Origin: Halorubrum vacuolatum
Lineage (GTDB): Archaea > Halobacteriota > Halobacteria > Halobacteriales > Haloferacaceae
Assembly (NCBI RefSeq): GCF_900188065.1
Contig: NZ_FZNQ01000005.1
Location: forward strand, 1 to 64,000
Direction of reading: 5' to 3'
Length of the DNA: 64,000 bases
Under the pieces are notes generated by a model. It had not been told where the DNA came from. It saw only the letters and a program-made list of their open reading frames with translations, and searched no databases. The first letter of the stretch is position 1; each line of letters begins with the position of its first letter. The translations under genes were made by a program, and so were the position numbers. Shown one piece after another: positions 1-64,000 of the stretch.

Positions 1-95
1 CTCCGGGTTGTTCCACCCGAGAGAACAGGTGGGTTGCGAATCTTAATATCCCAACGCTCGGGAATCCTCGCCCTTTAGGGCGGGGAGGATGTCAA
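1..95 (+). mobile_element. Probable right end of an IS200/IS605-family (TnpB-type) element, cut by the window start
   Basis: The segment ends in a subterminal hairpin at 64-90: ATCCTC and GCCC pair with GGGC and GAGGAT around a TTTA loop, with a GGG bulge. It is followed by GTCAA. From memory, haloarchaeal IS200/IS605 and IS1341-type elements carry this kind of hairpin just inside the right end, beyond the tnpB stop codon, and it forms part of the guide (omega) RNA. A second small stem (CGGGT/ACCCG) lies near 4-19. A short open frame ending in TAA at 44-46 could be the tnpB C-terminus, but it is too short to identify. Most of any tnpB would lie left of the window. The exact boundary is inferred. 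It could also be an isolated relic end. Confidence 0.5.
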
Positions 96-165
96 TTACG
101 AGTCGGTACCGGAACCGACGCGCCTCGTGATCTCCCGGCCGACACACCGCCGACACACCGTTCGC

Positions 166-180
166 GTCGTTTAAAAACGG
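166..180 (+). promoter_or_regulatory. TATA-like box for the ABC transporter operon
   Basis: The sequence CGTTTAAAAACGG is centred about 27 bases before the ATG at 200. This is the archaeal spacing for a leaderless or near-leaderless transcript. It would serve the ATP-binding gene and the overlapping permease gene. Confidence 0.5.
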
Positions 181-199
181 AGCCGGCATCATTCCGTAC

Positions 200-1228
200 A
201 TGACGAACGCACTGGAGGTGGAGAACCTTCAGAAGAGCTACGGCGATCTCACCGCCCTCGATGGCGTCTCGCTCACCGTCCCTGAAGGCGCATTTTTTGG
301 ACTGTTGGGTCCGAACGGGGCGGGCAAGACGACCTTTATCAACACGCTGGTCGGGCTGGTCAGGGCGACCGGCGGCGACGCGCGGGTCTTCGGCCACCAC
401 GTCGTCGACGACTATCGCGAGGCACGCGACCGGATCGGGCTCGCCCCGCAGGAGTTCAACGTCGACCGCTTTTTCCCGATCCGTGAGGTGTTAGAACACA
501 AGGCGGGCTATCACGGCGTGCCCGCGGACGTCGCCGCCGAACGCGCGGATCGGGCGCTCAAACGGGTCGGTATCTATCACAAACGCAATACGCGGTTCGA
601 CTGGCTCTCCGGCGGCATGAAACGCCGCTTCATGTTGGCCCGCGCGCTCGTCACCGATCCCGATCTGCTCATCCTCGATGAGCCCTCCGCCGGAGTCGAT
701 GTGCAGCTCCGCCGTGACCTGTGGGACCTCGTCACCGAGCTCAACGAGGCGGGAACGACGGTTCTGCTCACCACCCACTACATCGAGGAGGCCGAACGGC
801 TCTGTGATGAGGTGGCGATCCTCGATTCGGGACGGATCCTCACCGTCGCCTCCCCCGAGGAGCTGATGGACCGCGGGGCCGACCGCGTCGTCGTGACGCT
901 GCGCGAGGCGCCGGCTCGCGTCCACGACCTCCCGGAGATCGACGGCGACGAGCGGATCGATTCGGTGGCGCTCGACGGGGGCCGATTGGTCGTCACCGCG
1001 CGACAGGGCGGGCTGATCGCCCCCGACCTCGTCCGCACGCTCGACCGTGCCGGCTACGGCATCCTCGACCTCGAGATCAAGCGTACGTCCTTGGAGGAGG
1101 TGTTCGTCGAGATGACGCGTCACGAGGACGGAGCCGGATCCGACGACGACTCACACGAGCCACGAGCGTCGACGGACGAAACAGGTGGAGTTGCCGCCGG
1201 GACCGACGGGCACGGAGGAACGCGATGA
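200..1228 (+). CDS. ABC transporter ATP-binding protein
   Basis: This is the cytoplasmic ATPase of an ABC-2 type exporter of 342 residues. It has a Walker A motif GPNGAGKT (about residues 37-44), an ABC signature LSGGMKRR and a Walker B LLILDEPS, with the conserved switch His in LLTTHYIEEAE. After the roughly 220-residue ATPase domain there is a C-terminal DUF4162-like region and a Ser/Asp/Glu/Gly-rich tail. The permease starts inside its last codons (ATGA overlap), so the two form an operon. The substrate cannot be told. Related haloarchaeal pairs are annotated as multidrug or antibiotic exporters, but that is only family-level knowledge. Confidence 0.93.
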   Translation: MTNALEVENLQKSYGDLTALDGVSLTVPEGAFFGLLGPNGAGKTTFINTLVGLVRATGGDARVFGHHVVDDYREARDRIGLAPQEFNVDRFFPIREVLEHKAGYHGVPADVAAERADRALKRVGIYHKRNTRFDWLSGGMKRRFMLARALVTDPDLLILDEPSAGVDVQLRRDLWDLVTELNEAGTTVLLTTHYIEEAERLCDEVAILDSGRILTVASPEELMDRGADRVVVTLREAPARVHDLPEIDGDERIDSVALDGGRLVVTARQGGLIAPDLVRTLDRAGYGILDLEIKRTSLEEVFVEMTRHEDGAGSDDDSHEPRASTDETGGVAAGTDGHGGTR

Positions 1229-2022
1229 GCGGGTCGACCGGGCGGCTCGATCTGACCGGCTTTCTCACGTTAACGCGTCGGGAGATCCTGCGATTCCTCC
1301 GGCGGCCAACGAACACCTTCGCGCCGCCGCTCATCACGAACGTGCTCTACTTCTCCGTCTTCGGCGTCATCCTCGGCGAGCGGGTTGGAACGATCACCGG
1401 GGTGCCCTACATCCTCTTCATCCTTCCCGGCCTCGTCGTGTTAGGTGCCGTCTCGAACAGCTTCGAGAACGCCTCCTTCTCCATCTTTCACGGCCGGTGG
1501 AACGAGTACATCCACGAGGTCCTCACCTCGCCGCTCTCGTACGGGGGAATGGTATGGGCGTACGTCCTCTCGGCGGCGACCCGTGGGCTACTCGTGGGCG
1601 CGCTCATCGCGCTCCTCGGCTGGGCGATCATCTCCGGGCTCTATCAGCCGGTGCCGGTCGAGGAGCCGCTGTCCCTCCTCGCGTTTCTCGTCGTGATCAC
1701 CCTGCTTTTCGCCGGGCTCGGTGTCATGGGCGGCCTGTTCGCGAACGATTTCGACGATCTCACCGTGATGAACCAGTTCATCCTCAGACCGCTCGTCTTC
1801 TTCGGGGCGGTCTTCTACTCGCTGGATGACCTCACGCCGCTTCTGCGCGACATCTCGCTTCTCAACCCGATGGTCTACATGGTCAACGGGGTTCGCTACG
1901 GCTTCCTCGGCGTCGCCGAGGTCGACCCGCAACGCTCGCTCGTCGTGTTGTCGGCGATGGCGGCGGTCGTCCTGCTCGTCGACGTCTTCCTCTTCCGGCG
2001 CGGCTACGGGCTCACGGATTGA
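1225..2022 (+). CDS. ABC-2 type transporter permease
   Basis: This 265-residue integral membrane protein has about six hydrophobic segments, including one near residues 30-55 and one near the C-terminus. The length and arrangement fit the ABC-2 permease family. The segment PFSVFGVILGERVG-like after TM1 and the PLVFFGAVFYSLDDLTP region near residue 190 are typical of these proteins. The start codon overlaps the stop of the ATP-binding gene, so it is the membrane half of the same exporter. The substrate is unknown. Confidence 0.9.
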   Translation: MSGSTGRLDLTGFLTLTRREILRFLRRPTNTFAPPLITNVLYFSVFGVILGERVGTITGVPYILFILPGLVVLGAVSNSFENASFSIFHGRWNEYIHEVLTSPLSYGGMVWAYVLSAATRGLLVGALIALLGWAIISGLYQPVPVEEPLSLLAFLVVITLLFAGLGVMGGLFANDFDDLTVMNQFILRPLVFFGAVFYSLDDLTPLLRDISLLNPMVYMVNGVRYGFLGVAEVDPQRSLVVLSAMAAVVLLVDVFLFRRGYGLTD

Positions 2023-2073
2023 GGGTTCCGATCGGACCGCGCCGGCCGGTCGCTCTGGCTTGAACCGAGTCGG

Positions 2074-2091
2074 CCGGTCGCCCCCGACCGG
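2074..2091. terminator. Hairpin between the ABC operon and priL
   Basis: CCGGTCG and CGACCGG form a perfect 7-bp stem around a CCCC loop, 52 bases after the permease stop and just before the priL TATA-like box. It may mark the end of the ABC operon. No U-run follows it, so a termination role is only a guess. Confidence 0.3.
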
Positions 2092-2128
2092 ACCGCTTAT
2101 TCGACGTCCCCGTCTATTCGTTCCCGAC

Positions 2129-3319
2129 ATGGACGCGATCCACGCCCGGTATCCGTTCTTCGAGGCCGCCCGCGAGGCCGTCGCGGCGGCCTCGGTCTCG
2201 CTGCCGGAGCTGATCGCGACCGACGCGCCGGCGGTCGAACGGGCTCGCGAGCGCGTCGAACGGGCGCTTTTGGAGGGAACCGTGAAGTCCGAATCGGGAC
2301 CCTTCGAGGGTGGTGGGGCCGGGTCGGCGTACGACGTTCGCGCCGAGCTGCTCTCGTATCCGATCGCGCGGATCCTCGTCTCCCTGCTGGACTCGACGCC
2401 CGCCATCGAGAAGTACGCGGCCGCCGAGGCGGCGACCGCCGTCGAGCGATTTCGGTCGGATCTCGCGGCAGACGACGACCTCCGCTCTGTCTCGCGGCCG
2501 ACGGTCGACCTCGATGACGTCCTCGCCGAGTTCGACCTGACCGGCGCGGTTCGACCGGCGAACGGGAGCCCAACGACCTCAACCGTCCGGTCGACCGGCT
2601 CGACCGGTTCGACCGGCGGATCGGCCGCTTTCACCCCCGGACGGGACCGCTACCGAATGGCTGTCGGGGCGTATCTCCGGCTCACCTCGCCGTCGTGGGG
2701 GCCGTCGTGGCGGCTCGTCAACCGCGAGCTGTCGGACGGCGAGGTGCCACTCGATCACGACGAGCTGCTCGAGGCGCTCACGGTCGCCGTCGAGGAGCGC
2801 GTTCGCGAGGGGCTTCCGTTCGAGCTGGAGGCGGGCGAGGGGATCGCCGCCGACCTCGAATCACGGGTGGATGACCTCAAGCGGCTGCTCTCCGAGCGGA
2901 GCTACGTCGATCCGATCGACGTCGTCGCCCCCGATCTGTTCCCCCCGTGTATGACAAACCTGATCGAGAAGACCGAACGCGACGTCGACCTCACGGACCC
3001 GGAGAGCTTCGCGTTGATGGCGTTTCTCGTCGGGATCGGCATGACGCCCGACGAGGTCGTCGCCTTCTGTGCGGACACGAGCCTCGATGTCGAAGGGATC
3101 CGGTATCAGACGGCGTACCTCCGGGACGACCGCGGCACACAGTATCCGCCGCCGACCTGCGAGACGCTCTCGAACTACGGGATCTGTCACAACGAGGAGA
3201 ACCACATGCAGGTCGCCGCCGACCCGCTCACCTACTATGAGAAGCAGGTGGCGGAGGCGGACGACGTCACCGACTGGCGCGAGGAACACGACGTTCGAGT
3301 CGACTCGGAGACGGGATGA
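2129..3319 (+). CDS. priL: DNA primase large subunit PriL
   Basis: This is the iron-sulfur large subunit of archaeal/eukaryotic primase (396 residues), which with PriS makes RNA primers for replication. Four cysteines that can hold the 4Fe-4S cluster are visible: C274 (PPCMTNLI), C314 (FCADTS), C344 (PPTCETL) and C353 (YGICHNEENH). The N-terminal helical region and these cysteines match the PriL family. The frame is open further upstream to 1826, but that part overlaps the permease. The ATG at 2129 begins MDAIHARYPFFEAARE, which matches PriL N-termini, and a TATA-like CGCTTATTC lies about 30 bases upstream. A Thr/Ser/Gly-rich insertion near residues 150-170 is low complexity. priS is not in the window. 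Confidence 0.93.
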   Translation: MDAIHARYPFFEAAREAVAAASVSLPELIATDAPAVERARERVERALLEGTVKSESGPFEGGGAGSAYDVRAELLSYPIARILVSLLDSTPAIEKYAAAEAATAVERFRSDLAADDDLRSVSRPTVDLDDVLAEFDLTGAVRPANGSPTTSTVRSTGSTGSTGGSAAFTPGRDRYRMAVGAYLRLTSPSWGPSWRLVNRELSDGEVPLDHDELLEALTVAVEERVREGLPFELEAGEGIAADLESRVDDLKRLLSERSYVDPIDVVAPDLFPPCMTNLIEKTERDVDLTDPESFALMAFLVGIGMTPDEVVAFCADTSLDVEGIRYQTAYLRDDRGTQYPPPTCETLSNYGICHNEENHMQVAADPLTYYEKQVAEADDVTDWREEHDVRVDSETG

Positions 3320-3636
3320 CCGGGAAGTTGCGGTCGTAGCGGTCCGACAAACGGGACGACCGCAATGGAACTGCTGCCCTCTCGTCAGCAACAGCTGGCT
3401 GTTTGAGTGGCTCTCGCGGGTTCGACGCTAAACGCCTGATATCGGATCTGACATTTTCCGGGAAGGTATTATATTGTTGAACCGATCGAGTATTCGACGG
3501 TGAAAAGCCAGATGAGCGATCAATCAGCGCGGCGGCACACGGGACATCGTCACTCCCTATGACGCCCACTGGCGGATTCGATTCGAGACGTCAATCCGGC
3601 CCGCATGATCGGCTGGTGGCGGATGAGTCGCTGTCA
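3320..3636. other. Intergenic region with a probable promoter
   Basis: These 317 bases between priL and the kinase gene hold no convincing gene. The frame from 3559 extends the kinase by 26 residues, but it lacks domain similarity. An AT-rich stretch near 3465-3480 (GGTATTATATTGTTG) is the best promoter candidate for the kinase. A small inverted repeat AACAGC/GCTGTT lies near 3390-3403. I see no RNA gene here. Confidence 0.4.
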
Positions 3637-5841
3637 ATGACGGCCGCCACCGATCGAATCACGGTCCTCCATGTCGAGGACGACCCTGCGTTTGCAAGCC
3701 TGACTTCCGAATTCCTTGAACGGCATGCAGAGGCCCTTTCGGTGCACTCCGCACACTGTGCTGAGGAGGGGCTCGACTATCTCGAACACACCGAGGTCGA
3801 CTGCATCGTCTCCGATTACGAGATGCCGGGCCGGAACGGGATCGATTTCCTCGAAGCCGTCCGTGAGACGCATCCGGAGATCCCGTTCATCCTGTTTACC
3901 GGCCGAGGGTCCGAGGAAGTCGCGAGCGAGGCGATCTCGAAGGGTGTGACCGACTATCTCCAGAAGGGAACGGGAACGGAGCAGTACGAACTCCTCGCGA
4001 ACCGGATCACGAACGTCGTCGAAAAGAACCGCGTGGAACACGACCTGCGGGCCAGCCAGCGACAGCTCTCGTTGTTCATCGAACAGTCCCCGTTGGGAAT
4101 TCTCACCTACGATCGCGAGTTCACCATTACCGGCGTAAATCAGGTCGGTCAGGAGATCCTCGGGTACGACGAGGCGGAACTCCGCGGCGAGTCATGGACG
4201 GTGCTCGTTCCCGAGGACGAGTACGAACACGTCGAGGAGATCACACGGGAGTTGACCGAGGCGGGGGGCGGCTATCACAGCATCAATGAAAACCTTCGCA
4301 AGGACGGTGAGCGCATCATCTGTGAGTGGCATAACCGGGTCGTCACCGACGAGGACGGCGCGGTCGTCGGTATTTTCTCGCTGTTCGAGGATGTAACCGA
4401 CCGAGAAAAACGGAAACGACAACATCGACGCTTCCAGCGGGCCGTCGAATCGTCGGGGCATGCGATCTACTGTACGGACCCGGAGGGCACCATCGAATAC
4501 GTCAATCCCGCGTTCGAGGAACTGACTGGTTATACGGCCGCGGAAGCGATCGGGAAGACGCCACGGATCCTCCGATCGGGGGAACACGAGGAGTCGTTCT
4601 ATGAGGACCTTTGGCGGACCGTTCTCGACGGTGAGGTCTGGCGTGGGGAGGTGATCAACGAGGACAAAGACGGCGAACGCTACATCGTCGATCAGACGAT
4701 CGCCCCAGTGACCGATGCATCGGGATCCATCACCGAATTCGTCGCCGTCAACGCCGATATCACCGAACAACGATCGACCGAGCGGCAACTGGAGATCCTT
4801 CGGACCGCGATCGACAAGGCCCATGCCCCCCTCACGCTGTCTGATCCGACCGAGGAGGACAATCCATTAGTCTATGTCAACGAGGCATTTACGGAGGCCA
4901 CGGGCTACACGGAATCGGAAGCACTCGGCCGGAACTGCCGCTTCATGCAGGGCGAGGACACCGATCCCGAAACCGTCGCGCAGTTGCGCGAGGCGATCGA
5001 CGACGAGGAGCCGATCACCGTCGAGATTCGCAATTATCGAAAGGACGGGACCCCGTTCTGGAACGAGTTGACCGTCGTGCCGGTTTACGACGGTGCAGGC
5101 GATCTGATCCGATATCTCGGCACGCAGCGGGACGTGACCGAGCGGAGGAAGCATATCCACGAACTGCGGCGCCAGAACGACCGCCTCAACGAATTCGCCG
5201 GCGTTGTGTCCCATGACCTCCGTAACCCGCTCAATGTCGCTGCAGGACGACTCCAGCTCGCGAAGGACGCGTGCGACAACGAACACTTGTCTCACGTCGA
5301 AGCCGCCCTCGATCGAATGAAGACGCTTATCGACGATCTCTTGACGCTCGCTCGACAGGGGGAGATCGTCACCGATACCGAACCGATCGAGCTTTCCTCG
5401 CTCGTTGAACGAAGCTGGACGGCCGTCGAGACGGCAAACGCCTCACTCGCGGTCGAACTCGAGAGGGGGACCACGATCCGGGCGGATGAACCGCGGCTAA
5501 CACAAGTGGTAGAGAACTTGCTGCGAAACGCGATCGAACACGGTGGTTCGGACGTTACCGTGCGGGTCGGTGAACTCCCCGATGGGTTCTATATCGAAGA
5601 CGAGGGGCCTGGGATCCCCGAGCATAAGCGCGACAACGTGTTTGACGCCGGCTATTCCACGGCGCGGTCGGGCACCGGGTTCGGTCTGAGCATCGTCAGC
5701 CAGATCGTCAGCGCTCACGGATGGGACGTCTCCGTCACCGAAGGCGAGGCTGGCGGTGCCCGTTTCGAGATCACCGGTCTCGACGAGAAGGGGGCAGCCG
5801 GATATGAATCGGCTGGAGGGGACAACGGGGCGGTGAGCTAG
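3637..5841 (+). CDS. Receiver-PAS-PAS-LOV histidine kinase (putative blue-light sensor)
   Basis: This is a cytoplasmic signalling kinase of 734 residues with no membrane segment. In order it has: a receiver domain with phospho-acceptor D60 (SDYEMPGRNG), a conserved Thr (LFTGRG) and Lys (YLQKG); PAS 1 (about 140-260); PAS 2 (about 265-385); PAS 3 (about 390-505); HisKA with H526 (VSHDLRNPL); and an HATPase domain with N (ENLLRNAIEHG), DEGPGIP and GTGFGLSIV boxes. PAS 3 carries GRNCRFMQG with the flavin-reactive C434, NYRKDGTPFWN and GTQRDVT (Q497), which are hallmarks of a LOV flavin photosensor. I chose the start MTAATDRITVLHVEDD because it begins directly at the receiver fold. An upstream ATG at 3559 is possible. 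No output regulator is adjacent. Confidence 0.93.
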   Translation: MTAATDRITVLHVEDDPAFASLTSEFLERHAEALSVHSAHCAEEGLDYLEHTEVDCIVSDYEMPGRNGIDFLEAVRETHPEIPFILFTGRGSEEVASEAISKGVTDYLQKGTGTEQYELLANRITNVVEKNRVEHDLRASQRQLSLFIEQSPLGILTYDREFTITGVNQVGQEILGYDEAELRGESWTVLVPEDEYEHVEEITRELTEAGGGYHSINENLRKDGERIICEWHNRVVTDEDGAVVGIFSLFEDVTDREKRKRQHRRFQRAVESSGHAIYCTDPEGTIEYVNPAFEELTGYTAAEAIGKTPRILRSGEHEESFYEDLWRTVLDGEVWRGEVINEDKDGERYIVDQTIAPVTDASGSITEFVAVNADITEQRSTERQLEILRTAIDKAHAPLTLSDPTEEDNPLVYVNEAFTEATGYTESEALGRNCRFMQGEDTDPETVAQLREAIDDEEPITVEIRNYRKDGTPFWNELTVVPVYDGAGDLIRYLGTQRDVTERRKHIHELRRQNDRLNEFAGVVSHDLRNPLNVAAGRLQLAKDACDNEHLSHVEAALDRMKTLIDDLLTLARQGEIVTDTEPIELSSLVERSWTAVETANASLAVELERGTTIRADEPRLTQVVENLLRNAIEHGGSDVTVRVGELPDGFYIEDEGPGIPEHKRDNVFDAGYSTARSGTGFGLSIVSQIVSAHGWDVSVTEGEAGGARFEITGLDEKGAAGYESAGGDNGAVS

Positions 5842-5890
5842 CGTGATCGGCGGATCTCGCTTTTGCCTGCATGGGCACGCGCGACGACGG

Positions 5891-6121
5891 TTATTCCTCG
5901 TCGGCCTCATCGGCGGCGTTCGTTCTGATCAGGTACGCCCCGACGAGCGCCATCAACAGAACGAAGCCGGTGAGCAGGCCGAGCAACGCGAGCGCACCCT
6001 CCTCCGGGAGGCCGTCCGGTTCGCCGTAGGTCACCCCGAGCGCGATGAGTCCGGCGATGAAGACGGCCGCCGCCAGCATGGAGACGGTGATCTGCCGACG
6101 GAGCTCCGCGTCGATTTCCAT
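5891..6121 (-). CDS. Small two-TM membrane protein
   Basis: This hypothetical protein of 76 residues has two hydrophobic segments (about residues 13-30 and 43-65) joined by a short acidic loop, and it ends in a charged ADEADEE tail. I chose the ATG at 6121 (MEIDAELRRQITVSM) because sequence upstream of it is Arg-rich and not protein-like, and a TATA-like TTTTTAAGC lies about 27 bases upstream on this strand. The gene converges with the kinase gene. No function can be assigned. Confidence 0.7.
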   Translation of the reverse strand: MEIDAELRRQITVSMLAAAVFIAGLIALGVTYGEPDGLPEEGALALLGLLTGFVLLMALVGAYLIRTNAADEADEE

Positions 6122-6293
6122 GGAAGCGCCTTCCCGTCGCCGCTTAAAAAGGGCTTCGAAGGGGGGCCGCCGACACCTCCCGGAAACCCCTGCGCTGGCC
6201 CGATCAATGCCCGAAACCGGCCGTTTCACCCGGATCCTTATGCGTATCGAGCGCCTCCGTTTAGGTGAAGCGGGATCCGCCCCGCAGCCATCC

Positions 6294-6920
6294 ATGACGC
6301 ACACACGAAACTCACCCGCGTCATCCGCTCAACCCACCCCGTTCGCGGCGGACGGACATCGCGACGGCCGGAGCCGTCGTGCACACACCGAGCCGATGAC
6401 GGTCCGACCGCTCCGTGACCGACGGTACGTCGTCGAGACGGCCGGCGGCGTCTACGTCGTCGCCCTCGATACTGGTACCTGTACCTGCCCCGACCACGCG
6501 ATCCGCGGATCGCGGTGTAAACACCTGCGCCGGGTCGCCATCGAGGTGACCGCCGGCTCCGTCCCCGCGCCGGACGAACGCGTCGGCATCTGTGCGACCT
6601 GTGGCGACGAGACGTTCGTCGCCTTCGAGGCGACCGGCCCGCAGCTCTGTGCCCGCCACGGTTTCGAGCCGGGCGAGACGGTCACCGATCGCGAGACCGG
6701 CAAACAACTGATCGTCGTGTCGGTCACCGCCCACCGGGCGGACTCGTATCGGACCGAGGAGGGTCGAACGATCGCCGACTATCCAACGAACGCCGACTAC
6801 GGCGCACACGAGCCCGTCATCGAGGTCGTCTATCTCGACTCGCTTCGACCGGAACGGGAGCCGACCGACGCGAAACGGTACGGCTTCCCGGCCTCGCGGC
6901 TGGTCCGTGATCGGTCCTGA
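6294..6920 (+). CDS. SWIM zinc finger domain protein
   Basis: This protein of about 208 residues has a SWIM-type zinc site, CTCPDHAIRGSRCKHLRR (a CxCx(n)CxH pattern), in its first half. SWIM modules bind nucleic acid or protein partners. A second possible zinc pair, CATCGDE with CARHGF, follows. The rest shows no known enzyme motif. Possible starts are ATG 6294 (MTHTRNSPAS) or an in-frame ATG about 34 codons later (MTVRPLRDRRYVVET), where conservation seems to begin. I keep 6294 with caution. The function is unknown; in haloarchaea such proteins are usually annotated only by the SWIM domain. Confidence 0.75.
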   Translation: MTHTRNSPASSAQPTPFAADGHRDGRSRRAHTEPMTVRPLRDRRYVVETAGGVYVVALDTGTCTCPDHAIRGSRCKHLRRVAIEVTAGSVPAPDERVGICATCGDETFVAFEATGPQLCARHGFEPGETVTDRETGKQLIVVSVTAHRADSYRTEEGRTIADYPTNADYGAHEPVIEVVYLDSLRPEREPTDAKRYGFPASRLVRDRS

Positions 6921-6969
6921 TCACGATCAGCAGTTTCGAGGCGGAGCCCCCGGCCTCAAGGAGCGAGGT

Positions 6970-7099
6970 CTTCCGACTGGTCGGAAGCACGAAGCGGGCA
7001 GGCCGGGGAGGACAGCGAGGCACGGAGCGCCTCGGGCCGTTCGCATGGTCCGTGGGACCGAGGTCCCACGCTACCCTCAACGAGCGAGGTCGCAAGACC
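6970..7099. repeat. Cluster of short perfect hairpins
   Basis: The gap between the SWIM gene and the GH68 gene holds perfect inverted repeats with tiny loops: CTTCCGAC/GTCGGAAG (6970-6987, 2-nt loop), CGTGGGACC/GGTCCCACG (7051-7070, 2-nt loop) and GGTC-GCAA-GACC (7088-7099, a GNRA-type tetraloop). GAGCGAGGTC occurs at both ends of the cluster. There is no convincing coding frame. It resembles the second cluster at 10447-10637 in style. Confidence 0.6.
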
Positions 7100-7170
7100 G
7101 AGCGAAGTAGGGAGGGGTCGGTTACATCTCCGCCTGATCTCGATCGATGACCGTGCCGAGGTGGCGTGTC

Positions 7171-8478
7171 TCAGCGGCGATACGATCCCCGTCCGCCCGC
7201 GAGCCGTGGCCGACCGCCCCGGTCGACCGCCTTAAGCGCCTCCCGCGGAAGCGGGACGTCGCCGTGTCGAAGCGTGCCGAGAACCGTCGTCCGGTCGCCG
7301 TCGAGGGCGACCCGGAGGGTCGGCGCGAGGGTGCCGCCGAACCGTCTGAACTGCTCGGATTCGGGGAGTTCGGCGATGCCGTCGAGGGTCGCGCCGACGT
7401 AGTCGTAGTAATTAAAGAAGCTCACGACGAGCAGCTCGTCGCCGTGGTCGTAAGCGGTCCACGAGTAGGACTGAAACGGCGCGTTCGCCGGATTCGTCGC
7501 GACCATCCCGTGGCCGTTGAGCGGCCGATACTTGCCACGGAGATCGTCGGCGACGAAGCCGTAGAGGGCGTCATAGCCCTCGATCCCGGGTGCGAAGGTG
7601 TGCTGGTGACTGGAGATGAAAAGGTAGTACTGCCCGTCGCGGACGACGAGGTGGGGCCGTTCGAGCTCCTGATTGACACAGACGGCGTCCAAGAGGGGCG
7701 GTTCGAGCTCCCAGGCCATCGGGTCGTCGGTCGGCGATCGGGCGATCCCAATGCTCCCGTTGAACTCGGCGGCGACGGGGTCGCTGTCGCAGGGATTTGT
7801 CCCCTCCGGAACCGGGGTGTTGGCCTCGAAGACGAGGTACGTCTCGCCGTCGGCGGGGTCCTCGAAGAACCACGGATCCCGGAAGGTGTAGGTCATCCCA
7901 CGCGACTGGTCCTCCCGCTCGTACAGGTCGCCGTCGGGTTCGAGGAGGATCCGGTGGTCCCACTCGCCTTCGATCCGGAGGTCGGCGTCGTTAACGGCGA
8001 CCACCTCGCCGCCGGTCGCGCCCGCGATCCGCTGGGTGTACGTGAGCTCCTCCTCGCCGCGAAAGCCGGATGCGGTATAAAAGGCGTAGACGGCGCCGTC
8101 CTCATACATCGCGGAGCCGGCCCACTGGCGCGAGCCGAGGGCGTCGCCATCGAAGAGCGGTCCGCCGTGGATCCACGACCGACCGTCGGTCGAGTGGAAG
8201 TAGTGTATGGCGGCGACGTCGTGACGCTTGCCCGGAAGCAGGTCGTCCGTCGCCGTCAACGCGAGGATCACGCGATGTCCATCGATCTCCGCGAGCGAGC
8301 CATCGCGATTTCGCAGCGGCCAGGTGTCCCAGACGTGGAGCCCGTCGAAGGCATCCGTCTCCGGCGGATAGATCACCGGCGAGACGGTCCGATCGGTTCG
8401 TTCGAGCCGTTCGGCCGCCTCACGAGCCCACGTGGAGCGCCCGTCCGACCGAACGGGTGTCTCCGATGAGTCGGTCAT
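7171..8478 (-). CDS. Glycoside hydrolase family 68 protein (levansucrase/inulosucrase/invertase-like)
   Basis: This protein of 435 residues has the five-bladed propeller signatures of GH68. VWDTWPL carries the nucleophile D51, RQWAGSA matches the RxWSGSA box, TFRDPW gives the transition-state stabiliser D201, and ELERPHLVV gives the acid/base E273. GH68 enzymes split sucrose and transfer fructose to water (invertase) or to a growing fructan. No signal peptide, twin-Arg motif or membrane segment is visible, so it would act inside the cell, unlike most bacterial levansucrases. It stands alone between oppositely directed neighbours, with no sucrose transporter or fructokinase nearby. The start at 8478 is supported by the absence of a longer frame. 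Confidence 0.92.
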   Translation of the reverse strand: MTDSSETPVRSDGRSTWAREAAERLERTDRTVSPVIYPPETDAFDGLHVWDTWPLRNRDGSLAEIDGHRVILALTATDDLLPGKRHDVAAIHYFHSTDGRSWIHGGPLFDGDALGSRQWAGSAMYEDGAVYAFYTASGFRGEEELTYTQRIAGATGGEVVAVNDADLRIEGEWDHRILLEPDGDLYEREDQSRGMTYTFRDPWFFEDPADGETYLVFEANTPVPEGTNPCDSDPVAAEFNGSIGIARSPTDDPMAWELEPPLLDAVCVNQELERPHLVVRDGQYYLFISSHQHTFAPGIEGYDALYGFVADDLRGKYRPLNGHGMVATNPANAPFQSYSWTAYDHGDELLVVSFFNYYDYVGATLDGIAELPESEQFRRFGGTLAPTLRVALDGDRTTVLGTLRHGDVPLPREALKAVDRGGRPRLAGGRGSYRR

Positions 8479-8609
8479 ATCGGCCGTTCGCGGGTCCCCG
8501 GCAAAACGATTACTACACCCGATGAAAACTGGTCACTGTCACATCAACACGCTTCAGCAAGGGTCGGGCGATCCGCAAGTGCCTAAGCCCGTCCGACGCA
8601 GGGACGGGT

Positions 8610-9107
8610 ATGACCGAGATCCATCCGGACCAGCGCGTCGCGGTGTTGACCGACTCACAGAACCTCTATCACTCCTCACAGAGCACGTACTCGCGGAAGA
8701 TCAACTACACGGCGCTGTTGGAGGAGGCGGTTCGCGACCGGGCGCTCGTCCGCGCGCTCGCGTACGTCATCCGTGCGGATTCACCGGACGAGGGGAGCTT
8801 CTTCGAGGCGCTCCGTGACATCGGCTTCGAGACACGCATCAAGGACATCAAGACCTTCGCGGACGGCTCGAAGAAGGCCGACTGGGACGTGGGAATGAGC
8901 CTCGATGCGATCACGCTCGCCAGCCACGTCGACGCCGTCGTGCTCTGTACCGGCGACGGCGACTTCGCCCGGCTCTGTTCACACCTCAGACACGAGGGCG
9001 TTCGTGTCGAGGTGATGGCGTTCGGCAACGCCGCGGCCGAGGAACTGATCGAGGCCGCCGACGAGTTCATCGACCTCGCCGAGGACGAGGAGACCTATCT
9101 CCTCTGA
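8610..9107 (+). CDS. NYN/LabA-like PIN-fold protein
   Basis: This 165-residue protein has the NYN (LabA-like) nuclease fold. It shows an early Asp in VLTDSQNLYH, Lys/Asp in KKADWDVGMSLDA, and CTGDGDFARL, whose acidic residues would hold the metal ion, followed by VEVMAFG. This family contains predicted ribonucleases, and the substrate here is unknown. A TATA-like GCCTAAGC box lies about 27 bases upstream of the ATG, so the gene has its own promoter. It lies just upstream of the aRF1 gene, 61 bases away and on the same strand. A translation- or RNA-quality role is therefore suggestive but unproven. Confidence 0.85.
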   Translation: MTEIHPDQRVAVLTDSQNLYHSSQSTYSRKINYTALLEEAVRDRALVRALAYVIRADSPDEGSFFEALRDIGFETRIKDIKTFADGSKKADWDVGMSLDAITLASHVDAVVLCTGDGDFARLCSHLRHEGVRVEVMAFGNAAAEELIEAADEFIDLAEDEETYLL

Positions 9108-9132
9108 GATCCGCCCGTCGGGTCCGAGGTCA

Positions 9133-9144
9133 AAGGTTACTTAC
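9133..9144 (+). promoter_or_regulatory. TATA-like box for prf1
   Basis: GGTTACTTACGA is centred about 28 bases before the ATG of the release factor gene. The spacing fits a leaderless archaeal transcript. Confidence 0.45.
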
Positions 9145-9168
9145 GAACCGGGCGGCGAGTAGGGGGTA

Positions 9169-10419
9169 ATGAGCAGCGACGCACAGGGGGCGAGCGACGA
9201 CCGGCGGAAGTACGAGTTCCGCAAGGTTATCGAGGAGCTTCGCGATTTCGAGGGCTCCGGCACGCAGCTCGTCACCATCTACATTCCCGAGGACAAACAG
9301 ATTTCGGACGTGGTGGCCCACGTCACCCAGGAGCACAGCGAGGCCGCCAACATCAAATCGAAACAGACCCGGACGAACGTCCAGGACGCGCTCACCTCGA
9401 TCAAGGACCGCCTCCGCTACTACGACACCTTCCCGCCGGACAACGGCATGGTGATCTTCTCCGGCGCGGTGGACTCCGGCGGCGGGCAGACCGAGATGGT
9501 CACCCGGACGCTCGAATCACCACCTGAACCGATCGTCTCGTTCCGGTATCACTGCGATTCGAACTTCCTCACGGGGCCGCTCGAACACATGCTGGAGGAC
9601 TCGGGGCTCTTCGGGCTCATCGTCCTCGACCGACGGGAGGCGAACGTCGGCTGGCTGAAGGGGAAACGCGTCGAGCCCGTCAAATCCGCCTCCTCGCTCG
9701 TCCCCGGCAAACAGCGGAAAGGTGGCCAGTCCGCCCAGCGGTTCGCCCGCCTCCGGCTCGAAGCGATCGACAACTTCTATCAGGAGGTCGCGGGGATGGC
9801 GAACGACCTCTTCGTCCCGAAGCGACACGAACTGGACGGGATCCTTGTCGGCGGGCCCTCGCCGACGAAAGACGAGTTCCTCGACGGGGACTATCTCCAC
9901 CACGAGCTGCAGGACAAGGTCCTCGGCAAGTTCGACGTGGCCTACACCGACGAGTCGGGACTGAAAGACCTCGTCGACTCCGGCAGCGAGGCGCTCGCCG
10001 ATCAGGAGATCGTCGACGACAAGCGGCAGATGGACGAGTTCTTCGAGAACCTTCACACCGGCGAGAAGGCGACCTACGGGTTCGATGAGACACGTCGCAA
10101 CCTGATCATGGGCTCGGTCGACCGGTTGCTCATCTCCGAGGACCTCCGCTCGGACGTCGTCGTCTACGAATGTCCCGACGGCACCGAGGAGTACGAGGTG
10201 GTCGACGCGCGACACTCGACGCCCGAACACGAATGCAGCGAGTGCGGGCAGCCGGCCGAAATGAAAGACCGCGAGGACGCCATCGAGCACCTGATGTCGA
10301 TCGCCGAACAGCGCGGGACCGAGACGAAGTTCATCTCCACGGACTTCGAGAAGGGCGAACAGCTGCTCGACGCCTTCGGCGGCATCGCCGGTATTCTGCG
10401 GTACTCGACGGGCGTCTGA
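9169..10419 (+). CDS. prf1: Peptide chain release factor aRF1
   Basis: This is the archaeal class I release factor of 416 residues, which recognises all three stop codons and triggers peptide release. The stop-codon-reading NIKS motif is at about residue 61 (AANIKSKQT). The catalytic GGQ is at residues 185-187 (KGGQSAQRFARLR). The C-terminal domain carries a small CxxC pair (ECSECGQPAEM). Length and motif spacing are normal for the eRF1/aRF1 family and distinguish it from Pelota, which lacks GGQ. Confidence 0.97.
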   Translation: MSSDAQGASDDRRKYEFRKVIEELRDFEGSGTQLVTIYIPEDKQISDVVAHVTQEHSEAANIKSKQTRTNVQDALTSIKDRLRYYDTFPPDNGMVIFSGAVDSGGGQTEMVTRTLESPPEPIVSFRYHCDSNFLTGPLEHMLEDSGLFGLIVLDRREANVGWLKGKRVEPVKSASSLVPGKQRKGGQSAQRFARLRLEAIDNFYQEVAGMANDLFVPKRHELDGILVGGPSPTKDEFLDGDYLHHELQDKVLGKFDVAYTDESGLKDLVDSGSEALADQEIVDDKRQMDEFFENLHTGEKATYGFDETRRNLIMGSVDRLLISEDLRSDVVVYECPDGTEEYEVVDARHSTPEHECSECGQPAEMKDREDAIEHLMSIAEQRGTETKFISTDFEKGEQLLDAFGGIAGILRYSTGV

Positions 10420-10446
10420 ATCGTGTATGAGAACTGTGCGGCGTTG

Positions 10447-10637
10447 ACGAGACGCTTTGCGTCTCGTTTGCACACCAGAAATCTCCGATTTCTGGGGACG
10501 GCCTCAGAAACGCTCGCGTTTCCGATGGGCTGCACGAGAGCTTGCTCTCGTGAACGCTGTATCCCCTCCCTGCTCGCGCCTCCCATTCGGTCAGCGCTCG
10601 CTGAGGAAGGGGGCTTAGCGCCTCAATTCAGCTAAGC
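10447..10637. repeat. Array of six consecutive short hairpins downstream of prf1
   Basis: Six inverted repeats follow each other in 190 bases: ACGAGACGC/GCGTCTCGT (10447-10467), CCAGAAATC/GATTTCTGG (10475-10495), GAAACGC/GCGTTTC (10507-10522), CACGAGAGC/GCTCTCGTG (10533-10552), TCAGCG/CGCTGA (10591-10604) and GCTTAGC/GCTAAGC (10613-10637). Five have loops of only 2-3 bases. All arms are perfect but differ in sequence, so this is not a simple tandem repeat. A 70-codon frame runs through it but has no protein character. It could be a structured RNA, a degenerate mobile element or a genomic repeat mosaic. Confidence 0.65.
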
Positions 10638-10658
10638 GGCGCACCCGCCTGCACCGGT

Positions 10659-11846
10659 TCACTCACGTCCGCTGTGTTCCGACTTCGATTTCGACGTCGA
10701 CCACTCGAACGCTCCATTCCCTTCTTTTTCCATCTTCCCCTCGTCTTCCGTCGCTACGTTGCCATCGTCGTCTTCCGTCGCTACGTTGCCATCGTCGTCT
10801 TCCGTATCGGTATTCCGGCCTAGCTCGTCGACCTCGACCCCCTCGAACTCGACGGTGTCGTCGTCATCGAACAGTTCCGTTTGCGCACACTCGGCACAGT
10901 AGTGGTTGTGCCGCATCGAGTGGGTTCTGATCGGTACCCCCGCGATGACGGTCTCGTCCCGTCGCCGGCGGAGAAGCCCGCCGCGAAACGACTCGCCACA
11001 GACGACACACGGCTCCTCGACCTGCTCGACGGGACGGATCACACGATGATCGACGGTTCGGTGGCGGCCGAACGCTCGCGGGCCATGCCGCCGTTTGAGC
11101 CGCGCTTCGACCGGCGGCGCGATGCCTAACCCGACGAGGAAGAATCCAAGCCCGAGGCCGACCGCGAGCGCCGTTCCCACGTTGATGGCGGTTGCACCAC
11201 CGAGGGAGAACCCGAGGAGCAACGCGCCGACGAGCAGCAACAGGCCGCTTAATAAGTACGTGGAGACGGTTTCGACGGCGGTCGATTCCGTAGTACTCGC
11301 GGTAGCCGGCTCGATCCGCTCCGGGGAACTCGGATCCGGATCGTGCATCGAGAGGTAGCGGGTTTCCGCCAGTATCGAGTAGTGATACCAGCCGTACAGC
11401 AGGTTGCCCACCCCGCCGGTAAAAAGCAGCAACAGGACGTGGATCGGGATCGATCCGACGTCGCGGTCGACCAGTTCGACACGGTCGCCGTGATCGCGGC
11501 GGACCTCCCAGCCCGCCTCGACGTACCGGGCGACGCGTCGTCGAAAGGCGTCGTACTCCCGGTCGGTGTCGTGGTCGGCGGCCACGTCCGATGATCCGGA
11601 CCGTCCTCGTGTCTTCTCGGCCGTTGCCGGCTCCCCATCGGTGGCCGACCGCGGCTCGCCACACCGCGAACAGTACGCGTCGTCCGGCCCGAAACCAGTC
11701 CCGCAGTTCGCACAGTACGCCGGCGGGCGCTTCCCGCCCCGTACGACGCCGCAGCTGGGACAGAACCGGGCATCGGATGGGATCGTCCCGCCACAGTCGT
11801 GACAGCGTTCTGCCCCCGCTCCGGGGGCGTTCGTCTCGGAGGGCAC
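10659..11846 (-). CDS. Zinc-ribbon membrane protein with acidic repeat tail
   Basis: This protein of about 395 residues begins with three CxxC zinc-ribbon pairs (CHDCGG, CPSCGV, CANCGTG, CSRCGE). It then has a region DAFRRRVARYVEAGWEV, one hydrophobic segment (ILLLLFTGGVGNLLYGWYH region), two more near residues 200-245, and a cytoplasmic CxxC site (CVVCGES with CAECAQT). The C-terminus carries EDDDGNVAT units made by a 27-bp in-frame duplication at 10745-10798. The start is a GTG at 11846. A TATA-like CTTATGTG box about 27 bases upstream supports it. It sits directly downstream of the DUF4129/DUF58 cluster on the same strand and may be co-functional. The role is unknown. Confidence 0.75.
   Translation of the reverse strand: MPSETNAPGAGAERCHDCGGTIPSDARFCPSCGVVRGGKRPPAYCANCGTGFGPDDAYCSRCGEPRSATDGEPATAEKTRGRSGSSDVAADHDTDREYDAFRRRVARYVEAGWEVRRDHGDRVELVDRDVGSIPIHVLLLLFTGGVGNLLYGWYHYSILAETRYLSMHDPDPSSPERIEPATASTTESTAVETVSTYLLSGLLLLVGALLLGFSLGGATAINVGTALAVGLGLGFFLVGLGIAPPVEARLKRRHGPRAFGRHRTVDHRVIRPVEQVEEPCVVCGESFRGGLLRRRRDETVIAGVPIRTHSMRHNHYCAECAQTELFDDDDTVEFEGVEVDELGRNTDTEDDDGNVATEDDDGNVATEDEGKMEKEGNGAFEWSTSKSKSEHSGRE
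10745..10798. repeat. 27-bp tandem duplication inside a coding region
   Basis: Two exact 27-bp copies (10745-10771 and 10772-10798), followed by the first 7 bases of a third, encode repeated EDDDGNVAT in the zinc-ribbon protein. The unit is a multiple of three and keeps the frame. Confidence 0.9.
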
Positions 11847-11899
11847 GAACGATCGTTTGTCTCAGCGACACATAAGTGTTCGACCGCGTGTCCATCCGT

Positions 11900-12466
11900 C
11901 TACCTGAAAAACGAAATGAGCACGACGGCCCCGAAGAGCAACAGCGTGAGCGCGGCGACCGGTTGGCCGCCGGCCGCGACCGCGTAGGTGCCGTAGACGA
12001 CCGCCACAGAACCGATCCCGACGAGCAGGTTCGTCCCGGCGTGAACGAGCACGGATCGGCTGGCCCCCCCATCCCGCCCGACGTGCTCCCCGAGCGAGAG
12101 GCCGTGATCCGTGCTGTCCCATGCGAGCGCGAGCGCGACGGCGGCGACGAGGAGCGGCTCCGGGGCCGCCCCCAGATAGCCCGCGAGTGCGAGCCCGGCG
12201 ACTCCCAGCGCGGCCGCCCACGTGAGCAGTCTCGGTGCGGCGAACATGGCACCGATCCAGAGCACAAGCACGCCCAGACCGACGAGTGCACCCCCGATCG
12301 GTGCCGCAAGGAACGTCGCGAGAAACGCGACGAGGCCCGCAAGCAGCCCCACGACGACCGCGAGAAGCGGCGGTCGGTCGTCGCGCGCTTCTCCGGTCCC
12401 CTGTGTCTCGTCCGTGCGGTCGTTCACGACGCCGTCTTCACTCTCCGATCCCCCCGCGGCGCTCAT
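11900..12466 (-). CDS. Multi-TM membrane protein (DUF7519-like)
   Basis: This protein of about 188 residues has a short charged N-terminus followed by five to six hydrophobic segments, including LLAVVVGLLAGLVAFLATFL near residue 35. The ATG overlaps the stop of the DUF58 gene (ATGA), which fixes the start at 12466 and places the gene in the same operon. In haloarchaea, proteins of this type follow DUF58 in a conserved envelope cluster with DUF4129 and DUF7269. The DUF7519 name is recalled from that context and not verified here. The molecular function is unknown. Confidence 0.75.
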   Translation of the reverse strand: MSAAGGSESEDGVVNDRTDETQGTGEARDDRPPLLAVVVGLLAGLVAFLATFLAAPIGGALVGLGVLVLWIGAMFAAPRLLTWAAALGVAGLALAGYLGAAPEPLLVAAVALALAWDSTDHGLSLGEHVGRDGGASRSVLVHAGTNLLVGIGSVAVVYGTYAVAAGGQPVAALTLLLFGAVVLISFFR

Positions 12467-13803
12467 CGTGACCACCGCCGGGTCGCCCCCGCGACGGCGA
12501 CCGGAAACGACCGGTCTCCCCACTCGATGGTCCGTATCCCCGCGCCACGAAGCCCGCGGACACGTTCGCGTCGCTCGTGGGCAACGAGTCGTCCGCCGAG
12601 CGTCCCCCGTGTCGTCACGTTTGGGGAGAGGACGGTCACGAGGTGGCCGTACGCGTCGATCCGCTTTGCGACGGTGGCCGGATAGCGATCGACGAGCGGG
12701 CTGAAAAAGAGGACCTGTGCGTCCGTGGGAAGCCGTCGTCGAAAGCGACGGAACCAGAGCGAGGGATGAAAGACCTCCTCGCCCGGCGTCGGCGCGAGCG
12801 CGGGGTCCGTCGCGAGTACGTTTCGACCCCGGACAGCGTGGGAGGTACCGGTTCCGGGTGGGAGCCAACAGTCCGGCGCGCCGAGGGTCGCGACACCCAC
12901 CCGGTCGCCGGCATCGAGGAGCGCACCGAACGCCTGACCGGCGGCCTCGATCGACGCCTCGACCGCCGTCTCAGCCGTCGGTTCGGACGCGACGTACGCC
13001 TCCTCCCGGGCGTCGATGAGCAACACGACCGTCGCGGCGCGCTCCTCGCGCAGCTCCAGCGTGGCGAGTTCGCCGGTTCGGGCCCGTCGGTTCCAATCGA
13101 TCCGTTTGAGGGGATCGCCGCGACGGTACTCGCGGGTGGCGAAAAACTCGACGCCCGAGCCGCCGACGTTCGTCGACACCCGCCCGTGATACTGCGTCGT
13201 CAGCCCCCGCAACGGGAGGTCGCTCCCCGCGGTGAGTTCGGGGGTACAGACGATCCGCGTCCCGTGATCGAGACGGGTCTCGCGCTCCCGCGACCCGGCG
13301 GGATTGCGGGTGATCGCCCGCATCGTCCCCCACGTGTGCTCGCCGCGACTCGCGCGAACGGCGTAGCTGAACGTCGCGCTCCCCCCCGGTTCGAGCGCGG
13401 TCGCGAAGCGAGCCGGGCCCTCGATCACCTCCAATCCCGGGGGCACGCCGTCGATGAGCCGAAGATCGGCGATGCGTGTGTCGCCGACGTGAGTGACACG
13501 CACGGTAACACGTACCTCGTCGCCGGGTTCCGGGGTCTCGTCGCTCACGGTTCGGGCGACCTCGAGCGTCGCCTCGGGAGCCTCCCCGAACCGCGTATAA
13601 AGCCCGTATCCGACGCCGACCGCACCGACGAGTATCGGCCCCGGTTGCGTGGTGAGCACCCCGACGGCGATCAGCACGAGCGCCGCGCCGGCGATTCCCA
13701 CCCATCGCTCCGTGTCGAAGGGGTACATCGACTCGCGCTCGGTCCGTCCCGAACCCCCTCCGGCTTCGTCCGTCCCATCCTCGACGACGGTTCGCTCGCT
13801 CAT
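12463..13803 (-). CDS. DUF58 domain protein
   Basis: This protein of about 446 residues has two N-terminal hydrophobic segments (about residues 30-65), a beta-rich domain with a DxxPxGLEVIEGP-type segment, and the DUF58 signature REYRRGDPLKRIDWNRRARTG near residue 215. This is followed by a von Willebrand A-like part (VVLLIDARE, a degenerate MIDAS). DUF58 proteins work with MoxR AAA ATPases and DUF4129 proteins in metal or complex assembly at the membrane. Here the DUF4129 and DUF7269-like genes are immediately upstream, with 4 bases separating DUF58 from the latter. I chose the ATG at 13803 because the frame further upstream lies inside the neighbouring gene. No MoxR gene is present in the window. 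Confidence 0.9.
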   Translation of the reverse strand: MSERTVVEDGTDEAGGGSGRTERESMYPFDTERWVGIAGAALVLIAVGVLTTQPGPILVGAVGVGYGLYTRFGEAPEATLEVARTVSDETPEPGDEVRVTVRVTHVGDTRIADLRLIDGVPPGLEVIEGPARFATALEPGGSATFSYAVRASRGEHTWGTMRAITRNPAGSRERETRLDHGTRIVCTPELTAGSDLPLRGLTTQYHGRVSTNVGGSGVEFFATREYRRGDPLKRIDWNRRARTGELATLELREERAATVVLLIDAREEAYVASEPTAETAVEASIEAAGQAFGALLDAGDRVGVATLGAPDCWLPPGTGTSHAVRGRNVLATDPALAPTPGEEVFHPSLWFRRFRRRLPTDAQVLFFSPLVDRYPATVAKRIDAYGHLVTVLSPNVTTRGTLGGRLVAHERRERVRGLRGAGIRTIEWGDRSFPVAVAGATRRWSR

Positions 13804-13807
13804 CCCG

Positions 13808-14434
13808 TCATCCCGCCTCCGTGGTGTGTTTTCCGGCGTCGGCCTCGGCGCCGTCCGTCGTGGCCTCGGGATCGGCGAGCGACCCTGTGTCCAGCGGATC
13901 CGCACGCTGGATCGCCGCCATCGACGCCTCAACCCCCGCCCGAAACGTCGATCGGCCGAGCAGCCGTGTCCGTATTCGATGGCCGATCGGCGCGGTGCGC
14001 TCCGGGGAGAGAAACGCCGCCGCGACCGGATCGTCGGTCCACTCGCCCGTGGCGACGAGGTCCGCGGCGCGTGCGGTTGAGCAGTTACGCTCGCGAGCCG
14101 TCGCGGTGATGGCGACCGCCCGAACACGCTCGCGCAGTCGCTTTCGAAGCCCGTATCGGCGGGGGCTGGTCCCGATCGCACGCGTGAGATCCGAATCGAA
14201 CTCGGTTCCGGGCACGACCGCCTGCACCCGTCGCTCGGGCTCGCCGGGATCGAGCGAGCGTCGCTCCGCCCGTCGACGCGCGTTCGCGTATCGCAGCCCC
14301 TGGACGACGGCGAACGCCCCGACGAGGGTGACCGCGACCGTCGAGAAGGCGATCGTCCCGGCGAGTCCGTGATCGAACAGGAGGATGAAGCCGGCGAGAA
14401 CGGTCGCCACGCCGACGGCGACGCGCAACCGCAT
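13808..14434 (-). CDS. DUF7269-like membrane protein of the DUF58 cluster
   Basis: This protein of 208 residues begins with two hydrophobic segments (about residues 5-20 and 25-45) and continues as an Arg-rich cytoplasmic domain with the segment LRERVRAVAITATARERNCSTARAADLVATGEWTDDP. The order DUF4129, this gene, DUF58 is a conserved haloarchaeal arrangement in which the middle protein is called DUF7269. I assign it from layout and general architecture. The ATG overlaps the stop of the DUF4129 gene by one base (TGATG), so translation is likely coupled. The biochemical role is unknown. Confidence 0.75.
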   Translation of the reverse strand: MRLRVAVGVATVLAGFILLFDHGLAGTIAFSTVAVTLVGAFAVVQGLRYANARRRAERRSLDPGEPERRVQAVVPGTEFDSDLTRAIGTSPRRYGLRKRLRERVRAVAITATARERNCSTARAADLVATGEWTDDPVAAAFLSPERTAPIGHRIRTRLLGRSTFRAGVEASMAAIQRADPLDTGSLADPEATTDGAEADAGKHTTEAG

Positions 14435-15450
14435 CAGGGATCGCCTCCCTGTCCGTCGTCACGTCGCTTCTCGCCTCTTTCAGGGGTGTGAGCCTTCTCA
14501 CCGTCTTCCCCATGGGTCGCCTCGATCCGTCTGAGCGCTTCGACGGCCCGATGCTCCCGATCGCCGGTCGGATCCGCGCCGCCGTAACGTACCCGTTCGA
14601 AGACGGCCGTCAGCTCCTCGACCGGCTCGGGTTGGACGCCGGCGTCGATCGCTGCCGTGGCGAACTCCCCGGGCGTCGAGGACGCCGGCCGGTCGATGTC
14701 GAGCACCTCGGTCATCTCCCGCCACGCGCGATACACCTCGTTTTCGGCAGCCCCGGATTCGATCCGGTCGGCCGCTTCCCCCGCCGCCCGGCCGACGGCG
14801 GCGAGGTCCGGCGTCGTCGTGTCCCCCTCCTCGTGGTCCGGCTGGCCGTGGACGCCGTCGTCCTCGTCGTCGCCGCGGGTCGCGAGCAGGGCGAGCAGGC
14901 TCACGATCAGGGCGGCGACGACCACGAGGAGAAACAGCGCCTCCGGCGTCGAGACCGCCTCCCCGTCCCCACCGATCCCGGGCACGCCGCCGCCGGGATC
15001 GAAGATCGCGTCGTCATCGTCGTCGCCGTCGGCGAAGCTGATCTGCGGGTCGATCTCCAGTTCCGGGCAGAACGCCAGGAAGGCCCACACAAGGCCGACG
15101 GGGAGCGCGACGGTCACGGCGACGACGGTGCCGGCGAACAGCGAGCCGGTATCACGGCGGGCGAGCCAGCCGAGCGCGGTGAACAGGGCGAGGAGTACGA
15201 GGATGGCCGGCGGCTCCGCGAGCCACGGATAACAGATCCCGCCGAACGAGAAGTCCGTCGAGCCGCCGGGCTCGGCGCCCAGCCCGGTCTCATCGGCGGC
15301 GTCCTCCCCGACGGCTCCCTCGGGCGTTTCGCCGCCGCCGAAGCCGCCGCCGTTCGTCGTCACCGCGGTGTCGAGCGTCGCGGCCGCGACGCCGAGCGCG
15401 ACGACCACGAGGAGGGCGAGGAGGAGGGTGACGATCGACTCGCGGTTCAC
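14434..15450 (-). CDS. DUF4129 domain membrane protein
   Basis: This protein of about 338 residues has an N-terminal transmembrane segment (TLLLALLVVVALGVAAATL), a Gly-rich extracytoplasmic stretch, three more hydrophobic segments and an acidic loop, then a C-terminal DUF4129 domain (AAENEVYRAWREMTEVLDI, with RPASSTPGEFATAA and ELTAVFERVRYGG). The start is a GTG at 15450. A TATA-like box (AAAGGTATTCGCC on this strand) is centred about 29 bases upstream, whereas sequence further upstream belongs to the divergent helicase promoter. It is the first gene of the cluster. DUF4129 is often fused or linked to transglutaminase-like and MoxR/DUF58 modules. Confidence 0.88.
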   Translation of the reverse strand: MNRESIVTLLLALLVVVALGVAAATLDTAVTTNGGGFGGGETPEGAVGEDAADETGLGAEPGGSTDFSFGGICYPWLAEPPAILVLLALFTALGWLARRDTGSLFAGTVVAVTVALPVGLVWAFLAFCPELEIDPQISFADGDDDDDAIFDPGGGVPGIGGDGEAVSTPEALFLLVVVAALIVSLLALLATRGDDEDDGVHGQPDHEEGDTTTPDLAAVGRAAGEAADRIESGAAENEVYRAWREMTEVLDIDRPASSTPGEFATAAIDAGVQPEPVEELTAVFERVRYGGADPTGDREHRAVEALRRIEATHGEDGEKAHTPERGEKRRDDGQGGDP

Positions 15451-15521
15451 GCCCGACGGTATCGGCTCCCCGGGCGAATACCTTTCGGCGGCGAAAGGGA
15501 TCGCCACACGGCCTCCCTCCG

Positions 15522-15533
15522 ACGCCCTTAATC
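15522..15533 (+). promoter_or_regulatory. TATA-like box for the Lhr helicase gene
   Basis: CGCCCTTAATCG is centred about 27 bases before the ATG at 15557. It shares the divergent intergenic region with the DUF4129 promoter near 15472-15485. Confidence 0.45.
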
Positions 15534-15556
15534 GCCCGAGCGCCCAAGGGTCGTCG

Positions 15557-18484
15557 ATGTCGGACACCACGGGGATGGACGCGTTCACGCACCTCGGGCC
15601 GACCGTCCGGGCGGCGCTCTCCGAGCGTGGCTTCTCCACGCCGACGGCGCCACAGCGGCAGGCGATCCCGCCGCTTGCGGCCGGCCGCAACGCGCTCATC
15701 ATCGCCCCGACGGGCTCCGGCAAGACGGAGACCGCGCTGTTGCCCGTGCTCGATTCGATCGTCGCCGCCCGTGACGCCACCGGACACCCGCCGCGGCCGG
15801 GCATCTCCGCGCTGTACATCACCCCGTTGCGGGCGCTCAACCGCGACATGATGGATCGGCTCGACTGGTGGGGCGACCGGCTCGACCTCGACATCGCCGT
15901 CCGTCACGGCGACACGAGCCAATATGAACGCGGCAAGCAGGCGGACGACCCGCCCGACGTGTTGATCACCACGCCCGAGACGCTGCAGGCGATCCTGACG
16001 GGATCGAAGCTCCGGGTCGCGCTTGCGGACGTCGAACACGTCGTGGTCGACGAGGTCCACGAACTCGCCTCCGCGAAGCGGGGCGCACAGCTGACCGTCG
16101 GGCTCGAACGCCTCCGACGGGTCGCCGGCCCGTTTCAACGGATCGGGCTTTCCGCGACCGTCGGTTCACCGGAGGAGGTGGGACGGTTCCTCGTCGGTGG
16201 CGGTCGACGCGACCCGGATCGGGAGGGCGACCGGCGATTCGAGACGGTCGAGGTCGACGCCGGGTCGCAGGCGGACGTTCGCGTGCTCGACCCCGAAATC
16301 GTCGACCGCGACTCGGCGCTCGCGGGGAAACTCGCGACGGACGAGACGACCGCGAGCCACGTTCGGACGATCCGCGAGATCGTCCGCGAGCACGAATCGA
16401 CGTTAATTTTCGTCAACACCCGGCAGACCGCGGAGGCGCTCGGCGCGCACTGCAAGCGGCTCGCGGAGGCCGAAGAAGAGAATAACACCGACGGCACAGG
16501 CGACGCCCCCGTCGAGATCGAACTCCACCACGGCTCGCTCTCGAAGGACGTCCGGGTCGACGTCGAGGACCGTTTTAAAAACGGCGACCTCGACGGGCTC
16601 ATCTGCACCTCCTCGATGGAGCTCGGCATCGACGTCGGCAGCGTCGACCACGTCGTCCAGTACGGCAGCCCGCGTGAGGTCGCCCGGCTCCTCCAGCGAG
16701 TCGGCCGCGCGGGTCACCGCCGCGATCAGGTCTCGCGCGGGACGGTGATCACGCAGGGCGGCGACGACACGCTTGAGGCGATGGCGATCGCTCGCCGGGC
16801 GCGTGCGGGACTCGTCGAACCCGCGAACATCCACCACGCCAGCCTCGATACCGTCGCCAACCAGATCGTCGGGGTCGTCATGGACGAGGACGAGGTTCAT
16901 GCCCGCGAGGTATACGAGACGATCACGAACGCCTACCCGTTCCGCGACCTCACGGAGCCGACGTTTCAGGAGGTCGTCCGCGAGCTCTCGGGCAACCATC
17001 TGCTCTGGCTCGATGAGGAATCGGACACGCTCTCGAAGTCGGGCGGGACGTGGCAGTACTTCTATGCGAACCTCTCGATGATCCCCGACGAGTCGACCTA
17101 CGAGGTGTACGACGTCTCCTCGCGGCGGGGGATCGGGACGCTCGATGAGCGGTTCGTCCGCACCTTCGCCGGCCCGGGCGAGACGTTCATCCAGCGCGGC
17201 GAGATGTGGCGCATCGCGGAGGTCGACGACGACGAGGAGCGGGTAACGGTCACGCCGATCGCGGATCCGGCCGGCGAGATCCCCTCGTGGGTCGGCCAGG
17301 AGATCCCCGTCCCGAAGCCCGTCGCCTGCGAGGTCGGCAGCCTTCGCGGGGAGGTCGCAAGCGCGCTCGACGCGGGAAGCACGCCCGAGGCGGTCGCCGG
17401 CGACCTCGCGGACCGCTATCCCGTGGACGACCGATCGGTCGCGGCCGCCCTGTCGGCGACCGTGGACCACGTCGCGGCGGGCCACCCCGTCCCGACCGAC
17501 GGGCGGCTGGTGATCGAGGGCTCCGCGCGGACCGTCGCGCTCAACGCGCCGTTCGGCCACGAGGTCAACGAGACGCTCGCGCGGCTGCTCGCCGCGCTCG
17601 TCGGCCAGCGCACGGGCTCGTCGGTCGGGATGGATGTCGATCCCTACCGGATCACCTTCGAGGTGCCCGCGGGCGTCGGTCCCGAGACGTTCCGCGAGGT
17701 GTTGGAGACGACCGACCCCGACCACCTGGAGGCGTATCTCGAACTGGCGCTGCGGGACGCCGACACCCTGAAGTTCACGCTGGCACAGGTCGCCGCGAAG
17801 TTCGGGACGGTCAAGCGCTATCGGGAGGGTCGCGGTCGGTTCGGCGGCGACCGCCTGCTCGCGGCGCTCGAGGGGACGCCGATCCACGAGGAGGCGCTTC
17901 GGGAGGTGTTTCACACCGACCTCGACGTGCCGGAGACGGCGGCGCTCCTCGAAGCGATTCGTGATGGGACGGTCGCCATCGAGACGGCCCGCGAACGGAC
18001 GCCGATCGGGACGGCGGGACGCTCGGCGGGCGTGGAGTTCCTCGTCCCCGAGAACGCCGACGCCGACGTGATCGAGACGGTGCGCGAGCGGATCCGAAAC
18101 GATCACGTCCTGCTCGCGTGCCTGCACTGTCTGGACTGGACGCAGAAGACGAAGGTCCGGCGTGTCCGCGAGCAACCCGAGTGTCCCGACTGCGGCTCCA
18201 CGAGGGTCGCCGCGTTGAACCCGTGGGACGAGGAGAGCGTCGATGCCGTGCGTGCCGGCGACCGCGACGAGGAGGAGGAGCGACTGGCGAAGCGGGCGCA
18301 TCGGTCCGCGAGCCTGGTGCAGGGGCACGGCAAGCGGGCCGTCATCGCGATGGCCGCGCGCGGGGTCGGCCCGCACAACGCCGCCCGGATAATCAACAAC
18401 CTACGTGAAGATGAAGACGAGTTCTACCGGGACGTGTTGCGTCAGGAACGCGAATACGCGCGGACGCAGTCGTTCTGGGACTGA
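15557..18484 (+). CDS. Lhr-type ATP-dependent DNA helicase
   Basis: This superfamily 2 helicase has 975 residues. The Q-motif region is followed by Walker A PTGSGKTE (K56), Walker B as DEVHE, the SAT motif (GLSATVG), a long helicase C domain with HHGSLSKDVR and QRVGRAGHRRDQ, a winged-helix region and the DUF1998-free Lhr core. Near the C-terminus is a zinc site CLHCLDW with CPDCGST. Length and order match archaeal Lhr-core proteins, which are 3'-5' translocases implicated in repair and RNA-DNA hybrid removal. I chose the ATG at 15557 (MSDTTGMDAFTHLGP). The open frame further left overlaps the divergent DUF4129 gene. Confidence 0.94.
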   Translation: MSDTTGMDAFTHLGPTVRAALSERGFSTPTAPQRQAIPPLAAGRNALIIAPTGSGKTETALLPVLDSIVAARDATGHPPRPGISALYITPLRALNRDMMDRLDWWGDRLDLDIAVRHGDTSQYERGKQADDPPDVLITTPETLQAILTGSKLRVALADVEHVVVDEVHELASAKRGAQLTVGLERLRRVAGPFQRIGLSATVGSPEEVGRFLVGGGRRDPDREGDRRFETVEVDAGSQADVRVLDPEIVDRDSALAGKLATDETTASHVRTIREIVREHESTLIFVNTRQTAEALGAHCKRLAEAEEENNTDGTGDAPVEIELHHGSLSKDVRVDVEDRFKNGDLDGLICTSSMELGIDVGSVDHVVQYGSPREVARLLQRVGRAGHRRDQVSRGTVITQGGDDTLEAMAIARRARAGLVEPANIHHASLDTVANQIVGVVMDEDEVHAREVYETITNAYPFRDLTEPTFQEVVRELSGNHLLWLDEESDTLSKSGGTWQYFYANLSMIPDESTYEVYDVSSRRGIGTLDERFVRTFAGPGETFIQRGEMWRIAEVDDDEERVTVTPIADPAGEIPSWVGQEIPVPKPVACEVGSLRGEVASALDAGSTPEAVAGDLADRYPVDDRSVAAALSATVDHVAAGHPVPTDGRLVIEGSARTVALNAPFGHEVNETLARLLAALVGQRTGSSVGMDVDPYRITFEVPAGVGPETFREVLETTDPDHLEAYLELALRDADTLKFTLAQVAAKFGTVKRYREGRGRFGGDRLLAALEGTPIHEEALREVFHTDLDVPETAALLEAIRDGTVAIETARERTPIGTAGRSAGVEFLVPENADADVIETVRERIRNDHVLLACLHCLDWTQKTKVRRVREQPECPDCGSTRVAALNPWDEESVDAVRAGDRDEEEERLAKRAHRSASLVQGHGKRAVIAMAARGVGPHNAARIINNLREDEDEFYRDVLRQEREYARTQSFWD

Positions 18485-18523
18485 TCCCAGTTGCTCCCCT
18501 CCGGCTCCGTGAACGGGACGGTG

Positions 18524-19954
18524 TTAGCGGGACTCACCCGCATCCGCCCCGTCCTTCCGATCCTCATCGGCCGCCGTCGCGACCGCCCGTAGCACGCGCG
18601 TACTCGTCCGGATACCCTTTTTGAAGTGATCGAGCGCGTAGTGTTCGTCCGCGGAGTGCTGGTTGTTGTCCCGCTGTCCGTGTGGAATGCTGACGTGCGG
18701 AAGCCCGAGAACGTCCGTGAACAGGGCATACGGCGCGGAGCCGCCGCTGAGCGGCTTGACGACGGGCTCCGCGCCCCATCCCTCGGCCACCGCATCGACG
18801 AGCGGTTTCCGATACGGCGAGTCGACGGGCGTCCGCGTCGGATCCATCTCCCCGTGGCGTGTCAGGGTCGTCTCGAACCGATCGTCGGCGTGGCGTTCGA
18901 CGTGCGCCGCGATCCGATCGAAGACGCCGTCGGGCGTCTGATCGACCACCAGCCGAGCGTCGATGGTCGCGCTCGCCGTCGAGGGAACGATCGTCTTGTA
19001 CCCCTCCTCGACGTGGCCACCCGCGAGGCCGTTGATGTTGAGCGTCGGGTAGTACAACGTCTTTTCAAGGACGGTTTCTCCCGGACCGTCCTCGAGGTCG
19101 CCGACCCCCAGCTTCGCGGTGAGTTCGTCGATATCGGGTTCGATGGCCGCGATGAGATCGCGGTCCGTCTCCGTGATCGGTTCGATGTCATCGTAGAAGC
19201 CGTCGATGGCGATCCGGCCGTCATCGGCATACATCGTGCCCAACAGTCGCGTGAGTTCCCGCGCGGGGTTCGGGATCGCCCCGCCGTAGTGGCCGGAATG
19301 AAGGTCGCCGTTCGGGCCCCGGACGCTCACCTCGACGATCAGGATTCCGCGGTTCCCGAAGACGACGGTCGGTCGACCGGACTCATCGACCGGGCCGTCC
19401 GAGTTGATCGAGACGTCCGCACGAAGCGCCGACTCGCGCGCCTCGACCACCTCCATGAGATTGGGACTCCCGCTCTCCTCCTCGCCGTCGAGCAGCAACG
19501 TCACGTTGACCGGCAGCCCGACCGTCTCCCGCAACGTCTCGACGGCCGCGAGATACGCGACGTGCTGTCCCTTGTTGTCGACGGTCCCGCGTCCGTAGAG
19601 GTACTCCCGCCCGTCGATCTCCCGACGGGTCGGCTCGAAGGGCGGATCGGTCCACTCGGCCGGCACCACCGGCTGGACGTCGTAGTGGCCGTAGACGAGG
19701 ACGGTCGGCGCGTCGTTATCGGGGTCGTTGTCAACGAAGGCGTGGGCGATCACCGCTGGATGGCCGCTCGTCTCGACGATCTCGGCCGTATCGAAGCCGT
19801 ATTCCGCCGTCAATGACCGCAGCAGCTCTGCACACTCGCGGATGCCCTCGCCGGTCGCGCTGATCGAGGGCTGGGAGACGAGCCGCGTGAGATCGGCAAC
19901 GTACTCCTCAAAGCGGTCGTCGACGGCGGCGTCGACCGTGTTGATTGGTGTCAT
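18524..19954 (-). CDS. M20 family metallopeptidase (dipeptidase-like)
   Basis: This protein of 476 residues has the di-zinc aminoacylase/dipeptidase fold. Metal-site motifs are visible in order: GHYDVQPV (His and catalytic Asp), GRGTVDNKGQ (bridging Asp), DGEEESGSPN (general base Glu), NSDGP, and a C-terminal His in HSADEHY. A dimerisation lid domain lies between, with LNINGLAGG and the substrate Arg region TIDARLV. Such enzymes cleave dipeptides or acyl-amino acids in the cytoplasm. I chose the ATG at 19954 (MTPINTVDAAVDDRF) because the upstream frame lacks protein character. It converges with the helicase gene 39 bases away. Confidence 0.92.
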   Translation of the reverse strand: MTPINTVDAAVDDRFEEYVADLTRLVSQPSISATGEGIRECAELLRSLTAEYGFDTAEIVETSGHPAVIAHAFVDNDPDNDAPTVLVYGHYDVQPVVPAEWTDPPFEPTRREIDGREYLYGRGTVDNKGQHVAYLAAVETLRETVGLPVNVTLLLDGEEESGSPNLMEVVEARESALRADVSINSDGPVDESGRPTVVFGNRGILIVEVSVRGPNGDLHSGHYGGAIPNPARELTRLLGTMYADDGRIAIDGFYDDIEPITETDRDLIAAIEPDIDELTAKLGVGDLEDGPGETVLEKTLYYPTLNINGLAGGHVEEGYKTIVPSTASATIDARLVVDQTPDGVFDRIAAHVERHADDRFETTLTRHGEMDPTRTPVDSPYRKPLVDAVAEGWGAEPVVKPLSGGSAPYALFTDVLGLPHVSIPHGQRDNNQHSADEHYALDHFKKGIRTSTRVLRAVATAADEDRKDGADAGESR

Positions 19955-20141
19955 GGGTTGTCGTGGTGTCTGGGGGCAAAAAAGCGTGCCTGTCCGATGC
20001 GTTTTGCCTCGGTCGGCCTGTGTTCCAACGCAGCAGCCGTTGTGCTCTCCGGTCAGTGGTTGGATCTGTTCCGAAAACGGACGCACACTCGGTGCTCCGC
20101 CCCGACCGAGGATTTAGGCGACTCCTCCCCATAGCGAGGGT

Positions 20142-20483
20142 ATGGACCTCCTGATCCTCGGAATCCTGATCGGGCTCCCGCTCCTCTGGCTCGTCGGCTT
20201 CGCGGCCTACGTCTACGTCGACGCGCCCAAAAACGGGATGAACCCGCGCAAGTGGGCCGCTATCGCCTTCTTCATCCCGTTTTTCGGCTTCTTTGCGTAC
20301 CTCTTCGAGCGCGGCGAGCAGGACTATGACCCGTCCGAGGACCCCTATGCGGGCGGGGAGGCTCCGTTCGCCATCCACGAATCCCGACGGGGCGAGAAGC
20401 CGCTCGGGCCCGCCGGGACGGAGCGCGAGGAGAACGAGAACGAGTGGAACGACCCGAAGGGCGTGGATCTCCCCGAGGAGTGA
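20142..20483 (+). CDS. Small membrane protein with PLDc_N-like segment
   Basis: This protein of 113 residues has two hydrophobic segments (about residues 3-27 and 37-55) separated by a short loop DAPKNGMNPRKW, then an acidic C-terminal tail. The pair of helices with PFFGFFAYLFER resembles the N-terminal segment of phospholipase D/cardiolipin synthase-type proteins, but no catalytic domain is present. A GATTTAGGCG TATA-like box lies about 27 bases upstream. It precedes ptsH by 72 bases on the same strand, and a link with it is not established. Confidence 0.75.
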   Translation: MDLLILGILIGLPLLWLVGFAAYVYVDAPKNGMNPRKWAAIAFFIPFFGFFAYLFERGEQDYDPSEDPYAGGEAPFAIHESRRGEKPLGPAGTEREENENEWNDPKGVDLPEE

Positions 20484-20555
20484 GTGGATTCGTGGGACGT
20501 CCACAACCAGCTCGCCGTGGGCAACGTTTTCCACCCGTCGGGTCGTTGCCGGCGC

Positions 20556-20876
20556 ATGGAACGCATCGTGCGGGTCGTCCCGGAGGCCGGGTTGCACGCG
20601 AGGCCCGCCTCACAGGTCGTACGGACAGCAAACGGCTTCGACGCGGCGGTGACGCTTGAGGCGATCGACGGCGACGCCCCGCCCGCGAGCGCGACGAGCA
20701 TGCTCGGCGTGACGGGGCTCAACGTGAAACAGGGTGAACGCGTCCGGGTCGTGGCGGAGGGCTCCGACGCCGAGGCGGCCCTTGACGCCATCGAGTCGAT
20801 CCTGACGGAGTCCGTCGAAGATGGAGATGGTGACTCCGAGTCGGAAACGGACGGTGACGGTGCCGACGACACATGA
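20556..20876 (+). CDS. ptsH: Phosphocarrier protein HPr
   Basis: This is the phosphocarrier of the PEP-dependent phosphotransferase system, of 106 residues. The phospho-accepting His is H14 in GLHARPAS. The segment ASATSMLGVTGLNVKQG matches the HPr region around the regulatory Ser and the membrane-contact helix. The core ends near residue 85, and an acidic tail of about 20 residues (rich in Asp, Gly, Glu) follows. That is unusual for HPr generally but in keeping with halophilic proteins. The enzyme I start overlaps its last codons (ATGA), so phosphate would pass from enzyme I to HPr and then to DhaM, encoded on the opposite strand nearby. Confidence 0.92.
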   Translation: MERIVRVVPEAGLHARPASQVVRTANGFDAAVTLEAIDGDAPPASATSMLGVTGLNVKQGERVRVVAEGSDAEAALDAIESILTESVEDGDGDSESETDGDGADDT

Positions 20877-22600
20877 GCCGCCAGCTCGACGGTACCGGGG
20901 TCACCGCCGCCACCGGCGTCGGGACCGCGTGGTGGCTCGACGACAGCGACCCGGCCGATCTCTCCAGCCCGCCGGACCCGGGGACGGTCGATCCGTCGAA
21001 CGAACGCGATCGATTCGAGACGGCACGCGAGGCGGTTCGCGCAGCCCTGACTCGCGAGCGTGACCGGACCGCGAGGGAGGTCGGCGAGGAGGAGGCGGCG
21101 GTCTTCGACGCGCACGTCGAGTTCCTCACCGACCCCGCCATCGAATCGGCCGTGGCCGAGGCGATCGAAACGGGGCGTCCGGCCCCCCACGCCGTCCGCG
21201 ACGCCTTCGCCGGTCACATCGAGACGTTCGAGGCGATGGAGGGGCGCATGGCCGAGCGCGCCGACGATCTCCGGGATGTCCGTGACCGTCTGCTCCGCGA
21301 GCTTTCGGACACGGACGTGACCGACGGCCCGCCCGACGGCGCGGTCGTTCTCGCGACGCGGCTCACCCCGAGCGAGGTCACGCGACTCGACCCGGACCGT
21401 GTCGCGGGGGTCGCGACGGTCCTCGGTGGCGGCACCGCCCACGCCGCGATCCTCCTCCGCTCGATGGGGATCCCGGCGGTCGTCGGGGTCGGCGAGGACC
21501 TTCGATCCGTCGACGACGGGGCGACCGTCGGTGTCGACGCCGCCACGGGGACCGTTCACATCGACCCGGATCTCGACGTTCGAGAACGGCTCGAATCGAC
21601 CGACGGGCCGCCGGTCATCCACGATCGGGTGACCACCAGCGATGGAACCGCGGTGGAGGTCGCGGCGAATATCGGATCGGCCGCGGAGGCACGCGCGGCT
21701 GCGGAGCGGGGGGCGGACGGCGTCGGCCTCTTTCGAACCGAGTTCCTCTTTCTCGATCGCGACGCCCCGCCCGACGAGGACGAACAGTACGGGGCGTATC
21801 GGGACGCGCTGGCGGCGTTCACCGAACCTGTCGGGGGCGACCATGAGGACGCCGACCCGCACGAACCGCCCGACCGCGTGATCGTCCGGACGCTCGACGT
21901 CGGCGGCGACAAGGACGTCCCCTATCTCGACCTCGACCCGATCGAGAACGGCTTCCTCGGCGTCCGCGGGATCCGCTTCTCGCTCGGGCCGGGGCGTGCC
22001 CTCTTCGAGACACAGCTTCGCGCTTGTTGCCGGGCGGCCGCGGGCGGTCCGCTCGCGGTGATGTTTCCATTGGTGTCGACGCCGGGCGAGCTCGAGGAGG
22101 CGATCGCGGTCCTCGACGACGTGCTCGATGGACTCCGTACCGAGGGCGTCGAGTGCGCCCGTCCCGAACTCGGCGTGATGGTGGAGACGCCGGCGGCGGC
22201 CCTCTCGGCCGCGGCGCTCGCCCGTCGGGTCTCGTTCCTCTCCATCGGCACGAACGACCTCTCCGGCTACGTGATGGCCGCCCAACGCGACGTGGACGCC
22301 GTCTCGTCGCTCGCGGACCCGCTCCAGCCGGCCGTCCTCCGCGCCATCGACCGGACGGTCCGCGGCGCGCGCGAGGAGGACGCGTGGGTCGGCGTCTGCG
22401 GGGAGATGGCCGCCGATCCGGATCTGACGCGGCTGCTCGTCGGACTCGGGGTCGAGGAACTGAGTATGGCCGCACCCGCCGTCCCTGCCGTGAAGGCGGC
22501 CGTGACTGCGATCGACGACGATGAGGCGCGTTCGACCGCGGAGGCGGCGCTCGATGCGGAGACACCGGCACAGATCCGATCCATGCTCTCTCCGGACTGA
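20873..22600 (+). CDS. ptsI: PEP-protein phosphotransferase (PTS enzyme I)
   Basis: This cytoplasmic enzyme of 575 residues takes phosphate from phosphoenolpyruvate and passes it to HPr. The phospho-His is H190 in GGGTAHAAILLRSMGIPAVVG. The C-terminal PEP-binding barrel shows GVGLFRTEFLF, GVRGIRFSLG, PMVSTP-like FPLVSTPGELEEA, MVETPAA, FLSIGTNDLSGY and the active-site Cys in GVCGEM. Length matches the family. It is translationally coupled to ptsH. No sugar-specific EII gene is in the window. The only partner nearby is DhaM, which suggests dihydroxyacetone phosphorylation as the target. Confidence 0.95.
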   Translation: MSRQLDGTGVTAATGVGTAWWLDDSDPADLSSPPDPGTVDPSNERDRFETAREAVRAALTRERDRTAREVGEEEAAVFDAHVEFLTDPAIESAVAEAIETGRPAPHAVRDAFAGHIETFEAMEGRMAERADDLRDVRDRLLRELSDTDVTDGPPDGAVVLATRLTPSEVTRLDPDRVAGVATVLGGGTAHAAILLRSMGIPAVVGVGEDLRSVDDGATVGVDAATGTVHIDPDLDVRERLESTDGPPVIHDRVTTSDGTAVEVAANIGSAAEARAAAERGADGVGLFRTEFLFLDRDAPPDEDEQYGAYRDALAAFTEPVGGDHEDADPHEPPDRVIVRTLDVGGDKDVPYLDLDPIENGFLGVRGIRFSLGPGRALFETQLRACCRAAAGGPLAVMFPLVSTPGELEEAIAVLDDVLDGLRTEGVECARPELGVMVETPAAALSAAALARRVSFLSIGTNDLSGYVMAAQRDVDAVSSLADPLQPAVLRAIDRTVRGAREEDAWVGVCGEMAADPDLTRLLVGLGVEELSMAAPAVPAVKAAVTAIDDDEARSTAEAALDAETPAQIRSMLSPD

Positions 22601-22653
22601 GCCGGACGTCGCCCACGCGGTGTCAGTCGACCATTCGTCCTCTTATCTCCACC

Positions 22654-23037
22654 TCAGAGCTTCCGACTGTCGTAGGCTCCCTCCGCGATCGCGACGACGT
22701 CATCGAGGGACGCGTCGGGTGCCGTGGCGGCGACTGCGGCCTCGACGGCCCCCTCAAGCACGGGCGCGTCGGCGATCCGCGCGGTCACATCGCCCGTTTC
22801 GATGGCGAGTTCGGCGTTCATGACGGCGCTGCCGAGGTCGACGAGGACGGCGACGCCGTCGCCGTCGTCCGCCTCCTCGATCGCCGACTCGATCCTCGGT
22901 GCGGAGGTGCCGATTCCCCCGTCCGGTCCGCCGCCGGCCGCGACGATCGGGGCGTCCTCGCCGGCCATCTGTGCGGCTACCTCGACGATACCCGCCGCGG
23001 CGTCGCGGCTGTGGGAGACGACGACTAACCCCACCAT
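22654..23037 (-). CDS. dhaM: PTS-dependent dihydroxyacetone kinase phosphotransferase subunit DhaM
   Basis: This protein of 127 residues has the EIIA-Man fold. Its phospho-His is H9 in GLVVVSHSRDAAAG, and the segments AAGGG-GGIGTSAPRI and VLVDLGSAVMNAELAIE are typical of DhaM. It takes phosphate from HPr and passes it to ADP held on DhaL. It is the single-domain form, without the HPr and enzyme I domains fused in E. coli DhaM. The ATG at 23037 overlaps the dhaL stop (TGATG), which I prefer over the GTG one codon upstream. The gene converges with ptsI. Confidence 0.93.
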   Translation of the reverse strand: MVGLVVVSHSRDAAAGIVEVAAQMAGEDAPIVAAGGGPDGGIGTSAPRIESAIEEADDGDGVAVLVDLGSAVMNAELAIETGDVTARIADAPVLEGAVEAAVAATAPDASLDDVVAIAEGAYDSRKL

Positions 23038-23786
23038 CACTCCGCCCCCTCGGGTTCGTCTTCAACGGCCTCCGCGAGGTCCAGTCCCTCCTCCTCGGCC
23101 CTGATGACGGCGGGGTCGCGGGCGTCGCGCTCGACGTCGCCATCGAGATGCTCGACCGCGACGTCGAGGATCGCCTCCGCGAGGATCAGCGTGCTCGTCG
23201 CGCCCGGATCCTGATGGCCGACGGACCGCCAGTCGAGATACGACGCGCGTCCCTTCCGCGCCCGGAGCGGCACCGTGTAGGCGACGCCGCGCTCGGCGGC
23301 ATCGACGGCCTTCGCAAGTGCCTCCACCGGCGGGAGCCCGTCGATCTCGATCGACTTTTTATACGTATGGACCGCCGGCGTGAGCGCGTCGACCATCGTC
23401 TTGTCGCCGACGCGCGCGCCGCCGCGGTCGGTGAGCTTTTCGAGGTACGCCTCCGCGAACGCGACGGTCGTCTCCGCGGTGACGCCGTCGGCGAGTGCCG
23501 TGCTCGCGCTCATGATCGACCCGCCGTATAACGGCCCCGCCGCCCCGCCGACCTCCGAGATGATCGTCGTCCCGACGGTTTTGACGATCTCGGCGGGGTC
23601 GGCGTCGTCCATCCCTTCGACCCGCTCGGCGACGGCCCCGAAGCCACGCGCCATGTTGGCCCCGTGGTCGGCGTCGCCGATCGCGGAGTCGAGGTCCGTG
23701 AGGTATGTCCTCTTCTCCTCGATCCGATCGGCGGCCTCGAGGATCGCCTCGCGCACCGCTTCGCTCTCGTCGGCGTGCTCCGTCAT
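23037..23786 (-). CDS. dhaL: Dihydroxyacetone kinase ADP-binding subunit DhaL
   Basis: This protein of 249 residues is the nucleotide subunit of the PTS-type dihydroxyacetone kinase. It holds ADP that is re-phosphorylated by DhaM. The Mg-binding Asp motif SAIGDADHGANM (about residues 35-46) and GGAAGPLYGGSIM with GDKTMVDALTPA match DhaL. The C-terminus keeps GHQDPGATS. I chose the ATG at 23786 because conservation begins there. The substrate subunit DhaK normally precedes dhaL, but the next gene upstream encodes an unrelated DUF371 protein, so DhaK must be elsewhere or missing. Confidence 0.93.
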   Translation of the reverse strand: MTEHADESEAVREAILEAADRIEEKRTYLTDLDSAIGDADHGANMARGFGAVAERVEGMDDADPAEIVKTVGTTIISEVGGAAGPLYGGSIMSASTALADGVTAETTVAFAEAYLEKLTDRGGARVGDKTMVDALTPAVHTYKKSIEIDGLPPVEALAKAVDAAERGVAYTVPLRARKGRASYLDWRSVGHQDPGATSTLILAEAILDVAVEHLDGDVERDARDPAVIRAEEEGLDLAEAVEDEPEGAE

Positions 23787-23873
23787 GGGCGTCCGATCGG
23801 CACACACCCACAAGAGCGTAGCGGCGGGGTCGCCGTTTCCGCGTCGGTTATAGGTGCAGCTGATGGACCCATC

Positions 23874-24320
23874 TCACCGCTCGACGGTAAGACGAAGCGT
23901 CGCGTCTCCACCCTCCGCGAGCGCGGCGACGAGGTCGCGGTCGAGGTCGGCCGCCGCCTTGTCGGCCTCCACGAGGATCGTCCGCTCGTCGTCGGTGTAA
24001 TCGCTCGTGCGCCCGACCATGGAGCGGTCATCGAGCAGCGTCAAGTCCGGGTCGCCACGGCCGACGATCGCCTCCTCGTGGGTCCCTTCGGACGTCTCGA
24101 CGACGATCGTGGCCGTGATCGTCGCCGCAGGGTCGCGGCATGCGTTTTTAAATTCGGGGGCGAAGTCCCGCGGCGTCCGATCGGCGTCGACCGCGAGAAT
24201 ACAGTCGCCGGCGGGCGTGAGCCAGCCGTCGGTCGTGAACTCGAACGTGCTCGCGTGCTCGGCGGTGACGTTCTCGTGTCCCCTCGCCCGTATCTCCTCC
24301 GTGAGACGGTCGCCGGTCAT
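23874..24320 (-). CDS. DUF371 family protein
   Basis: This protein of about 148 residues begins with IRARGHENVTAEHASTFEFT, a hallmark of the archaeal DUF371 family, followed by LTPAGDCILAVDADRTPRDF and IVGRGDPDLTLLDDRSMVGRTSDY. The family is a small beta-rich protein of unknown function found widely in archaea. The ATG at 24320 gives a normal family length, and the frame upstream is Arg/Ser-rich and unlike protein. It is divergent from the Fe-S cluster protein gene, with which it shares about 100 bases of promoter space. Confidence 0.88.
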   Translation of the reverse strand: MTGDRLTEEIRARGHENVTAEHASTFEFTTDGWLTPAGDCILAVDADRTPRDFAPEFKNACRDPAATITATIVVETSEGTHEEAIVGRGDPDLTLLDDRSMVGRTSDYTDDERTILVEADKAAADLDRDLVAALAEGGDATLRLTVER

Positions 24321-24420
24321 ACCTGTGGGACGGTCGGCGGTTATACGACGGTTTCGACCGCCCGCAACGGGTCGGCGGTCGTCGCGGATCGCTTTAGGTC
24401 GTTCGGCTCCGATGGACGGT

Positions 24421-25203
24421 ATGGAGTCGCTCGAAGCCGAGTTGGCCCGCGCACGCGACCTCGACGTCGACGCCCTCGCGGACGCCATCGAGTCGATCGG
24501 TTTCGAGTGTACCCGTTGCGGGGCGTGTTGTAAGGGATATGACCCTGGGGCCGACCCCGAAAGCGTGCAGGAAGGCGACGGAGCGACCGAGACGGGCGAG
24601 CGCGACGAACACGGCGACGGCTGTCACGATCCAACCGAACGTGAACCGCATACCGCGACGGTCTTTCCGGACGAAGTCCGTGACCTGATGGGGACGGCAG
24701 CCGTCGACGGCGACCCGTACGACTGGCGGGACGTGGCGCGGCCGATGCCCTACGGGTTACACGGGACCGCCGCCGGCGACGTCGCCGGTGAGACCTTCGA
24801 GTGGGCGCTCGCCGTCGACGACTGCGGCGACTGCACCTTTTATACCGAGACGGACGGGCAGGGGGCCTGTACCGTCCATGAGGATCGCCCACTCGTCTGC
24901 CGGACCTACCCGTTCAGCGTCGCGCTCGGCGGCACGAGCCAGCCGATGGGCGAGCCGGTCGATTCGGTCGGCATGGTCAGGGCTCACGAGTGTGAGGGGC
25001 TCGGACGGGCGATCGACCGGGCGGAAGCCGAGGAGTTCGCCGCCCAACTCAAACGACGGGCGATCCGTGAGCTGGAGGAGGCGATCGGCGTTCGGGATCG
25101 ATACGACCCGCGGGTGGGAGCCGAAAGCGACGCGGACGTCGTCGTCTTCGACTCCGAGGGACCGAAGCGGGCGGACGGTACCCCGATCGATCCCGTGAAG
25201 TGA
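24421..25203 (+). CDS. YkgJ-type Fe-S/zinc cluster-binding protein
   Basis: This protein of about 260 residues has the CxxCxxCC-type motif CTRCGACCKG near residue 32 and a second group, CGDCTFY, CTVHEDRPLVCRTYPF, near residues 140-165. Together they define the YkgJ/FliB-like family that binds a metal cluster. An acidic, low-complexity insertion follows the first motif. The exact role is unknown. Two start codons lie close together (24412 and 24421). The GCTTTAGG box at about 24391-24398 favours 24421 at archaeal spacing. Confidence 0.85.
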   Translation: MESLEAELARARDLDVDALADAIESIGFECTRCGACCKGYDPGADPESVQEGDGATETGERDEHGDGCHDPTEREPHTATVFPDEVRDLMGTAAVDGDPYDWRDVARPMPYGLHGTAAGDVAGETFEWALAVDDCGDCTFYTETDGQGACTVHEDRPLVCRTYPFSVALGGTSQPMGEPVDSVGMVRAHECEGLGRAIDRAEAEEFAAQLKRRAIRELEEAIGVRDRYDPRVGAESDADVVVFDSEGPKRADGTPIDPVK

Positions 25204-25215
25204 TGCTCCGGTGTT

Positions 25216-25281
25216 CCGCCGAGCGTCGTTCCAGTTGTCACGTGGCGTCCGCCGAGCGTCGTTCCAGTTGTCACGTGGCGT
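25216..25281. repeat. Exact 33-bp tandem duplication upstream of the TRAM gene
   Basis: Two identical 33-bp units (25216-25248 and 25249-25281), each starting CCGCCGAGCGTCGTTCC and ending CACGTGGCGT, lie directly after the Fe-S protein stop. There are only two copies with no spacer, so it is not a CRISPR array. Confidence 0.9.
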
Positions 25282-25372
25282 GGCGGACTGTGGCCGGCTC
25301 GATCGCCCGCTGCGGGTGTACGTCTGCGGTAGAGCTATATCGAACCGCCTCCCACATCAGGTGGAGTCTACG

Positions 25373-25780
25373 ATGGAAATCTCCGAGAAGCTCCTTTGTC
25401 TGTTCAGTGCCGAAGTTCGCGAGGACGACGACGGATACGTCGTCGAGATACCCCGCCGGGAGATCGAAACCGGCGCGGTCGAGCCCGGCGAGACGTATCG
25501 CGTCGCGCTCATCGCCCGTTCGGACGAGGCGGGCGACTCCGTCGACGGCGACCGGTCCACGACGACTACTGCCGACGGTCCGCAACCACCCGTCGAACCG
25601 GGGGAGATGCGATACGTCGAGATCGAGGACCTCGGCAAGCAGGGCGACGGCATCGCCCGCGTCGAGCGCGGCTACGTGATCATCGTCCCCGGCGGGGAGG
25701 TCGGCGAGCAGGTAAAGATCGAGGTGACCGAGGTCAAATCGAACTTCGCGGTCGGCGAGATCGTCGAGGAGACGATCTGA
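25373..25780 (+). CDS. TRAM domain protein
   Basis: This protein of 135 residues ends with a TRAM domain (MRYVEIEDLGKQGDGIARVERGYVIIVPGGEVGEQVKIEVTEV region, about residues 80-135), a small beta-barrel RNA-binding module. The N-terminal 50 residues (EISEKLLCLFSAEV) form a separate short element, and a Thr/Asp-rich linker joins them. Haloarchaea encode several stand-alone TRAM proteins thought to act as RNA chaperones. The ATG at 25373 follows an AGCTATATCG TATA-like element. The larger frame to its left runs through the 33-bp repeat and is not coding. Confidence 0.88.
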   Translation: MEISEKLLCLFSAEVREDDDGYVVEIPRREIETGAVEPGETYRVALIARSDEAGDSVDGDRSTTTTADGPQPPVEPGEMRYVEIEDLGKQGDGIARVERGYVIIVPGGEVGEQVKIEVTEVKSNFAVGEIVEETI

Positions 25781-25805
25781 GTCGGTCGCCGTCTTTTTCC
25801 GCCGG

Positions 25806-26555
25806 TCACTCCTCGGCCGATCCGTCGTCTATCGAGATCCGCGCGTCCCAGTAGGAGACGGACGCGACGTAGTCGCCCGGGATCGTGTTTCCGATCAGCT
25901 CGTCGACGAGACGGAACGGCTTCGCGACGGGGCCGGGAAGCTCACGATAAAAGCCGTAGGGCAACACGAAGTCGTGCTCCTCGTTCGCGAGCGTGAGGTC
26001 GGCGGCCCGCAACATCTCGACGACCTGGCGTTCGGAGTAGAGCCGCGAGCCCATCGGGAGGAGCCAGGTATAAAAGAGCCGGAGGCTCCGTCGGTTGAAC
26101 GTATCGAAGAACACCTGATCCTTGCTGACCCGTCGCAGCTCCGTGATGAACGGATCGGGGTCGTCCATGAGGTGGAAAAACCGCATCGCGACGACCGAAT
26201 CGAAGTGGTCGTCCGGGAACGGGAGCCGCGAGGCGTCCCCACGCATGAACTCCACGGTGCCCGAAAGCCCCGCTGCCGCCGCCTTTTCACGTCCCTGCTC
26301 AAGCATCTCCCGGGAGATGTCGAGCCCGATGATGTCGGCGCCCTGATCGGCGAGCATCGTCGTGAACCGGCCGGTCCCGCAGGCGACCTCCAACACGCGT
26401 TGCCCCTCCTCGATCGGGCCGAGCGCGGAGAGGACGGCTTCCTTCTCGCGCCGGTCGATGAGCACCCCGCCGCCGGAGAACCGAACGTCGTCGTACTCCT
26501 CCGCGACCGCGTCGGCCTGATACCAGTCCTGTCCCTTCACGTTACTCCGGATCAT
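25806..26555 (-). CDS. SAM-dependent class I methyltransferase
   Basis: This protein of about 249 residues has the Rossmann methyltransferase motifs LEVACGTGRFTTMLADQG (motif I), IIGLDIS (motif II) and GDASRLPFPDDHFDSVVA (motif IV), typical of UbiE/COQ5-like Methyltransf_11 enzymes. The substrate is unknown. The C-terminal part (YTWLLPMGSRLYS and LPYGFYRELPGPVA) resembles enzymes acting on lipid-like molecules, but this is weak. I chose the ATG at 26555 (MIRSNVKGQDWYQADAVAEEYD). The frame extends further left without similarity. It is divergent from the winged helix gene. Confidence 0.87.
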   Translation of the reverse strand: MIRSNVKGQDWYQADAVAEEYDDVRFSGGGVLIDRREKEAVLSALGPIEEGQRVLEVACGTGRFTTMLADQGADIIGLDISREMLEQGREKAAAAGLSGTVEFMRGDASRLPFPDDHFDSVVAMRFFHLMDDPDPFITELRRVSKDQVFFDTFNRRSLRLFYTWLLPMGSRLYSERQVVEMLRAADLTLANEEHDFVLPYGFYRELPGPVAKPFRLVDELIGNTIPGDYVASVSYWDARISIDDGSAEE

Positions 26556-26717
26556 CGCCCGACTCACAAAACCGTACTGGATGCGACCGACGCCGACCGA
26601 CGCCGGCGGAGAGCGACCGGTGGGCCCGAGAACGGCGGCCACCGACGACCGTCAGTGGCGATACGTGGCATCGGATCGAGAATTTGTTGATCGATCGGTA
26701 TCAAATCCGACCGACAG

Positions 26718-26790
26718 GTGATATTATTTCCTTATATAATCACTATTGGATTGGCCCATATGTAGCCAACCTTTACCATCCGCCGCTTGG
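26718..26790 (+). promoter_or_regulatory. AT-rich promoter region of the winged helix gene
   Basis: This is one of the most AT-rich stretches in the window, with GTGAT and ATCAC arms at 26718 and 26739 flanking TTATATAAT, and a CCTTTACC element about 30 bases before the ATG at 26803. It may hold both the promoter and an operator. The binding factor is unknown. Confidence 0.35.
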
Positions 26791-26802
26791 ATTCCCTCAA
26801 CG

Positions 26803-27075
26803 ATGAGTACCAGTCCAGTAGGGAGCCCGGAGGAAGGGCAGTTGTCGGAGAATGAGTTCCGCGACCGGCTCCGTGAACTTCCGCCGAGCGCGAAACTCGT
26901 TGCGAAAGTGTTGGAGGGTGAGGCGCCGCTCTCGCAGGGCGGGCTCGCCGAGGAATCGTTGCTGCCGGACCGAACCGTCAGATACGCGCTCAACCGGCTG
27001 GAGGAGGAAGGACTCGTCGAGTCACGATATAGCTTCAAAGACGCCCGCAAGCAGGTCTACTTCCTGACCGTCTGA
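26803..27075 (+). CDS. Winged helix-turn-helix transcriptional regulator (MarR-like)
   Basis: This protein of 90 residues has a wHTH fold. PPSAKLVAKVLEGE, LSQGGLAEESLLPDRTVRYALNRLEEEGLVESR and QVYFLTV correspond to helices 1-3 and the wing. Only the DNA-binding domain is present, with no ligand domain. This compact form is common and conserved in haloarchaea. I chose the ATG at 26803 (MSTSPVGSPEEGQ). Its target genes cannot be told from the sequence. Confidence 0.85.
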   Translation: MSTSPVGSPEEGQLSENEFRDRLRELPPSAKLVAKVLEGEAPLSQGGLAEESLLPDRTVRYALNRLEEEGLVESRYSFKDARKQVYFLTV

Positions 27076-27184
27076 TCCCCCTCCCGGTCAGGGGCGCGAA
27101 GCGGCTCAGCCGCCGGCTCCCCTCCCGCAGCGATCCACAGACATACGGGGCCCTTTTTAGGTCTCCGGACCATTGCGGGCACGT

Positions 27185-28210
27185 ATGGACCTCTCGGTCG
27201 TCGTCCCGACGCTGAACGGGCGGGACCAACTGGCCGCCTGCCTCGACGCGCTGGCGGCGAACGCACCGGGTGCGGAGGTGATCGTGGTAAACGGTCCCTC
27301 CGCGGACGGCACTACCGGGATGGTACGCGATCGCACCGACGTCGACGTGTTGGTTGAGGTCTCCGACCGGACCGTCAACGTCGCGCGCAACGCCGGCATC
27401 GAGGTCGCCACCGGCGACGTCATCGCGCTCGTCGATTACGACACGCGGATCGACCCGTCGTGGTACGCGGCGGTTACGGCCGGCCTCGACACCGGTGACG
27501 TCGTCACCGGGCCGGTCAGGGGACCTGCCTCCAACGACGCGGCCGCGCCCGACACGGCCGGTCTAGACGGCACGGCCGGTGTCCCCGACTCGAATCATGC
27601 GGACGCATCCGACACGGCAACAGTCGACGATCCGGCGGCGGACGGACCCGAACGCAGGCGGATCGCGCGACGTGAGGTGACCTACTTCGCCGGCGGGAAC
27701 GTCGCGTTTCGGCGCGAGGCGCTCTCCGACCTCGACGGGTTCGACGAGTATCTCCACACCGGCGGCGCGCGCGACGCCGCCCATCGACTCGCGGGCATCG
27801 ACCGCGAGGTCGTCTGGGAGCCGGAGATGTCCGCGACCGTCGAGCCGTCGACCCAAACCGCCGCCGACGGCGGCCGCGAAGCCCGCGACTGGGGATGGAA
27901 GTACCGCGCGCTCTCGTATCGTCTGCTCAAGAACTACGGGATCCGTCCCGGCGTCCTCTTACGGACCGCCTCACACGCCGTGAGCGACGCGATCGGCGTC
28001 GCCCGCGAGGTCGTCCGCGGCGACGCGACCCCCTCAAGTTGGGCCGGGAACGGCCGGGACGTCGTCCTCGGTATCGTGACCGGGATCTCCGATGGCATGA
28101 TCGCCCGCGCGAACGACCGGTCGCCCGCACGAAACCCGAACGGGATCTCGAAACGCGCCGACCGTGCCGTCGCGCGGTACGACGAGCGTAAGGAGTCGGA
28201 AACAGCCTGA
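27185..28210 (+). CDS. Glycosyltransferase family 2
   Basis: This protein of about 341 residues begins with the GT2 nucleotide-sugar domain: LSVVVPTLNGRDQLAACLDAL, then AEVIVVNGPSADGT, NVARNAGIEVATGDVIALVDYDTRIDPSWY (the DxD region) and a later REVTYFAGGNVAFRREAL block. A low-complexity Ala/Asp/Thr insertion separates the two parts. No membrane segment is certain. It would transfer a sugar from a nucleotide or dolichol donor, perhaps for glycans of surface proteins, but no glycosylation cluster surrounds it. The ATG at 27185 sits at the beginning of the first beta strand. Confidence 0.85.
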   Translation: MDLSVVVPTLNGRDQLAACLDALAANAPGAEVIVVNGPSADGTTGMVRDRTDVDVLVEVSDRTVNVARNAGIEVATGDVIALVDYDTRIDPSWYAAVTAGLDTGDVVTGPVRGPASNDAAAPDTAGLDGTAGVPDSNHADASDTATVDDPAADGPERRRIARREVTYFAGGNVAFRREALSDLDGFDEYLHTGGARDAAHRLAGIDREVVWEPEMSATVEPSTQTAADGGREARDWGWKYRALSYRLLKNYGIRPGVLLRTASHAVSDAIGVAREVVRGDATPSSWAGNGRDVVLGIVTGISDGMIARANDRSPARNPNGISKRADRAVARYDERKESETA

Positions 28211-28241
28211 TCGGTACGCCGCGGTCCCCGTTGATGAACGG

Positions 28242-28826
28242 TTACGGTGGCGATGGTGTATATTCTGTGGAGACGAACGGTCCCAACGCGCCGGCGACGG
28301 CGCTCGACAGCGCACCCGCTCTGGTCAGTCGACCGTCGGTGAGCGCGGCGGCCGCCCCGCCCCGCTCCGCGATGCCATCGGTCCCCAGCCGTTCGTCCAT
28401 CACCGGGCCGAGTTCCTCGCCCGCGTTGATCCGTGCGGCGACATCGTCGGGGAGCCGCAGAGCCGGGCCGGAACCGACCTCAACCCGTTCTCCGTCGTCG
28501 ACGGCGGCCCACATGACCAGAAAGCGTCCCTCGACGCCGGGGAACCGTGCCACCCCACCCTCGATACCCACGGCGAAATCGAACCGATCCGCGTCCGTAT
28601 CGCCGGCGTCATGGACCGCCGCGGCCCGGTTCCGCGCACCCGTGATGGTTTCCTCGTGACCGGTCGGCTGTTCGCTCACGCCCGAGTCGACGGCGACCGA
28701 CTCGACGGTGATGCCCGTGTCGCCCCCCGCCCCGAGTTCTTCCCCGATTGCGAGTTCGACCGCGCGCCGTTTGACCGGGTTCCCGCTGCCGACGCCGATC
28801 CGAACCGTCCCCGATCGCCGCTTCAT
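28242..28826 (-). CDS. Inosine/xanthosine triphosphatase (YjjX/DUF84 family)
   Basis: This protein of 194 residues matches the YjjX family that removes non-canonical purine triphosphates (ITP, XTP) from the nucleotide pool. The phosphate-binding start VRIGVGSGNPVKRRAVE, SGVSEQPTGHEETITGARNRA and FAVGIEGGVARF are the conserved blocks. It appears full length. It lies 22 bases downstream of the BtuF-like gene on the same strand, and the pair could be cotranscribed. Confidence 0.92.
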   Translation of the reverse strand: MKRRSGTVRIGVGSGNPVKRRAVELAIGEELGAGGDTGITVESVAVDSGVSEQPTGHEETITGARNRAAAVHDAGDTDADRFDFAVGIEGGVARFPGVEGRFLVMWAAVDDGERVEVGSGPALRLPDDVAARINAGEELGPVMDERLGTDGIAERGGAAAALTDGRLTRAGALSSAVAGALGPFVSTEYTPSPP

Positions 28827-28848
28827 TGGCTCGATGAACGGATCCGGC

Positions 28849-29622
28849 TCACGAAAAGGCCTCGGGATGGAAGAGCGCGGCGAGCCGTTCGATCCCGTCG
28901 ATCAGCGCGGGACTCGGCTGGTTCAAAAGCGAGTCGTCGAGGACGTGAACGGGGGCGTCGATCGCCCATCCGCGCTCGTTGACGGTCGCCGGGTCGACCC
29001 GGTCGCCATGCCCACAGACGTGGAGGACGACGTGATCGGGGTCGGCGGCCTCGACCGTGCTCGGGTCGACCTCGCGTGAGCGCTCGCCGGCCTCGACGAA
29101 GGGGTAACGGCCGCCGGCGGCCCGGACCGCGTCCGGAACCCAGTTGCCGGCGGCCATCGGGGGGTCCGACCACTCCTCACAGTAGACGACCGGGCGGGGA
29201 GCCGTCGATCCGTCGACGGCTGCAGCCACCGTCTCCAGCCGGCGCGTCGCGTCCGCAACCAGTGTGGCACCCGCGGCATCCCGGCCGATCGTCCCTGCGA
29301 GGTCAGCAAATCGGTCCAGCACGTCCGCGAGGGTCGTTGGCTCCGCGTGGCTCACGCGCCAACCACGCTCCCGGCAGTCGGCGGCGATATCGGCCTGCAG
29401 CCCGTCGCTCGTGCAGACGAGATCCGGGTCGAGTTCGGCGACACGGTCGAGATCCGGGGTGATCCAGCCGCCGACCGCCGTCGGCTCCGTGTCGTGTGCC
29501 GCGCCCGCGCCCGAACCCGTCGTGCAGTGATGGGTGATCCCGACGAGGAGGTCCGCGGCGTCCAGCGCGTTGAGGGTGGCGGTCGCGCTCGGCGCGAGCG
29601 AGACGACCCGAGGCGGATCCAT
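28849..29622 (-). CDS. Cobalamin-binding protein, BtuF-like
   Basis: This protein of 257 residues has the periplasmic-binding fold used for B12 or iron siderophores: VVSLAPSATATLNALDAADLLVGITHHC, DLDRVAELDPDLVCTSDG and an inter-lobe segment. The Trp and Glu/Asp in VVYCEEWSDPPMAAGNWVPD are typical of the haloarchaeal 'cobalamin-binding protein' set. No signal peptide or lipobox is visible, so unlike BtuF it is probably cytoplasmic and may bind cobinamide or cobalamin inside the cell. A TATA-like AAAGGTTTGGG lies about 35 bases upstream of the ATG. Confidence 0.83.
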   Translation of the reverse strand: MDPPRVVSLAPSATATLNALDAADLLVGITHHCTTGSGAGAAHDTEPTAVGGWITPDLDRVAELDPDLVCTSDGLQADIAADCRERGWRVSHAEPTTLADVLDRFADLAGTIGRDAAGATLVADATRRLETVAAAVDGSTAPRPVVYCEEWSDPPMAAGNWVPDAVRAAGGRYPFVEAGERSREVDPSTVEAADPDHVVLHVCGHGDRVDPATVNERGWAIDAPVHVLDDSLLNQPSPALIDGIERLAALFHPEAFS

Positions 29623-29789
29623 ACGTTCGGTCAGTGCCGATCCGACCCAAACCTTTCGCTCGACCGTGTCGCGGGGGCCATCGCCGGCGACACCGGGGGA
29701 GCCGATCGGGAGCCCTGCCGACGACCGACGTCGAGAACCGTGTACGACCGTGCAGTACCATGAGGATTCCGTCGACCACTCGCCGACGT

Positions 29790-29812
29790 ATTTCGAGCCT
29801 TTTATGTATTTT
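29790..29812 (+). promoter_or_regulatory. Promoter candidate for the TFB gene
   Basis: CCTTTTATGTATTTTTCC lies about 70 bases upstream of the ATG at 29874, in an AT-richer part of the gap. It would give a transcript with a short leader. Confidence 0.4.
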
Positions 29813-29873
29813 TCCCGTGACCGGAATGTAAGACCATCCTCGGGCGCGTTCAGTTACCGGGGGTCTCACCGCT

Positions 29874-30845
29874 ATGAGCGAACGAATGCATCTACGGGGG
29901 AGTCGCTCCCGTCAGGAACCGGCGAAGGAATCGGAACGAACGAACGCGGGGCTCTCCTGTCCCGAGTGTGACGGCCAGGTCATCAACGACGAGGAACACG
30001 GCGAGAGCGTCTGTGCCGACTGCGGACTGGTCGTCGAGGCGGACTCCGTCGACCGCGGGCCGGAGTGGCGCGCGTTCGACTCCCGCGAGAAGGACAAAAA
30101 GTCCCGCGTCGGCGCGCCGACGACGAACACGATGCACGACAAGGGGCTCTCGACGAACATCGACTGGCGCGACAAGGACGCCTACGGCCGATCGCTCGGC
30201 GCACGACAGCGCCAGAAGATGCAGCGGCTCCGCAAGTGGAACGAGCGGTTCCGCACGCGCGACTCCAAGGAGCGCAACCTCAAGCAGGCGCTCGGCGAGA
30301 TCGACCGCATGGCGAGCGCGCTCGGCCTTCCGGACAACGTCCGTGAGACCGCCTCCGTGATCTACCGGCGCGCGCTCGATGAGGACCTTCTCCCCGGGCG
30401 CTCCATCGAAGGCGTCTCGACCTCGTGTGTCTACGCCGCCGCGCGGATGGCCGGCGTTCCACGCTCGCTCGATGAGATCGCCGACGTCTCGCGCGTCGAG
30501 AAGGCGGAGATCGCCCGGACGTACCGCTACGTCGTCCGCGAGCTCAAACTCGAAGTGAAACCCGCCGACCCCGAACAGTACGTCCCCCGGTTCGCGAGCG
30601 ACCTCGACCTCTCCGAGGAGTCCGAGATGCGCGCGAAATCGCTCCTCCGAAACGCCAAGGAGAAGGGCGTTCACTCCGGCAAGTCGCCGGTCGGCCTCGC
30701 CGCGGCCGCCGTCTACGCCGCCGCCCTGCTCACCAACGAGAAGACGACGCAGGCGGCCGTCTCGGAGGTCGCCGACATCTCCGAGGTCACCATCCGAAAC
30801 CGATATCACGAGCTGCTTGAGGCCGAGGAAGGCCTTATCGCGTAA
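29874..30845 (+). CDS. tfb: Transcription initiation factor IIB (TFB)
   Basis: This protein of 323 residues is the archaeal TFIIB that bridges TBP-bound promoter and RNA polymerase. The N-terminal zinc ribbon has CPECDG and CADCGL (about residues 31-52), followed by the B-reader/linker (PEWRAFDSREKDKKSR) and two cyclin-like repeats of about 90 residues each, ending ISEVTIRNRYHELLEAEEGLIA. All parts are intact, so this is one of the full-length TFBs. Haloarchaea usually have several paralogues, and which one this is cannot be told. Confidence 0.96.
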   Translation: MSERMHLRGSRSRQEPAKESERTNAGLSCPECDGQVINDEEHGESVCADCGLVVEADSVDRGPEWRAFDSREKDKKSRVGAPTTNTMHDKGLSTNIDWRDKDAYGRSLGARQRQKMQRLRKWNERFRTRDSKERNLKQALGEIDRMASALGLPDNVRETASVIYRRALDEDLLPGRSIEGVSTSCVYAAARMAGVPRSLDEIADVSRVEKAEIARTYRYVVRELKLEVKPADPEQYVPRFASDLDLSEESEMRAKSLLRNAKEKGVHSGKSPVGLAAAAVYAAALLTNEKTTQAAVSEVADISEVTIRNRYHELLEAEEGLIA

Positions 30846-30924
30846 GCCGATCCGAGGCGATCCGCGCCGGCGGGCCGATCGAACGACGCTGTTTTGATGG
30901 CCCGGTCCGTTTTCCACGCCAGCC

Positions 30925-31314
30925 ATGCAATCGCGTGACCTCTTTCTCGGGCTGTTTTTGATCTTCGGTGCCGGCTGGATCGCGAGTTCGACCGGGGTCG
31001 CCGGCGCGAGCATCGCGTATCTCCTCGCGATCGCCGGCTGTGCGCTCGCGGGCGTCGTCTACCTGTTCAGCGACGTTCTCGTCGGACGGGAGGTTGGCGG
31101 ACGGACCCTGACGCGGCTTCGCACCCGAGCGATCGCGCAGGTGTTTATCGGGACTGCTATCGCGGCGCTTGGGATCGAGGGCTTCCTCGATGCCGGGGAC
31201 CTCTTTTCGGCCGCGGTCGCCGTCGTCGGCGCGATCGTGCTCGTGATATCGATCGCGTTCTGGCGAGGTGGGTCGTTGGACGGCGAAGGGGACATCGACG
31301 GCAGCGCCGAGTGA
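30925..31314 (+). CDS. Small four-TM membrane protein
   Basis: This hypothetical protein of 129 residues has hydrophobic segments at about residues 5-20, 28-48, 70-85 and 92-112, with a basic loop REVGGRTLTRLRTRAIAQ between the second and third. The C-terminus is acidic. No family motif is recognised. It lies between tfb and aroD on the same strand. Confidence 0.7.
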   Translation: MQSRDLFLGLFLIFGAGWIASSTGVAGASIAYLLAIAGCALAGVVYLFSDVLVGREVGGRTLTRLRTRAIAQVFIGTAIAALGIEGFLDAGDLFSAAVAVVGAIVLVISIAFWRGGSLDGEGDIDGSAE

Positions 31315-31325
31315 CCGTCCGCGGC

Positions 31326-31335
31326 CTTTTATATC
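31326..31335 (+). promoter_or_regulatory. TATA-like box for aroD
   Basis: CTTTTATATC is centred about 27 bases before the aroD ATG at 31358. It is one of the clearest archaeal core promoters in the window. Confidence 0.6.
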
Positions 31336-31357
31336 GCCACCGCGAGAAGTGCCGGAC

Positions 31358-32062
31358 ATGTTCGACGACTTCGTGCTCGCGGCTGCCACCGCCGACCTCA
31401 CGGACGAGCCGGCCGCCCGGGACGATGCGGACGTGCTTGAGTACCGGATGGACCTCGCGGACGACCCGCTCGCCGGGCTTGAGGCGTACGACGGGACGTT
31501 GCCGCTCATCGTCACCAACCGTGCGGAGTGGGAGGGCGGCGAAGCGGGCGACCTCGGGCGGTTTGGGGATCTCTCGGACGCGCTTGTCCACGACGCGGTC
31601 GTCGCCGTCGATATCGAGCTGGCGGCGTTGCGCGGAAACGCCCCGGATGGGGAGCAGTCGCATGCGACCGCGCTGCGCGAGGAGGCCCGCGATGAGGGCG
31701 TCGCGATCATCGCCTCCGTCCACGACTTTAGTTCGACCCCGGAGGTCGGGACGCTCGTCGACCTGCTCGCGGATGCCGCGAGCGAGGGCGACGTGGGCAA
31801 GTTGGCGACGACCGCGGAGGTCCCAGAGGACGCGCTGGCGATGTTGGAGGCGACTCATAAGGCGACCGCCGCCGGCCACACGGTCGCGACGATGTGTATG
31901 GGCGAGCAGGGACGACACACCCGTGCGGTGACGCCCGTCTACGGCTCGCGGATCGGCTACGCCCCGGTGGACCCGGCGGACGCGACCGCGCCCGGACAGT
32001 ACTCACTCGCGACGCTCCGAACGCTCGTCGACGAGCTTCGCGGCGGGCACGGGCCGGCGTGA
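31358..32062 (+). CDS. aroD: 3-dehydroquinate dehydratase type I
   Basis: This protein of 234 residues catalyses the third step of the shikimate pathway, 3-dehydroquinate to 3-dehydroshikimate. The type I family forms a Schiff base: the Lys is K148 in DVGKLATTAE and the general base His is H122 in IASVHDF. The early VLEYRMD and the C-terminal GSRIGYAPV match the family. It starts at a leaderless ATG behind a strong TATA-like box. It complements the ADH synthase gene near 58 kb, since both serve aromatic amino acid synthesis. Confidence 0.95.
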   Translation: MFDDFVLAAATADLTDEPAARDDADVLEYRMDLADDPLAGLEAYDGTLPLIVTNRAEWEGGEAGDLGRFGDLSDALVHDAVVAVDIELAALRGNAPDGEQSHATALREEARDEGVAIIASVHDFSSTPEVGTLVDLLADAASEGDVGKLATTAEVPEDALAMLEATHKATAAGHTVATMCMGEQGRHTRAVTPVYGSRIGYAPVDPADATAPGQYSLATLRTLVDELRGGHGPA

Positions 32063-32196
32063 GTGGATAACCGACGTCGGCCGATCGCGGCAACACATTC
32101 TCAGTGGGGATGGCTGTGTTCGATGAGACCACCCGTCAGACATGTCTACGGCAAACTACAGGATGCGGGCGAACGAACCGCCGATCGGTGAGCCCG

Positions 32197-32580
32197 ATGA
32201 CGACACAGCCATCGAACCCGTCAACGGATCGCTCCCGCACCGCTACGGTCGCCTTGGCGGCCTTGGGAGTCGCATACGTCCTCGCCGGCGTCGGCCTCTT
32301 TTATGCGCTTGCGATCGACTCGATGGAGCTGTTCAACGCCGCACTCATCGCGATCCTCGTGTTGCTGGCCGTCTCGATGAGCGTACTGATCCGAACCGAA
32401 CCGGTTCGATCCCGCGAGAACGCCACCATCGCGGTCTGTGTGTTCCTCGCGATGGGGCTGTATCTCGTGTTGTGGACGTTCACGGCGCTTCCGTTCGTCG
32501 TGCTCGTCGGCGTGCTCTTCGTCGTCGGCGTCCTGCTGCCGACAGTGGTCCTCCAGTATGTGCTTGAAAAGGAGGCCTAA
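32197..32580 (+). CDS. Small multi-TM membrane protein
   Basis: This protein of 127 residues has four hydrophobic segments (about residues 17-38, 43-62, 75-92 and 97-118). A short hydrophilic N-terminus (TTQPSNPSTDRSRT) precedes them. The ATG at 32197 is preferred over 32104, because the longer frame begins with Cys/Arg-rich sequence. The function is unknown. Confidence 0.65.
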   Translation: MTTQPSNPSTDRSRTATVALAALGVAYVLAGVGLFYALAIDSMELFNAALIAILVLLAVSMSVLIRTEPVRSRENATIAVCVFLAMGLYLVLWTFTALPFVVLVGVLFVVGVLLPTVVLQYVLEKEA

Positions 32581-32615
32581 CCGCGGTGCGCCCTCGCCGC
32601 GTTATCCTGTGTCGA

Positions 32616-33491
32616 TCAGTCCGGCACCCACTCTGGCTGATCCACCGATGACCGCTCTGACCTCGCCTCGAACGAGATTTCCTGTGTCATCGGCGCTGAT
32701 GTCGTCATCCGGACGCCGAGATACTGGGCGTACGAGCCCGCGGGGTTCGTCACCTCCCACGTCACCGAGGCCGTCTGCACTTCGTTCGTTTCGGGGTCGA
32801 CGGTCACCGACCCGGCCGCGTCCGTGACGCGATACGTCTCGGCACCCTCATACCACCCCGACCGCGGTTCGAGGGTGTCGCCTGCGGATCCGTCGCCGCT
32901 CTGTCGCTCGTCGCCGCTCTGTCGCTCGTCGTCGTTGGCTTCGTCGTCCATGGGCTCGTACGCGACGAGATGGAGGCTCCGTACGACCACCGCCGCCGGG
33001 TTGGCGAAGGCGGTCGAAGGGTCGGACGCCTCCTTCGCGACGATGAGGACGGCCCGGTCGCCGTCGGCCTCCTCCGTGAGGAGGTCGCGTTCGTCGTCGT
33101 CGACGATCCGATCCCGCCTCTCGTCGATGTTCTCCGTCGAATCGATCGTGTGTCGTTTATAAACCGTCGCGTTTGATCCGGGCCGATATCGCTCGATGGT
33201 GGCCCCGTCGTCTTCGATCCGTTGGTACCGCGCTCCGTCCGCATCGGTTCGATCCTCGAACGCCAACGCGGACTCCCCGTCGACGACGATCTCCCCCGTC
33301 ACGTGGTGTGAATCCACGTCCCCGTCGGTTTCCCCGCCCACGTCCTCGACCCAAAAGCGCTCCTCTGAGGGGAGGTCGGCGTGCGGCGTGGCCGTCCCAA
33401 GCGGATAGATAACCGCGAGCGTCGAAAGGAGCAGGAGGAACCCGCCGAGGGCAACGAGCGCGAGGACGATCCGTTCACGTTGCCGGGCCAT
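32616..33491 (-). CDS. Membrane-anchored extracellular protein (DUF3068/PorA-like)
   Basis: This protein of 291 residues begins with one N-terminal transmembrane anchor (LVALGGFLLLLSTLAVIYPLG) followed by a large acidic, beta-rich outer domain. Its layout, with an N-terminal anchor and paired beta strands such as TVYKRHTIDSTENIDERRDR and ETYRVTDAAGSVTVDP, resembles DUF3068 family proteins, but this match is from general appearance. An 18-bp in-frame duplication (32891-32926) gives repeated DERQSG. It is divergent from the rhomboid gene. Confidence 0.7.
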   Translation of the reverse strand: MARQRERIVLALVALGGFLLLLSTLAVIYPLGTATPHADLPSEERFWVEDVGGETDGDVDSHHVTGEIVVDGESALAFEDRTDADGARYQRIEDDGATIERYRPGSNATVYKRHTIDSTENIDERRDRIVDDDERDLLTEEADGDRAVLIVAKEASDPSTAFANPAAVVVRSLHLVAYEPMDDEANDDERQSGDERQSGDGSAGDTLEPRSGWYEGAETYRVTDAAGSVTVDPETNEVQTASVTWEVTNPAGSYAQYLGVRMTTSAPMTQEISFEARSERSSVDQPEWVPD

Positions 33492-33606
33492 TCGACGTGC
33501 GGTCGTTCGAGCGCTGGAAGTTAAATCATGGACGCCCCCGAGTGAGGCCTTCGATCGACGTCCCGAGAGCCAAACCGCTTTAGGAACGCCCCCGTAAGGG
33601 TCGGTA

Positions 33607-34560
33607 ATGGCGACGTGCGACGAGTGTGGGGAGTACGAGAACCTCCCGTATCAGTGTCGACGCTGCGGGAAAACCTTCTGTGGGGAGCACCGACTCCCGG
33701 AGAACCACGACTGTCCGGGGCTGAGCGAGTGGAACGACCCCGGCGGCGTCTTCGATAGCGGGTTCGACGACTCGGTGAATGACCCCCGAGACGCCGGCGG
33801 TACCGCCGACGGCGTCACGGGCCGCGTCAAACGTCGGGTCGCGCGGGAGACGGGAACCGGCGGGCTGGTGAGCTACTTCCGGGGGAACGCCACGTACCTC
33901 ATCCTCGCGGCGATGTGGCTCACCTTCGTCGCGCAGTGGATCGCCCTGGGCGTCGGCGGCCCCCAGCTTCACAACGATCTGTTCGTCCTCCGCTCGGACG
34001 CGTTGGGCAACGTCTGGACGCTCGTCACCTCCGTCTTCTCACACGATCCCGGGATCTTGTTTCACATCATCGCCAACAGCATCGTGATCTTCTTTTTCGG
34101 CCCGCTCGTCGAGCGGGCGGTCGGCTCGAAGCGGTTCGTCGGCTTCTTCATCGTCGCGGGCGCGGCCGCGGGCTTGGGTCACGTCCTGTTCGCCATCGTC
34201 ACCGGCGGACCGACGACCGGCGTGCTCGGGGCCTCCGGTGCCGGCTTCGCCATCCTCGGCGTGCTCACCGTCTGGCGGCCGAACCTGGAGATCCTCTTGT
34301 TCTTCATCATCCCGATGAAGCTGAAGTTCCTCACGTGGGGGATCGCGCTGATCTCCGTCGCGCTCGTCGTCGCCTCCGGCACCGGCGGCGTCGGCGGGAT
34401 CGCCCACCTCGCACACCTGATCGGATTTGCGATCGGACTCATCTACGGGAATATGAACCAGGACCTCGCGAACCGTGCGGGTGGAGCCGGCGGTATTCCG
34501 ACCGTAACTCGCGGTCCTGGCGGACCACGCGGCCCGGGCGGTCCCGGTGGGCGGTTCTGA
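33607..34560 (+). CDS. Rhomboid family intramembrane serine protease with N-terminal zinc finger
   Basis: This protein of 317 residues has an AN1-like zinc finger (CDECGEYENLPYQCRRCGKTFCGEHR, with a CxHxC tail in HDCPG; about residues 4-37), an acidic linker, then six transmembrane helices. The catalytic Ser is S210 in GASGAGFA and the His is H270 in HLAHLIGFAIG. A Gly/Pro-rich C-terminal tail follows. It would cleave membrane-spanning substrates within the bilayer. Rhomboids fused to an AN1 finger are a haloarchaeal speciality, and the finger may bind partner proteins. The endonuclease V gene starts 2 bases after its stop. Confidence 0.93.
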   Translation: MATCDECGEYENLPYQCRRCGKTFCGEHRLPENHDCPGLSEWNDPGGVFDSGFDDSVNDPRDAGGTADGVTGRVKRRVARETGTGGLVSYFRGNATYLILAAMWLTFVAQWIALGVGGPQLHNDLFVLRSDALGNVWTLVTSVFSHDPGILFHIIANSIVIFFFGPLVERAVGSKRFVGFFIVAGAAAGLGHVLFAIVTGGPTTGVLGASGAGFAILGVLTVWRPNLEILLFFIIPMKLKFLTWGIALISVALVVASGTGGVGGIAHLAHLIGFAIGLIYGNMNQDLANRAGGAGGIPTVTRGPGGPRGPGGPGGRF

Positions 34561-34562
34561 TC

Positions 34563-35459
34563 GTGGCCGACGCCGACCCGAACGCGGGTGCGCCGTTCGA
34601 CCCGAGCGACCTCGCACATCCCGAGTTCACCCCCGATCCGTCGGCTTCGCGGGAAGAGATGGAGGCGCTCCAGCGGGAGATCGCCGCCGTCGCGCGGTTC
34701 GAGGACGACCACGGGTTGTTGCCTGAGCGGATCGCGCTTGACTCGCCGTTCGAGATCGGATCCGGACTTCCGTCGGCCACGCAGCGGACGCTCGTTCCGG
34801 AGGGATCGGGGGACGCGGGGCCGATCGTCGTCGGGATCGACCAGGCGTTCAGAGGCGGGGGTGGTGCGTCGGGGACCGACGACGGGTCGGGCGAGTCCAT
34901 CTCCGCGGCGGTGGCGATCCGTGATGGTCGGGTTATCGAGTATGCCCACGCCGTCACGCCGCTTTCGATCCCCTACATTCCCGGGCTCCTCGCGTTCCGT
35001 GAGGGTGGCCCGATCCTCGCGGCGCTCGATGCACTCTCCGTTGAGCCGGACCTCCTCGTCCTCGATGGGTCCGGCCGGATCCACTATCGGGAGGCCGGGA
35101 TCGCGACGCACATCGGGGTCATCCACGACGTGCCGAGCATCGGCGTCGCGAAGTCGCTGCTCTGTGGCGACCCCGATGAACCGATCGACGGGCGACCGGC
35201 AGGATGGCGCACGCCGATCCGGGCGGACCGATCGATGTCGACGGTGGCCGAGGACGAGCCGGTCGTCGGGTACGCGTATCAGTCACGGCAGTATCCGAAT
35301 GCCCGAACGATCAACCCCCTCTACGTGAGTCCCGGCCATCGCGTCTCGCCGTCGACCGCCGTTGACCTCATCGAGGCGCTCTGTGCGGGATATAAACTGC
35401 CCGAGCCGACCCGCCTCGCCGACGCCTCCGCCGACGCCGTGACACACGGGTCGCGGTAG
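34563..35459 (+). CDS. nfi: Endonuclease V
   Basis: This protein of about 298 residues cleaves DNA near deaminated purines (inosine) for repair. Conserved blocks are GIDQAFRG (metal-binding Asp), PLSIPYIPGLLAFREG, DLLVLDGSGRIHYREAG, HIGVIHDVPSIGVAKSLLCG and VSPGHRVS. The N-terminus has an extra segment of about 70 residues before the first motif, longer than bacterial Nfi (about 225 residues). The GTG at 34563 follows the rhomboid stop by 2 bases, so translation is probably coupled. A later start is possible. Confidence 0.92.
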   Translation: MADADPNAGAPFDPSDLAHPEFTPDPSASREEMEALQREIAAVARFEDDHGLLPERIALDSPFEIGSGLPSATQRTLVPEGSGDAGPIVVGIDQAFRGGGGASGTDDGSGESISAAVAIRDGRVIEYAHAVTPLSIPYIPGLLAFREGGPILAALDALSVEPDLLVLDGSGRIHYREAGIATHIGVIHDVPSIGVAKSLLCGDPDEPIDGRPAGWRTPIRADRSMSTVAEDEPVVGYAYQSRQYPNARTINPLYVSPGHRVSPSTAVDLIEALCAGYKLPEPTRLADASADAVTHGSR

Positions 35460-35480
35460 CGTGGGTGACGCCGCCGACGG

Positions 35481-35489
35481 TTTTTATAT
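35481..35489 (+). promoter_or_regulatory. TATA-like box for the 90-residue Cys protein
   Basis: TTTTTATAT is centred about 27 bases before the ATG at 35512, with the normal archaeal leaderless spacing. Confidence 0.55.
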
Positions 35490-35511
35490 GCCGCGACGGC
35501 AACGCACGTGT

Positions 35512-35784
35512 ATGGCAGACGATGACATGGAGGCACCGATGTCGCGCGACGAGTTCCGCTCGCTGACCGACGGGCTGGTTCGACAGAGCTCCGGGGGCGG
35601 GACGACCGTTTATAAAAACGCCGCAGGCGTCGGCTGTCCGAATCCCGACTGCGATGAGGGAACGTTCCAGACGCTGTTCGTCAGCGACCACGGCTGGCAG
35701 CGGATCGGCGCGACGCGTGACGGGATCCACCTCTGTCTCTGTAACACCGACTCGAAGCGGCTCGTCTTCATCCACGACGAGTGA
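35512..35784 (+). CDS. Small haloarchaeal protein with CxxxxC and CLC motifs
   Basis: This conserved-looking protein of 90 residues has a central GGGTTVYKNAAGVGCPNPDCDEGTF segment followed by RIGATRDGIHLCLCNTD. Its four cysteines could bind one zinc ion. No enzyme motif is visible. The start at 35512 (MADDDMEAPMSRDEF) follows an ideal TATA-like box, and the frame upstream is therefore untranscribed. The function is unknown. Confidence 0.75.
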   Translation: MADDDMEAPMSRDEFRSLTDGLVRQSSGGGTTVYKNAAGVGCPNPDCDEGTFQTLFVSDHGWQRIGATRDGIHLCLCNTDSKRLVFIHDE

Positions 35785-35914
35785 GCCCCGGGCCGATCGC
35801 CCCGGAGCATCACACCTCCCCTTGCTGCCGACGCACCGCTCGACAGCGTGACGCGCTTTTTTCCCTCCCTCGACCGACCCGCCGATTCAAGACGCTCGCC
35901 GCGTACCATAGGGT

Positions 35915-36643
35915 ATGAGCGACTCGCGAACGGACGCCGACGAACTGAGCGGGGACGCCGGGAAGCGGCGCCACCGGGCCGCCGAGCGCAACACCCCGGG
36001 GAGGGGGATCACGCCCGCGGAGCGACCGATCGAACCGGCCGCACCCGAGGAGTTTGGCCTCGTGCAGGTCTGGTGGGGCGACGGGAAGGGGAAGACGACG
36101 GCCGCGCTCGGGATGGGTGCACGCGCGGTCGGGCACGGTTACCGCGTTCACATGCTGCAGTTTATGAAGGGTGGCGCCGACTCCGTTGAGGCGGTTCGCG
36201 GCGAGTACAACGCGATCGCCGCGCTTCCCGGGTTCTCCTACGAGAACACGGGACACTACGGCTGGCACGGCATGGCCGACGGCTCCGCCGAGGCGGATCA
36301 CGAGCGGAACGCGCAGGCGGGTCTCGAACGCGCCCGGGAACTCGTCGACGCGGCCGGGGAGCGGACCCTCGATGAGCCCATCGACCCGGAGTCACCGCCG
36401 GAGGACGGGGTCCATCTCCTCATTTTGGATGAGATCATCTACGCGGCGAACCGCGACCTCATCGACCCCGAGGACGTCCGCGATCTGGTCGGTCGCAAAC
36501 CCGCCGGCCTCGAGCTCGTGTTGACCGGCGGCCACGAGGAGCCGAGTTACCTGCACGACCTCGCCGACCTCATCACCGAGGTCGCGAAGGTGAAACACCC
36601 GATCGACGCGGGACAGCGCGCCCGGAAGGGGACGGAGTACTGA
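35915..36643 (+). CDS. cobO: Cob(I)yrinic acid a,c-diamide adenosyltransferase
   Basis: This protein of 242 residues adds the 5'-deoxyadenosyl group to the corrinoid cobalt in B12 synthesis or salvage. The ATP-binding loop GDGKGKTT is at residues 55-62, and the segments HMLQFMKGG, LLILDEIIYAANRDL and ELVLTGG are characteristic of the CobA/CobO/BtuR family. An N-terminal extension of about 45 residues is Arg/Glu-rich. It begins an operon with the next orf and cobQ (one-base and four-base overlaps). Confidence 0.94.
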   Translation: MSDSRTDADELSGDAGKRRHRAAERNTPGRGITPAERPIEPAAPEEFGLVQVWWGDGKGKTTAALGMGARAVGHGYRVHMLQFMKGGADSVEAVRGEYNAIAALPGFSYENTGHYGWHGMADGSAEADHERNAQAGLERARELVDAAGERTLDEPIDPESPPEDGVHLLILDEIIYAANRDLIDPEDVRDLVGRKPAGLELVLTGGHEEPSYLHDLADLITEVAKVKHPIDAGQRARKGTEY

Positions 36644-36936
36644 TGGGTGCCTTCGACGCCGATCCCGAGGACGACGACTTCGATGCCGCCGCGGCGCTTC
36701 ACCGGCATCTCGAAGCGACGGAGGAGCGGCCGGTCGCCCGTGAGGCGGGTTGGCATCTCGGGGAGGCGCAGGCGCTCGCCGGGCAGATCGCTGCGGGCGG
36801 GCTGGAGCCGGGCGTCGTCCGCGATCGCGCCGAGACGATCCTCGACCTGCTCGGCGAGTTCGAGACGACCGGCGACCCCGAAGCCGACGATCACGTCGAA
36901 GCCGCCCGCGAGCTGGCTTCGCGGCTCGCGCGGTGA
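36643..36936 (+). CDS. Small helical protein encoded between cobO and cobQ
   Basis: This protein of 97 residues is mostly helical and acidic, with [35 protein letters not shown] and a C-terminal [10 protein letters not shown]. No cysteines or enzyme motif are visible. Its start overlaps the cobO stop (TGATG) and its stop overlaps the cobQ start (GTGA). This tight packing suggests a cobalamin-related role or an accessory subunit, but that is inference. I do not recognise a family. Confidence 0.75.
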
Positions 36937-38750
36937 CCCGGGGCGACTTCGGCGGTAGCGACGAGGGCGACTTCGGCGGTAGCGACGAGGGCGACTTCGG
37001 CGGTAGCGACGTCGGCGGCGACGAGGGCGACTTCGGCGAGAGCGACGACGGGGGCGCACCGGATGGACGGGCCACTGCACCGTCCGGCACGCGAACGATC
37101 CTCGTCGCCGGAACGGCCTCACACGTCGGCAAATCCACCGTGGCCGCCGGGCTCTGTCGACTCCTCGCGGACGCGGGCGTCGAGGTCGCCCCATACAAGG
37201 CACAGAACATGTCGAACAACGCGCGGGCCGTGTCGAAGTCCGCCGGATCCATGAGCCGTGAGGAGCGCCCTCCGACGGGAACTGAACCGGGATTCGGCGA
37301 GATCGGGGTCTCACAGTACGTCCAGGCCCGCGCGGCCCGCGTGCCGGCGGAGACCGATCACAATCCGGTGCTGCTCAAACCGCGCGGCGAGGGCGAGAGT
37401 CAACTCGTCGTCAACGGCGAGGCGGTCGCCCACTACGCCGCCGGGGAGTACTACGAGGACCACTGGCACGCCGCCCGCGAGGCGGCCGTGGCGGCACATC
37501 GACGCCTTGCTGGGTCCGTCGACGTGGTGGTCGCCGAGGGGGCGGGTTCGATCGCCGAGATCAACCTCCACGATCGGGACCTCGCGAACGTCGAGACGGC
37601 GCGGTTCGCCGACGCGGAGATACTGCTCGTCGCCGACATCGAGCGCGGCGGCGTCTTCGCCTCGCTCGTCGGCACCCTCGAACTGCTCCCCGCTGACCTC
37701 CGTGATCGGGTCGTGGGGGCCGTGATCACGAAGTTTCGCGGCGACGTCTCGCTGCTCGATCCGGGCATCGACGCCTTCGAGGAGCGAACCGGGGTCCCGA
37801 TCCTCGGGGTGGTCCCTTACGAGGACCCGGGCCTTCCCGAGGAGGACAGCGTCGCGCTCCCCGCGGTCGAGGAGCGGGCGGTCCACGGCGCGGACGACGG
37901 GGTCCCCGAGTCGCTCTCGGTGACGGTCGCGGTTCCCCGACTGCCGCGGATCTCGAACGCGACGGACCTCGAACCGCTCGCGGCGGAGCCGGGCGTCAGG
38001 GTGGCGTACGTGCCGCTCGATGATCCGCTCGGTACCGCGGATGCGGTGGTCCTGCCGGGGACGAAGAACACGGTCGATGATCTGCTTGCCTGTCGGGAAG
38101 CCGGATTCGATGAGGCGCTTCGGCGCTTTTCGGGGCCGATCGTCGGGCTCTGTGGCGGCTATCAACTCCTCGGCGAGCGGATCCGGAACGCCGACATCGA
38201 GAGCGCCCGGCTTGACGAGTCGGAGGCGGGGTCGGATGGTGCGATCGTCGACGCCGTCGGTCTCCTTCCGGTCGAGACGACATTCGACGCCGACAAACGG
38301 GTCGTCGCGACCGAACTGCGGTTCGATGCCGCCCTCGGTGGACCGCTCAGCGACGCCGAGGCGTCGGACACTGACGACGACTCACTTTCGCTCGCGGGCT
38401 ACGAGATCCACATGGGCGCAACGCGCGGGCTCGTCGACGGACTTTCGACCCCGTTTCGCGACCCGCAGGACGGGCGCTCGGGGGCCGCGCTCGGTGCCGC
38501 ACGCGGCGACGTACTGGGGACGTATCTTCACGGCCTCTTCGAGAACGGGACGGCCCGAACCCGGTTTATCGCCGCCGTCCGCGACCACGCGGGGATCGAT
38601 CCGACCGACCTCGCGATGGAGTTGAACGGAACCGACCGGACCTCGCCGTATGACCGCGCGGCCGATCTGCTCTCGGCACACGTCGATCTCGCGCCGCTCG
38701 GGCTGCCGCGTTCGGGTATCTCGACGGGCGGACGGTCGGGCCGTCGTTGA
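36933..38750 (+). CDS. cobQ: Cobyric acid synthase CobQ/CbiP
   Basis: This protein of about 605 residues amidates the corrin ring side chains of adenosylcobyrinic acid a,c-diamide using glutamine. The synthetase domain begins [22 protein letters not shown] (P-loop) and includes [11 protein letters not shown], and the glutamine amidotransferase domain carries [16 protein letters not shown] (nucleophile Cys) with a C-terminal YLHGLF His. The GTG start overlaps the upstream stop. The first 50 residues form a GDFGGSDE repeat made by a 24-bp tandem duplication, not part of the enzyme fold. The next in-frame Met is far inside the fold, so the repeat is probably translated. Confidence 0.92.
36942..37049. 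repeat. 24-bp tandem repeats at the 5' end of cobQ
   Basis: Two exact copies (36942-36965, 36966-36989), a third differing in its last three bases (36990-37013), a 12-bp spacer and a fourth degenerate copy (37026-37049) encode GDFGGSDE-like units in frame. Confidence 0.9.
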
Positions 38751-38754
38751 GCGG

Positions 38755-39255
38755 TTACTCGGGGTCGACGGCGAACGGGCTCTCACCGACGCGCCAATCC
38801 CAGCCGGGCAGCCGCGTCTGAAACCCCGCCGCGAGGGCCGCATCGAGGTCGTCCGCGCCCGCGACGCCGCGGCCCGTCGCCGTCGCGTCCTCATCGACGT
38901 GCACGTCGGCGAAATGGAACGTCGCCTGTGCGAGCAGCGAAAGCGGCTGCCCGCCCGCGATGGTCGCGGCCAGCTCGCGACCGAGCACCTCGTCGACGAT
39001 GAAGCCGGGGTAGTCGCCCTCGACGTCGAGGTCGCGGAGGAGGCCGACGTAGCCGGCGACGTTGACGGCGACCTCGCCGTCCGCGAAGACGGCGTCGACC
39101 TCACGGCGATACGTCCGCGGGTCGATCCGGTCGACGTCCGTCTCGAACAGCTCGCCGAGCCGGTCCCGGGTCTCGTTGAGGATCGGGACGACGACGGGCG
39201 CTCGATCGCGGACCCATGCGTGCTCCTCGGCGACGACGGCGGGCGTGACGCGCAT
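38755..39255 (-). CDS. Conserved-looking haloarchaeal protein of unknown function
   Basis: This soluble acidic protein of 166 residues begins MRVTPAVVAEEHAWVRDRAP, then LGELFETDVDRIDPRTYRREVDAVFADGEVAVNVAGYVGLLRDLD, and ends DWRVGESPFAVDPE. No catalytic motif or membrane segment is visible. It converges with cobQ (4-base gap) and is divergent from the aCPSF1 gene. A TTATAAAAGCC box on this strand near 39299-39308 would leave a short leader. Confidence 0.7.
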   Translation of the reverse strand: MRVTPAVVAEEHAWVRDRAPVVVPILNETRDRLGELFETDVDRIDPRTYRREVDAVFADGEVAVNVAGYVGLLRDLDVEGDYPGFIVDEVLGRELAATIAGGQPLSLLAQATFHFADVHVDEDATATGRGVAGADDLDAALAAGFQTRLPGWDWRVGESPFAVDPE

Positions 39256-39481
39256 GGGTGTCCGCTTCGTGGCGGGTCGGCTTGCACTTTGCGAAGGCTT
39301 TTATAACAACCGGCGGTTAGCTCAAGCCAAGCGGGTTTTCGTCGGTTGTTCCCGCATCATCGGAGTACGGACAGAATCTTCCACTATGTTACCCCCGCGA
39401 CGGTCGGTCGATGCGGAGTCCCGGATCGGTTTCGGATCCGGCGACGTCGAATCGAAGGCGACCCACGCTTCGCAGTGAGAT

Positions 39482-41413
39482 ATGAGTCAAGTCGATACGC
39501 AACTCGAGAACCTGAAACGGACGATCGAATCGGAGATCCCGAGCGGGATCACCGTCACCGATGTGAAATACGAGGGCCCCGAGCTCGTCGTGTACACCCG
39601 CAACCCAAAACGCTTCGCGGGCGACGGCGACCTGATCCGCCGGCTCGCCTCGAAGCTCCGCAAGCGGATCACGATCCGGCCGGATCCCGCCTCGCTTTCG
39701 CCCCCGCGTGAAGCCGAGGAGAAGGTCCGATCGGTGATCCCCGAGGAGGCGGGCGTCACCTCCCTCGATTTTCACGAGGACACCGGCGAGGTCGTCATCG
39801 AGGCAGGGAAACCCGGAATGGTGATCGGCCGACGTGGCGCGACCCTCCGGGAGATCACCCAGGAGGTCGGCTGGACGCCCGAGGTGGTCCGAACGCCGCC
39901 GATAGAGTCCTCGACCGTCTCGAACGTCCGGAACTTCCTCAAGAACGAACGTGAGGAGCGTCGCGACATCCTCGAACGCGTCGGCAGACAGATCCACCGC
40001 GAGGAGATGTCCGACGACGAGTGGGTGCGGATCACGACGCTCGGCTGCTGTCGGGAGGTCGGCCGTGCGGCGTTCATCCTTTCGACGCCGGAGACGCGGA
40101 TCCTCATCGACTGTGGGGACAAACCGGGTGCGGAGGGCGAGGTGCCCTACCTGCAGGTGCCGGAGGCGCTCGGGGCGGGCGCGGCGACCATCGACGCCGT
40201 CGTGTTGACCCACGCCCACCTCGATCACTCCGCGCTGCTCCCGCTCATCTTTAAATACGGGTACGACGGCCCGATCTACGCGACGGAGCCGACCCGCGAC
40301 CTGATGGGGTTGCTCACGCTCGATTACCTCGACGTCGCCGCCAAAGAGGGCCGAACGCCGCCCTACGAGTCCGCACAGGTTCGAGAGGCGATCAAACACA
40401 CCATTCCCCTCGAGTACGGCGACGTGACCGACATCGCGCCGGACGTGAAACTCACGTTCCACAACGCGGGCCACATCCTCGGCAGCGCCGTGAGCCACTT
40501 CCACATCGGCGACGGCCTCTATAACGTCTGTTTCTCCGGGGACATCCACTACGAGGACACACGGCTTTTCAACGGCGCGGTCAACGACTTCCCCCGCGTC
40601 GAGACGCTCGTGTTGGAATCCACCTACGGCGGGCGCAACGACTACCAGACGGACCAGGAGGACTCCGAACAGAAGCTGATAGACGTCGTCAACGAGACCT
40701 ATGAGGAGGGCGGAAAGGTGGTCATCCCGGCGTTCGCGGTCGGTCGCTCACAGGAGATCATGCTCGTGTTGGAGGAGGCGATGCGCGAGGGCGACATCCC
40801 CTCGATGCCCATCCACCTCGACGGGATGATCTGGGAGGCGACGGCGATCCACACGACCTACCCCGAGTACCTCCGCGATGGGCTCCGCGACCGGATCTTC
40901 CATGAGGACGCGAACCCGTTCCTCGCCGAGGAGTTCAACCACATCGACGGCGGCGAGGAGGAGCGACAGACGGTCGCCGACGGCGATCAGTGCATCATCC
41001 TCTCGACCTCCGGGATGGTCACCGGGGGACCGATCATGTCCTGGCTTCGCCACATCGGTCCCGATCCGGACTCGAAGCTCGTCTTCGTCGGCTATCAGGC
41101 GCAGGGGACGCTCGGTCGGCGGATCCAGAACGGCTGGGATGAGATCCCGATCTCCTCCGGTTGGGGCAGCGGGAGCGGCCGCGGCAACACCCTTACGCTT
41201 GAAATGGGCGTTGAGACGGTCGATGGCTTCTCCGGGCACGCCGACCGGCAGGGGCTCGAAAACTTCGTGAAGACGATGAACCCCCGTCCGGAGAAGGTGC
41301 TCTGTGTGCACGGCGACGAACGCTCCGTGCAGGACCTCTCCTCGGCGCTGTATCACGAGTACAACATGCGGACGTTCGCGCCGAAGAACCTGGAGACGTT
41401 CCGATTTAAGTAG
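39482..41413 (+). CDS. Archaeal CPSF1 ribonuclease (beta-CASP, transcription termination factor)
   Basis: This protein of 643 residues matches aCPSF1/FttA, an endoribonuclease and 5'-3' exonuclease that acts at U-rich sites to end transcription. Two KH domains fill about residues 1-145 (the second has VIGRRGATLREI). The metallo-beta-lactamase domain has the zinc motif HAHLDH (about residues 242-247), and the beta-CASP insert carries LESTYGGR, PAFAVGRSQE and a final HADRQGLENF. Length and domain order are normal. Confidence 0.95.
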   Translation: MSQVDTQLENLKRTIESEIPSGITVTDVKYEGPELVVYTRNPKRFAGDGDLIRRLASKLRKRITIRPDPASLSPPREAEEKVRSVIPEEAGVTSLDFHEDTGEVVIEAGKPGMVIGRRGATLREITQEVGWTPEVVRTPPIESSTVSNVRNFLKNEREERRDILERVGRQIHREEMSDDEWVRITTLGCCREVGRAAFILSTPETRILIDCGDKPGAEGEVPYLQVPEALGAGAATIDAVVLTHAHLDHSALLPLIFKYGYDGPIYATEPTRDLMGLLTLDYLDVAAKEGRTPPYESAQVREAIKHTIPLEYGDVTDIAPDVKLTFHNAGHILGSAVSHFHIGDGLYNVCFSGDIHYEDTRLFNGAVNDFPRVETLVLESTYGGRNDYQTDQEDSEQKLIDVVNETYEEGGKVVIPAFAVGRSQEIMLVLEEAMREGDIPSMPIHLDGMIWEATAIHTTYPEYLRDGLRDRIFHEDANPFLAEEFNHIDGGEEERQTVADGDQCIILSTSGMVTGGPIMSWLRHIGPDPDSKLVFVGYQAQGTLGRRIQNGWDEIPISSGWGSGSGRGNTLTLEMGVETVDGFSGHADRQGLENFVKTMNPRPEKVLCVHGDERSVQDLSSALYHEYNMRTFAPKNLETFRFK

Positions 41414-41436
41414 CCACCTCCGGCACCGGCGCGGTC

Positions 41437-41466
41437 CGATTCGAGCCCTTATACGGGCTCGAATCG
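41437..41466. terminator. Strong hairpin downstream of aCPSF1
   Basis: CGATTCGAGCCC and GGGCTCGAATCG form a perfect 12-bp inverted repeat around a TTATAC loop, 23 bases after the aCPSF1 stop. This is the most stable simple hairpin outside the hairpin clusters. No long T-run follows. It may end or stabilise the transcript. It also precedes the convergent pilin remnant. Confidence 0.5.
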
Positions 41467-41629
41467 AGCGCGAGGGAGCAGTCGACGGACCGCCGAGCGG
41501 TGCCGGCGGTCCGTCGGCTGTGAGGCTGGGGAGGGCTGAGGTCGAGAGCGATCGTGAGAGCGCGTCCGATTCCTCCTGCACTGGTCGGCGGGAGGCGTGG
41601 GGGAACTCAACGTCGGCTTTCGGTACCGA

Positions 41630-42391
41630 TCACGGCGACGGCTTTTCCCACTCCACCGGGCCGTCCGACGCCGCCCGCGCGGTCGCGCTCGCGGTGGCGA
41701 TCGGCTGTTCGTCCTCCGGTCCGAGGAACCGCACCTCGACGGAATCGCCCGGATCCATCGGCCGGTCGCCATCGAAGAGGACGGGATAGCGGTTCTCCAC
41801 CCGGAAGAACGGATCGTCGTCCCCGCGGGCGACGTCGTTGTCGTTCGACTCGACGTAGCTGAATGGCTCACCCTCCTCGGCGTCGGTCTCTCCCCCCTCT
41901 TGGTATCGGTTGTGTGCCATCCGGACGGTCAACTCGTCGCCCGCCCGGAGGGTTCCGGTCGCGAACGCGCCGACGTCCGCATCATGCTCCCGCTGTTCGG
42001 TATCCGCACCGAACCGGTTGGGGTTTACAAACCGGACCTGCCCGCCCTCGCCGTCGGATCCCTCCTATCGCACGAGGATCGACCCGATCTCGTCGCCCTC
42101 GAATGTCGGTCCCTGTTCGTAGGTGAGACGAACGGCGTCGACGTCGCCGCGGTCGGGTTCGCCTTCCGCGGCATCCCAGCCGTTCCAGCTTCGATGTTCA
42201 GCCCCCAACACGACCTCCGCGTCGCCGAAGACGCGGGGCTCCTGTGGCTCGGTTAGCTCATCGGTGACGTCGAAAAAGACGACGGATACGGTCGCGGCGA
42301 GGACTACTACGATGGCCACGATGAGGACGATGCCGACCACCGGGGTGACGCCGCGGTCACGGTTCGTGAGGGTACGGGGACCACCACCCAT
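41630..42391 (-). pseudogene. Type IV pilin-like gene interrupted by an in-frame TAG
   Basis: The first 108 codons encode an archaeal pilin N-terminus: a basic leader NRDRG, then VTPVVGIVLIVAIVVVLAATVSVVFF, and an outer beta-rich domain. A TAG at 42065-42067 (codon 109) stops it, yet the same frame continues for a further 144 codons without another stop, and the protein-like sequence ends EWEKPSP. The continuation includes VRFVNPNRFGADTEQ and NENRYPVLFDGDRPMDPGDSVEVRF-type beta strands. The simplest reading is a nonsense mutation of a CAG, TGG or AAG codon. A sequencing error or stop read-through is also possible. The ATG at 42391 is preferred to the GTG before it. Confidence 0.75.
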
Positions 42392-42510
42392 CACGAGTCT
42401 CCCATCCTCCTGATCGACCTCTCCGCCGACGCGTCCTTGTCCGGCATATGATCGGCAACAGGGCCCGCCCGATCATATATATTCCGCAGGAACACCCGCC
42501 GTCGTCGGTA

Positions 42511-42522
42511 GGATTTTTATCC
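42511..42522 (+). promoter_or_regulatory. TATA-like box for mgsA
   Basis: GGATTTTTATCC is centred about 26 bases before the ATG at 42542, giving leaderless spacing. The element is itself nearly palindromic. Confidence 0.55.
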
Positions 42523-42541
42523 GCCGCCGGGAGGAACGTGC

Positions 42542-42931
42542 ATGCGCATCGCGCTCATTGCCCACGACCAGTTGAAAGACGAGATGGTCGAATTCGTGCA
42601 GACGTACGTGGACGTCCTCTCGGACTGTGAGATCGTCACCACGGGCACGACCGGCAAACGGATCCACGAGGAGACCGGGCTAACGGTCGATCGGCAGGCT
42701 TCGGGGCCGCTCGGCGGTGACCTCCAGATCGGCGCGATGGTCGCGAACGACGAGCTTCACGGGCTCATCTTCCTCCGCGACCCGCTCACCGCCCAGCCGC
42801 ATGAACCCGACATCTCGGCGCTGTTGCGCGTCTGTGACGTGCGGGACGTCCCGGTGGCGACGAACCTCGCGTCCGCGGAGCTGTTGGTCGAGGGGATGCT
42901 CGTCGAGGGGTTGTTGGACATCACGGAGTGA
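42542..42931 (+). CDS. mgsA: Methylglyoxal synthase
   Basis: This protein of 129 residues turns dihydroxyacetone phosphate into methylglyoxal and phosphate. The phosphate-binding start [11 protein letters not shown], the [14 protein letters not shown] loop, the catalytic Asp near D60 in [12 protein letters not shown], and [17 protein letters not shown] are all family hallmarks. It is full length. With DhaL/DhaM at 23 kb it points to active triose metabolism, though the genes are far apart. It has its own promoter. Confidence 0.94.
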
Positions 42932-43021
42932 CCGCTCGTCGCGTCGACGGATCCGCCGGAAGTATCGCTCCTGATTCTGCGGCCCGGAAGGTTATGTGCG
43001 TCACTCGTTTACTTCCGATCG

Positions 43022-43543
43022 ATGGACAGCCGTTCGGGGCCTCGCTTGAAAACGCTCGCCCTTGCGCTCGCCGTGCTCTCATGTCTCGCGCTCATCGGCG
43101 CGCCGGTCGCCGCGAGCGTCGCCTCCACCGCCTCCACCGGGAACGCGACCCCAGCAGGTGATCCGGACGAGGAGTTCGGCGATCCGGTCGATCCGCTGAC
43201 GGAGTGTTTCGTCGGCCAGGGCTACCCGCTCAGCATCGGCGACCCGCCGACGACTATCGACGCGGTCGTCCACCTCTCGGTGCTCACGGACCCCCAGAAC
43301 GCCGGCGAGTTCGGCATCGAGCTCTCGGGCACGACCGGCGAGGACCGGATCGTCACGCTTGCGGCGGGGGTCCGGCTCGACAGCGCCGGGCTGATCGCCA
43401 CCGGCGTGAATCCGTTTGCGGCCTTCGACGTTGTCTACACCTACGAGCTCCGCTTGCCGATGTTCGACGGAGTCATCGAGGAGACGGCCTACCGCGACGA
43501 CGGGTCACCGGTCGGCTCCGCCGCGGGAACGGTCCCCTGTTGA
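43022..43543 (+). CDS. Secreted protein with signal peptide
   Basis: This protein of 173 residues has a Sec-type signal (basic start RSGPRLK, hydrophobic LALALAVLSCLALIGAPVAA, cleavage near AAS). The mature part is acidic and beta-rich with two cysteines (ECFVGQG near the start and TVPC at the end), which may form a disulfide. No catalytic motif or lipobox is visible. The function is unknown. Confidence 0.75.
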   Translation: MDSRSGPRLKTLALALAVLSCLALIGAPVAASVASTASTGNATPAGDPDEEFGDPVDPLTECFVGQGYPLSIGDPPTTIDAVVHLSVLTDPQNAGEFGIELSGTTGEDRIVTLAAGVRLDSAGLIATGVNPFAAFDVVYTYELRLPMFDGVIEETAYRDDGSPVGSAAGTVPC

Positions 43544-43585
43544 GCCGGGAGGCTTTTTCAGACGCGACCTGATCATCACAAACAA

Positions 43586-43594
43586 TACTTAACG
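43586..43594 (+). promoter_or_regulatory. TATA-like box for the mutase gene
   Basis: TACTTAACG is centred about 28 bases before the ATG at 43618. Confidence 0.5.
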
Positions 43595-43617
43595 TTCGGG
43601 CGAGCGAAGACGACGCC

Positions 43618-45318
43618 ATGTACGACGAGGAGGACCTCGCCGCGATCCGCGCGGATCGCGAGCGCTGGGCGGCCGACACGCTCGAACCGACACGCGAGCG
43701 ATACGGGGAGCGCCGCGACCGGTTCGCCACCGTCTCGAATCTTGAGGTGGATCGGCTCTACACCCCCGCGGACGTCGCCGACCTCGACTACCGTGAGGAC
43801 CTCGGCTTTCCGGGCGAGGAGCCGTACACCCGCGGCGTCTATCCGACGATGTACCGAGGCCGCCCGTGGACGATGCGGCAGTTCGCGGGCTTCGGCACCG
43901 CAACGGAGACGAACGACCGGTTTCACTATCTCATCGAGAACGGCCAGACCGGCCTCTCGACCGCCTTCGATATGCCCTCGCTCATGGGACTCGACTCCGA
44001 CGACGAGATGGCGCTCGGGGAGGTCGGCAAGGAGGGCGTCGCCGTCGACACGCTCCGGGACATGGAGGTGCTCTTCGAGGGCATCGACCTCGCGGAGGTC
44101 TCCACGTCCTTTACGATCAACCCCTCCGCGCCGGTGATCTACGCGATGTACGTCGCGCTCGCCGACGAGCGGGGCGTGCCGCGCTCGGCGCTTCGGGGCA
44201 CCCTCCAGAACGACATGTTGAAGGAGTTCATCGCCCAGAAGGAGTGGATCGTTCCCCCGGAGCCCTCACTCGATCTCGTCGTCGACACGATCGAGTTCGC
44301 GGTCGAGGAGACCCCGCGATTCAAGCCCATCTCCGTCTCGGGCTATCACATCCGTGAGGCCGGATCGACCGCGATACAGGAGCTCGCGTTCACGCTCGCG
44401 GACGGGTTCGCCTACGTCGAGGCGTGTCTCGACCGCGGAATGGACGTCGACGCGTTCGCCCCGCAGTTCTCCTTCTTTTTCAACGCGCACAACTCCCTGC
44501 TTGAGGAGGTCGCGAAGTTCCGAGCGGCCCGTCGGCTCTATGCCCGTCGGATGAGAGAGGCGTACGGTGCGGAGACGGACGCGGCGACGCAGTTGAAGTT
44601 CCACACCCAGACGGCCGGGCAGTCGCTCACGGCCCAACAGCCGCTGAACAACGTCGTTCGCGTCACGATCCAAGCGCTCGCGGGCGTGCTCGGCGGGACG
44701 CAGAGCCTGCACACCAACTCCTTCGACGAGGCGCTCGCGCTCCCGTCCGAGCGGGCCGTTCGGGTCGCGTTACGGACCCAGCAGATCATCGCCGAGGAGT
44801 CCGGCGTCGCCGACACGATCGATCCGCTCGGCGGCTCGTTCGCGGTGGAGGCGCTGACGAACGAGATCGAGGAGGCCGCGATCGACTATTTGGATGAGAT
44901 CGCCTCGCTGGGCGACGGCTCGATCCGCGACGGCGTCCTCACCGGCATCGAGGGGGGCTACTTCCATCGGGAGATTCAGGAGGCCTCGTATGAGTACCAA
45001 GCGCGTGTCGACGCCGGCGAGGAGACCGTCGTCGGGGTGAATACATACACCGTCGAGGAGGACACCCGTCCCGACGTGCTTCGGGTCGACGAGGGGACCC
45101 GCGACCGGCAGCTCTCACGGCTGGAGTCGGTGAAAACCGAGCGCGACGAGGACGCCGTTGACCGGGCGCTCGCGAACGTCCGTTCGGCCATCCGAAGCGA
45201 CGAGAACGTCATGCCCGCCATCGTCGAGGCGGTGAAGGCGTACGCGACGATGGGTGAGATCATGGCCGTCTTCGAGGACGAACACGGCAGCTATCGGGAA
45301 CGGATCGGCGTCGCGTGA
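43618..45318 (+). CDS. Methylmalonyl-CoA mutase, catalytic (large) subunit
   Basis: This protein of 566 residues is the acyl-CoA-binding TIM-barrel part of the adenosylcobalamin-dependent mutase that interconverts methylmalonyl-CoA and succinyl-CoA. Conserved segments include GVYPTMYRGRPWTMRQFAGFGTATETNDRFHYL, GLSTAFDMPSLMG, ISVSGYHIREAGST, LKFHTQTAGQSLTAQQPLNN and LGGTQSLHTNSFDEALALP. The C-terminal B12-binding domain of fused enzymes is absent, so a separate small subunit must exist. It is not in the window. The family also includes isobutyryl-type mutases, so the substrate is not certain. Confidence 0.93.
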   Translation: MYDEEDLAAIRADRERWAADTLEPTRERYGERRDRFATVSNLEVDRLYTPADVADLDYREDLGFPGEEPYTRGVYPTMYRGRPWTMRQFAGFGTATETNDRFHYLIENGQTGLSTAFDMPSLMGLDSDDEMALGEVGKEGVAVDTLRDMEVLFEGIDLAEVSTSFTINPSAPVIYAMYVALADERGVPRSALRGTLQNDMLKEFIAQKEWIVPPEPSLDLVVDTIEFAVEETPRFKPISVSGYHIREAGSTAIQELAFTLADGFAYVEACLDRGMDVDAFAPQFSFFFNAHNSLLEEVAKFRAARRLYARRMREAYGAETDAATQLKFHTQTAGQSLTAQQPLNNVVRVTIQALAGVLGGTQSLHTNSFDEALALPSERAVRVALRTQQIIAEESGVADTIDPLGGSFAVEALTNEIEEAAIDYLDEIASLGDGSIRDGVLTGIEGGYFHREIQEASYEYQARVDAGEETVVGVNTYTVEEDTRPDVLRVDEGTRDRQLSRLESVKTERDEDAVDRALANVRSAIRSDENVMPAIVEAVKAYATMGEIMAVFEDEHGSYRERIGVA

Positions 45319-45391
45319 CGTTCGGACACGAGCGTGACGTTCGATCCCGAGCGCAAAGAACGCGGGCCCACGGGGTGTACGATGTGGTGTC

Positions 45392-45625
45392 CTATCCGTC
45401 GACCGCCCGTGCGTCCGCGGCACACCACGCGTTCCCCCGCCGTCCCGCGCGTCGGAGTTCGAGATGGACGACGGAACCCGCATCCAGCTCCGACAGCTCC
45501 TCGTGGACCGCATCGTCGTCGTACTCGACGACGTGGAGCGTCCCGTTGCGTGGATGTTCACGGAGCGTCATCGCTCCATGGTCGTTACACGATTTGACGA
45601 CGGTGTATTTGCCAGCGCGGTGCAT
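45392..45625 (-). CDS. Small conserved-looking protein
   Basis: This protein of 77 residues, HRAGKYTVVKSCNDHGAMTLREHPRNGTLHVVEYDDDAVHEELSEL, has a compact beta-alpha-like composition with clear protein character and one CxxA/C pair. The ATG at 45625 is preferred over the GTG one codon upstream. It is divergent from the phosphopantothenate ligase gene, sharing about 100 bases of AT-rich promoter space. I do not recognise the family and can give no function. Confidence 0.7.
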   Translation of the reverse strand: MHRAGKYTVVKSCNDHGAMTLREHPRNGTLHVVEYDDDAVHEELSELDAGSVVHLELRRAGRRGNAWCAADARAVDG

Positions 45626-45723
45626 CACATCCGAATGTCTGTTTTACCAGTTGATAATTTTTGGGGCAATTTTCGCGATATGCCAACGCGTCGCTTATCA
45701 CCCACCCATCGCCAAACGGGGAT

Positions 45724-46482
45724 ATGATCGACTCGGAGATCCCCCGGGATCACCCTCGATACGCCTCGCTCGTGACTCGACACCGGATCGAGGCGGGCGT
45801 CGAGCGGGGGATCACCTCGAAACAGGGGCTCATCGCGCAGGGACGCGGAGAGGCGTTCGATTACCTCCTCGGCGAGCGCACGCTTCCGAGCGCGGACGCG
45901 GCCGCCCGGGCGGCGGCGGCACACCTCCTCTCGGCGAACCGGCCGGTCATCTCCGTCAACGGCAACGTCGCGGCGCTCGTGCCCGAGGAGACGATCGCGC
46001 TCGCGGGGGTCGTCGGGGCCGACCTCGAGGTGAACCTGTTTAACCGCACCGAGGAGCGCATGGAGGCGATCGCGGACCACCTGCATGCACACGGCGCGAC
46101 CGAAATAAAGGGGCTGACCGGTGACGGGGAGATCCCCGGGCTCGCACACGCCCGTGGGACGGTCGATGCCGACGGCATCGAGTCGGCGGATGTCGTCGTC
46201 GTCCCGCTGGAGGACGGGGACCGTGCGGAGGCGCTCGCGGCGATGGGAAAAACGGAGATCGTGATCGATTTAAATCCCGGAAGCCGGTCGCCGCGGACGG
46301 CCGACGTGCCGATCATCGACAACGTCCTTCGGGCGGTTCCGAACATGACCGCACACGCACGGGAGCTGGCTGACGCTTCCCCGGCCGAGCTGCAGGCGAT
46401 CCGCGAGACGTTCGATCCCGAGGCGACGCTCGCGGCCGCCGAGCGGGCTATCCGTGAAGGCGAGTTCGCCGACGAGGAGTGA
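45724..46482 (+). CDS. 4-phosphopantoate--beta-alanine ligase
   Basis: This protein of 252 residues is the archaeal phosphopantothenate synthetase of coenzyme A synthesis (DUF137 family). It joins 4-phosphopantoate and beta-alanine using ATP. The signature HPRYASLVTRHRIEAGVERGITSKQGLIAQGRGEAFDYLLGE (about residues 8-50), the Rossmann-like NRPVISVNGNVAALVP, VNLFNRTEERM and IDNVLRAVPNMTAHA match the family. I chose the ATG at 45724, which a TCGCTTATCA TATA-like box precedes by 28 bases. Pantoate kinase is not adjacent. Confidence 0.93.
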   Translation: MIDSEIPRDHPRYASLVTRHRIEAGVERGITSKQGLIAQGRGEAFDYLLGERTLPSADAAARAAAAHLLSANRPVISVNGNVAALVPEETIALAGVVGADLEVNLFNRTEERMEAIADHLHAHGATEIKGLTGDGEIPGLAHARGTVDADGIESADVVVVPLEDGDRAEALAAMGKTEIVIDLNPGSRSPRTADVPIIDNVLRAVPNMTAHARELADASPAELQAIRETFDPEATLAAAERAIREGEFADEE

Positions 46483-46539
46483 GTGACCGGTCCTCGAACC
46501 GCTCGCTCTCTGCGCTCCAACCAGCCCGTTATCTCCCGA

Positions 46540-47700
46540 TCAGACGATCCCTTCGTCCAACGGCGACTCGCGGGCGGGCTTGCCCGCCGTGGCGGCGAAC
46601 TGCATCGTCTCGGCGAACTCCGCGAAGGTGACGACGCCAACGACCTCGCCCGCGTCGTCCTCGACGAGCGCGTGGTTCGTCCGTTCGGTGTTGATCGCGA
46701 CGAGCGCCTCGAAGGCGTCCTCCTCGCGGCGGATCCGCACCGGCGACTCCGAGAGGATCGCCGCCACCGTGGCGGTGTCGCGGTCGAGCTTTCGGGCACG
46801 TTTTAACTCATCGAGCGAGACGACCCCGACGAGTTCGCCGTCGCGCTCGACCGGAAAGACCGTCCGACGGCTCGTGAACATCCGATCCGAGAACGCCTGT
46901 AGGGTCGTCTCCGCGGGGATGGTTTCGGGATCGAGCCGCATCAGATCGGCGACGGTGAGCCCCTCCAGGAGGTCGGCGACCGTGGTGATCCGCGATTCGC
47001 TTTTCGCCGCGCCGTAGACGAACAGGCCGACGAGGATCAGTATCAGGTCGAACGCGAGAACCCCGAGGACGACGAAGACGAGTCCGAACGTGATCCCGAC
47101 GCGAGCGGCGATACGGGTCGCGGAGGCGTACGGGCGATTGCGCGCGAGCAACGCGCGAAGGATCCGCCCGCCGTCCATCGGAAACGCGGGGATACAGTTG
47201 AACACCGCGAGGACGATGTTGATCACGCCGAGCCAACCGACGACGAAGAGCAGCACGGGCTGGGAGGCGGGCACGACCTGCAATCCGAGCAGGAAGACGA
47301 CGCCGACCGCCACGCTCGTGATCGGCCCGATGATCGCGATCCAGAACTCCCGGTTCCACTCCTTGGGGATCGATTCGAGCGCGGCGACCCCGCCGAAGAT
47401 CCAGAGGGTGATCGATTCGATCCCGATCCCGTACCGGCGCGCCATCCACGCATGTCCGAGTTCGTGTGCGAGCACCCCGAGGAACAGCCCGAGCGCCGCG
47501 AGCGTCCCGATCAGCCAGCGGAACTCCGCGAGCGCCGCCGGATCCAGTTCGGTTCCGGCGAGCGATCCGATGATCCCCGCATACAGCGTGATCCCCTGTC
47601 CGCTGCCGATGAGATACGCCAACAGCGGCAAAAAGAGGATCAGCGAGATGTTGATGCGGATGGGGATCTCCCAGATCCGCGCGACGGTGTAGCTTCGCAT
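46540..47700 (-). CDS. Site-2 protease family protein with two CBS domains
   Basis: This M50 family membrane metalloprotease of 386 residues has the zinc site HELGH at residues 79-83, the second ligand motif NCIPAFPMDGGR (D176), and about six transmembrane helices. After residue 245 come two CBS domains (VADLMRLDPETIPAETTLQAF and AAILSESPVRIRREEDAFEALVAI), which bind adenosyl ligands and may gate the protease. The ATG at 47700 (MRSYTVARIWEIPIRIN) fits the family N-terminus. It is divergent from the Lrp gene. The substrates are unknown. Confidence 0.94.
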   Translation of the reverse strand: MRSYTVARIWEIPIRINISLILFLPLLAYLIGSGQGITLYAGIIGSLAGTELDPAALAEFRWLIGTLAALGLFLGVLAHELGHAWMARRYGIGIESITLWIFGGVAALESIPKEWNREFWIAIIGPITSVAVGVVFLLGLQVVPASQPVLLFVVGWLGVINIVLAVFNCIPAFPMDGGRILRALLARNRPYASATRIAARVGITFGLVFVVLGVLAFDLILILVGLFVYGAAKSESRITTVADLLEGLTVADLMRLDPETIPAETTLQAFSDRMFTSRRTVFPVERDGELVGVVSLDELKRARKLDRDTATVAAILSESPVRIRREEDAFEALVAINTERTNHALVEDDAGEVVGVVTFAEFAETMQFAATAGKPARESPLDEGIV

Positions 47701-47791
47701 GCCCGCATTGGGGAGGGACGCGTACTTAACTACTGCTGGCGGATCGGCCGGTGGTCGCAAGGACAAAGACCGTGCCGCCCGAGGGCCGTGT

Positions 47792-48241
47792 ATGGAATTG
47801 GACGAGACGGATCGGAAGATATTGCGGATCCTCCAGTCCGATGCGCGAACCCCGTTCTCGGAGATCGCTCGCCGGATCGACATGTCGAGCGCGACGGTTC
47901 ATGACCGTGTCGGACGCATGGAGGACGCGGGCGTCATCGAGGGCTATCACGCGAAGGTGAACGCGAAGGCCGTCGGATACGGCGTCAGCGCCCTCGTCGG
48001 ACTTCGCGTCGAGCAGGGTCGCGAGGAGGACGCGCTGGAGCAGCTTCGGGAGATCGAGGGCGTCACCGAGATCCATCTGACGACGGGCGAGTGGGACGTG
48101 ATGTTGAAAGTCGCCGCGGCCGACACCGACAGCCTCCGGGACCTGATGTTCGACCGGGTCGCCAACATGGAGGGGTTCTCGCGCTCACAGACGATGATCA
48201 TCCTCGGCACCGACTACGAGACCGACGGCCTCCCGATCTGA
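47792..48241 (+). CDS. Lrp/AsnC family transcriptional regulator
   Basis: This protein of 149 residues has an N-terminal helix-turn-helix (DETDRKILRILQSDARTPFSEIARRIDMSSATVHDRVGRMEDAG) and a C-terminal RAM ligand-binding domain (VSALVGLRVEQGREED and TTGEWDVMLKVAAAD, FSRSQTMIIL). Such proteins form octamers and respond to amino acids. The ATG at 47792 is exact for the family start. Candidate targets include its own promoter and the divergent protease gene, but no binding site is proven. Confidence 0.93.
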   Translation: MELDETDRKILRILQSDARTPFSEIARRIDMSSATVHDRVGRMEDAGVIEGYHAKVNAKAVGYGVSALVGLRVEQGREEDALEQLREIEGVTEIHLTTGEWDVMLKVAAADTDSLRDLMFDRVANMEGFSRSQTMIILGTDYETDGLPI

Positions 48242-48261
48242 ACGGCGCGACGGCCCGACGC

Positions 48262-48314
48262 GTCGATCACGGTCGGACGGGTCGATCACGGTCGGACGGG
48301 TCGATCACGGTCGG
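48262..48314. repeat. 19-bp tandem repeat after the Lrp gene
   Basis: GTCGATCACGGTCGGACGG occurs at 48262-48280 and 48281-48299, followed by the first 15 bases at 48300-48314 (2.8 copies). It lies in the gap between the lrp stop and the DUF63 gene. It is too short and spacer-free for CRISPR. It may be a protein-binding iteron-like site or simple slippage. Confidence 0.85.
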
Positions 48315-48382
48315 CTAAACGGGCTACGGACCGGCCGTCCGCGACCGGAACGCTCAACACCCACACCCCCCGAACGTGGGAC

Positions 48383-49537
48383 ATGAGTGGTTTCCTTGAG
48401 GAACGCCTCGGGCTCGGCCCCGAGCGCGCGTGGCTTGCGGCGGTCTCGGCGGTCACGGCTCTCCTCGTGATCGGCTCGTTGGTGTTCCCACGGCAGGTCT
48501 ACGACGCCTTCCTCTGGCGCTACTTCTGGGGTCCCGTCGTCGCCGATGGGCAGGGTGCACAGTGTGCGGTCCGTGAGGGTGGCACGACGGAGCTGTTGAC
48601 CAGCGGGGCGGCCTGTTCCGACGCGATCGCGGCCGGTCAGATCGTCGCCGAGCCGGGCTATACGACCGTCTCGACGCTGAGCTACGTGGTGATCCTCTTG
48701 GCGATGCTGACCGGAGTCGTCCTGCTCCTCCGCCGGCTCGACATCGGGAACGAGTTCCGATTTTTCTACGCGCTCTTCCCGTTCATGCTCTTCGGGGGTG
48801 CACTCCGGACCGTCGAGGACGCCGGCATCGCCGCCATCCGCGCCGGCGTCGATCCGCTCGTTCCGTTCCCGTGGAGCGCGCTCCTGATCAGCCCGTTCAT
48901 CTACTTCACCGTCTTCGCGCTCACCCTCGTCTCCGTGCTCCTCGCGTACGCCCTCGCGGACCGCGGGCTCGTCGACGACTACGCACACGCGCTCTTCGGG
49001 TTCGGGACCGGCCTGTTGGTCCTCTCGCTCGGCTACCTCGCATACCTCGCCGCGACGACGGAGTACGTGACCGTCTACCCGCAGATCCTCGTCCTCACGC
49101 TCGTCATCGCCACGCTGTCGACGTGGCTCACGTGGAAGCTCATCGAGGGGTGGCGACCGTCGATCAACCAGGGGACCGGCTTCGCCGGCTTCCTGATCAT
49201 CTGGGGGCACGCCGTCGACGGCGTCGCCAACGTGATCGGGCTCAACTGGATGCCCGAGCTCACCGGCACTTCGAACCTCGTCCCGAAACACGTCGTCAAC
49301 GAGCTGATCGTGAACTGGACGGGCCGGCTTCTCCCCGACTCCGTCGTCGCGATCACGGGTGACGCGTGGCCGTTCCTCTTCGTGAAGATCGGCGCGGCGA
49401 CGTTCGTCGTCTGGGTGTTCAACGGCGAGATGTACGACGAGTCGCCGCGGTTTACGATGCTGCTTCTCATCACGGTCCTCGCGGTCGGGCTCGGTCCCGG
49501 TACCCGCGACATGCTCCGGGCGACCTTCGGGATCTGA
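48383..49537 (+). CDS. DUF63 family membrane protein
   Basis: This protein of 384 residues has about nine hydrophobic segments. The pattern [61 protein letters not shown] and [19 protein letters not shown]-like blocks is characteristic of the archaeal DUF63 family. The function is unknown. The gene begins after the 19-bp repeats and ends without an operon partner. Confidence 0.87.
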
Positions 49538-49644
49538 GCACGGCCCCGAACCGCTTGCGGACGTTCCCCCTCGCTCACCGTTCGTGCGGTGTTCACCTTC
49601 CGCGATCAGCATGTTATAAGTCGGTTGTACTACGCCCACATACC

Positions 49645-50376
49645 ATGCGTATTCTCGTTACCGGTGCGAGCCGAGGGATAGGGCGAGCCGTTGCACGGAC
49701 ACTCGGAGCCGATCACGATGTCGCAGTCGGTTATCGAACCTCCAAGACGGCGGCTGCACAGGTCGTCGAACAGGTCGTTGAACGGGGCAATAAGGCGGTC
49801 GCAGTCGGCGGCGACGTTCGTGATTCCGAGGCGGTGGACGCGCTGATCGCGGAAACCGTCGAGGGCCTAGGTGGGCTTGATGCCGTGGTAAACAACGCCG
49901 GTATCGTCGACCCGTCCCTTGCGACCGAAATCGACGATGAGCAATGGGCCCGCGTCATTGAGACGAACCTCACGGGAGCGTTTAACGTGACTCGTGCGGC
50001 GCTGCCACATATCGAACCGGACGGTGATATCGTGTTTATCTCCAGCATCGGTGGCACCGGAGGAACGGTGGACGCGAGTTACGCCGCGAGCAAAGCAGGA
50101 CTCCATGGGCTGACCCGGTCGCTTGCGCGCGAATACGGGGCCGGTGGTCTCCAGGTCAACGCCGTCGCCCCGGGGCCCGTTGAGACAGATCTGAACGATG
50201 CTATCCTCGAGTATCTAGAGGCGGTCGAGTTCCGTGGCCACGAGAACGTTGACACGCATCTCCCTCAGTACGCCTGTTCCCCCGAAGATGTCGCTCACAC
50301 GGTGACATACCTCTTGGAAAACGAGTACGTGCAGGGTGAGATCATCAACCTCAACGGCGGTATGCAGTTCCGATAG
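49645..50376 (+). CDS. SDR family oxidoreductase (FabG-like)
   Basis: This protein of 243 residues is a short-chain dehydrogenase. It shows the NADP-binding TGASRGIG start, NNAG in DAVVNNAGIVD, and catalytic Ser (ISSIGGTGG), Tyr and Lys (SYAASKAG), with NAVAPGPVETDLN and a C-terminal GEIINLNGGMQFR. FabG-type 3-oxoacyl reductases end with such a tail. Haloarchaea make isoprenoid lipids, so the physiological substrate may be a polyhydroxyalkanoate or another keto compound. Its codons contain more A/T in third positions than neighbouring genes. Confidence 0.92.
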   Translation: MRILVTGASRGIGRAVARTLGADHDVAVGYRTSKTAAAQVVEQVVERGNKAVAVGGDVRDSEAVDALIAETVEGLGGLDAVVNNAGIVDPSLATEIDDEQWARVIETNLTGAFNVTRAALPHIEPDGDIVFISSIGGTGGTVDASYAASKAGLHGLTRSLAREYGAGGLQVNAVAPGPVETDLNDAILEYLEAVEFRGHENVDTHLPQYACSPEDVAHTVTYLLENEYVQGEIINLNGGMQFR

Positions 50377-50426
50377 CAGCTGATGTTTTTTAGGTGGTGC
50401 GTGAAGAGCCGTGCTGACCGTGCGAT

Positions 50427-51251
50427 CTATGCCACGCCCCCAAACGGCTTCCACCCCAACCCTTCCCGGACGCCGAACTCCAGCGCGTTGATCACGTAGT
50501 GGACGACGATGACGAGGAGGAGGCTCTCGGTGAGGACGAAAACCGCGGCGAGCGCGAACCCGAGGACGCCGGTGACGAGGACGCCGAGACGGCCCTGCGC
50601 GCCGTGGCCGAGCCCGAAGAGGATCGAGGAGGCGACCGCGAGGAGCCACGGATCGACCCCGAAGCCGAGCGCGAACGCGCCGATCAACGCCCCGCGGAAC
50701 AGCGCCTCCTCGAAGAGGGCGATGACCGGCAACACGACCACGAGGAGGAACGTCCACCCACGGGCGTCATCCGGGGCCATCGCTTCGCGAAGCCGCTCGG
50801 AGACGGGCATTCCGACCCGTCGCCCGATCCCCGCGGCGATCTCGTTTCCAGTATAAAACAGGACGCCGAGCGCGACACCGGCGAGCAACACGCCGGCCGC
50901 GAGGTCGTCCATGGAGAGCCCGAAGGCGGCCGCGGGGACGTCGGCCCACCACGCGAGCGCGACGAGCGCCGCCAGTGCGATCCCCTGGGTCACCGCGACG
51001 TTGATAAGGAGGAGATCGGCGGTGAGCGTCGGGGTCGGGGACGGCTCGACAGGGACCGGGTCCGCGACGTCGCCTTCGGCGGAGTCGTCTCCGTCGCCGT
51101 CGCGATCAGTTCCCGCCCGCGGATCGTCGACGCCGACGATGTGTGCGCCTTCGAGCGCCTCGCTCGACCGTCTCGTCAGTATCAACAGCACGAGTGTAAG
51201 AACGACGACGCCGACGGCGAAAAGCGTCCAGTCGGTCATGTACTCGGGCAT
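50427..51251 (-). CDS. CPBP family intramembrane metalloprotease
   Basis: This protein of about 274 residues has roughly eight hydrophobic segments and the CPBP/Rce1 motifs: EEALFRG (the EExxxR Glu pair), ILFGLGHGA (the second motif with His) and HYVINAL (the third motif). This family includes CAAX proteases and bacteriocin-processing or immunity proteins. An acidic insert DRDGDGDDSAEGDVAD lies after the first helix. The start is 51251 (MPEYMTDW) or the in-frame ATG at 51239. It follows the LonB gene on the same strand by about 35 bases. Confidence 0.88.
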   Translation of the reverse strand: MPEYMTDWTLFAVGVVVLTLVLLILTRRSSEALEGAHIVGVDDPRAGTDRDGDGDDSAEGDVADPVPVEPSPTPTLTADLLLINVAVTQGIALAALVALAWWADVPAAAFGLSMDDLAAGVLLAGVALGVLFYTGNEIAAGIGRRVGMPVSERLREAMAPDDARGWTFLLVVVLPVIALFEEALFRGALIGAFALGFGVDPWLLAVASSILFGLGHGAQGRLGVLVTGVLGFALAAVFVLTESLLLVIVVHYVINALEFGVREGLGWKPFGGVA

Positions 51252-51285
51252 TCGAACCGGGAGCGATGAAAAACGCGCGGGTCGA

Positions 51286-53667
51286 TTACTGTGGGCTCGG
51301 GCTGGAGGGCTTCGAGACGCCCTGGTCTTTGAGCGCGGAGCCGGTGATCGATTTGAGCCGGGAGACGAGCGAGTCCTTCTCGGGTTCACCCTCCAGCGCG
51401 ATGTCGAGCACCTCGCTGATGTGGCTGACCGGGATGACCTCCACCATCTCCTCGTACTCCTCCTCTATCATCACGTCCTGTTCGTTCGCCTGCGGGATGA
51501 TCACTCGCGTACAGCCGGCCTTCGCGGCCGCCTCGATCTTGTGGGTGACCCCACCGACGGGCAACACGTCGCCGCGAACCGACAGCGAGCCGGTCATCGC
51601 GAGGCTCTGGTCGACGCCGACGTCCTCCAACGCGGAGATGACCGCGGTCGCGACCGTGATCGACGCGGAGTCGCCGTCGACGCCCTGTTGGCCGGCCTGC
51701 ACGAACTGGATGTGGATGTCCATCTCGGAGATGTTCTCATCGGAGAACTTCTTGATGATCGCCGAGACGTTCGAGACGGATTCCTTGGCCATCTCCTTGA
51801 GTTGGCCGGTGGCGATCACCTCGCCGGGACCCTGTGAGGGGGCGACCTCGGCCATGACCGGGAGCATGATCCCCGAATCCTCGCCCATGACGGCGAGGCC
51901 GTTGACCCGTCCGACGACGTACCCTTCCGAGACCTGCAGCTCGTAGTCCTTCCGGCGCTCGATGAAGTCGTCGGCGAGCTGCTGTTCGATGGAGCGCGAG
52001 CGGCCCTTCGCCTGCAGGACGTGATCACGGGTGGTGAAGTCCGCGTCCTCTCCGCGGGCGATGTCGCCGGCGACCCGCACGAGCCCGCCGAGGTTCCGGA
52101 AGTGCAGCGTCAGGTGGCCCTTCCGGCCGGAGCGCCGTTTCGCTTCGAGGATGACCTCCTCGATGGCCTCGCCCGTGAACTCCGGCAGGCGGCCGTCGTT
52201 GGCGACCTCCTGGGCGATGAACCGGACGTACTGCCGGCGCATCTCCGGGGTGTCCTCGATGGTATCCTCCATGTAGACCTCGTAGCCGTAGCCCTTGACG
52301 CGCGAGCGGAGCGCGGGGTGCATGTTCTCCATCGCGTCGAGGTTCCCCGCCGCGATCATGACGAAGTCGGTCGGGACGGGCTCGGTCTGGACCATCGCGC
52401 CAGAGGAGCGCTCGGACTGGCCCGTGATCGCGAACTCGCCCTCCTGGATCGCCGTCATGAGGTGCTGCTGGCTCCGGATGTCGAGGGTGTTGATCTCGTC
52501 GATGAACAACACGCCCTTGTTGGCTTTGTGGATCGCGCCGGCCTCGACGCGGTCGTGGCTCGGCGTCTCCATCCCGCCGGACTGGAACGGGTCGTGCCGA
52601 ACGTCGCCCAACAGCGCCCCGGCGTGTGCGCCCGTCGCGTCGCGGAACGGCGCGGATTTGGTGTCGCCGTTGTTCACGAGCAGGTTCGGAACCATCGCGT
52701 CGGAGCCGCGGTTCAGATAGCGGAAGACCAGATAGACGATACCCGCGGCGATGATGCCGAGGAGGATCTGGCCGACGATGATGAGCGCGTAGCCCAACAC
52801 GACGGCGATGATGATCCACATGAGCAGCGACCGCATCTGGTTGCGCTTGCGGGCCTCCTCCTTGTGTGCGTCGACGATCTGTTCGCCCTTCCCGGCCGGG
52901 ACCGTTCGGACCTTCGGCTTGTTGCCGTCGTCGGGGTTGTGATAGACGAGGACGTCCTGTAGCTCCTCTTTCGGGAGGAGTTCGGACATCGCCTTCGCGA
53001 GCATCGACTTGCCCGTCCCCGGCGAGCCGATCATCATCACGTGTCGGCGCTGCTTTGCGGCCTTGATGATCACGTCGCGGGCGTGCTCCTGTCCGATCAC
53101 TTGGTCGACGAGCCGATCGGGGATCTCGATCTCGGAGGTGGTGTCGATCTTGAGCCCGCCGAGCAAGTCATCCGGGTCCGGATCGTCGGCGATCTCGGCC
53201 CCTTCGACCTCGACGGTGCTCCCGAGGTCCTCGATATCGAGGTCCTCCTCGTTCTCGGCCGGTTCCTCGTTCTCGGCTCCCTCCTCGACCGGCCCCTCGG
53301 CTGCAGCGCCGTTGGACTCGGCGACCGCACCCTCCTCGGGGTCTTTGATCACGACGTCGTCGTCCCAGATCGAGTCGTTCGTGGAGACCTCGGACCCATC
53401 CTCAACCGTGGCTTCGTCATCGGACGTGGTTCCGTCATCGGAGCTGACTCCTTCGTCGGCGTCCGTGGTGTGTCCCTCGGTACCGTCCGTCGGGCGTCCC
53501 CCGTCGCCCTCGCCGGGGTCGGAACGGTCCTCGACGGAGGATGGACGGTCCTCGACGGGGTCGTCGCCCTCCCGAGCGGGGACGCCGTCGTCGCGTTCGG
53601 ACGCGTCATCGCTCGGATCGGGGGCGTCGGCATCCGCCGGGTCGTTCGTGTCCTTTTCGTTGCTCAT
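51286..53667 (-). CDS. lonB: Archaeal Lon protease LonB
   Basis: This membrane-bound ATP-dependent protease has 793 residues. An acidic, Asp/Ser/Thr-rich N-terminal extension fills about 150 residues before DRLVDQVIGQEHA. Walker A GSPGTGKS lies near residue 212, two transmembrane helices (residues about 280-325) interrupt the AAA domain as in other LonBs, Walker B is LFIDEINTL, and the catalytic Ser is in GDSASITVATAV (near residue 664) with its Lys about 40 residues later. In haloarchaea LonB is essential and controls membrane composition in known species. A TATA-like element lies about 44 bases before the ATG. Confidence 0.95.
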   Translation of the reverse strand: MSNEKDTNDPADADAPDPSDDASERDDGVPAREGDDPVEDRPSSVEDRSDPGEGDGGRPTDGTEGHTTDADEGVSSDDGTTSDDEATVEDGSEVSTNDSIWDDDVVIKDPEEGAVAESNGAAAEGPVEEGAENEEPAENEEDLDIEDLGSTVEVEGAEIADDPDPDDLLGGLKIDTTSEIEIPDRLVDQVIGQEHARDVIIKAAKQRRHVMMIGSPGTGKSMLAKAMSELLPKEELQDVLVYHNPDDGNKPKVRTVPAGKGEQIVDAHKEEARKRNQMRSLLMWIIIAVVLGYALIIVGQILLGIIAAGIVYLVFRYLNRGSDAMVPNLLVNNGDTKSAPFRDATGAHAGALLGDVRHDPFQSGGMETPSHDRVEAGAIHKANKGVLFIDEINTLDIRSQQHLMTAIQEGEFAITGQSERSSGAMVQTEPVPTDFVMIAAGNLDAMENMHPALRSRVKGYGYEVYMEDTIEDTPEMRRQYVRFIAQEVANDGRLPEFTGEAIEEVILEAKRRSGRKGHLTLHFRNLGGLVRVAGDIARGEDADFTTRDHVLQAKGRSRSIEQQLADDFIERRKDYELQVSEGYVVGRVNGLAVMGEDSGIMLPVMAEVAPSQGPGEVIATGQLKEMAKESVSNVSAIIKKFSDENISEMDIHIQFVQAGQQGVDGDSASITVATAVISALEDVGVDQSLAMTGSLSVRGDVLPVGGVTHKIEAAAKAGCTRVIIPQANEQDVMIEEEYEEMVEVIPVSHISEVLDIALEGEPEKDSLVSRLKSITGSALKDQGVSKPSSPSPQ

Positions 53668-53802
53668 AGAATCGATTTCGCTACCAAATGTGAGGGGTGC
53701 GCTACTGATATACTTTCTCCCCGACCGACGCGCATCGCTCGTCGCGTAATCGCCTACGAGAGGCGTGTAGCTGCCTAAAACCGGGGTCGAACCGCTGTCG
53801 CC

Positions 53803-53813
53803 GTATTTATAAC
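53803..53813 (+). promoter_or_regulatory. TATA-like box for nadM
   Basis: TATTTATAACT is centred about 28 bases before the ATG at 53837, in the divergent gap between lonB and nadM. Confidence 0.55.
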
Positions 53814-53836
53814 TGGAGCGCGTGCTAGGTGGATCC

Positions 53837-54370
53837 ATGCGGGGGTTTTATATCGGCCGATTCCAGCCGTTTCACAACGGCCACCGCCGGATGGTGGAGG
53901 AGATCGCGGCGGACGTCGACGAGCTGGTCCTCGGGGTCGGATCGGCTGGCGATTCCCATACAACGCGAAACCCGTTTACCGCCGGCGAGCGGGTGATGAT
54001 GGTGACGAAGGCGGTCTCTGACCTCCCGGTGACGGCGTACGTCGTCCCGATCGAGGACCTCGATCGGAACTCGGTCTGGGTGAGCCACGTCCGGAGCATG
54101 AGCCCGCGATTCGACGTGGCGTACTCGAACAATCCGCTCGTGATCCGGCTCTTCGAGGAGGCGGGCGTCGAGGTCCGAAGTTCCCCGATGTTCCGACGTG
54201 ACGTGCTCGCGGGGACCGAACTCCGCGAGCGAATGATCCACGGCCAGGAGTGGGAATCGCTCGTCCCGGACGCCGTCGTGGACGTGATAACCGAGATCGA
54301 CGGCGTCGAACGGCTCCGGCGCGTCGCCGAGACCGACACCGACGGCCGGCATCCTCCCTCCGATGGCTAG
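53837..54370 (+). CDS. nadM: Nicotinamide-nucleotide adenylyltransferase
   Basis: This protein of 177 residues makes NAD from nicotinamide mononucleotide and ATP. The nucleotidyltransferase start [14 protein letters not shown] (about residues 7-20), with the GxFxPxHxGH pattern, the [11 protein letters not shown] segment and [15 protein letters not shown] match archaeal NadM. An in-frame ATG lies 15 bases upstream, but [10 protein letters not shown] is the natural start and it matches the leaderless spacing of the promoter. It is divergent from lonB. Confidence 0.94.
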
Positions 54371-54439
54371 ACGGGTTGACGGACCCCGTTCGGACGGTCA
54401 CTTCCCGGAGATCGGACCGGCCGCGAGGTGCTCCCCTCA

Positions 54440-55255
54440 ATGATCACCCTCGCTACCGACTTCGGCTCCCCGTACCCGGCCGCGATGAAGGGCGTCATCC
54501 GCCGCGAAAGCGCCGCCGAACTGATCGATGTCGCACACAACCTCCCCCGCGGCGACCCCCGGGCGGCCGCCTTTTGGCTCCGGTTCGTCCTGCCGGAGTT
54601 CCCGCCCGCGGTTCACTGTGCGGTCGTCGACCCCGGCGTCGGCACGGACCGGGCGGCGATCGTCGTCCGAGCCGGCCGACACGCGATCGTCGCGCCCGAC
54701 AACGGGCTCGCCGTGCCGCCGGCGCGGGCGCTTGCGGCGGCGACCGGATCCGGCCCGGACGACCTCGTAGTCTTCGAGATCGACGTCGATGACCCGGAGA
54801 GCGCGACCTTCCACGGACGCGACGTCTTCGCGCCCGCCGCGGCGGCGGTCCGGGAGAACGCATGGGGTGATGATGGCATCGACGACGACGCACTCGCGTC
54901 CCTTCGGCTCCTGTCGCCGGCAGCGCGGTATGTCGACCGCACGTTGCCGGAGCCGACCGTCGAGCGCGACGCGGCGGGCGTCCCCACGAGTATCGAGGGG
55001 GAGGTGCTCGCGGTCGACGACTTCGGCAACGTCATCACGAACGTTCCGGGTAAGACGATCGACGGGATCGACCGTCTCCGCGTGAACGGGCACGCGTCGG
55101 TTCCGGTGGCGCGAACCTTCGACGAGGTCCCGCCCGGCGATCCACTCGTCACGGTCGGCAGCCACGGCTTCGTCGAGTGCGATGTCAACGACGGACGGGG
55201 CGCGGAGGCGTTCGGGCTGGCACCGGAGGAACGGGTCCGGCTCGTTCCGGCGTGA
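54440..55255 (+). CDS. SAM hydrolase (SAM hydroxide adenosyltransferase, DUF62 family)
   Basis: This protein of 271 residues is of the fluorinase-like superfamily that splits S-adenosylmethionine into adenosine and methionine with water. The start ITLATDFGSPYPAAMKGVI, HCAVVDPGVGTDR, IVAPDNGLAVPP and FHGRDVFAPAAA are diagnostic, and the C-terminal domain has VDDFGNVITNVPG and VGSHGFVECDVN. Length is normal. The start ATG at 54440 is preferred. It is the second gene after nadM, 70 bases downstream. Confidence 0.92.
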   Translation: MITLATDFGSPYPAAMKGVIRRESAAELIDVAHNLPRGDPRAAAFWLRFVLPEFPPAVHCAVVDPGVGTDRAAIVVRAGRHAIVAPDNGLAVPPARALAAATGSGPDDLVVFEIDVDDPESATFHGRDVFAPAAAAVRENAWGDDGIDDDALASLRLLSPAARYVDRTLPEPTVERDAAGVPTSIEGEVLAVDDFGNVITNVPGKTIDGIDRLRVNGHASVPVARTFDEVPPGDPLVTVGSHGFVECDVNDGRGAEAFGLAPEERVRLVPA

Positions 55256-55293
55256 TCCGCGGATCAGTTACTGCGGTCGGTCGAGGGAGGGCA

Positions 55294-55650
55294 TCACGCG
55301 ATAACTCCACCCACCACGAGCCCGACGCCGATCGCGAGAAGCGCCGCGACGAGGTTCCCCACCGCGAACGCCGTCGCGACGCCGATCTCACCGTCCTCGG
55401 CCGTCGAGACCGTCTCGACGGCGAACGACGAGAAGGTCGTAAACGCGCCACAGAACCCGACGCCGACGAGCCAGACCGCGGTGGTACCGACCGGACCGGC
55501 GAGCACGACGCCGAGCGTAAAGCTCCCGAGCGCGTTGACGACGATGACGGACTCACGGCCGTCGATCGAGAGTCCGACCGCGTGTCGGCTCACCGCGCCG
55601 ATCGCTCCGCCGAGCCCGACGAGTACGGCGGCGACGAGCGGATCGGTCAC
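55294..55650 (-). CDS. crcB: Fluoride exporter CrcB (first copy)
   Basis: This membrane protein of 118 residues is one half of a fluoride channel. It has four helices, the GGAIGAVSRHAV segment near residue 14 and CGAFTTFSSFAVE, which contains the Phe/Thr residues lining the pore. The GTG start overlaps the stop of the second crcB gene (GTGA), so the two subunits are made together and probably form a heterodimer. Confidence 0.93.
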   Translation of the reverse strand: MTDPLVAAVLVGLGGAIGAVSRHAVGLSIDGRESVIVVNALGSFTLGVVLAGPVGTTAVWLVGVGFCGAFTTFSSFAVETVSTAEDGEIGVATAFAVGNLVAALLAIGVGLVVGGVIA

Positions 55651-55994
55651 AGCCGCCTCCCCACGATCAACCCGACGGCCGCGGCGGTCAGCCCGACGGC
55701 GTAGCTGGCGAGCACGTAGATCCCCCCGTCGACCGTCCCGAGCGTCACGGCGTCATTCGCGAACGTGCTGTAGGTGGTGAACGAGGCGAGCGCACCGGTC
55801 CCGACGAACAGCTGGGTTCGTCGCGTCGTCGCTCGCGTCAAGAGGAACCCCAGCGCGAACGACCCGAGCACGTTCACGGTGAAGGTGCCGACGCCCGTGG
55901 CGTCCCCGCTGGCGAGGTCGATCCCGTAACGGGACACGGCGCCGAGGAAGCCGCCGCCGGCGACGAGGAGGAATCCGGCTACGCTCCGTTCCAT
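55647..55994 (-). CDS. crcB: Fluoride exporter CrcB (second copy)
   Basis: This membrane protein of 115 residues resembles its neighbour, with GGGFLGAVSRYGID near residue 13 and ALASFTTYSTFAND, the conserved pore motif. It is the upstream gene of the pair. Two different CrcB subunits are usual in archaea and many bacteria that use heterodimeric Fluc channels. It lies 45 bases downstream of the HerA-like gene on the same strand. Confidence 0.93.
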   Translation of the reverse strand: MERSVAGFLLVAGGGFLGAVSRYGIDLASGDATGVGTFTVNVLGSFALGFLLTRATTRRTQLFVGTGALASFTTYSTFANDAVTLGTVDGGIYVLASYAVGLTAAAVGLIVGRRL

Positions 55995-56039
55995 ACGATT
56001 CGCTCGTCGGCGACCATGTTGTGGGTTTTGATCCGCACG

Positions 56040-57125
56040 TCACCGCGTCGCCGTCGACGAGCGCCGATCCGACACCGTGGACGCCTCGACCTCGCTTGCC
56101 CGCGGGCTCGACCCGCCGTGCGGCGTTCGCCGCTCACGAACTCGGACGGTGTGTGCCTCCTCCGTGGCGTCGTCGACGACGAGCGCCTCGCCAACCCCCT
56201 CCGGCAACCGTGCGGCGAGGCTCCCGTCGAGATAGGTCGCCTCCGCCTCGCGGAGCCGGTCGACGTCGCGCTCGGCGGTGAGACGGTGGGCGACGATCAG
56301 GTCCGACTGGGAGATGGCGACCGGCGGGAGCGCCTCCGGCCGCTGTGTCGCACACACGAGCGACACCCCAGGGGCCCGTCCACGCGTGAGTACCGTCCGC
56401 AGGGCGGGGTCCGCGATCCCGCCGAAGTAGGCGTGTGCCTCGTCGATCAACAGCCAGGGCAATCGTGGCGCGTCGCCCTCGACACAGGCGTCATAGAGGC
56501 CGCGAGCGAGCGAGGACACGACCGCCCCCGCGGCGACCTCGGGCGTCCCCGCGAGATCGATGACGGTCGGATCCCCACCGAGAAGCTCCGTGACCGGTGG
56601 GGCGGCGGGGTCGAACACGCCCCATGAGGCGGCGAGGTCCAGATGGTTGCGGACCACGCGACGGGTTTCCTCCGGCGCATCCATTTCGGACAGACGGTCA
56701 CGGAAGGCCGCGATCGAGGCGGGTCCCGCACGTCGGTCGACGGTCTCGGCGACGACCCGCCAGAGCAGCCCGCCGGGCGCGCCTGCCGGATCCAACCCGA
56801 GGAGGTCCGGCCACACAGCCGGCGGCAGCGTCGCCGGCCGCACCTGCGGGGCGATCACGTCGCCGCCGAGCGCCTCGAGCCCACCGAAGACGCCCATCGG
56901 GTCCACGATGACGGGCGCGACGCCCGGTGCGTCGGCCAACCCTTCGGCTATCACCCCGAGCGTATACGATTTTCCGGCGCCACGTTTTCCGACGACGACG
57001 GCCGCGTGTGGTCGGTCGGCGTCGACCCCGACGGCCGCCCCCGTGCTCCCGTCGCGTGCGAGAAACTCGCCGAGGTGAACCGTCGGCCCCGCCGTGGGGT
57101 CCCCGTCGCGTCCGAGCACGTACAT
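56040..57125 (-). CDS. HerA-like ATP-binding protein (DUF87)
   Basis: This protein of about 361 residues has a Walker A VGKRGAGKSYTLG near residue 45, a Walker B LPWLLIDEAHAYFGG near residue 235, and LVCATQRPEALP, resembling the FtsK-HerA ATPase superfamily. The C-terminus is Ser/Arg/Ala-rich. HerA proteins move DNA with NurA nuclease, but no nurA gene is adjacent, so this may be a related single-gene ATPase. I prefer the ATG at 57125 (MYVLGRDGDP), because GGTTTATCACC lies 30 bases upstream of it. The next ATG upstream is 57146. Confidence 0.85.
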   Translation of the reverse strand: MYVLGRDGDPTAGPTVHLGEFLARDGSTGAAVGVDADRPHAAVVVGKRGAGKSYTLGVIAEGLADAPGVAPVIVDPMGVFGGLEALGGDVIAPQVRPATLPPAVWPDLLGLDPAGAPGGLLWRVVAETVDRRAGPASIAAFRDRLSEMDAPEETRRVVRNHLDLAASWGVFDPAAPPVTELLGGDPTVIDLAGTPEVAAGAVVSSLARGLYDACVEGDAPRLPWLLIDEAHAYFGGIADPALRTVLTRGRAPGVSLVCATQRPEALPPVAISQSDLIVAHRLTAERDVDRLREAEATYLDGSLAARLPEGVGEALVVDDATEEAHTVRVRERRTPHGGSSPRASEVEASTVSDRRSSTATR

Positions 57126-57214
57126 GGGGTCGCTTGGTGGCGTCATGGGTGATAAACCGTCGCTCTCTTGGGGCGGTTCGTCTCGCCGACGCGGTAACCG
57201 AGCGCTCGTGGGAT

Positions 57215-57754
57215 CTATCCGTCGCCTTCCACGCGATGATCCTCAAGGTCGACGATCCCACGTCCAACGATTTCGCCGTCGCCGAGCACGCGGATCCGGA
57301 CCGTCGTCTGTTCCGGGTGGATCCAGCTCCGTTGGATATCGACCGTCGTCGTTTCGTCGGGTTCGACGACTGCAAGGTCCGTGGGTTCGATCCGATCCTC
57401 GCCGTCATCGAATCGCATCGCCACCCGCTTGACCGGGATCGGCTCGTCGCTCCCGTTATCCAGCCGGCAGCGAAACCGCTCGACGGCGTGTTTCGACCCG
57501 GCTGGACGGAGGTCGAGGTCGACGTCCGTGAGGACGCCGCGGAACGTACCCGGCCCGATCTCGTCGGTTTCCCTCTCCTCCGGGTCGACCGGTTCGCCGG
57601 TCGCCGGATCGACCCGAAACGTCGAGAAACAGCGGTAGCATTTGTGTGGATGCGGGCCGCCGGGATTCCCGGTGAAGAACCCGCCTCCGCCACGGACGCG
57701 AAAGACGAGAAAGCGGCTGCCGCAGTCCGGACAGGAGGGCTTGTCGAGGGGCAC
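57215..57754 (-). CDS. Zinc-ribbon protein of unknown function
   Basis: This protein of 179 residues has two CxxC pairs (SCPDCGSRF and KCYRCFSTF) near its N-terminus separated by a Gly/His-rich loop, then a beta-rich acidic domain (TDVDLDLRPAGSKHAVERFRCRLDNGSDEPIPVKRVAMRF). The start is a GTG at 57754. No enzyme motif was recognised. It lies 52 bases downstream of the ADH synthase gene on the same strand. Confidence 0.7.
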   Translation of the reverse strand: MPLDKPSCPDCGSRFLVFRVRGGGGFFTGNPGGPHPHKCYRCFSTFRVDPATGEPVDPEERETDEIGPGTFRGVLTDVDLDLRPAGSKHAVERFRCRLDNGSDEPIPVKRVAMRFDDGEDRIEPTDLAVVEPDETTTVDIQRSWIHPEQTTVRIRVLGDGEIVGRGIVDLEDHRVEGDG

Positions 57755-57806
57755 GATCGGCTATCGAACGACCGACGACAAATGTCTTGTGCGGCCGATG
57801 GCGCCG

Positions 57807-58598
57807 TTAGACGTCGATGAAGCCGCCCGCCTGCAGCGCCGTGTCGACGTCGGCGTCGTCGTGAATGATCGCGGAGACGGTGCGGGCGATCCCTTCGGGG
57901 TCGTCGTGCTGGAAGATCGACCGGCCCATCGAGACGCCGGCCGCGCCGCCGTCCATCGCGCCGCGGACCATCTCGGCCGTCTCCCGATCGGTGCCCTTCG
58001 AGCCACCCGCGATGACGACCGGCAGGCGGGTCGATTCGGTGACGCGCTCAAACGTGTCGCCGTCGCCGGAGTAGCCGGTCTTCACCACGTCCGCGCCGAC
58101 CTCCTCGGCGAGCCGCACCGCGTGGCCGAGCGCCTCCGGGTCGGTCGAGTCGACGCCGGGGCCACGGGCGTACGCCATCGCGAGCACCGGAAGCCCGAGC
58201 CGTGCGGCGTCATCGGTGAGTTCCGCGAGCTCCTCGATCTGTTCGGGCTCGTGATCGGAGCCGACGTTGATATGGAAGGAGACGGCGTCCGCGCCGGCCC
58301 GAACCGCCTCCTCGGCGGTCGCGGTGACGCGTTTGTCGTTCTCGTCCGGCCCGATGGTCGTCGAGGCGTTCACGTGAACGATGTAGCCGGCGCCGTTCTT
58401 GTTGGGGTGTACCCGCGGGGCGATCCCCTTCTGGGTGAGCACCGCGTCGGCGCCGCCACGCGTGACGCCGTCGATGGTCGATTCGATGTCGACGAGGCCC
58501 TTTACGGCGCCCATCGTGATCCCGTGATCCATCGGCACGATGAGGTAGCGGTCGTCTGTGGAGATGCGGTCGAGTCGTGCGGCGAGTCCTGCTGTCAT
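57807..58598 (-). CDS. 2-amino-3,7-dideoxy-D-threo-hept-6-ulosonate (ADH) synthase
   Basis: This protein of 263 residues is the archaeal class I aldolase that begins the alternative route to 3-dehydroquinate, condensing aspartate semialdehyde with a ketose phosphate-derived unit. The barrel motifs PMDHGITMG (catalytic Asp), KGIAPRV, VSFHINVGSD, VVKTGYSGD (Schiff-base Lys) and VVIAGGSK match this family and distinguish it from ordinary fructose-bisphosphate aldolase. It lies downstream of trpA on the same strand, after a 111-base gap, so it may share the trp transcript or have a promoter of its own (ACTTATC near 58636). Confidence 0.92.
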   Translation of the reverse strand: MTAGLAARLDRISTDDRYLIVPMDHGITMGAVKGLVDIESTIDGVTRGGADAVLTQKGIAPRVHPNKNGAGYIVHVNASTTIGPDENDKRVTATAEEAVRAGADAVSFHINVGSDHEPEQIEELAELTDDAARLGLPVLAMAYARGPGVDSTDPEALGHAVRLAEEVGADVVKTGYSGDGDTFERVTESTRLPVVIAGGSKGTDRETAEMVRGAMDGGAAGVSMGRSIFQHDDPEGIARTVSAIIHDDADVDTALQAGGFIDV

Positions 58599-58709
58599 GT
58601 GGAATGGCTCGTTATGTGACTGTGTGGCAATCGAAGATAAGTCGGTTTCGTTCGGGGACGGATTCGCTCGAACCGTGGAATCGGCTTCGATACCGCCCCT
58701 ACGGACCCC

Positions 58710-59729
58710 TCAGCGGGCGTCTCCGGGGCTCGCGGGGTCCGGATCCGCCTCCGCCCCCTCGCCGTCATCATCGTCGCCGGCGTCTCGAGCCGACAGGCCG
58801 CGTTCCGCGCCAGCTTTCAACTCCCGCGAGAGCGCCTCCAGCTCGTCGGCGACCTCCTCGACCGATCGGCCCTCCTCATGGCCCGCCGCGACGATGTCGA
58901 CGAGCGCGGAGCCGACGATGACCCCGTCCGCGCCGGCGGCGACGATACGTTCGGCGTGCTCGCCAGCGGAGATGCCGAATCCGACCGCCTTCGGGACGTC
59001 GTACTCGCGGATCCGCGCGAGGCTCTCGGTCGTCTGATCCGAGACATCGCTTTTCGCGCCGGTCGTCCCGAGCCGCGCCTGCACGTACACGTATCCCGAG
59101 ACGTGCTCCATGATCCGTTCGAGCCGTTCGCCCGCGGTCGTCGGCGCGACGATGAAGACCAGATCGAGCCCGAACTCGTCACACGCCTCCCGCAGCGGGT
59201 CGGCCTCCTCGGCCGGCAGGTCGGGCACGACGAACCCCTCGATGCCGACCGCGGCGGCACGCTCGACGAACGGACGGGGACCGTCGTGGCTCGCGGCGTC
59301 GCCGCTCGCGTCCGAGGCGCTACGCGCCTCGCTGGCCCCGTACTGGTAGATCAGGTTGTAGTAGGTCATACAGACGAGCGGCGCGTCGACGTCGAGCTCC
59401 TCGACGAACGCGAAGAATCGGTCCGGGGTCATCCCGCCCTCCAGTGCCCGGACGACCGCGCCCTGGATCGTCGGTCCCTCGGCGATGGGCTCGGAGAACG
59501 GCAATCCGAGCTCGATGATGTCGGCGCCGCCGCGATCGAGCGCCTCCACGTACGCGAGCGATGAGTCGTAATCCGGGTCACCGACCGCGAGGTACGGAAT
59601 GTACGCCGGGCCGTCCGCGAACGCCGCGGCGATCGCGTCCGAGTTGCCGGTCGAGACGGCCGTATCGGCTGGGTTGCCGGCCGCGCCGTCGTCGGTCGCG
59701 TTCCCGTCGATCGCCCCATCGTCAGCCAT
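58710..59729 (-). CDS. trpA: Tryptophan synthase alpha subunit
   Basis: This protein of 339 residues splits indole-3-glycerol phosphate to indole. The catalytic Glu is E73 in [11 protein letters not shown]. The position of the second catalytic Asp of the family (PFSDPxADGP in E. coli) is Glu, E84 in PIAEGP. Further blocks are [38 protein letters not shown] and [10 protein letters not shown], with [10 protein letters not shown] at the end of the barrel. Both termini carry acidic low-complexity extensions. The start ATG follows the trpB stop directly. Confidence 0.95.
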
Positions 59730-61031
59730 TCAGAGTCCCCCCGTGAACATCGACATGTCGGGTGCGCCCGCGACGTCGCGTTTGTCCGTCTCCTCGATGG
59801 CCGCATCGAGGTCCTTGTCGCCACGACCGGAGACGGTGACGATGACCCGGTCGCGGAGTTCGTCGCCGTGTTCCTCGAGGTAGCCGAAGGCGTGGGCGGT
59901 CTCCAAGGCGGGAATGATCCCCTCCGTGCGTGAGAGCCGGTGGAACCCTTCGAGGGCCGCGTCGTCGTCGACCGCGACCGGGTTCACCCGGCCCTCGTCG
60001 ACGAGGCAGGCCAGTTCGGGGCCGACGCCCGCGTAGTCGAGCCCGGAGGAGATGGAGTGGCTCTCCATGATCTGGCCGTGTGAGTCCTGTAAGAGTTTCG
60101 TGCGCGCCCCGTGCAGGACGCCTTCGTCGCCGGCGAAGAGCGACGCGGAGTTTGGCGCGACCCCCGCCTCCTCGTCGACCTCCAACGTGGATCCGCCCGC
60201 CTCGATCGCGTGCAGCGCGACGGACTCGTCGTCGACGAACGCCGCGAACGACCCCATCGTGTTCGACCCGCCGCCCGCACAGGCGATGACGTCCGTTGGC
60301 AACCGGCCGGTGACTTCGATCGACTGTTCTCGCGCCTCCTCGGAGATCACCGCCTGAAAGTCCCGCACCATCACCGGGAACGGATGGGGGCCGACGACGC
60401 TGCCGATCACGTAGTGGGTGTCCCCGACGGTCGCCGCCCAGTCGCGCATCGTCTCGCTTATCGCCTCCTTGAGCGTGCCGCGGCCCGCGGTGACCGGTTT
60501 CACCTCCGAGCCGTTCAGCTTCATCCGGAAGACGTTCGGCCGCTGCCGGTTGATGTCGCGTTCGCCCATGTAGACCGTACAGGGCATATCGAGGTGGGCG
60601 GCGGCCATCGCGGTCGCGGTGCCGTGTTGGCCCGCCCCCGTCTCGGCGATGATCCGCTCTTTGCCCATGTACTTCGCGAGCAGGACCTGTCCGAGCGCGT
60701 TGTTCAGCTTGTGTGCGCCGCCGTGCAGCAGGTCCTCGCGTTTGAGATAGACCTCGCGGTCATAGCGCTCGGAGAGCCGATCCGCCCGCTGCAGCGGCGT
60801 GGGCCGGCCGCCGAAGTCCGCCAACCGCTCGCGGAACTCGTCCATGAAGCCGTCCTCGTTCTCGAGGACGTAGCGCTCGTAGGCGTCGGTCAGCTCCTCG
60901 ATCGCCGGCATCAGGGCCTCGGGCACGTACTGGCCGCCATAGCGGCCGAACTTCCCGTCGGTTCGGCCCCGTTCGCGGCCGGGTCGCCCCCGTCGATTCC
61001 CCGTCTCGGTCGTGGTCTCGGTTTCGCTCAT
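59730..61031 (-). CDS. trpB: Tryptophan synthase beta subunit
   Basis: This protein of 433 residues joins indole and serine with pyridoxal phosphate. The PLP Lys is K108 in [15 protein letters not shown], the phosphate-binding loop is [12 protein letters not shown], and [20 protein letters not shown] and [12 protein letters not shown] are all present. It is the TrpB1 type. An N-terminal Arg/Gly/Thr-rich segment of about 25 residues precedes the fold. The ATG at 61031 is chosen because the frame further left overlaps trpC in another reading. Its stop is adjacent to the trpA start. Confidence 0.95.
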
Positions 61032-61057
61032 GTGCGTATCTGGTGTGGTGTGTGTAT

Positions 61058-61858
61058 TTAACCCGTGGTCTCCGTCCGTGTCGTGTTTACGCTCCTTTCG
61101 GCGGTGGTTAGTTCCCGTGTGTTCGCCTCGACGTCGCCGGCCATGATCGCGCTCCCGACGAGGAGCGCGTCGGCACCCGCGGCTCGCATCCGCCGGACGT
61201 CCGCGGGCGTCGAGATGCCGCTTTCGGCGACGAGCGTGACGTCCTCGGGTGCCGCGGGCGCGACCTCCTCGAACGTGTCGAGGTCGACGACGAGTTCGGC
61301 GAGATCGCGGTTGTTCACGCCGACGAGGTCGGCTCCCGCGTCGAGTGCCGCTGCGAGTTCCTCGCGGGTATGGACCTCGACGAGGACCTGAAAGCCCCGG
61401 TCGCGTGCGGCCGTGAGGAGGGAGGGGAGGTCGTCGCCGACGAACCGCGCGATGAGCAGGACCACGTCGCTTTCGACGGCGTCGAGCCCAGCCTCGTCGA
61501 GGACGAAGTCCTTTCGTAACACGGGCACGTCGACCGCCTCGCGAACCCGTTCGAGCGTCTCGACGCTGCCGCCGAAGTGTTCCGGCTCGGTGAGCACGCT
61601 CAGCGCGGCCGCCCCGCCGGCGACCATCGACCGGGCGAGCTCGACGGGGTCGTCCCCGCGGGTTCCCTCCGTCGTCGGGCTCGTGGGCTTCACCTCGGCG
61701 ATCACCGGAACCAACCCGTCCGCCTCCGCCGTTTCGAACGCCGCGTGAACGTCGCGCGGCTCGACTGCGACACGTCCGTTCGCTCGCGCCCCACCGCGCT
61801 CGCGGGCCGACGCGAGTATCGAACGAACCGCCGGGGCCAGCTCGTCTGCATCCTCCAT
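61058..61858 (-). CDS. trpC: Indole-3-glycerol phosphate synthase
   Basis: This protein of 266 residues is a TIM barrel that closes the indole ring in tryptophan synthesis. [14 protein letters not shown] (substrate Lys), [26 protein letters not shown] (catalytic Lys), [18 protein letters not shown] and [15 protein letters not shown] are classical blocks. It is the first gene of the trpCBA operon, whose start codon lies inside an 18-bp palindrome. It is probably transcribed leaderlessly from the box described below. Confidence 0.95.
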
Positions 61859-61873
61859 TAGTGTACACTAATG
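61856..61873. promoter_or_regulatory. 18-bp palindrome with TGTACA at the trpC start: putative Trp operator
   Basis: CATTAGTGTACACTAATG is a perfect palindrome that contains the trpC start codon as its CAT arm and has TGTACA in its centre. A TATA-like TTATGAAC element for trpC (minus strand) lies about 30 bases before the start (61884-61892), so a protein bound here would cover the transcription start. A further TGTAC half-site follows at 61873-61877. TGTACA boxes are the binding sites of the TrpY regulator in Methanothermobacter, which is established for that genus only. Confidence 0.55.
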
Positions 61874-61996
61874 TACGCATCTGTTCATAAGGCTTCCGGG
61901 ACAGGGTCGCCGGTTGTGATCGGCGAGGGGACAGCAGGTCAGCCGACGACCACGCCTGCCTACCCATTTATGGATCGGGCCCGCGGACCGTGTACC

Positions 61997-62464
61997 ATGG
62001 CCAGTTGGGGAACCTCGGGGGTGTTCGCTCGGACCTACGCCGACCTCGACCGATCGATCGAGGTCGGTCTGGCCGGCGGGCGGGTGATCGCCGTCTCGTT
62101 CCCGGATGCGGTTCCCGAGGACGCGGCGGGTCGACACTCGCTGCTCGACCGGTTCGAGACGTATCTCGCGGGCGAGCCGACGACGTTCGCGGACGTCGCC
62201 GTGGGCTTGACCGTGCCGACCGACCGGCGGGACGTGCTCTCGGCCCTGCGGGATATCCGGCACGGCGAGGAGGTCTCCGTGAGCCGGCTCACGCGGCTCG
62301 CCGGCCTCGACCCCGATGACCCGGACGACCTCGAGACGGTGACCCGCGCGCTGCGTGACAATCCGATCCCGATCCTCGTCCCGGATCATCGCGTGCAGGG
62401 CGGGCCGTACGCGACGCCCGCCGACGTGCGGAAGCGACTTCGGGCGATAGAGGGGCTTCCCTGA
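61997..62464 (+). CDS. Alkyltransferase-like protein (O6-alkylguanine transferase fold, Cys replaced by Asp)
   Basis: This protein of 155 residues is homologous to the DNA-binding domain of O6-methylguanine-DNA methyltransferase: DVLSALRDIRHGEEVSVSRLTRLAG, then the Arg-finger segment TRALRDNPIPILVPDHRV. The active-site PCHRV of true methyltransferases reads PDHRV (D130), so it cannot take up the alkyl group on Cys. It resembles ATL proteins (often PWHRV), which bind the lesion and recruit other repair. I chose the ATG at 61997, because TTTATGG is centred 27 bases upstream. Earlier in-frame ATGs at 61871 and 61970 lack promoter support. Confidence 0.85.
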   Translation: MASWGTSGVFARTYADLDRSIEVGLAGGRVIAVSFPDAVPEDAAGRHSLLDRFETYLAGEPTTFADVAVGLTVPTDRRDVLSALRDIRHGEEVSVSRLTRLAGLDPDDPDDLETVTRALRDNPIPILVPDHRVQGGPYATPADVRKRLRAIEGLP

Positions 62465-62486
62465 CTGCGGCCGAGTCCGTGACCGT

Positions 62487-62720
62487 TCAGCGCCACTCAG
62501 CTTCCGGGATACAGTCCGCCTTCCTCGCGGTTATCCAGCGGGCCGTCCGTTCGTCGGGGGCGAGGTCGGCCTCGTAAAAGGTGACCTCGATCCGTGCAGC
62601 GTTCCCGTTCGTCTCCACGTCTCCCTTTGCGTCCCCCTCGACGTCGACCGTGGTGGTCGTCTGGCGGGCGATGAGCGCCGGTGGTTCCACGGGGAAGGCG
62701 GGCAACGGGGACGTGGGCAT
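62487..62720 (-). CDS. Small acidic protein (DUF7511-like)
   Basis: This protein of about 77 residues has a Pro-rich start (MPTSPLPAFPVEPPALIA), a low-complexity GDAKGDVETNGNA middle, and a compact C-terminal ARIEVTFYEADLAPDERTARWITARKADCIPEAEWR. The ending ...WITA...EWR recalls the DUF7511 domain of haloarchaea, recalled and not verified. The ATG at 62720 fits the TTCTTAAGC box about 30 bases upstream better than the ATG at 62741. The function is unknown. Confidence 0.6.
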   Translation of the reverse strand: MPTSPLPAFPVEPPALIARQTTTTVDVEGDAKGDVETNGNAARIEVTFYEADLAPDERTARWITARKADCIPEAEWR

Positions 62721-62799
62721 AGTCGACCCTTGTCCCGTCATCGCTTAAGAAGGAACGGTTTCGATCCGCCCGTCCCGTGAGCGGCCCGACCCGTCGGGA

Positions 62800-63618
62800 T
62801 CAGCGTCGAACGGGAACGCCCCGGTCCGCGAGGTACCGTTTCGTCTCCGCGATCGAGTAGTCGCCGAAGTGGAAGATCGACGCCGCGAGGCCGGCGTCGG
62901 CGTTCGCCTCGGTGAAGACCTCGTACATGTGCTCGGGGCTCCCACAGCCGGATGAGGCGATGACGGGCGTCGAGACCGCCTCACAGATCGCCGTCATGAG
63001 CGGGATGTCGTAGCCGTCCTTCGTGCCGTCCATGTCGATGGAGTTGACGAACAGCTCGCCCGCCCCGCGCGACTCGGCCTCCTTCGCCCAGGCGATCGCG
63101 TCGATCCCGGTTCCCTCGCGACCGCCCTTTTTGGTACACTCGAACCAGACCTCCTCGCCGTCGGCGTCGGCCACGAAGTGTTCGCCCTCGTCGTCGTAGC
63201 GTCGGCGCGCGTCGACGGAGATGACGATACACTGGCTGCCGAAGGCGGCCGCGCCCTCCGTGATCAGTTCGGGTCGTTCGAGCGCGCCCGTCGTGATGGA
63301 GACCTTGTCGGCGCCCGCCCTGAGCGTCTCCTTGATGTCGGCTTTGGTGCGGATCCCGCCGCCGACGGTGAGCGGGATGAAACACTCGTCGGCGACCGCG
63401 TTCACGACGTCGAGCATCGTCTCGCGGCCCTCGGCGCTGGCGGTGATGTCGAGGAAGACGAACTCGTCGGCGCCCGCCTCGTTGTACTTCTTCGCCAGCT
63501 CGACCGGGTCGCCCGTGTACTCCAAGTTCTCGAAGTTGACGCCCGTGTAGACGGCGGCGTCGCCGTCGTCGTCGAGGTCGACGTCGATACACGGGATGAT
63601 GCGCTTCGTGAGTCCCAT
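62800..63618 (-). CDS. hisF: Imidazole glycerol phosphate synthase cyclase subunit HisF
   Basis: This protein of 272 residues is the cyclase half of the enzyme that makes the imidazole ring of histidine and releases AICAR. The TIM-barrel hallmark [10 protein letters not shown] gives catalytic D12, and [39 protein letters not shown] (second Asp), [47 protein letters not shown] and [16 protein letters not shown] are present. The ATG at 63618 fits the family. Neither hisH nor other his genes are adjacent. Confidence 0.95.
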
Positions 63619-63710
63619 TCGATACCGGGCGTTGACCACGAGTGGGGTTAAAAGGCGCGGGACGGGGCCTCGTCGTTGTCGGGACGGAAACAATAAAAGC
63701 GCAGACCCGG

Positions 63711-64000
63711 TCACCACGTCGGCGGCGAGAACCCCGCGGCCTCCATGATCGGCTTCCAGCCGCTCTGGACGGCGAGTCGCGAGACGTCCATCGCCTCCGC
63801 GACGGCCGCCTGTGAGCGCTCTTGGCCGCGGATAAGCGCGGCGGCATAGAGGCTTGCGGCGGCGGTCGCGGGCTTCGATCGCTCGAGTTCGGGCGCCTCC
63901 GAGAGGAACAGGTCGATGGCGGTCGCACACGCCTCGTCGTCGAGATCGAGCGTCCTGCAGGCGGCCTCGATCCGATCGATCCACGCCGCGTTCTCGACCC
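63711..64000 (-). CDS. TFIIB-like cyclin-repeat protein, cut by the window end
   Basis: The visible C-terminal 96 residues include [45 protein letters not shown] and [25 protein letters not shown], which match the second cyclin-like repeat of TFB. The stop is at 63711-63713. The 5' end, and with it any zinc ribbon, lies beyond 64000, so it cannot be told whether this is a full TFB or a short cyclin-only paralogue. An intact TFB is encoded at 29874-30845. Confidence 0.82.

Follow-up and report, generated by a model that had tools for sequence, protein, structure and literature searches.

The window analysed here, that is, the whole 64-kb stretch of Halorubrum DNA, carries a gene for a histidine kinase of the order REC-PAS-PAS-LOV-HisKA-HATPase, the third PAS domain of which is a real LOV domain with its polar flavin contacts and adduct-forming cysteine all in place. 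We consider it highly probable that the protein is a cytoplasmic haloarchaeal sensor of the REC-(PAS)n-LOV-HK type that responds to blue light through an FMN-bound LOV domain and was acquired horizontally. A sequence-only reading had proposed this domain layout, which is borne out by Pfam, by matches to PDB sequences and by a structural model.

A LOV domain in a receiver-first kinase

Residues are numbered from the upstream ATG at 3559 unless stated, so that the adduct cysteine is C460; the earlier designation C434 is valid when counting from ATG 3637, which is the likelier start because homology among orthologues begins near residue 26 of the 760-residue form. The features of the locus are collected in Table 1.

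Table 1. Coordinates of the kinase gene, its domains and the surrounding insertion within the window
Feature	Position	Strand	Basis and remarks
Stretch missing from congeners, flanked by priL and a small, convergently oriented membrane-protein gene	3320-5890		2.5 kb; holds the kinase gene
REC-PAS-PAS-LOV-HisKA-HATPase histidine kinase, 734 aa	3637-5841	+	Pfam domains; alignment with orthologues begins near residue 26 of the 760-aa form
Alternative longer ORF, 760 aa	3559-5841	+	Upstream ATG 3559
N-terminal receiver (REC), residues 36-141	3664-3981	+	Pfam PF00072, E 2.9e-22
PAS1	4063-4407	+	Fastest-diverging part among orthologues; Pfam finds three PAS domains in the protein
PAS2, predicted FAD type (MmoS/NifL-like)	4417-4782	+	Best PDB match MmoS 3ewk; Trp352 and Asn367 conserved; Pro at the Aer/MmoS His position
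LOV domain, residues 414-530, motifs GRNCRFMQG, NYRKDG, FWN, LGTQRDVT	4798-5148	+	PDB matches, flavin-contact alignment, model
Codon of adduct-forming Cys (C460 / C434)	4936-4938	+	
J-alpha/linker helix, DVT motif to phospho-His	5149-5211	+	Alignment; 27 residues from Asp to His
HisKA dimerization/phosphoacceptor domain, residues 543-601, His552 (codon 5212-5214)	5185-5361	+	PF00512, E 2.4e-13
HATPase_c catalytic domain, residues 643-739	5485-5775	+	PF02518, E 1.1e-21

When the third PAS domain was compared with PDB sequences by phmmer, YtvA (4gcz, 2mwg and 2pr5) was retrieved first, at E values of 2e-34 to 5e-33, with other LOV proteins filling the top of the results; the best structural matches of its AlphaFold2 model (mean pLDDT 76) were also all LOV domains (E 1e-13). 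The similarity is far beyond chance, and the domain, at about 4798-5148, is slightly wider than the range of 4840-5150 first given for it. The kinase as a whole scores below the NCBIfam equivalog cut-offs of both BluLightHisKinLov (NF052306; 223.6 vs 450 bits) and YtvA_fam (222.6 vs 250 bits).

On an alignment marked with what we take to be the flavin-contact residues of AsLOV2, the focal domain retains every one of N425, N449, C450, R451, Q454, R467, N482, N492, G511 and Q513, and departs conservatively from AsLOV2 at six hydrophobic contacts (V416T, T418S, L453M, F494L, L496V and F509Y). The earlier statement that all canonical LOV positions are intact accordingly holds for the cysteine and the polar contacts and has to be relaxed for these six, which are mildly changed. 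Most of the six changes are common in haloarchaeal LOV domains, while L453M is rare; at the F509 position, an alignment of 49 such domains has 25 Tyr, 15 Trp and 8 Phe, in agreement with the reported prevalence of Trp or Tyr at this site in haloarchaeal LOVs, where both residues have been described as flavin deactivators (PMC12202551). Since L453M and F509Y adjoin the flavin, they could conceivably alter the lifetime of the adduct or quench the chromophore. The adduct cysteine itself is kept in 45 of the 49 aligned domains and in each of the four other full-length orthologues that were read.

Photoactivity of the focal domain is predicted to be likely because a haloarchaeal LOV domain of broadly the same type, ALovD-1, has been demonstrated to bind FMN and to undergo a photocycle at 0.5-3 M salt (PMC12202551), and the suggestion of a probable blue-light sensor is supported to that extent. 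Downstream of LOV, the spacing from Asp to His amounts to 27 residues in 16 of the 17 haloarchaeal LOV-HisKA kinases in which it could be measured and to 23 in one, a further match being spurious. The sensor-kinase signatures are complete, with H552, NLLRNAIEH, DEGPGIP and GTGFGL representing the phospho-His, N, G1 and G2 boxes.

At the other end of the protein, the receiver has all its site residues, located in the sequence as an acidic pair in HVEDDP, phospho-Asp86, Thr114 and Lys136. This N-terminal REC (PF00072), followed by PAS domains and a kinase module, has the archaeal REC-(PAS)n-HisKA-HATPase architecture (PMC5847659). Its position had been called uncommon, which does not hold for archaea: among their HisKA/HATPase/REC proteins the receiver is N-terminal in 445 and C-terminal in 53 (PMC5847659), and many haloarchaeal LOV kinases begin with REC.

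Further LOV proteins are encoded in the host genome. These include a PAS-LOV-PAS-HATPase kinase (G000:C54:261992-263818; L178:6993-8819), a REC-PAS-LOV-HisKA-HATPase kinase resembling those of most congeners (G000:C41:48117-50000; L179:6618-8501) and, on the same contig beyond the window, a Bat-like REC-LOV-GAF-HTH protein whose LOV cysteine is replaced by proline (GRNPRFLQG) and whose gene lies 4.4 kb from an MCP gene (G000:C68:70387-72432; L142:6388-8433). The Cys-to-Pro replacement within this last architecture recurs in G029, G043, G051 and G110.

Proposed signalling and a possible second flavin domain

While the sequence itself shows the flavin site of LOV, the length of the linker and the motifs for catalysis, we infer photochemistry and kinase control from the family. 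Blue light would excite FMN in the third PAS domain, upon which Cys460 would form a flavin-C4a adduct; Gln523 would then reorient, and the coiled linker would relay the signal to the helices of HisKA, so that autophosphorylation of His552 would be altered by light. The phospho-acceptor is probably a REC or HalX regulator encoded in trans. The receiver, which given D86, T114 and K136 can in principle be phosphorylated, probably serves for gating of the protein by another kinase; this would put it in the middle of a cascade, as has been proposed for kinases of the archaeal REC-first class (Galperin 2018, PMC5847659).

The two remaining PAS domains differ in what can be said of them. PAS1 yielded weak PDB matches alone, and therefore no ligand is proposed for it. 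PAS2 matched MmoS best (3ewk, E 2.9e-32), followed by the first PAS domain of NifL (2gj3, E 2e-16), with LOV proteins far weaker among the matches listed (1e-12 or worse, save for one short-LOV protein at 6e-14). FAD binding in PAS domains of the NifL/MmoS/Aer type has been associated with an F-alpha Trp together with a His, an Asn or both (PMC10468136); PAS2 has the former as W352 and a G-beta Asn as N367, and deviates in carrying Pro in place of the Aer/MmoS His and Asn at the position of Aer R115. Thirteen listed haloarchaeal LOV proteins other than the focal kinase also have an MmoS/NifL-like PAS adjoining LOV, with the Trp present in 12 and the Asn in 8. An AlphaFold2 model of PAS2 based on 3 sequences was poor (pLDDT 63). 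From its residues, PAS2 is predicted to bind FAD, and being of this type it probably contributes a redox input, so that the kinase may hold two flavins, one for redox and one for light.

Some LOV kinases may respond physiologically to something other than light in the main, and the focal protein could be chiefly a redox or oxygen sensor working through PAS2, its LOV domain binding flavin merely as a second redox cofactor. The match of PAS2 to MmoS, an FAD-dependent redox sensor, and the presence of Trp352 and Asn367 (PMC10468136) suit this idea, as do the HemAT oxygen transducers that adjoin the loci of relatives in G026 and G311 and the proline-bearing LOV paralogue of the host. We nevertheless judge it unlikely, for the retention of every polar LOV residue and of the cysteine, the latter also throughout the full-length orthologues, would be unexpected without selection for adduct chemistry, and PAS2 itself is short of the Aer/MmoS His and Arg.

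Probable acquisition of the gene and neighbourhood of its relatives

In 10 of 11 congeners, priL and the convergent small membrane-protein gene are adjacent, about 15-30 nt apart, at the site where the host carries the 2.5-kb stretch. Conserved synteny of the kinase with these two genes is ruled out, as its orthologues lie elsewhere and the congeners have no kinase there. The kinase gene has a GC content of 60.7%, compared with 67.2% for the window; full-length orthologues, at 59-64% identity, are sporadic (5 of 391 genomes, the host's own included); and in the LOV tree the orthologue in G080, a genome of a different family, forms a pair with one found in the host's family. Horizontal acquisition is the simplest reading of these data. 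Target-site repeats sought at the ends of the insertion amounted to an unconvincing 9-bp match. Elsewhere in the window, an ORF at 7171-8478 on the minus strand resembles by eye a glycoside hydrolase of the GH68 levansucrase type.

An acquired gene could also be a passenger, functionless in the host, with no partner regulator brought along, and the insertion at an otherwise conserved site, the scattered orthologues and the want of a partner gene nearby are compatible with that. It is nonetheless an improbable explanation, considering that the reading frame and the catalytic and sensor motifs are intact at about 58-64% identity to the orthologues and that a TATA-like stretch, recognised in the sequence at 3467-3475, appears to precede the gene.

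As first noted, no cognate regulator is encoded alongside: a search of the entire 64-kb window for a partner two-component gene or an MCP found neither, the kinase being the sole two-component gene found there. An MCP gene of the host at contig position 65.2 kb was dropped as a candidate partner, lying 60 kb off and closer to the Bat-like LOV protein.

The surroundings of the relatives are of another kind. All four other full-length orthologues have an MCP transducer gene upstream on the same strand: a HemAT (protoglobin-MCP) gene in G026, two MCP genes in G080, and, in G006 and G299, an MCP two genes upstream with a gene for a GAF/HATPase/PAS protein in between. In G311 the order is HemAT, a REC-HalX regulator and the LOV kinase, so that a regulator does occur at a relative's locus. 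If the nearest LOV relatives are taken as those scoring above 170 bits against the focal LOV domain, a threshold picked after seeing the data, an MCP lies within 3 kb at 6 of 8 independent loci but at just 1 of the 61 remaining LOV loci (Fisher p 2e-6), and within 5 kb at 6 of 8 as against 2 of 61 (p 6e-6). Defining the group by tree clade gave 6/10 vs 2/57 (p 5e-5), and restriction to loci fetched after the hypothesis was formed left an MCP at 3 of 5 (p 0.002). Related kinases without LOV had one nearby in 0 of 14 cases, and the chance expectation from the MCP density of the host genome is about 3-5%. HemAT stands beside two of the nearest relatives, and the type of MCP head varies by locus (protoglobin, PAS, multi-TM, HAMP). 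Because the cut-off was chosen after looking, the enrichment is a strong lead, short of proof.

Two additional loci may be recorded here. In G026 (L140:2575-13704) the focal kinase's orthologue is one of three LOV proteins clustered round the HemAT gene, the others being a second LOV kinase and a LOV-HTH protein that has GQDCRFLQ. In G080 a soluble MCP (L141:8907-10412), the N terminus of which resembles a truncated receiver by eye, is encoded directly upstream of the LOV kinase.

These neighbourhoods raise the possibility, which we regard as somewhat on the unlikely side, that the kinase belongs to a light or oxygen taxis branch and exchanges phosphate or contacts with MCP/CheA components of the sort encoded next to its relatives, with CheA phosphorylating its receiver or the kinase itself feeding a CheY or HalX regulator. 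The MCP genes upstream of the orthologues, their enrichment at the nearest loci, including those fetched later, their rarity around other LOV genes and absence near the non-LOV relatives, and the gene order in G311 all point this way; against it, the 64-kb window with the focal copy lacks an MCP, two of the eight nearest loci also have none, the heads differ between loci, the threshold was set post hoc, and adjacency is no proof of interaction. More tentatively still, a horizontally mobile family of haloarchaeal kinases might unite a redox PAS domain carrying FAD with a LOV domain carrying FMN in a single polypeptide, and act together with chemotaxis transducers, often the oxygen sensor HemAT; if true, this would provide a non-rhodopsin route by which blue light tunes oxygen and energy taxis in haloarchaea. 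A blue-light sensor kinase gained by horizontal transfer remains the reading that we favour for the focal gene.

Relation to known systems

YtvA of Bacillus subtilis and Brucella LOV-HK are among the nearest solved LOV structures by both sequence and fold. The output domain of YtvA is STAS, and Brucella LOV-HK is a LOV-PAS-HK protein without the REC found in the focal kinase. Within haloarchaea, LOV-like domains occur in 103 of 116 sampled genomes (match at E 1e-25), and LOV kinases form a class that is already described and common (Losi 2014; Valle 2025). Given how widespread they are and how normal an N-terminal REC is in archaea, the focal kinase belongs to this known class.

The portion of Losi 2014 (PMC4844311) drawn on here lists 167 archaeal LOV proteins, the halobacterial ones having an HTH in 30% of cases and otherwise being kinases with RR, GAF and PAS units; the focal protein is likewise a two-component kinase of Halobacteria whose extra units are just of these kinds. 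That portion states that no archaeal LOV protein had been investigated, contains no biochemistry, and does not include an MmoS-like PAS beside LOV or an MCP neighbourhood among the features it describes. The first functional characterization of an archaeal LOV, in vitro, concerned ALovD-1 of Halonotius (Valle 2025, PMC12202551), also from a PAS-containing haloarchaeal histidine kinase, which forms a 390-nm adduct and works in 3 M salt; it differs in having Tyr for the Phe of GxNCRF and its LOV as the second of three PAS domains, as opposed to GRNCRFM in the third PAS, with a receiver ahead, in the focal kinase. As for PAS2, its best matches are the FAD redox sensors MmoS and NifL, and its F-alpha Trp and G-beta Asn are placed as in Aer/MmoS, but equivalents of MmoS His132 and Arg195 are absent (Pro and Asn, respectively).

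Archaeal LOV proteins are widespread, with an in vivo role reported neither in that part of Losi 2014 (PMC4844311) nor in Valle 2025 (PMC12202551); for one lineage, the site of the insertion, the putative pair of flavin domains and the MCP, HemAT and HalX genes near the relatives offer concrete, testable partners and a possible link of blue light and redox to taxis without rhodopsins. In summary, despite its membership of an established class, the kinase appears from sequence comparison to be new in the MmoS/NifL type of its middle PAS domain, in its 2.5-kb insertion with sporadic orthologues and in the MCP linkage of its nearest LOV relatives.
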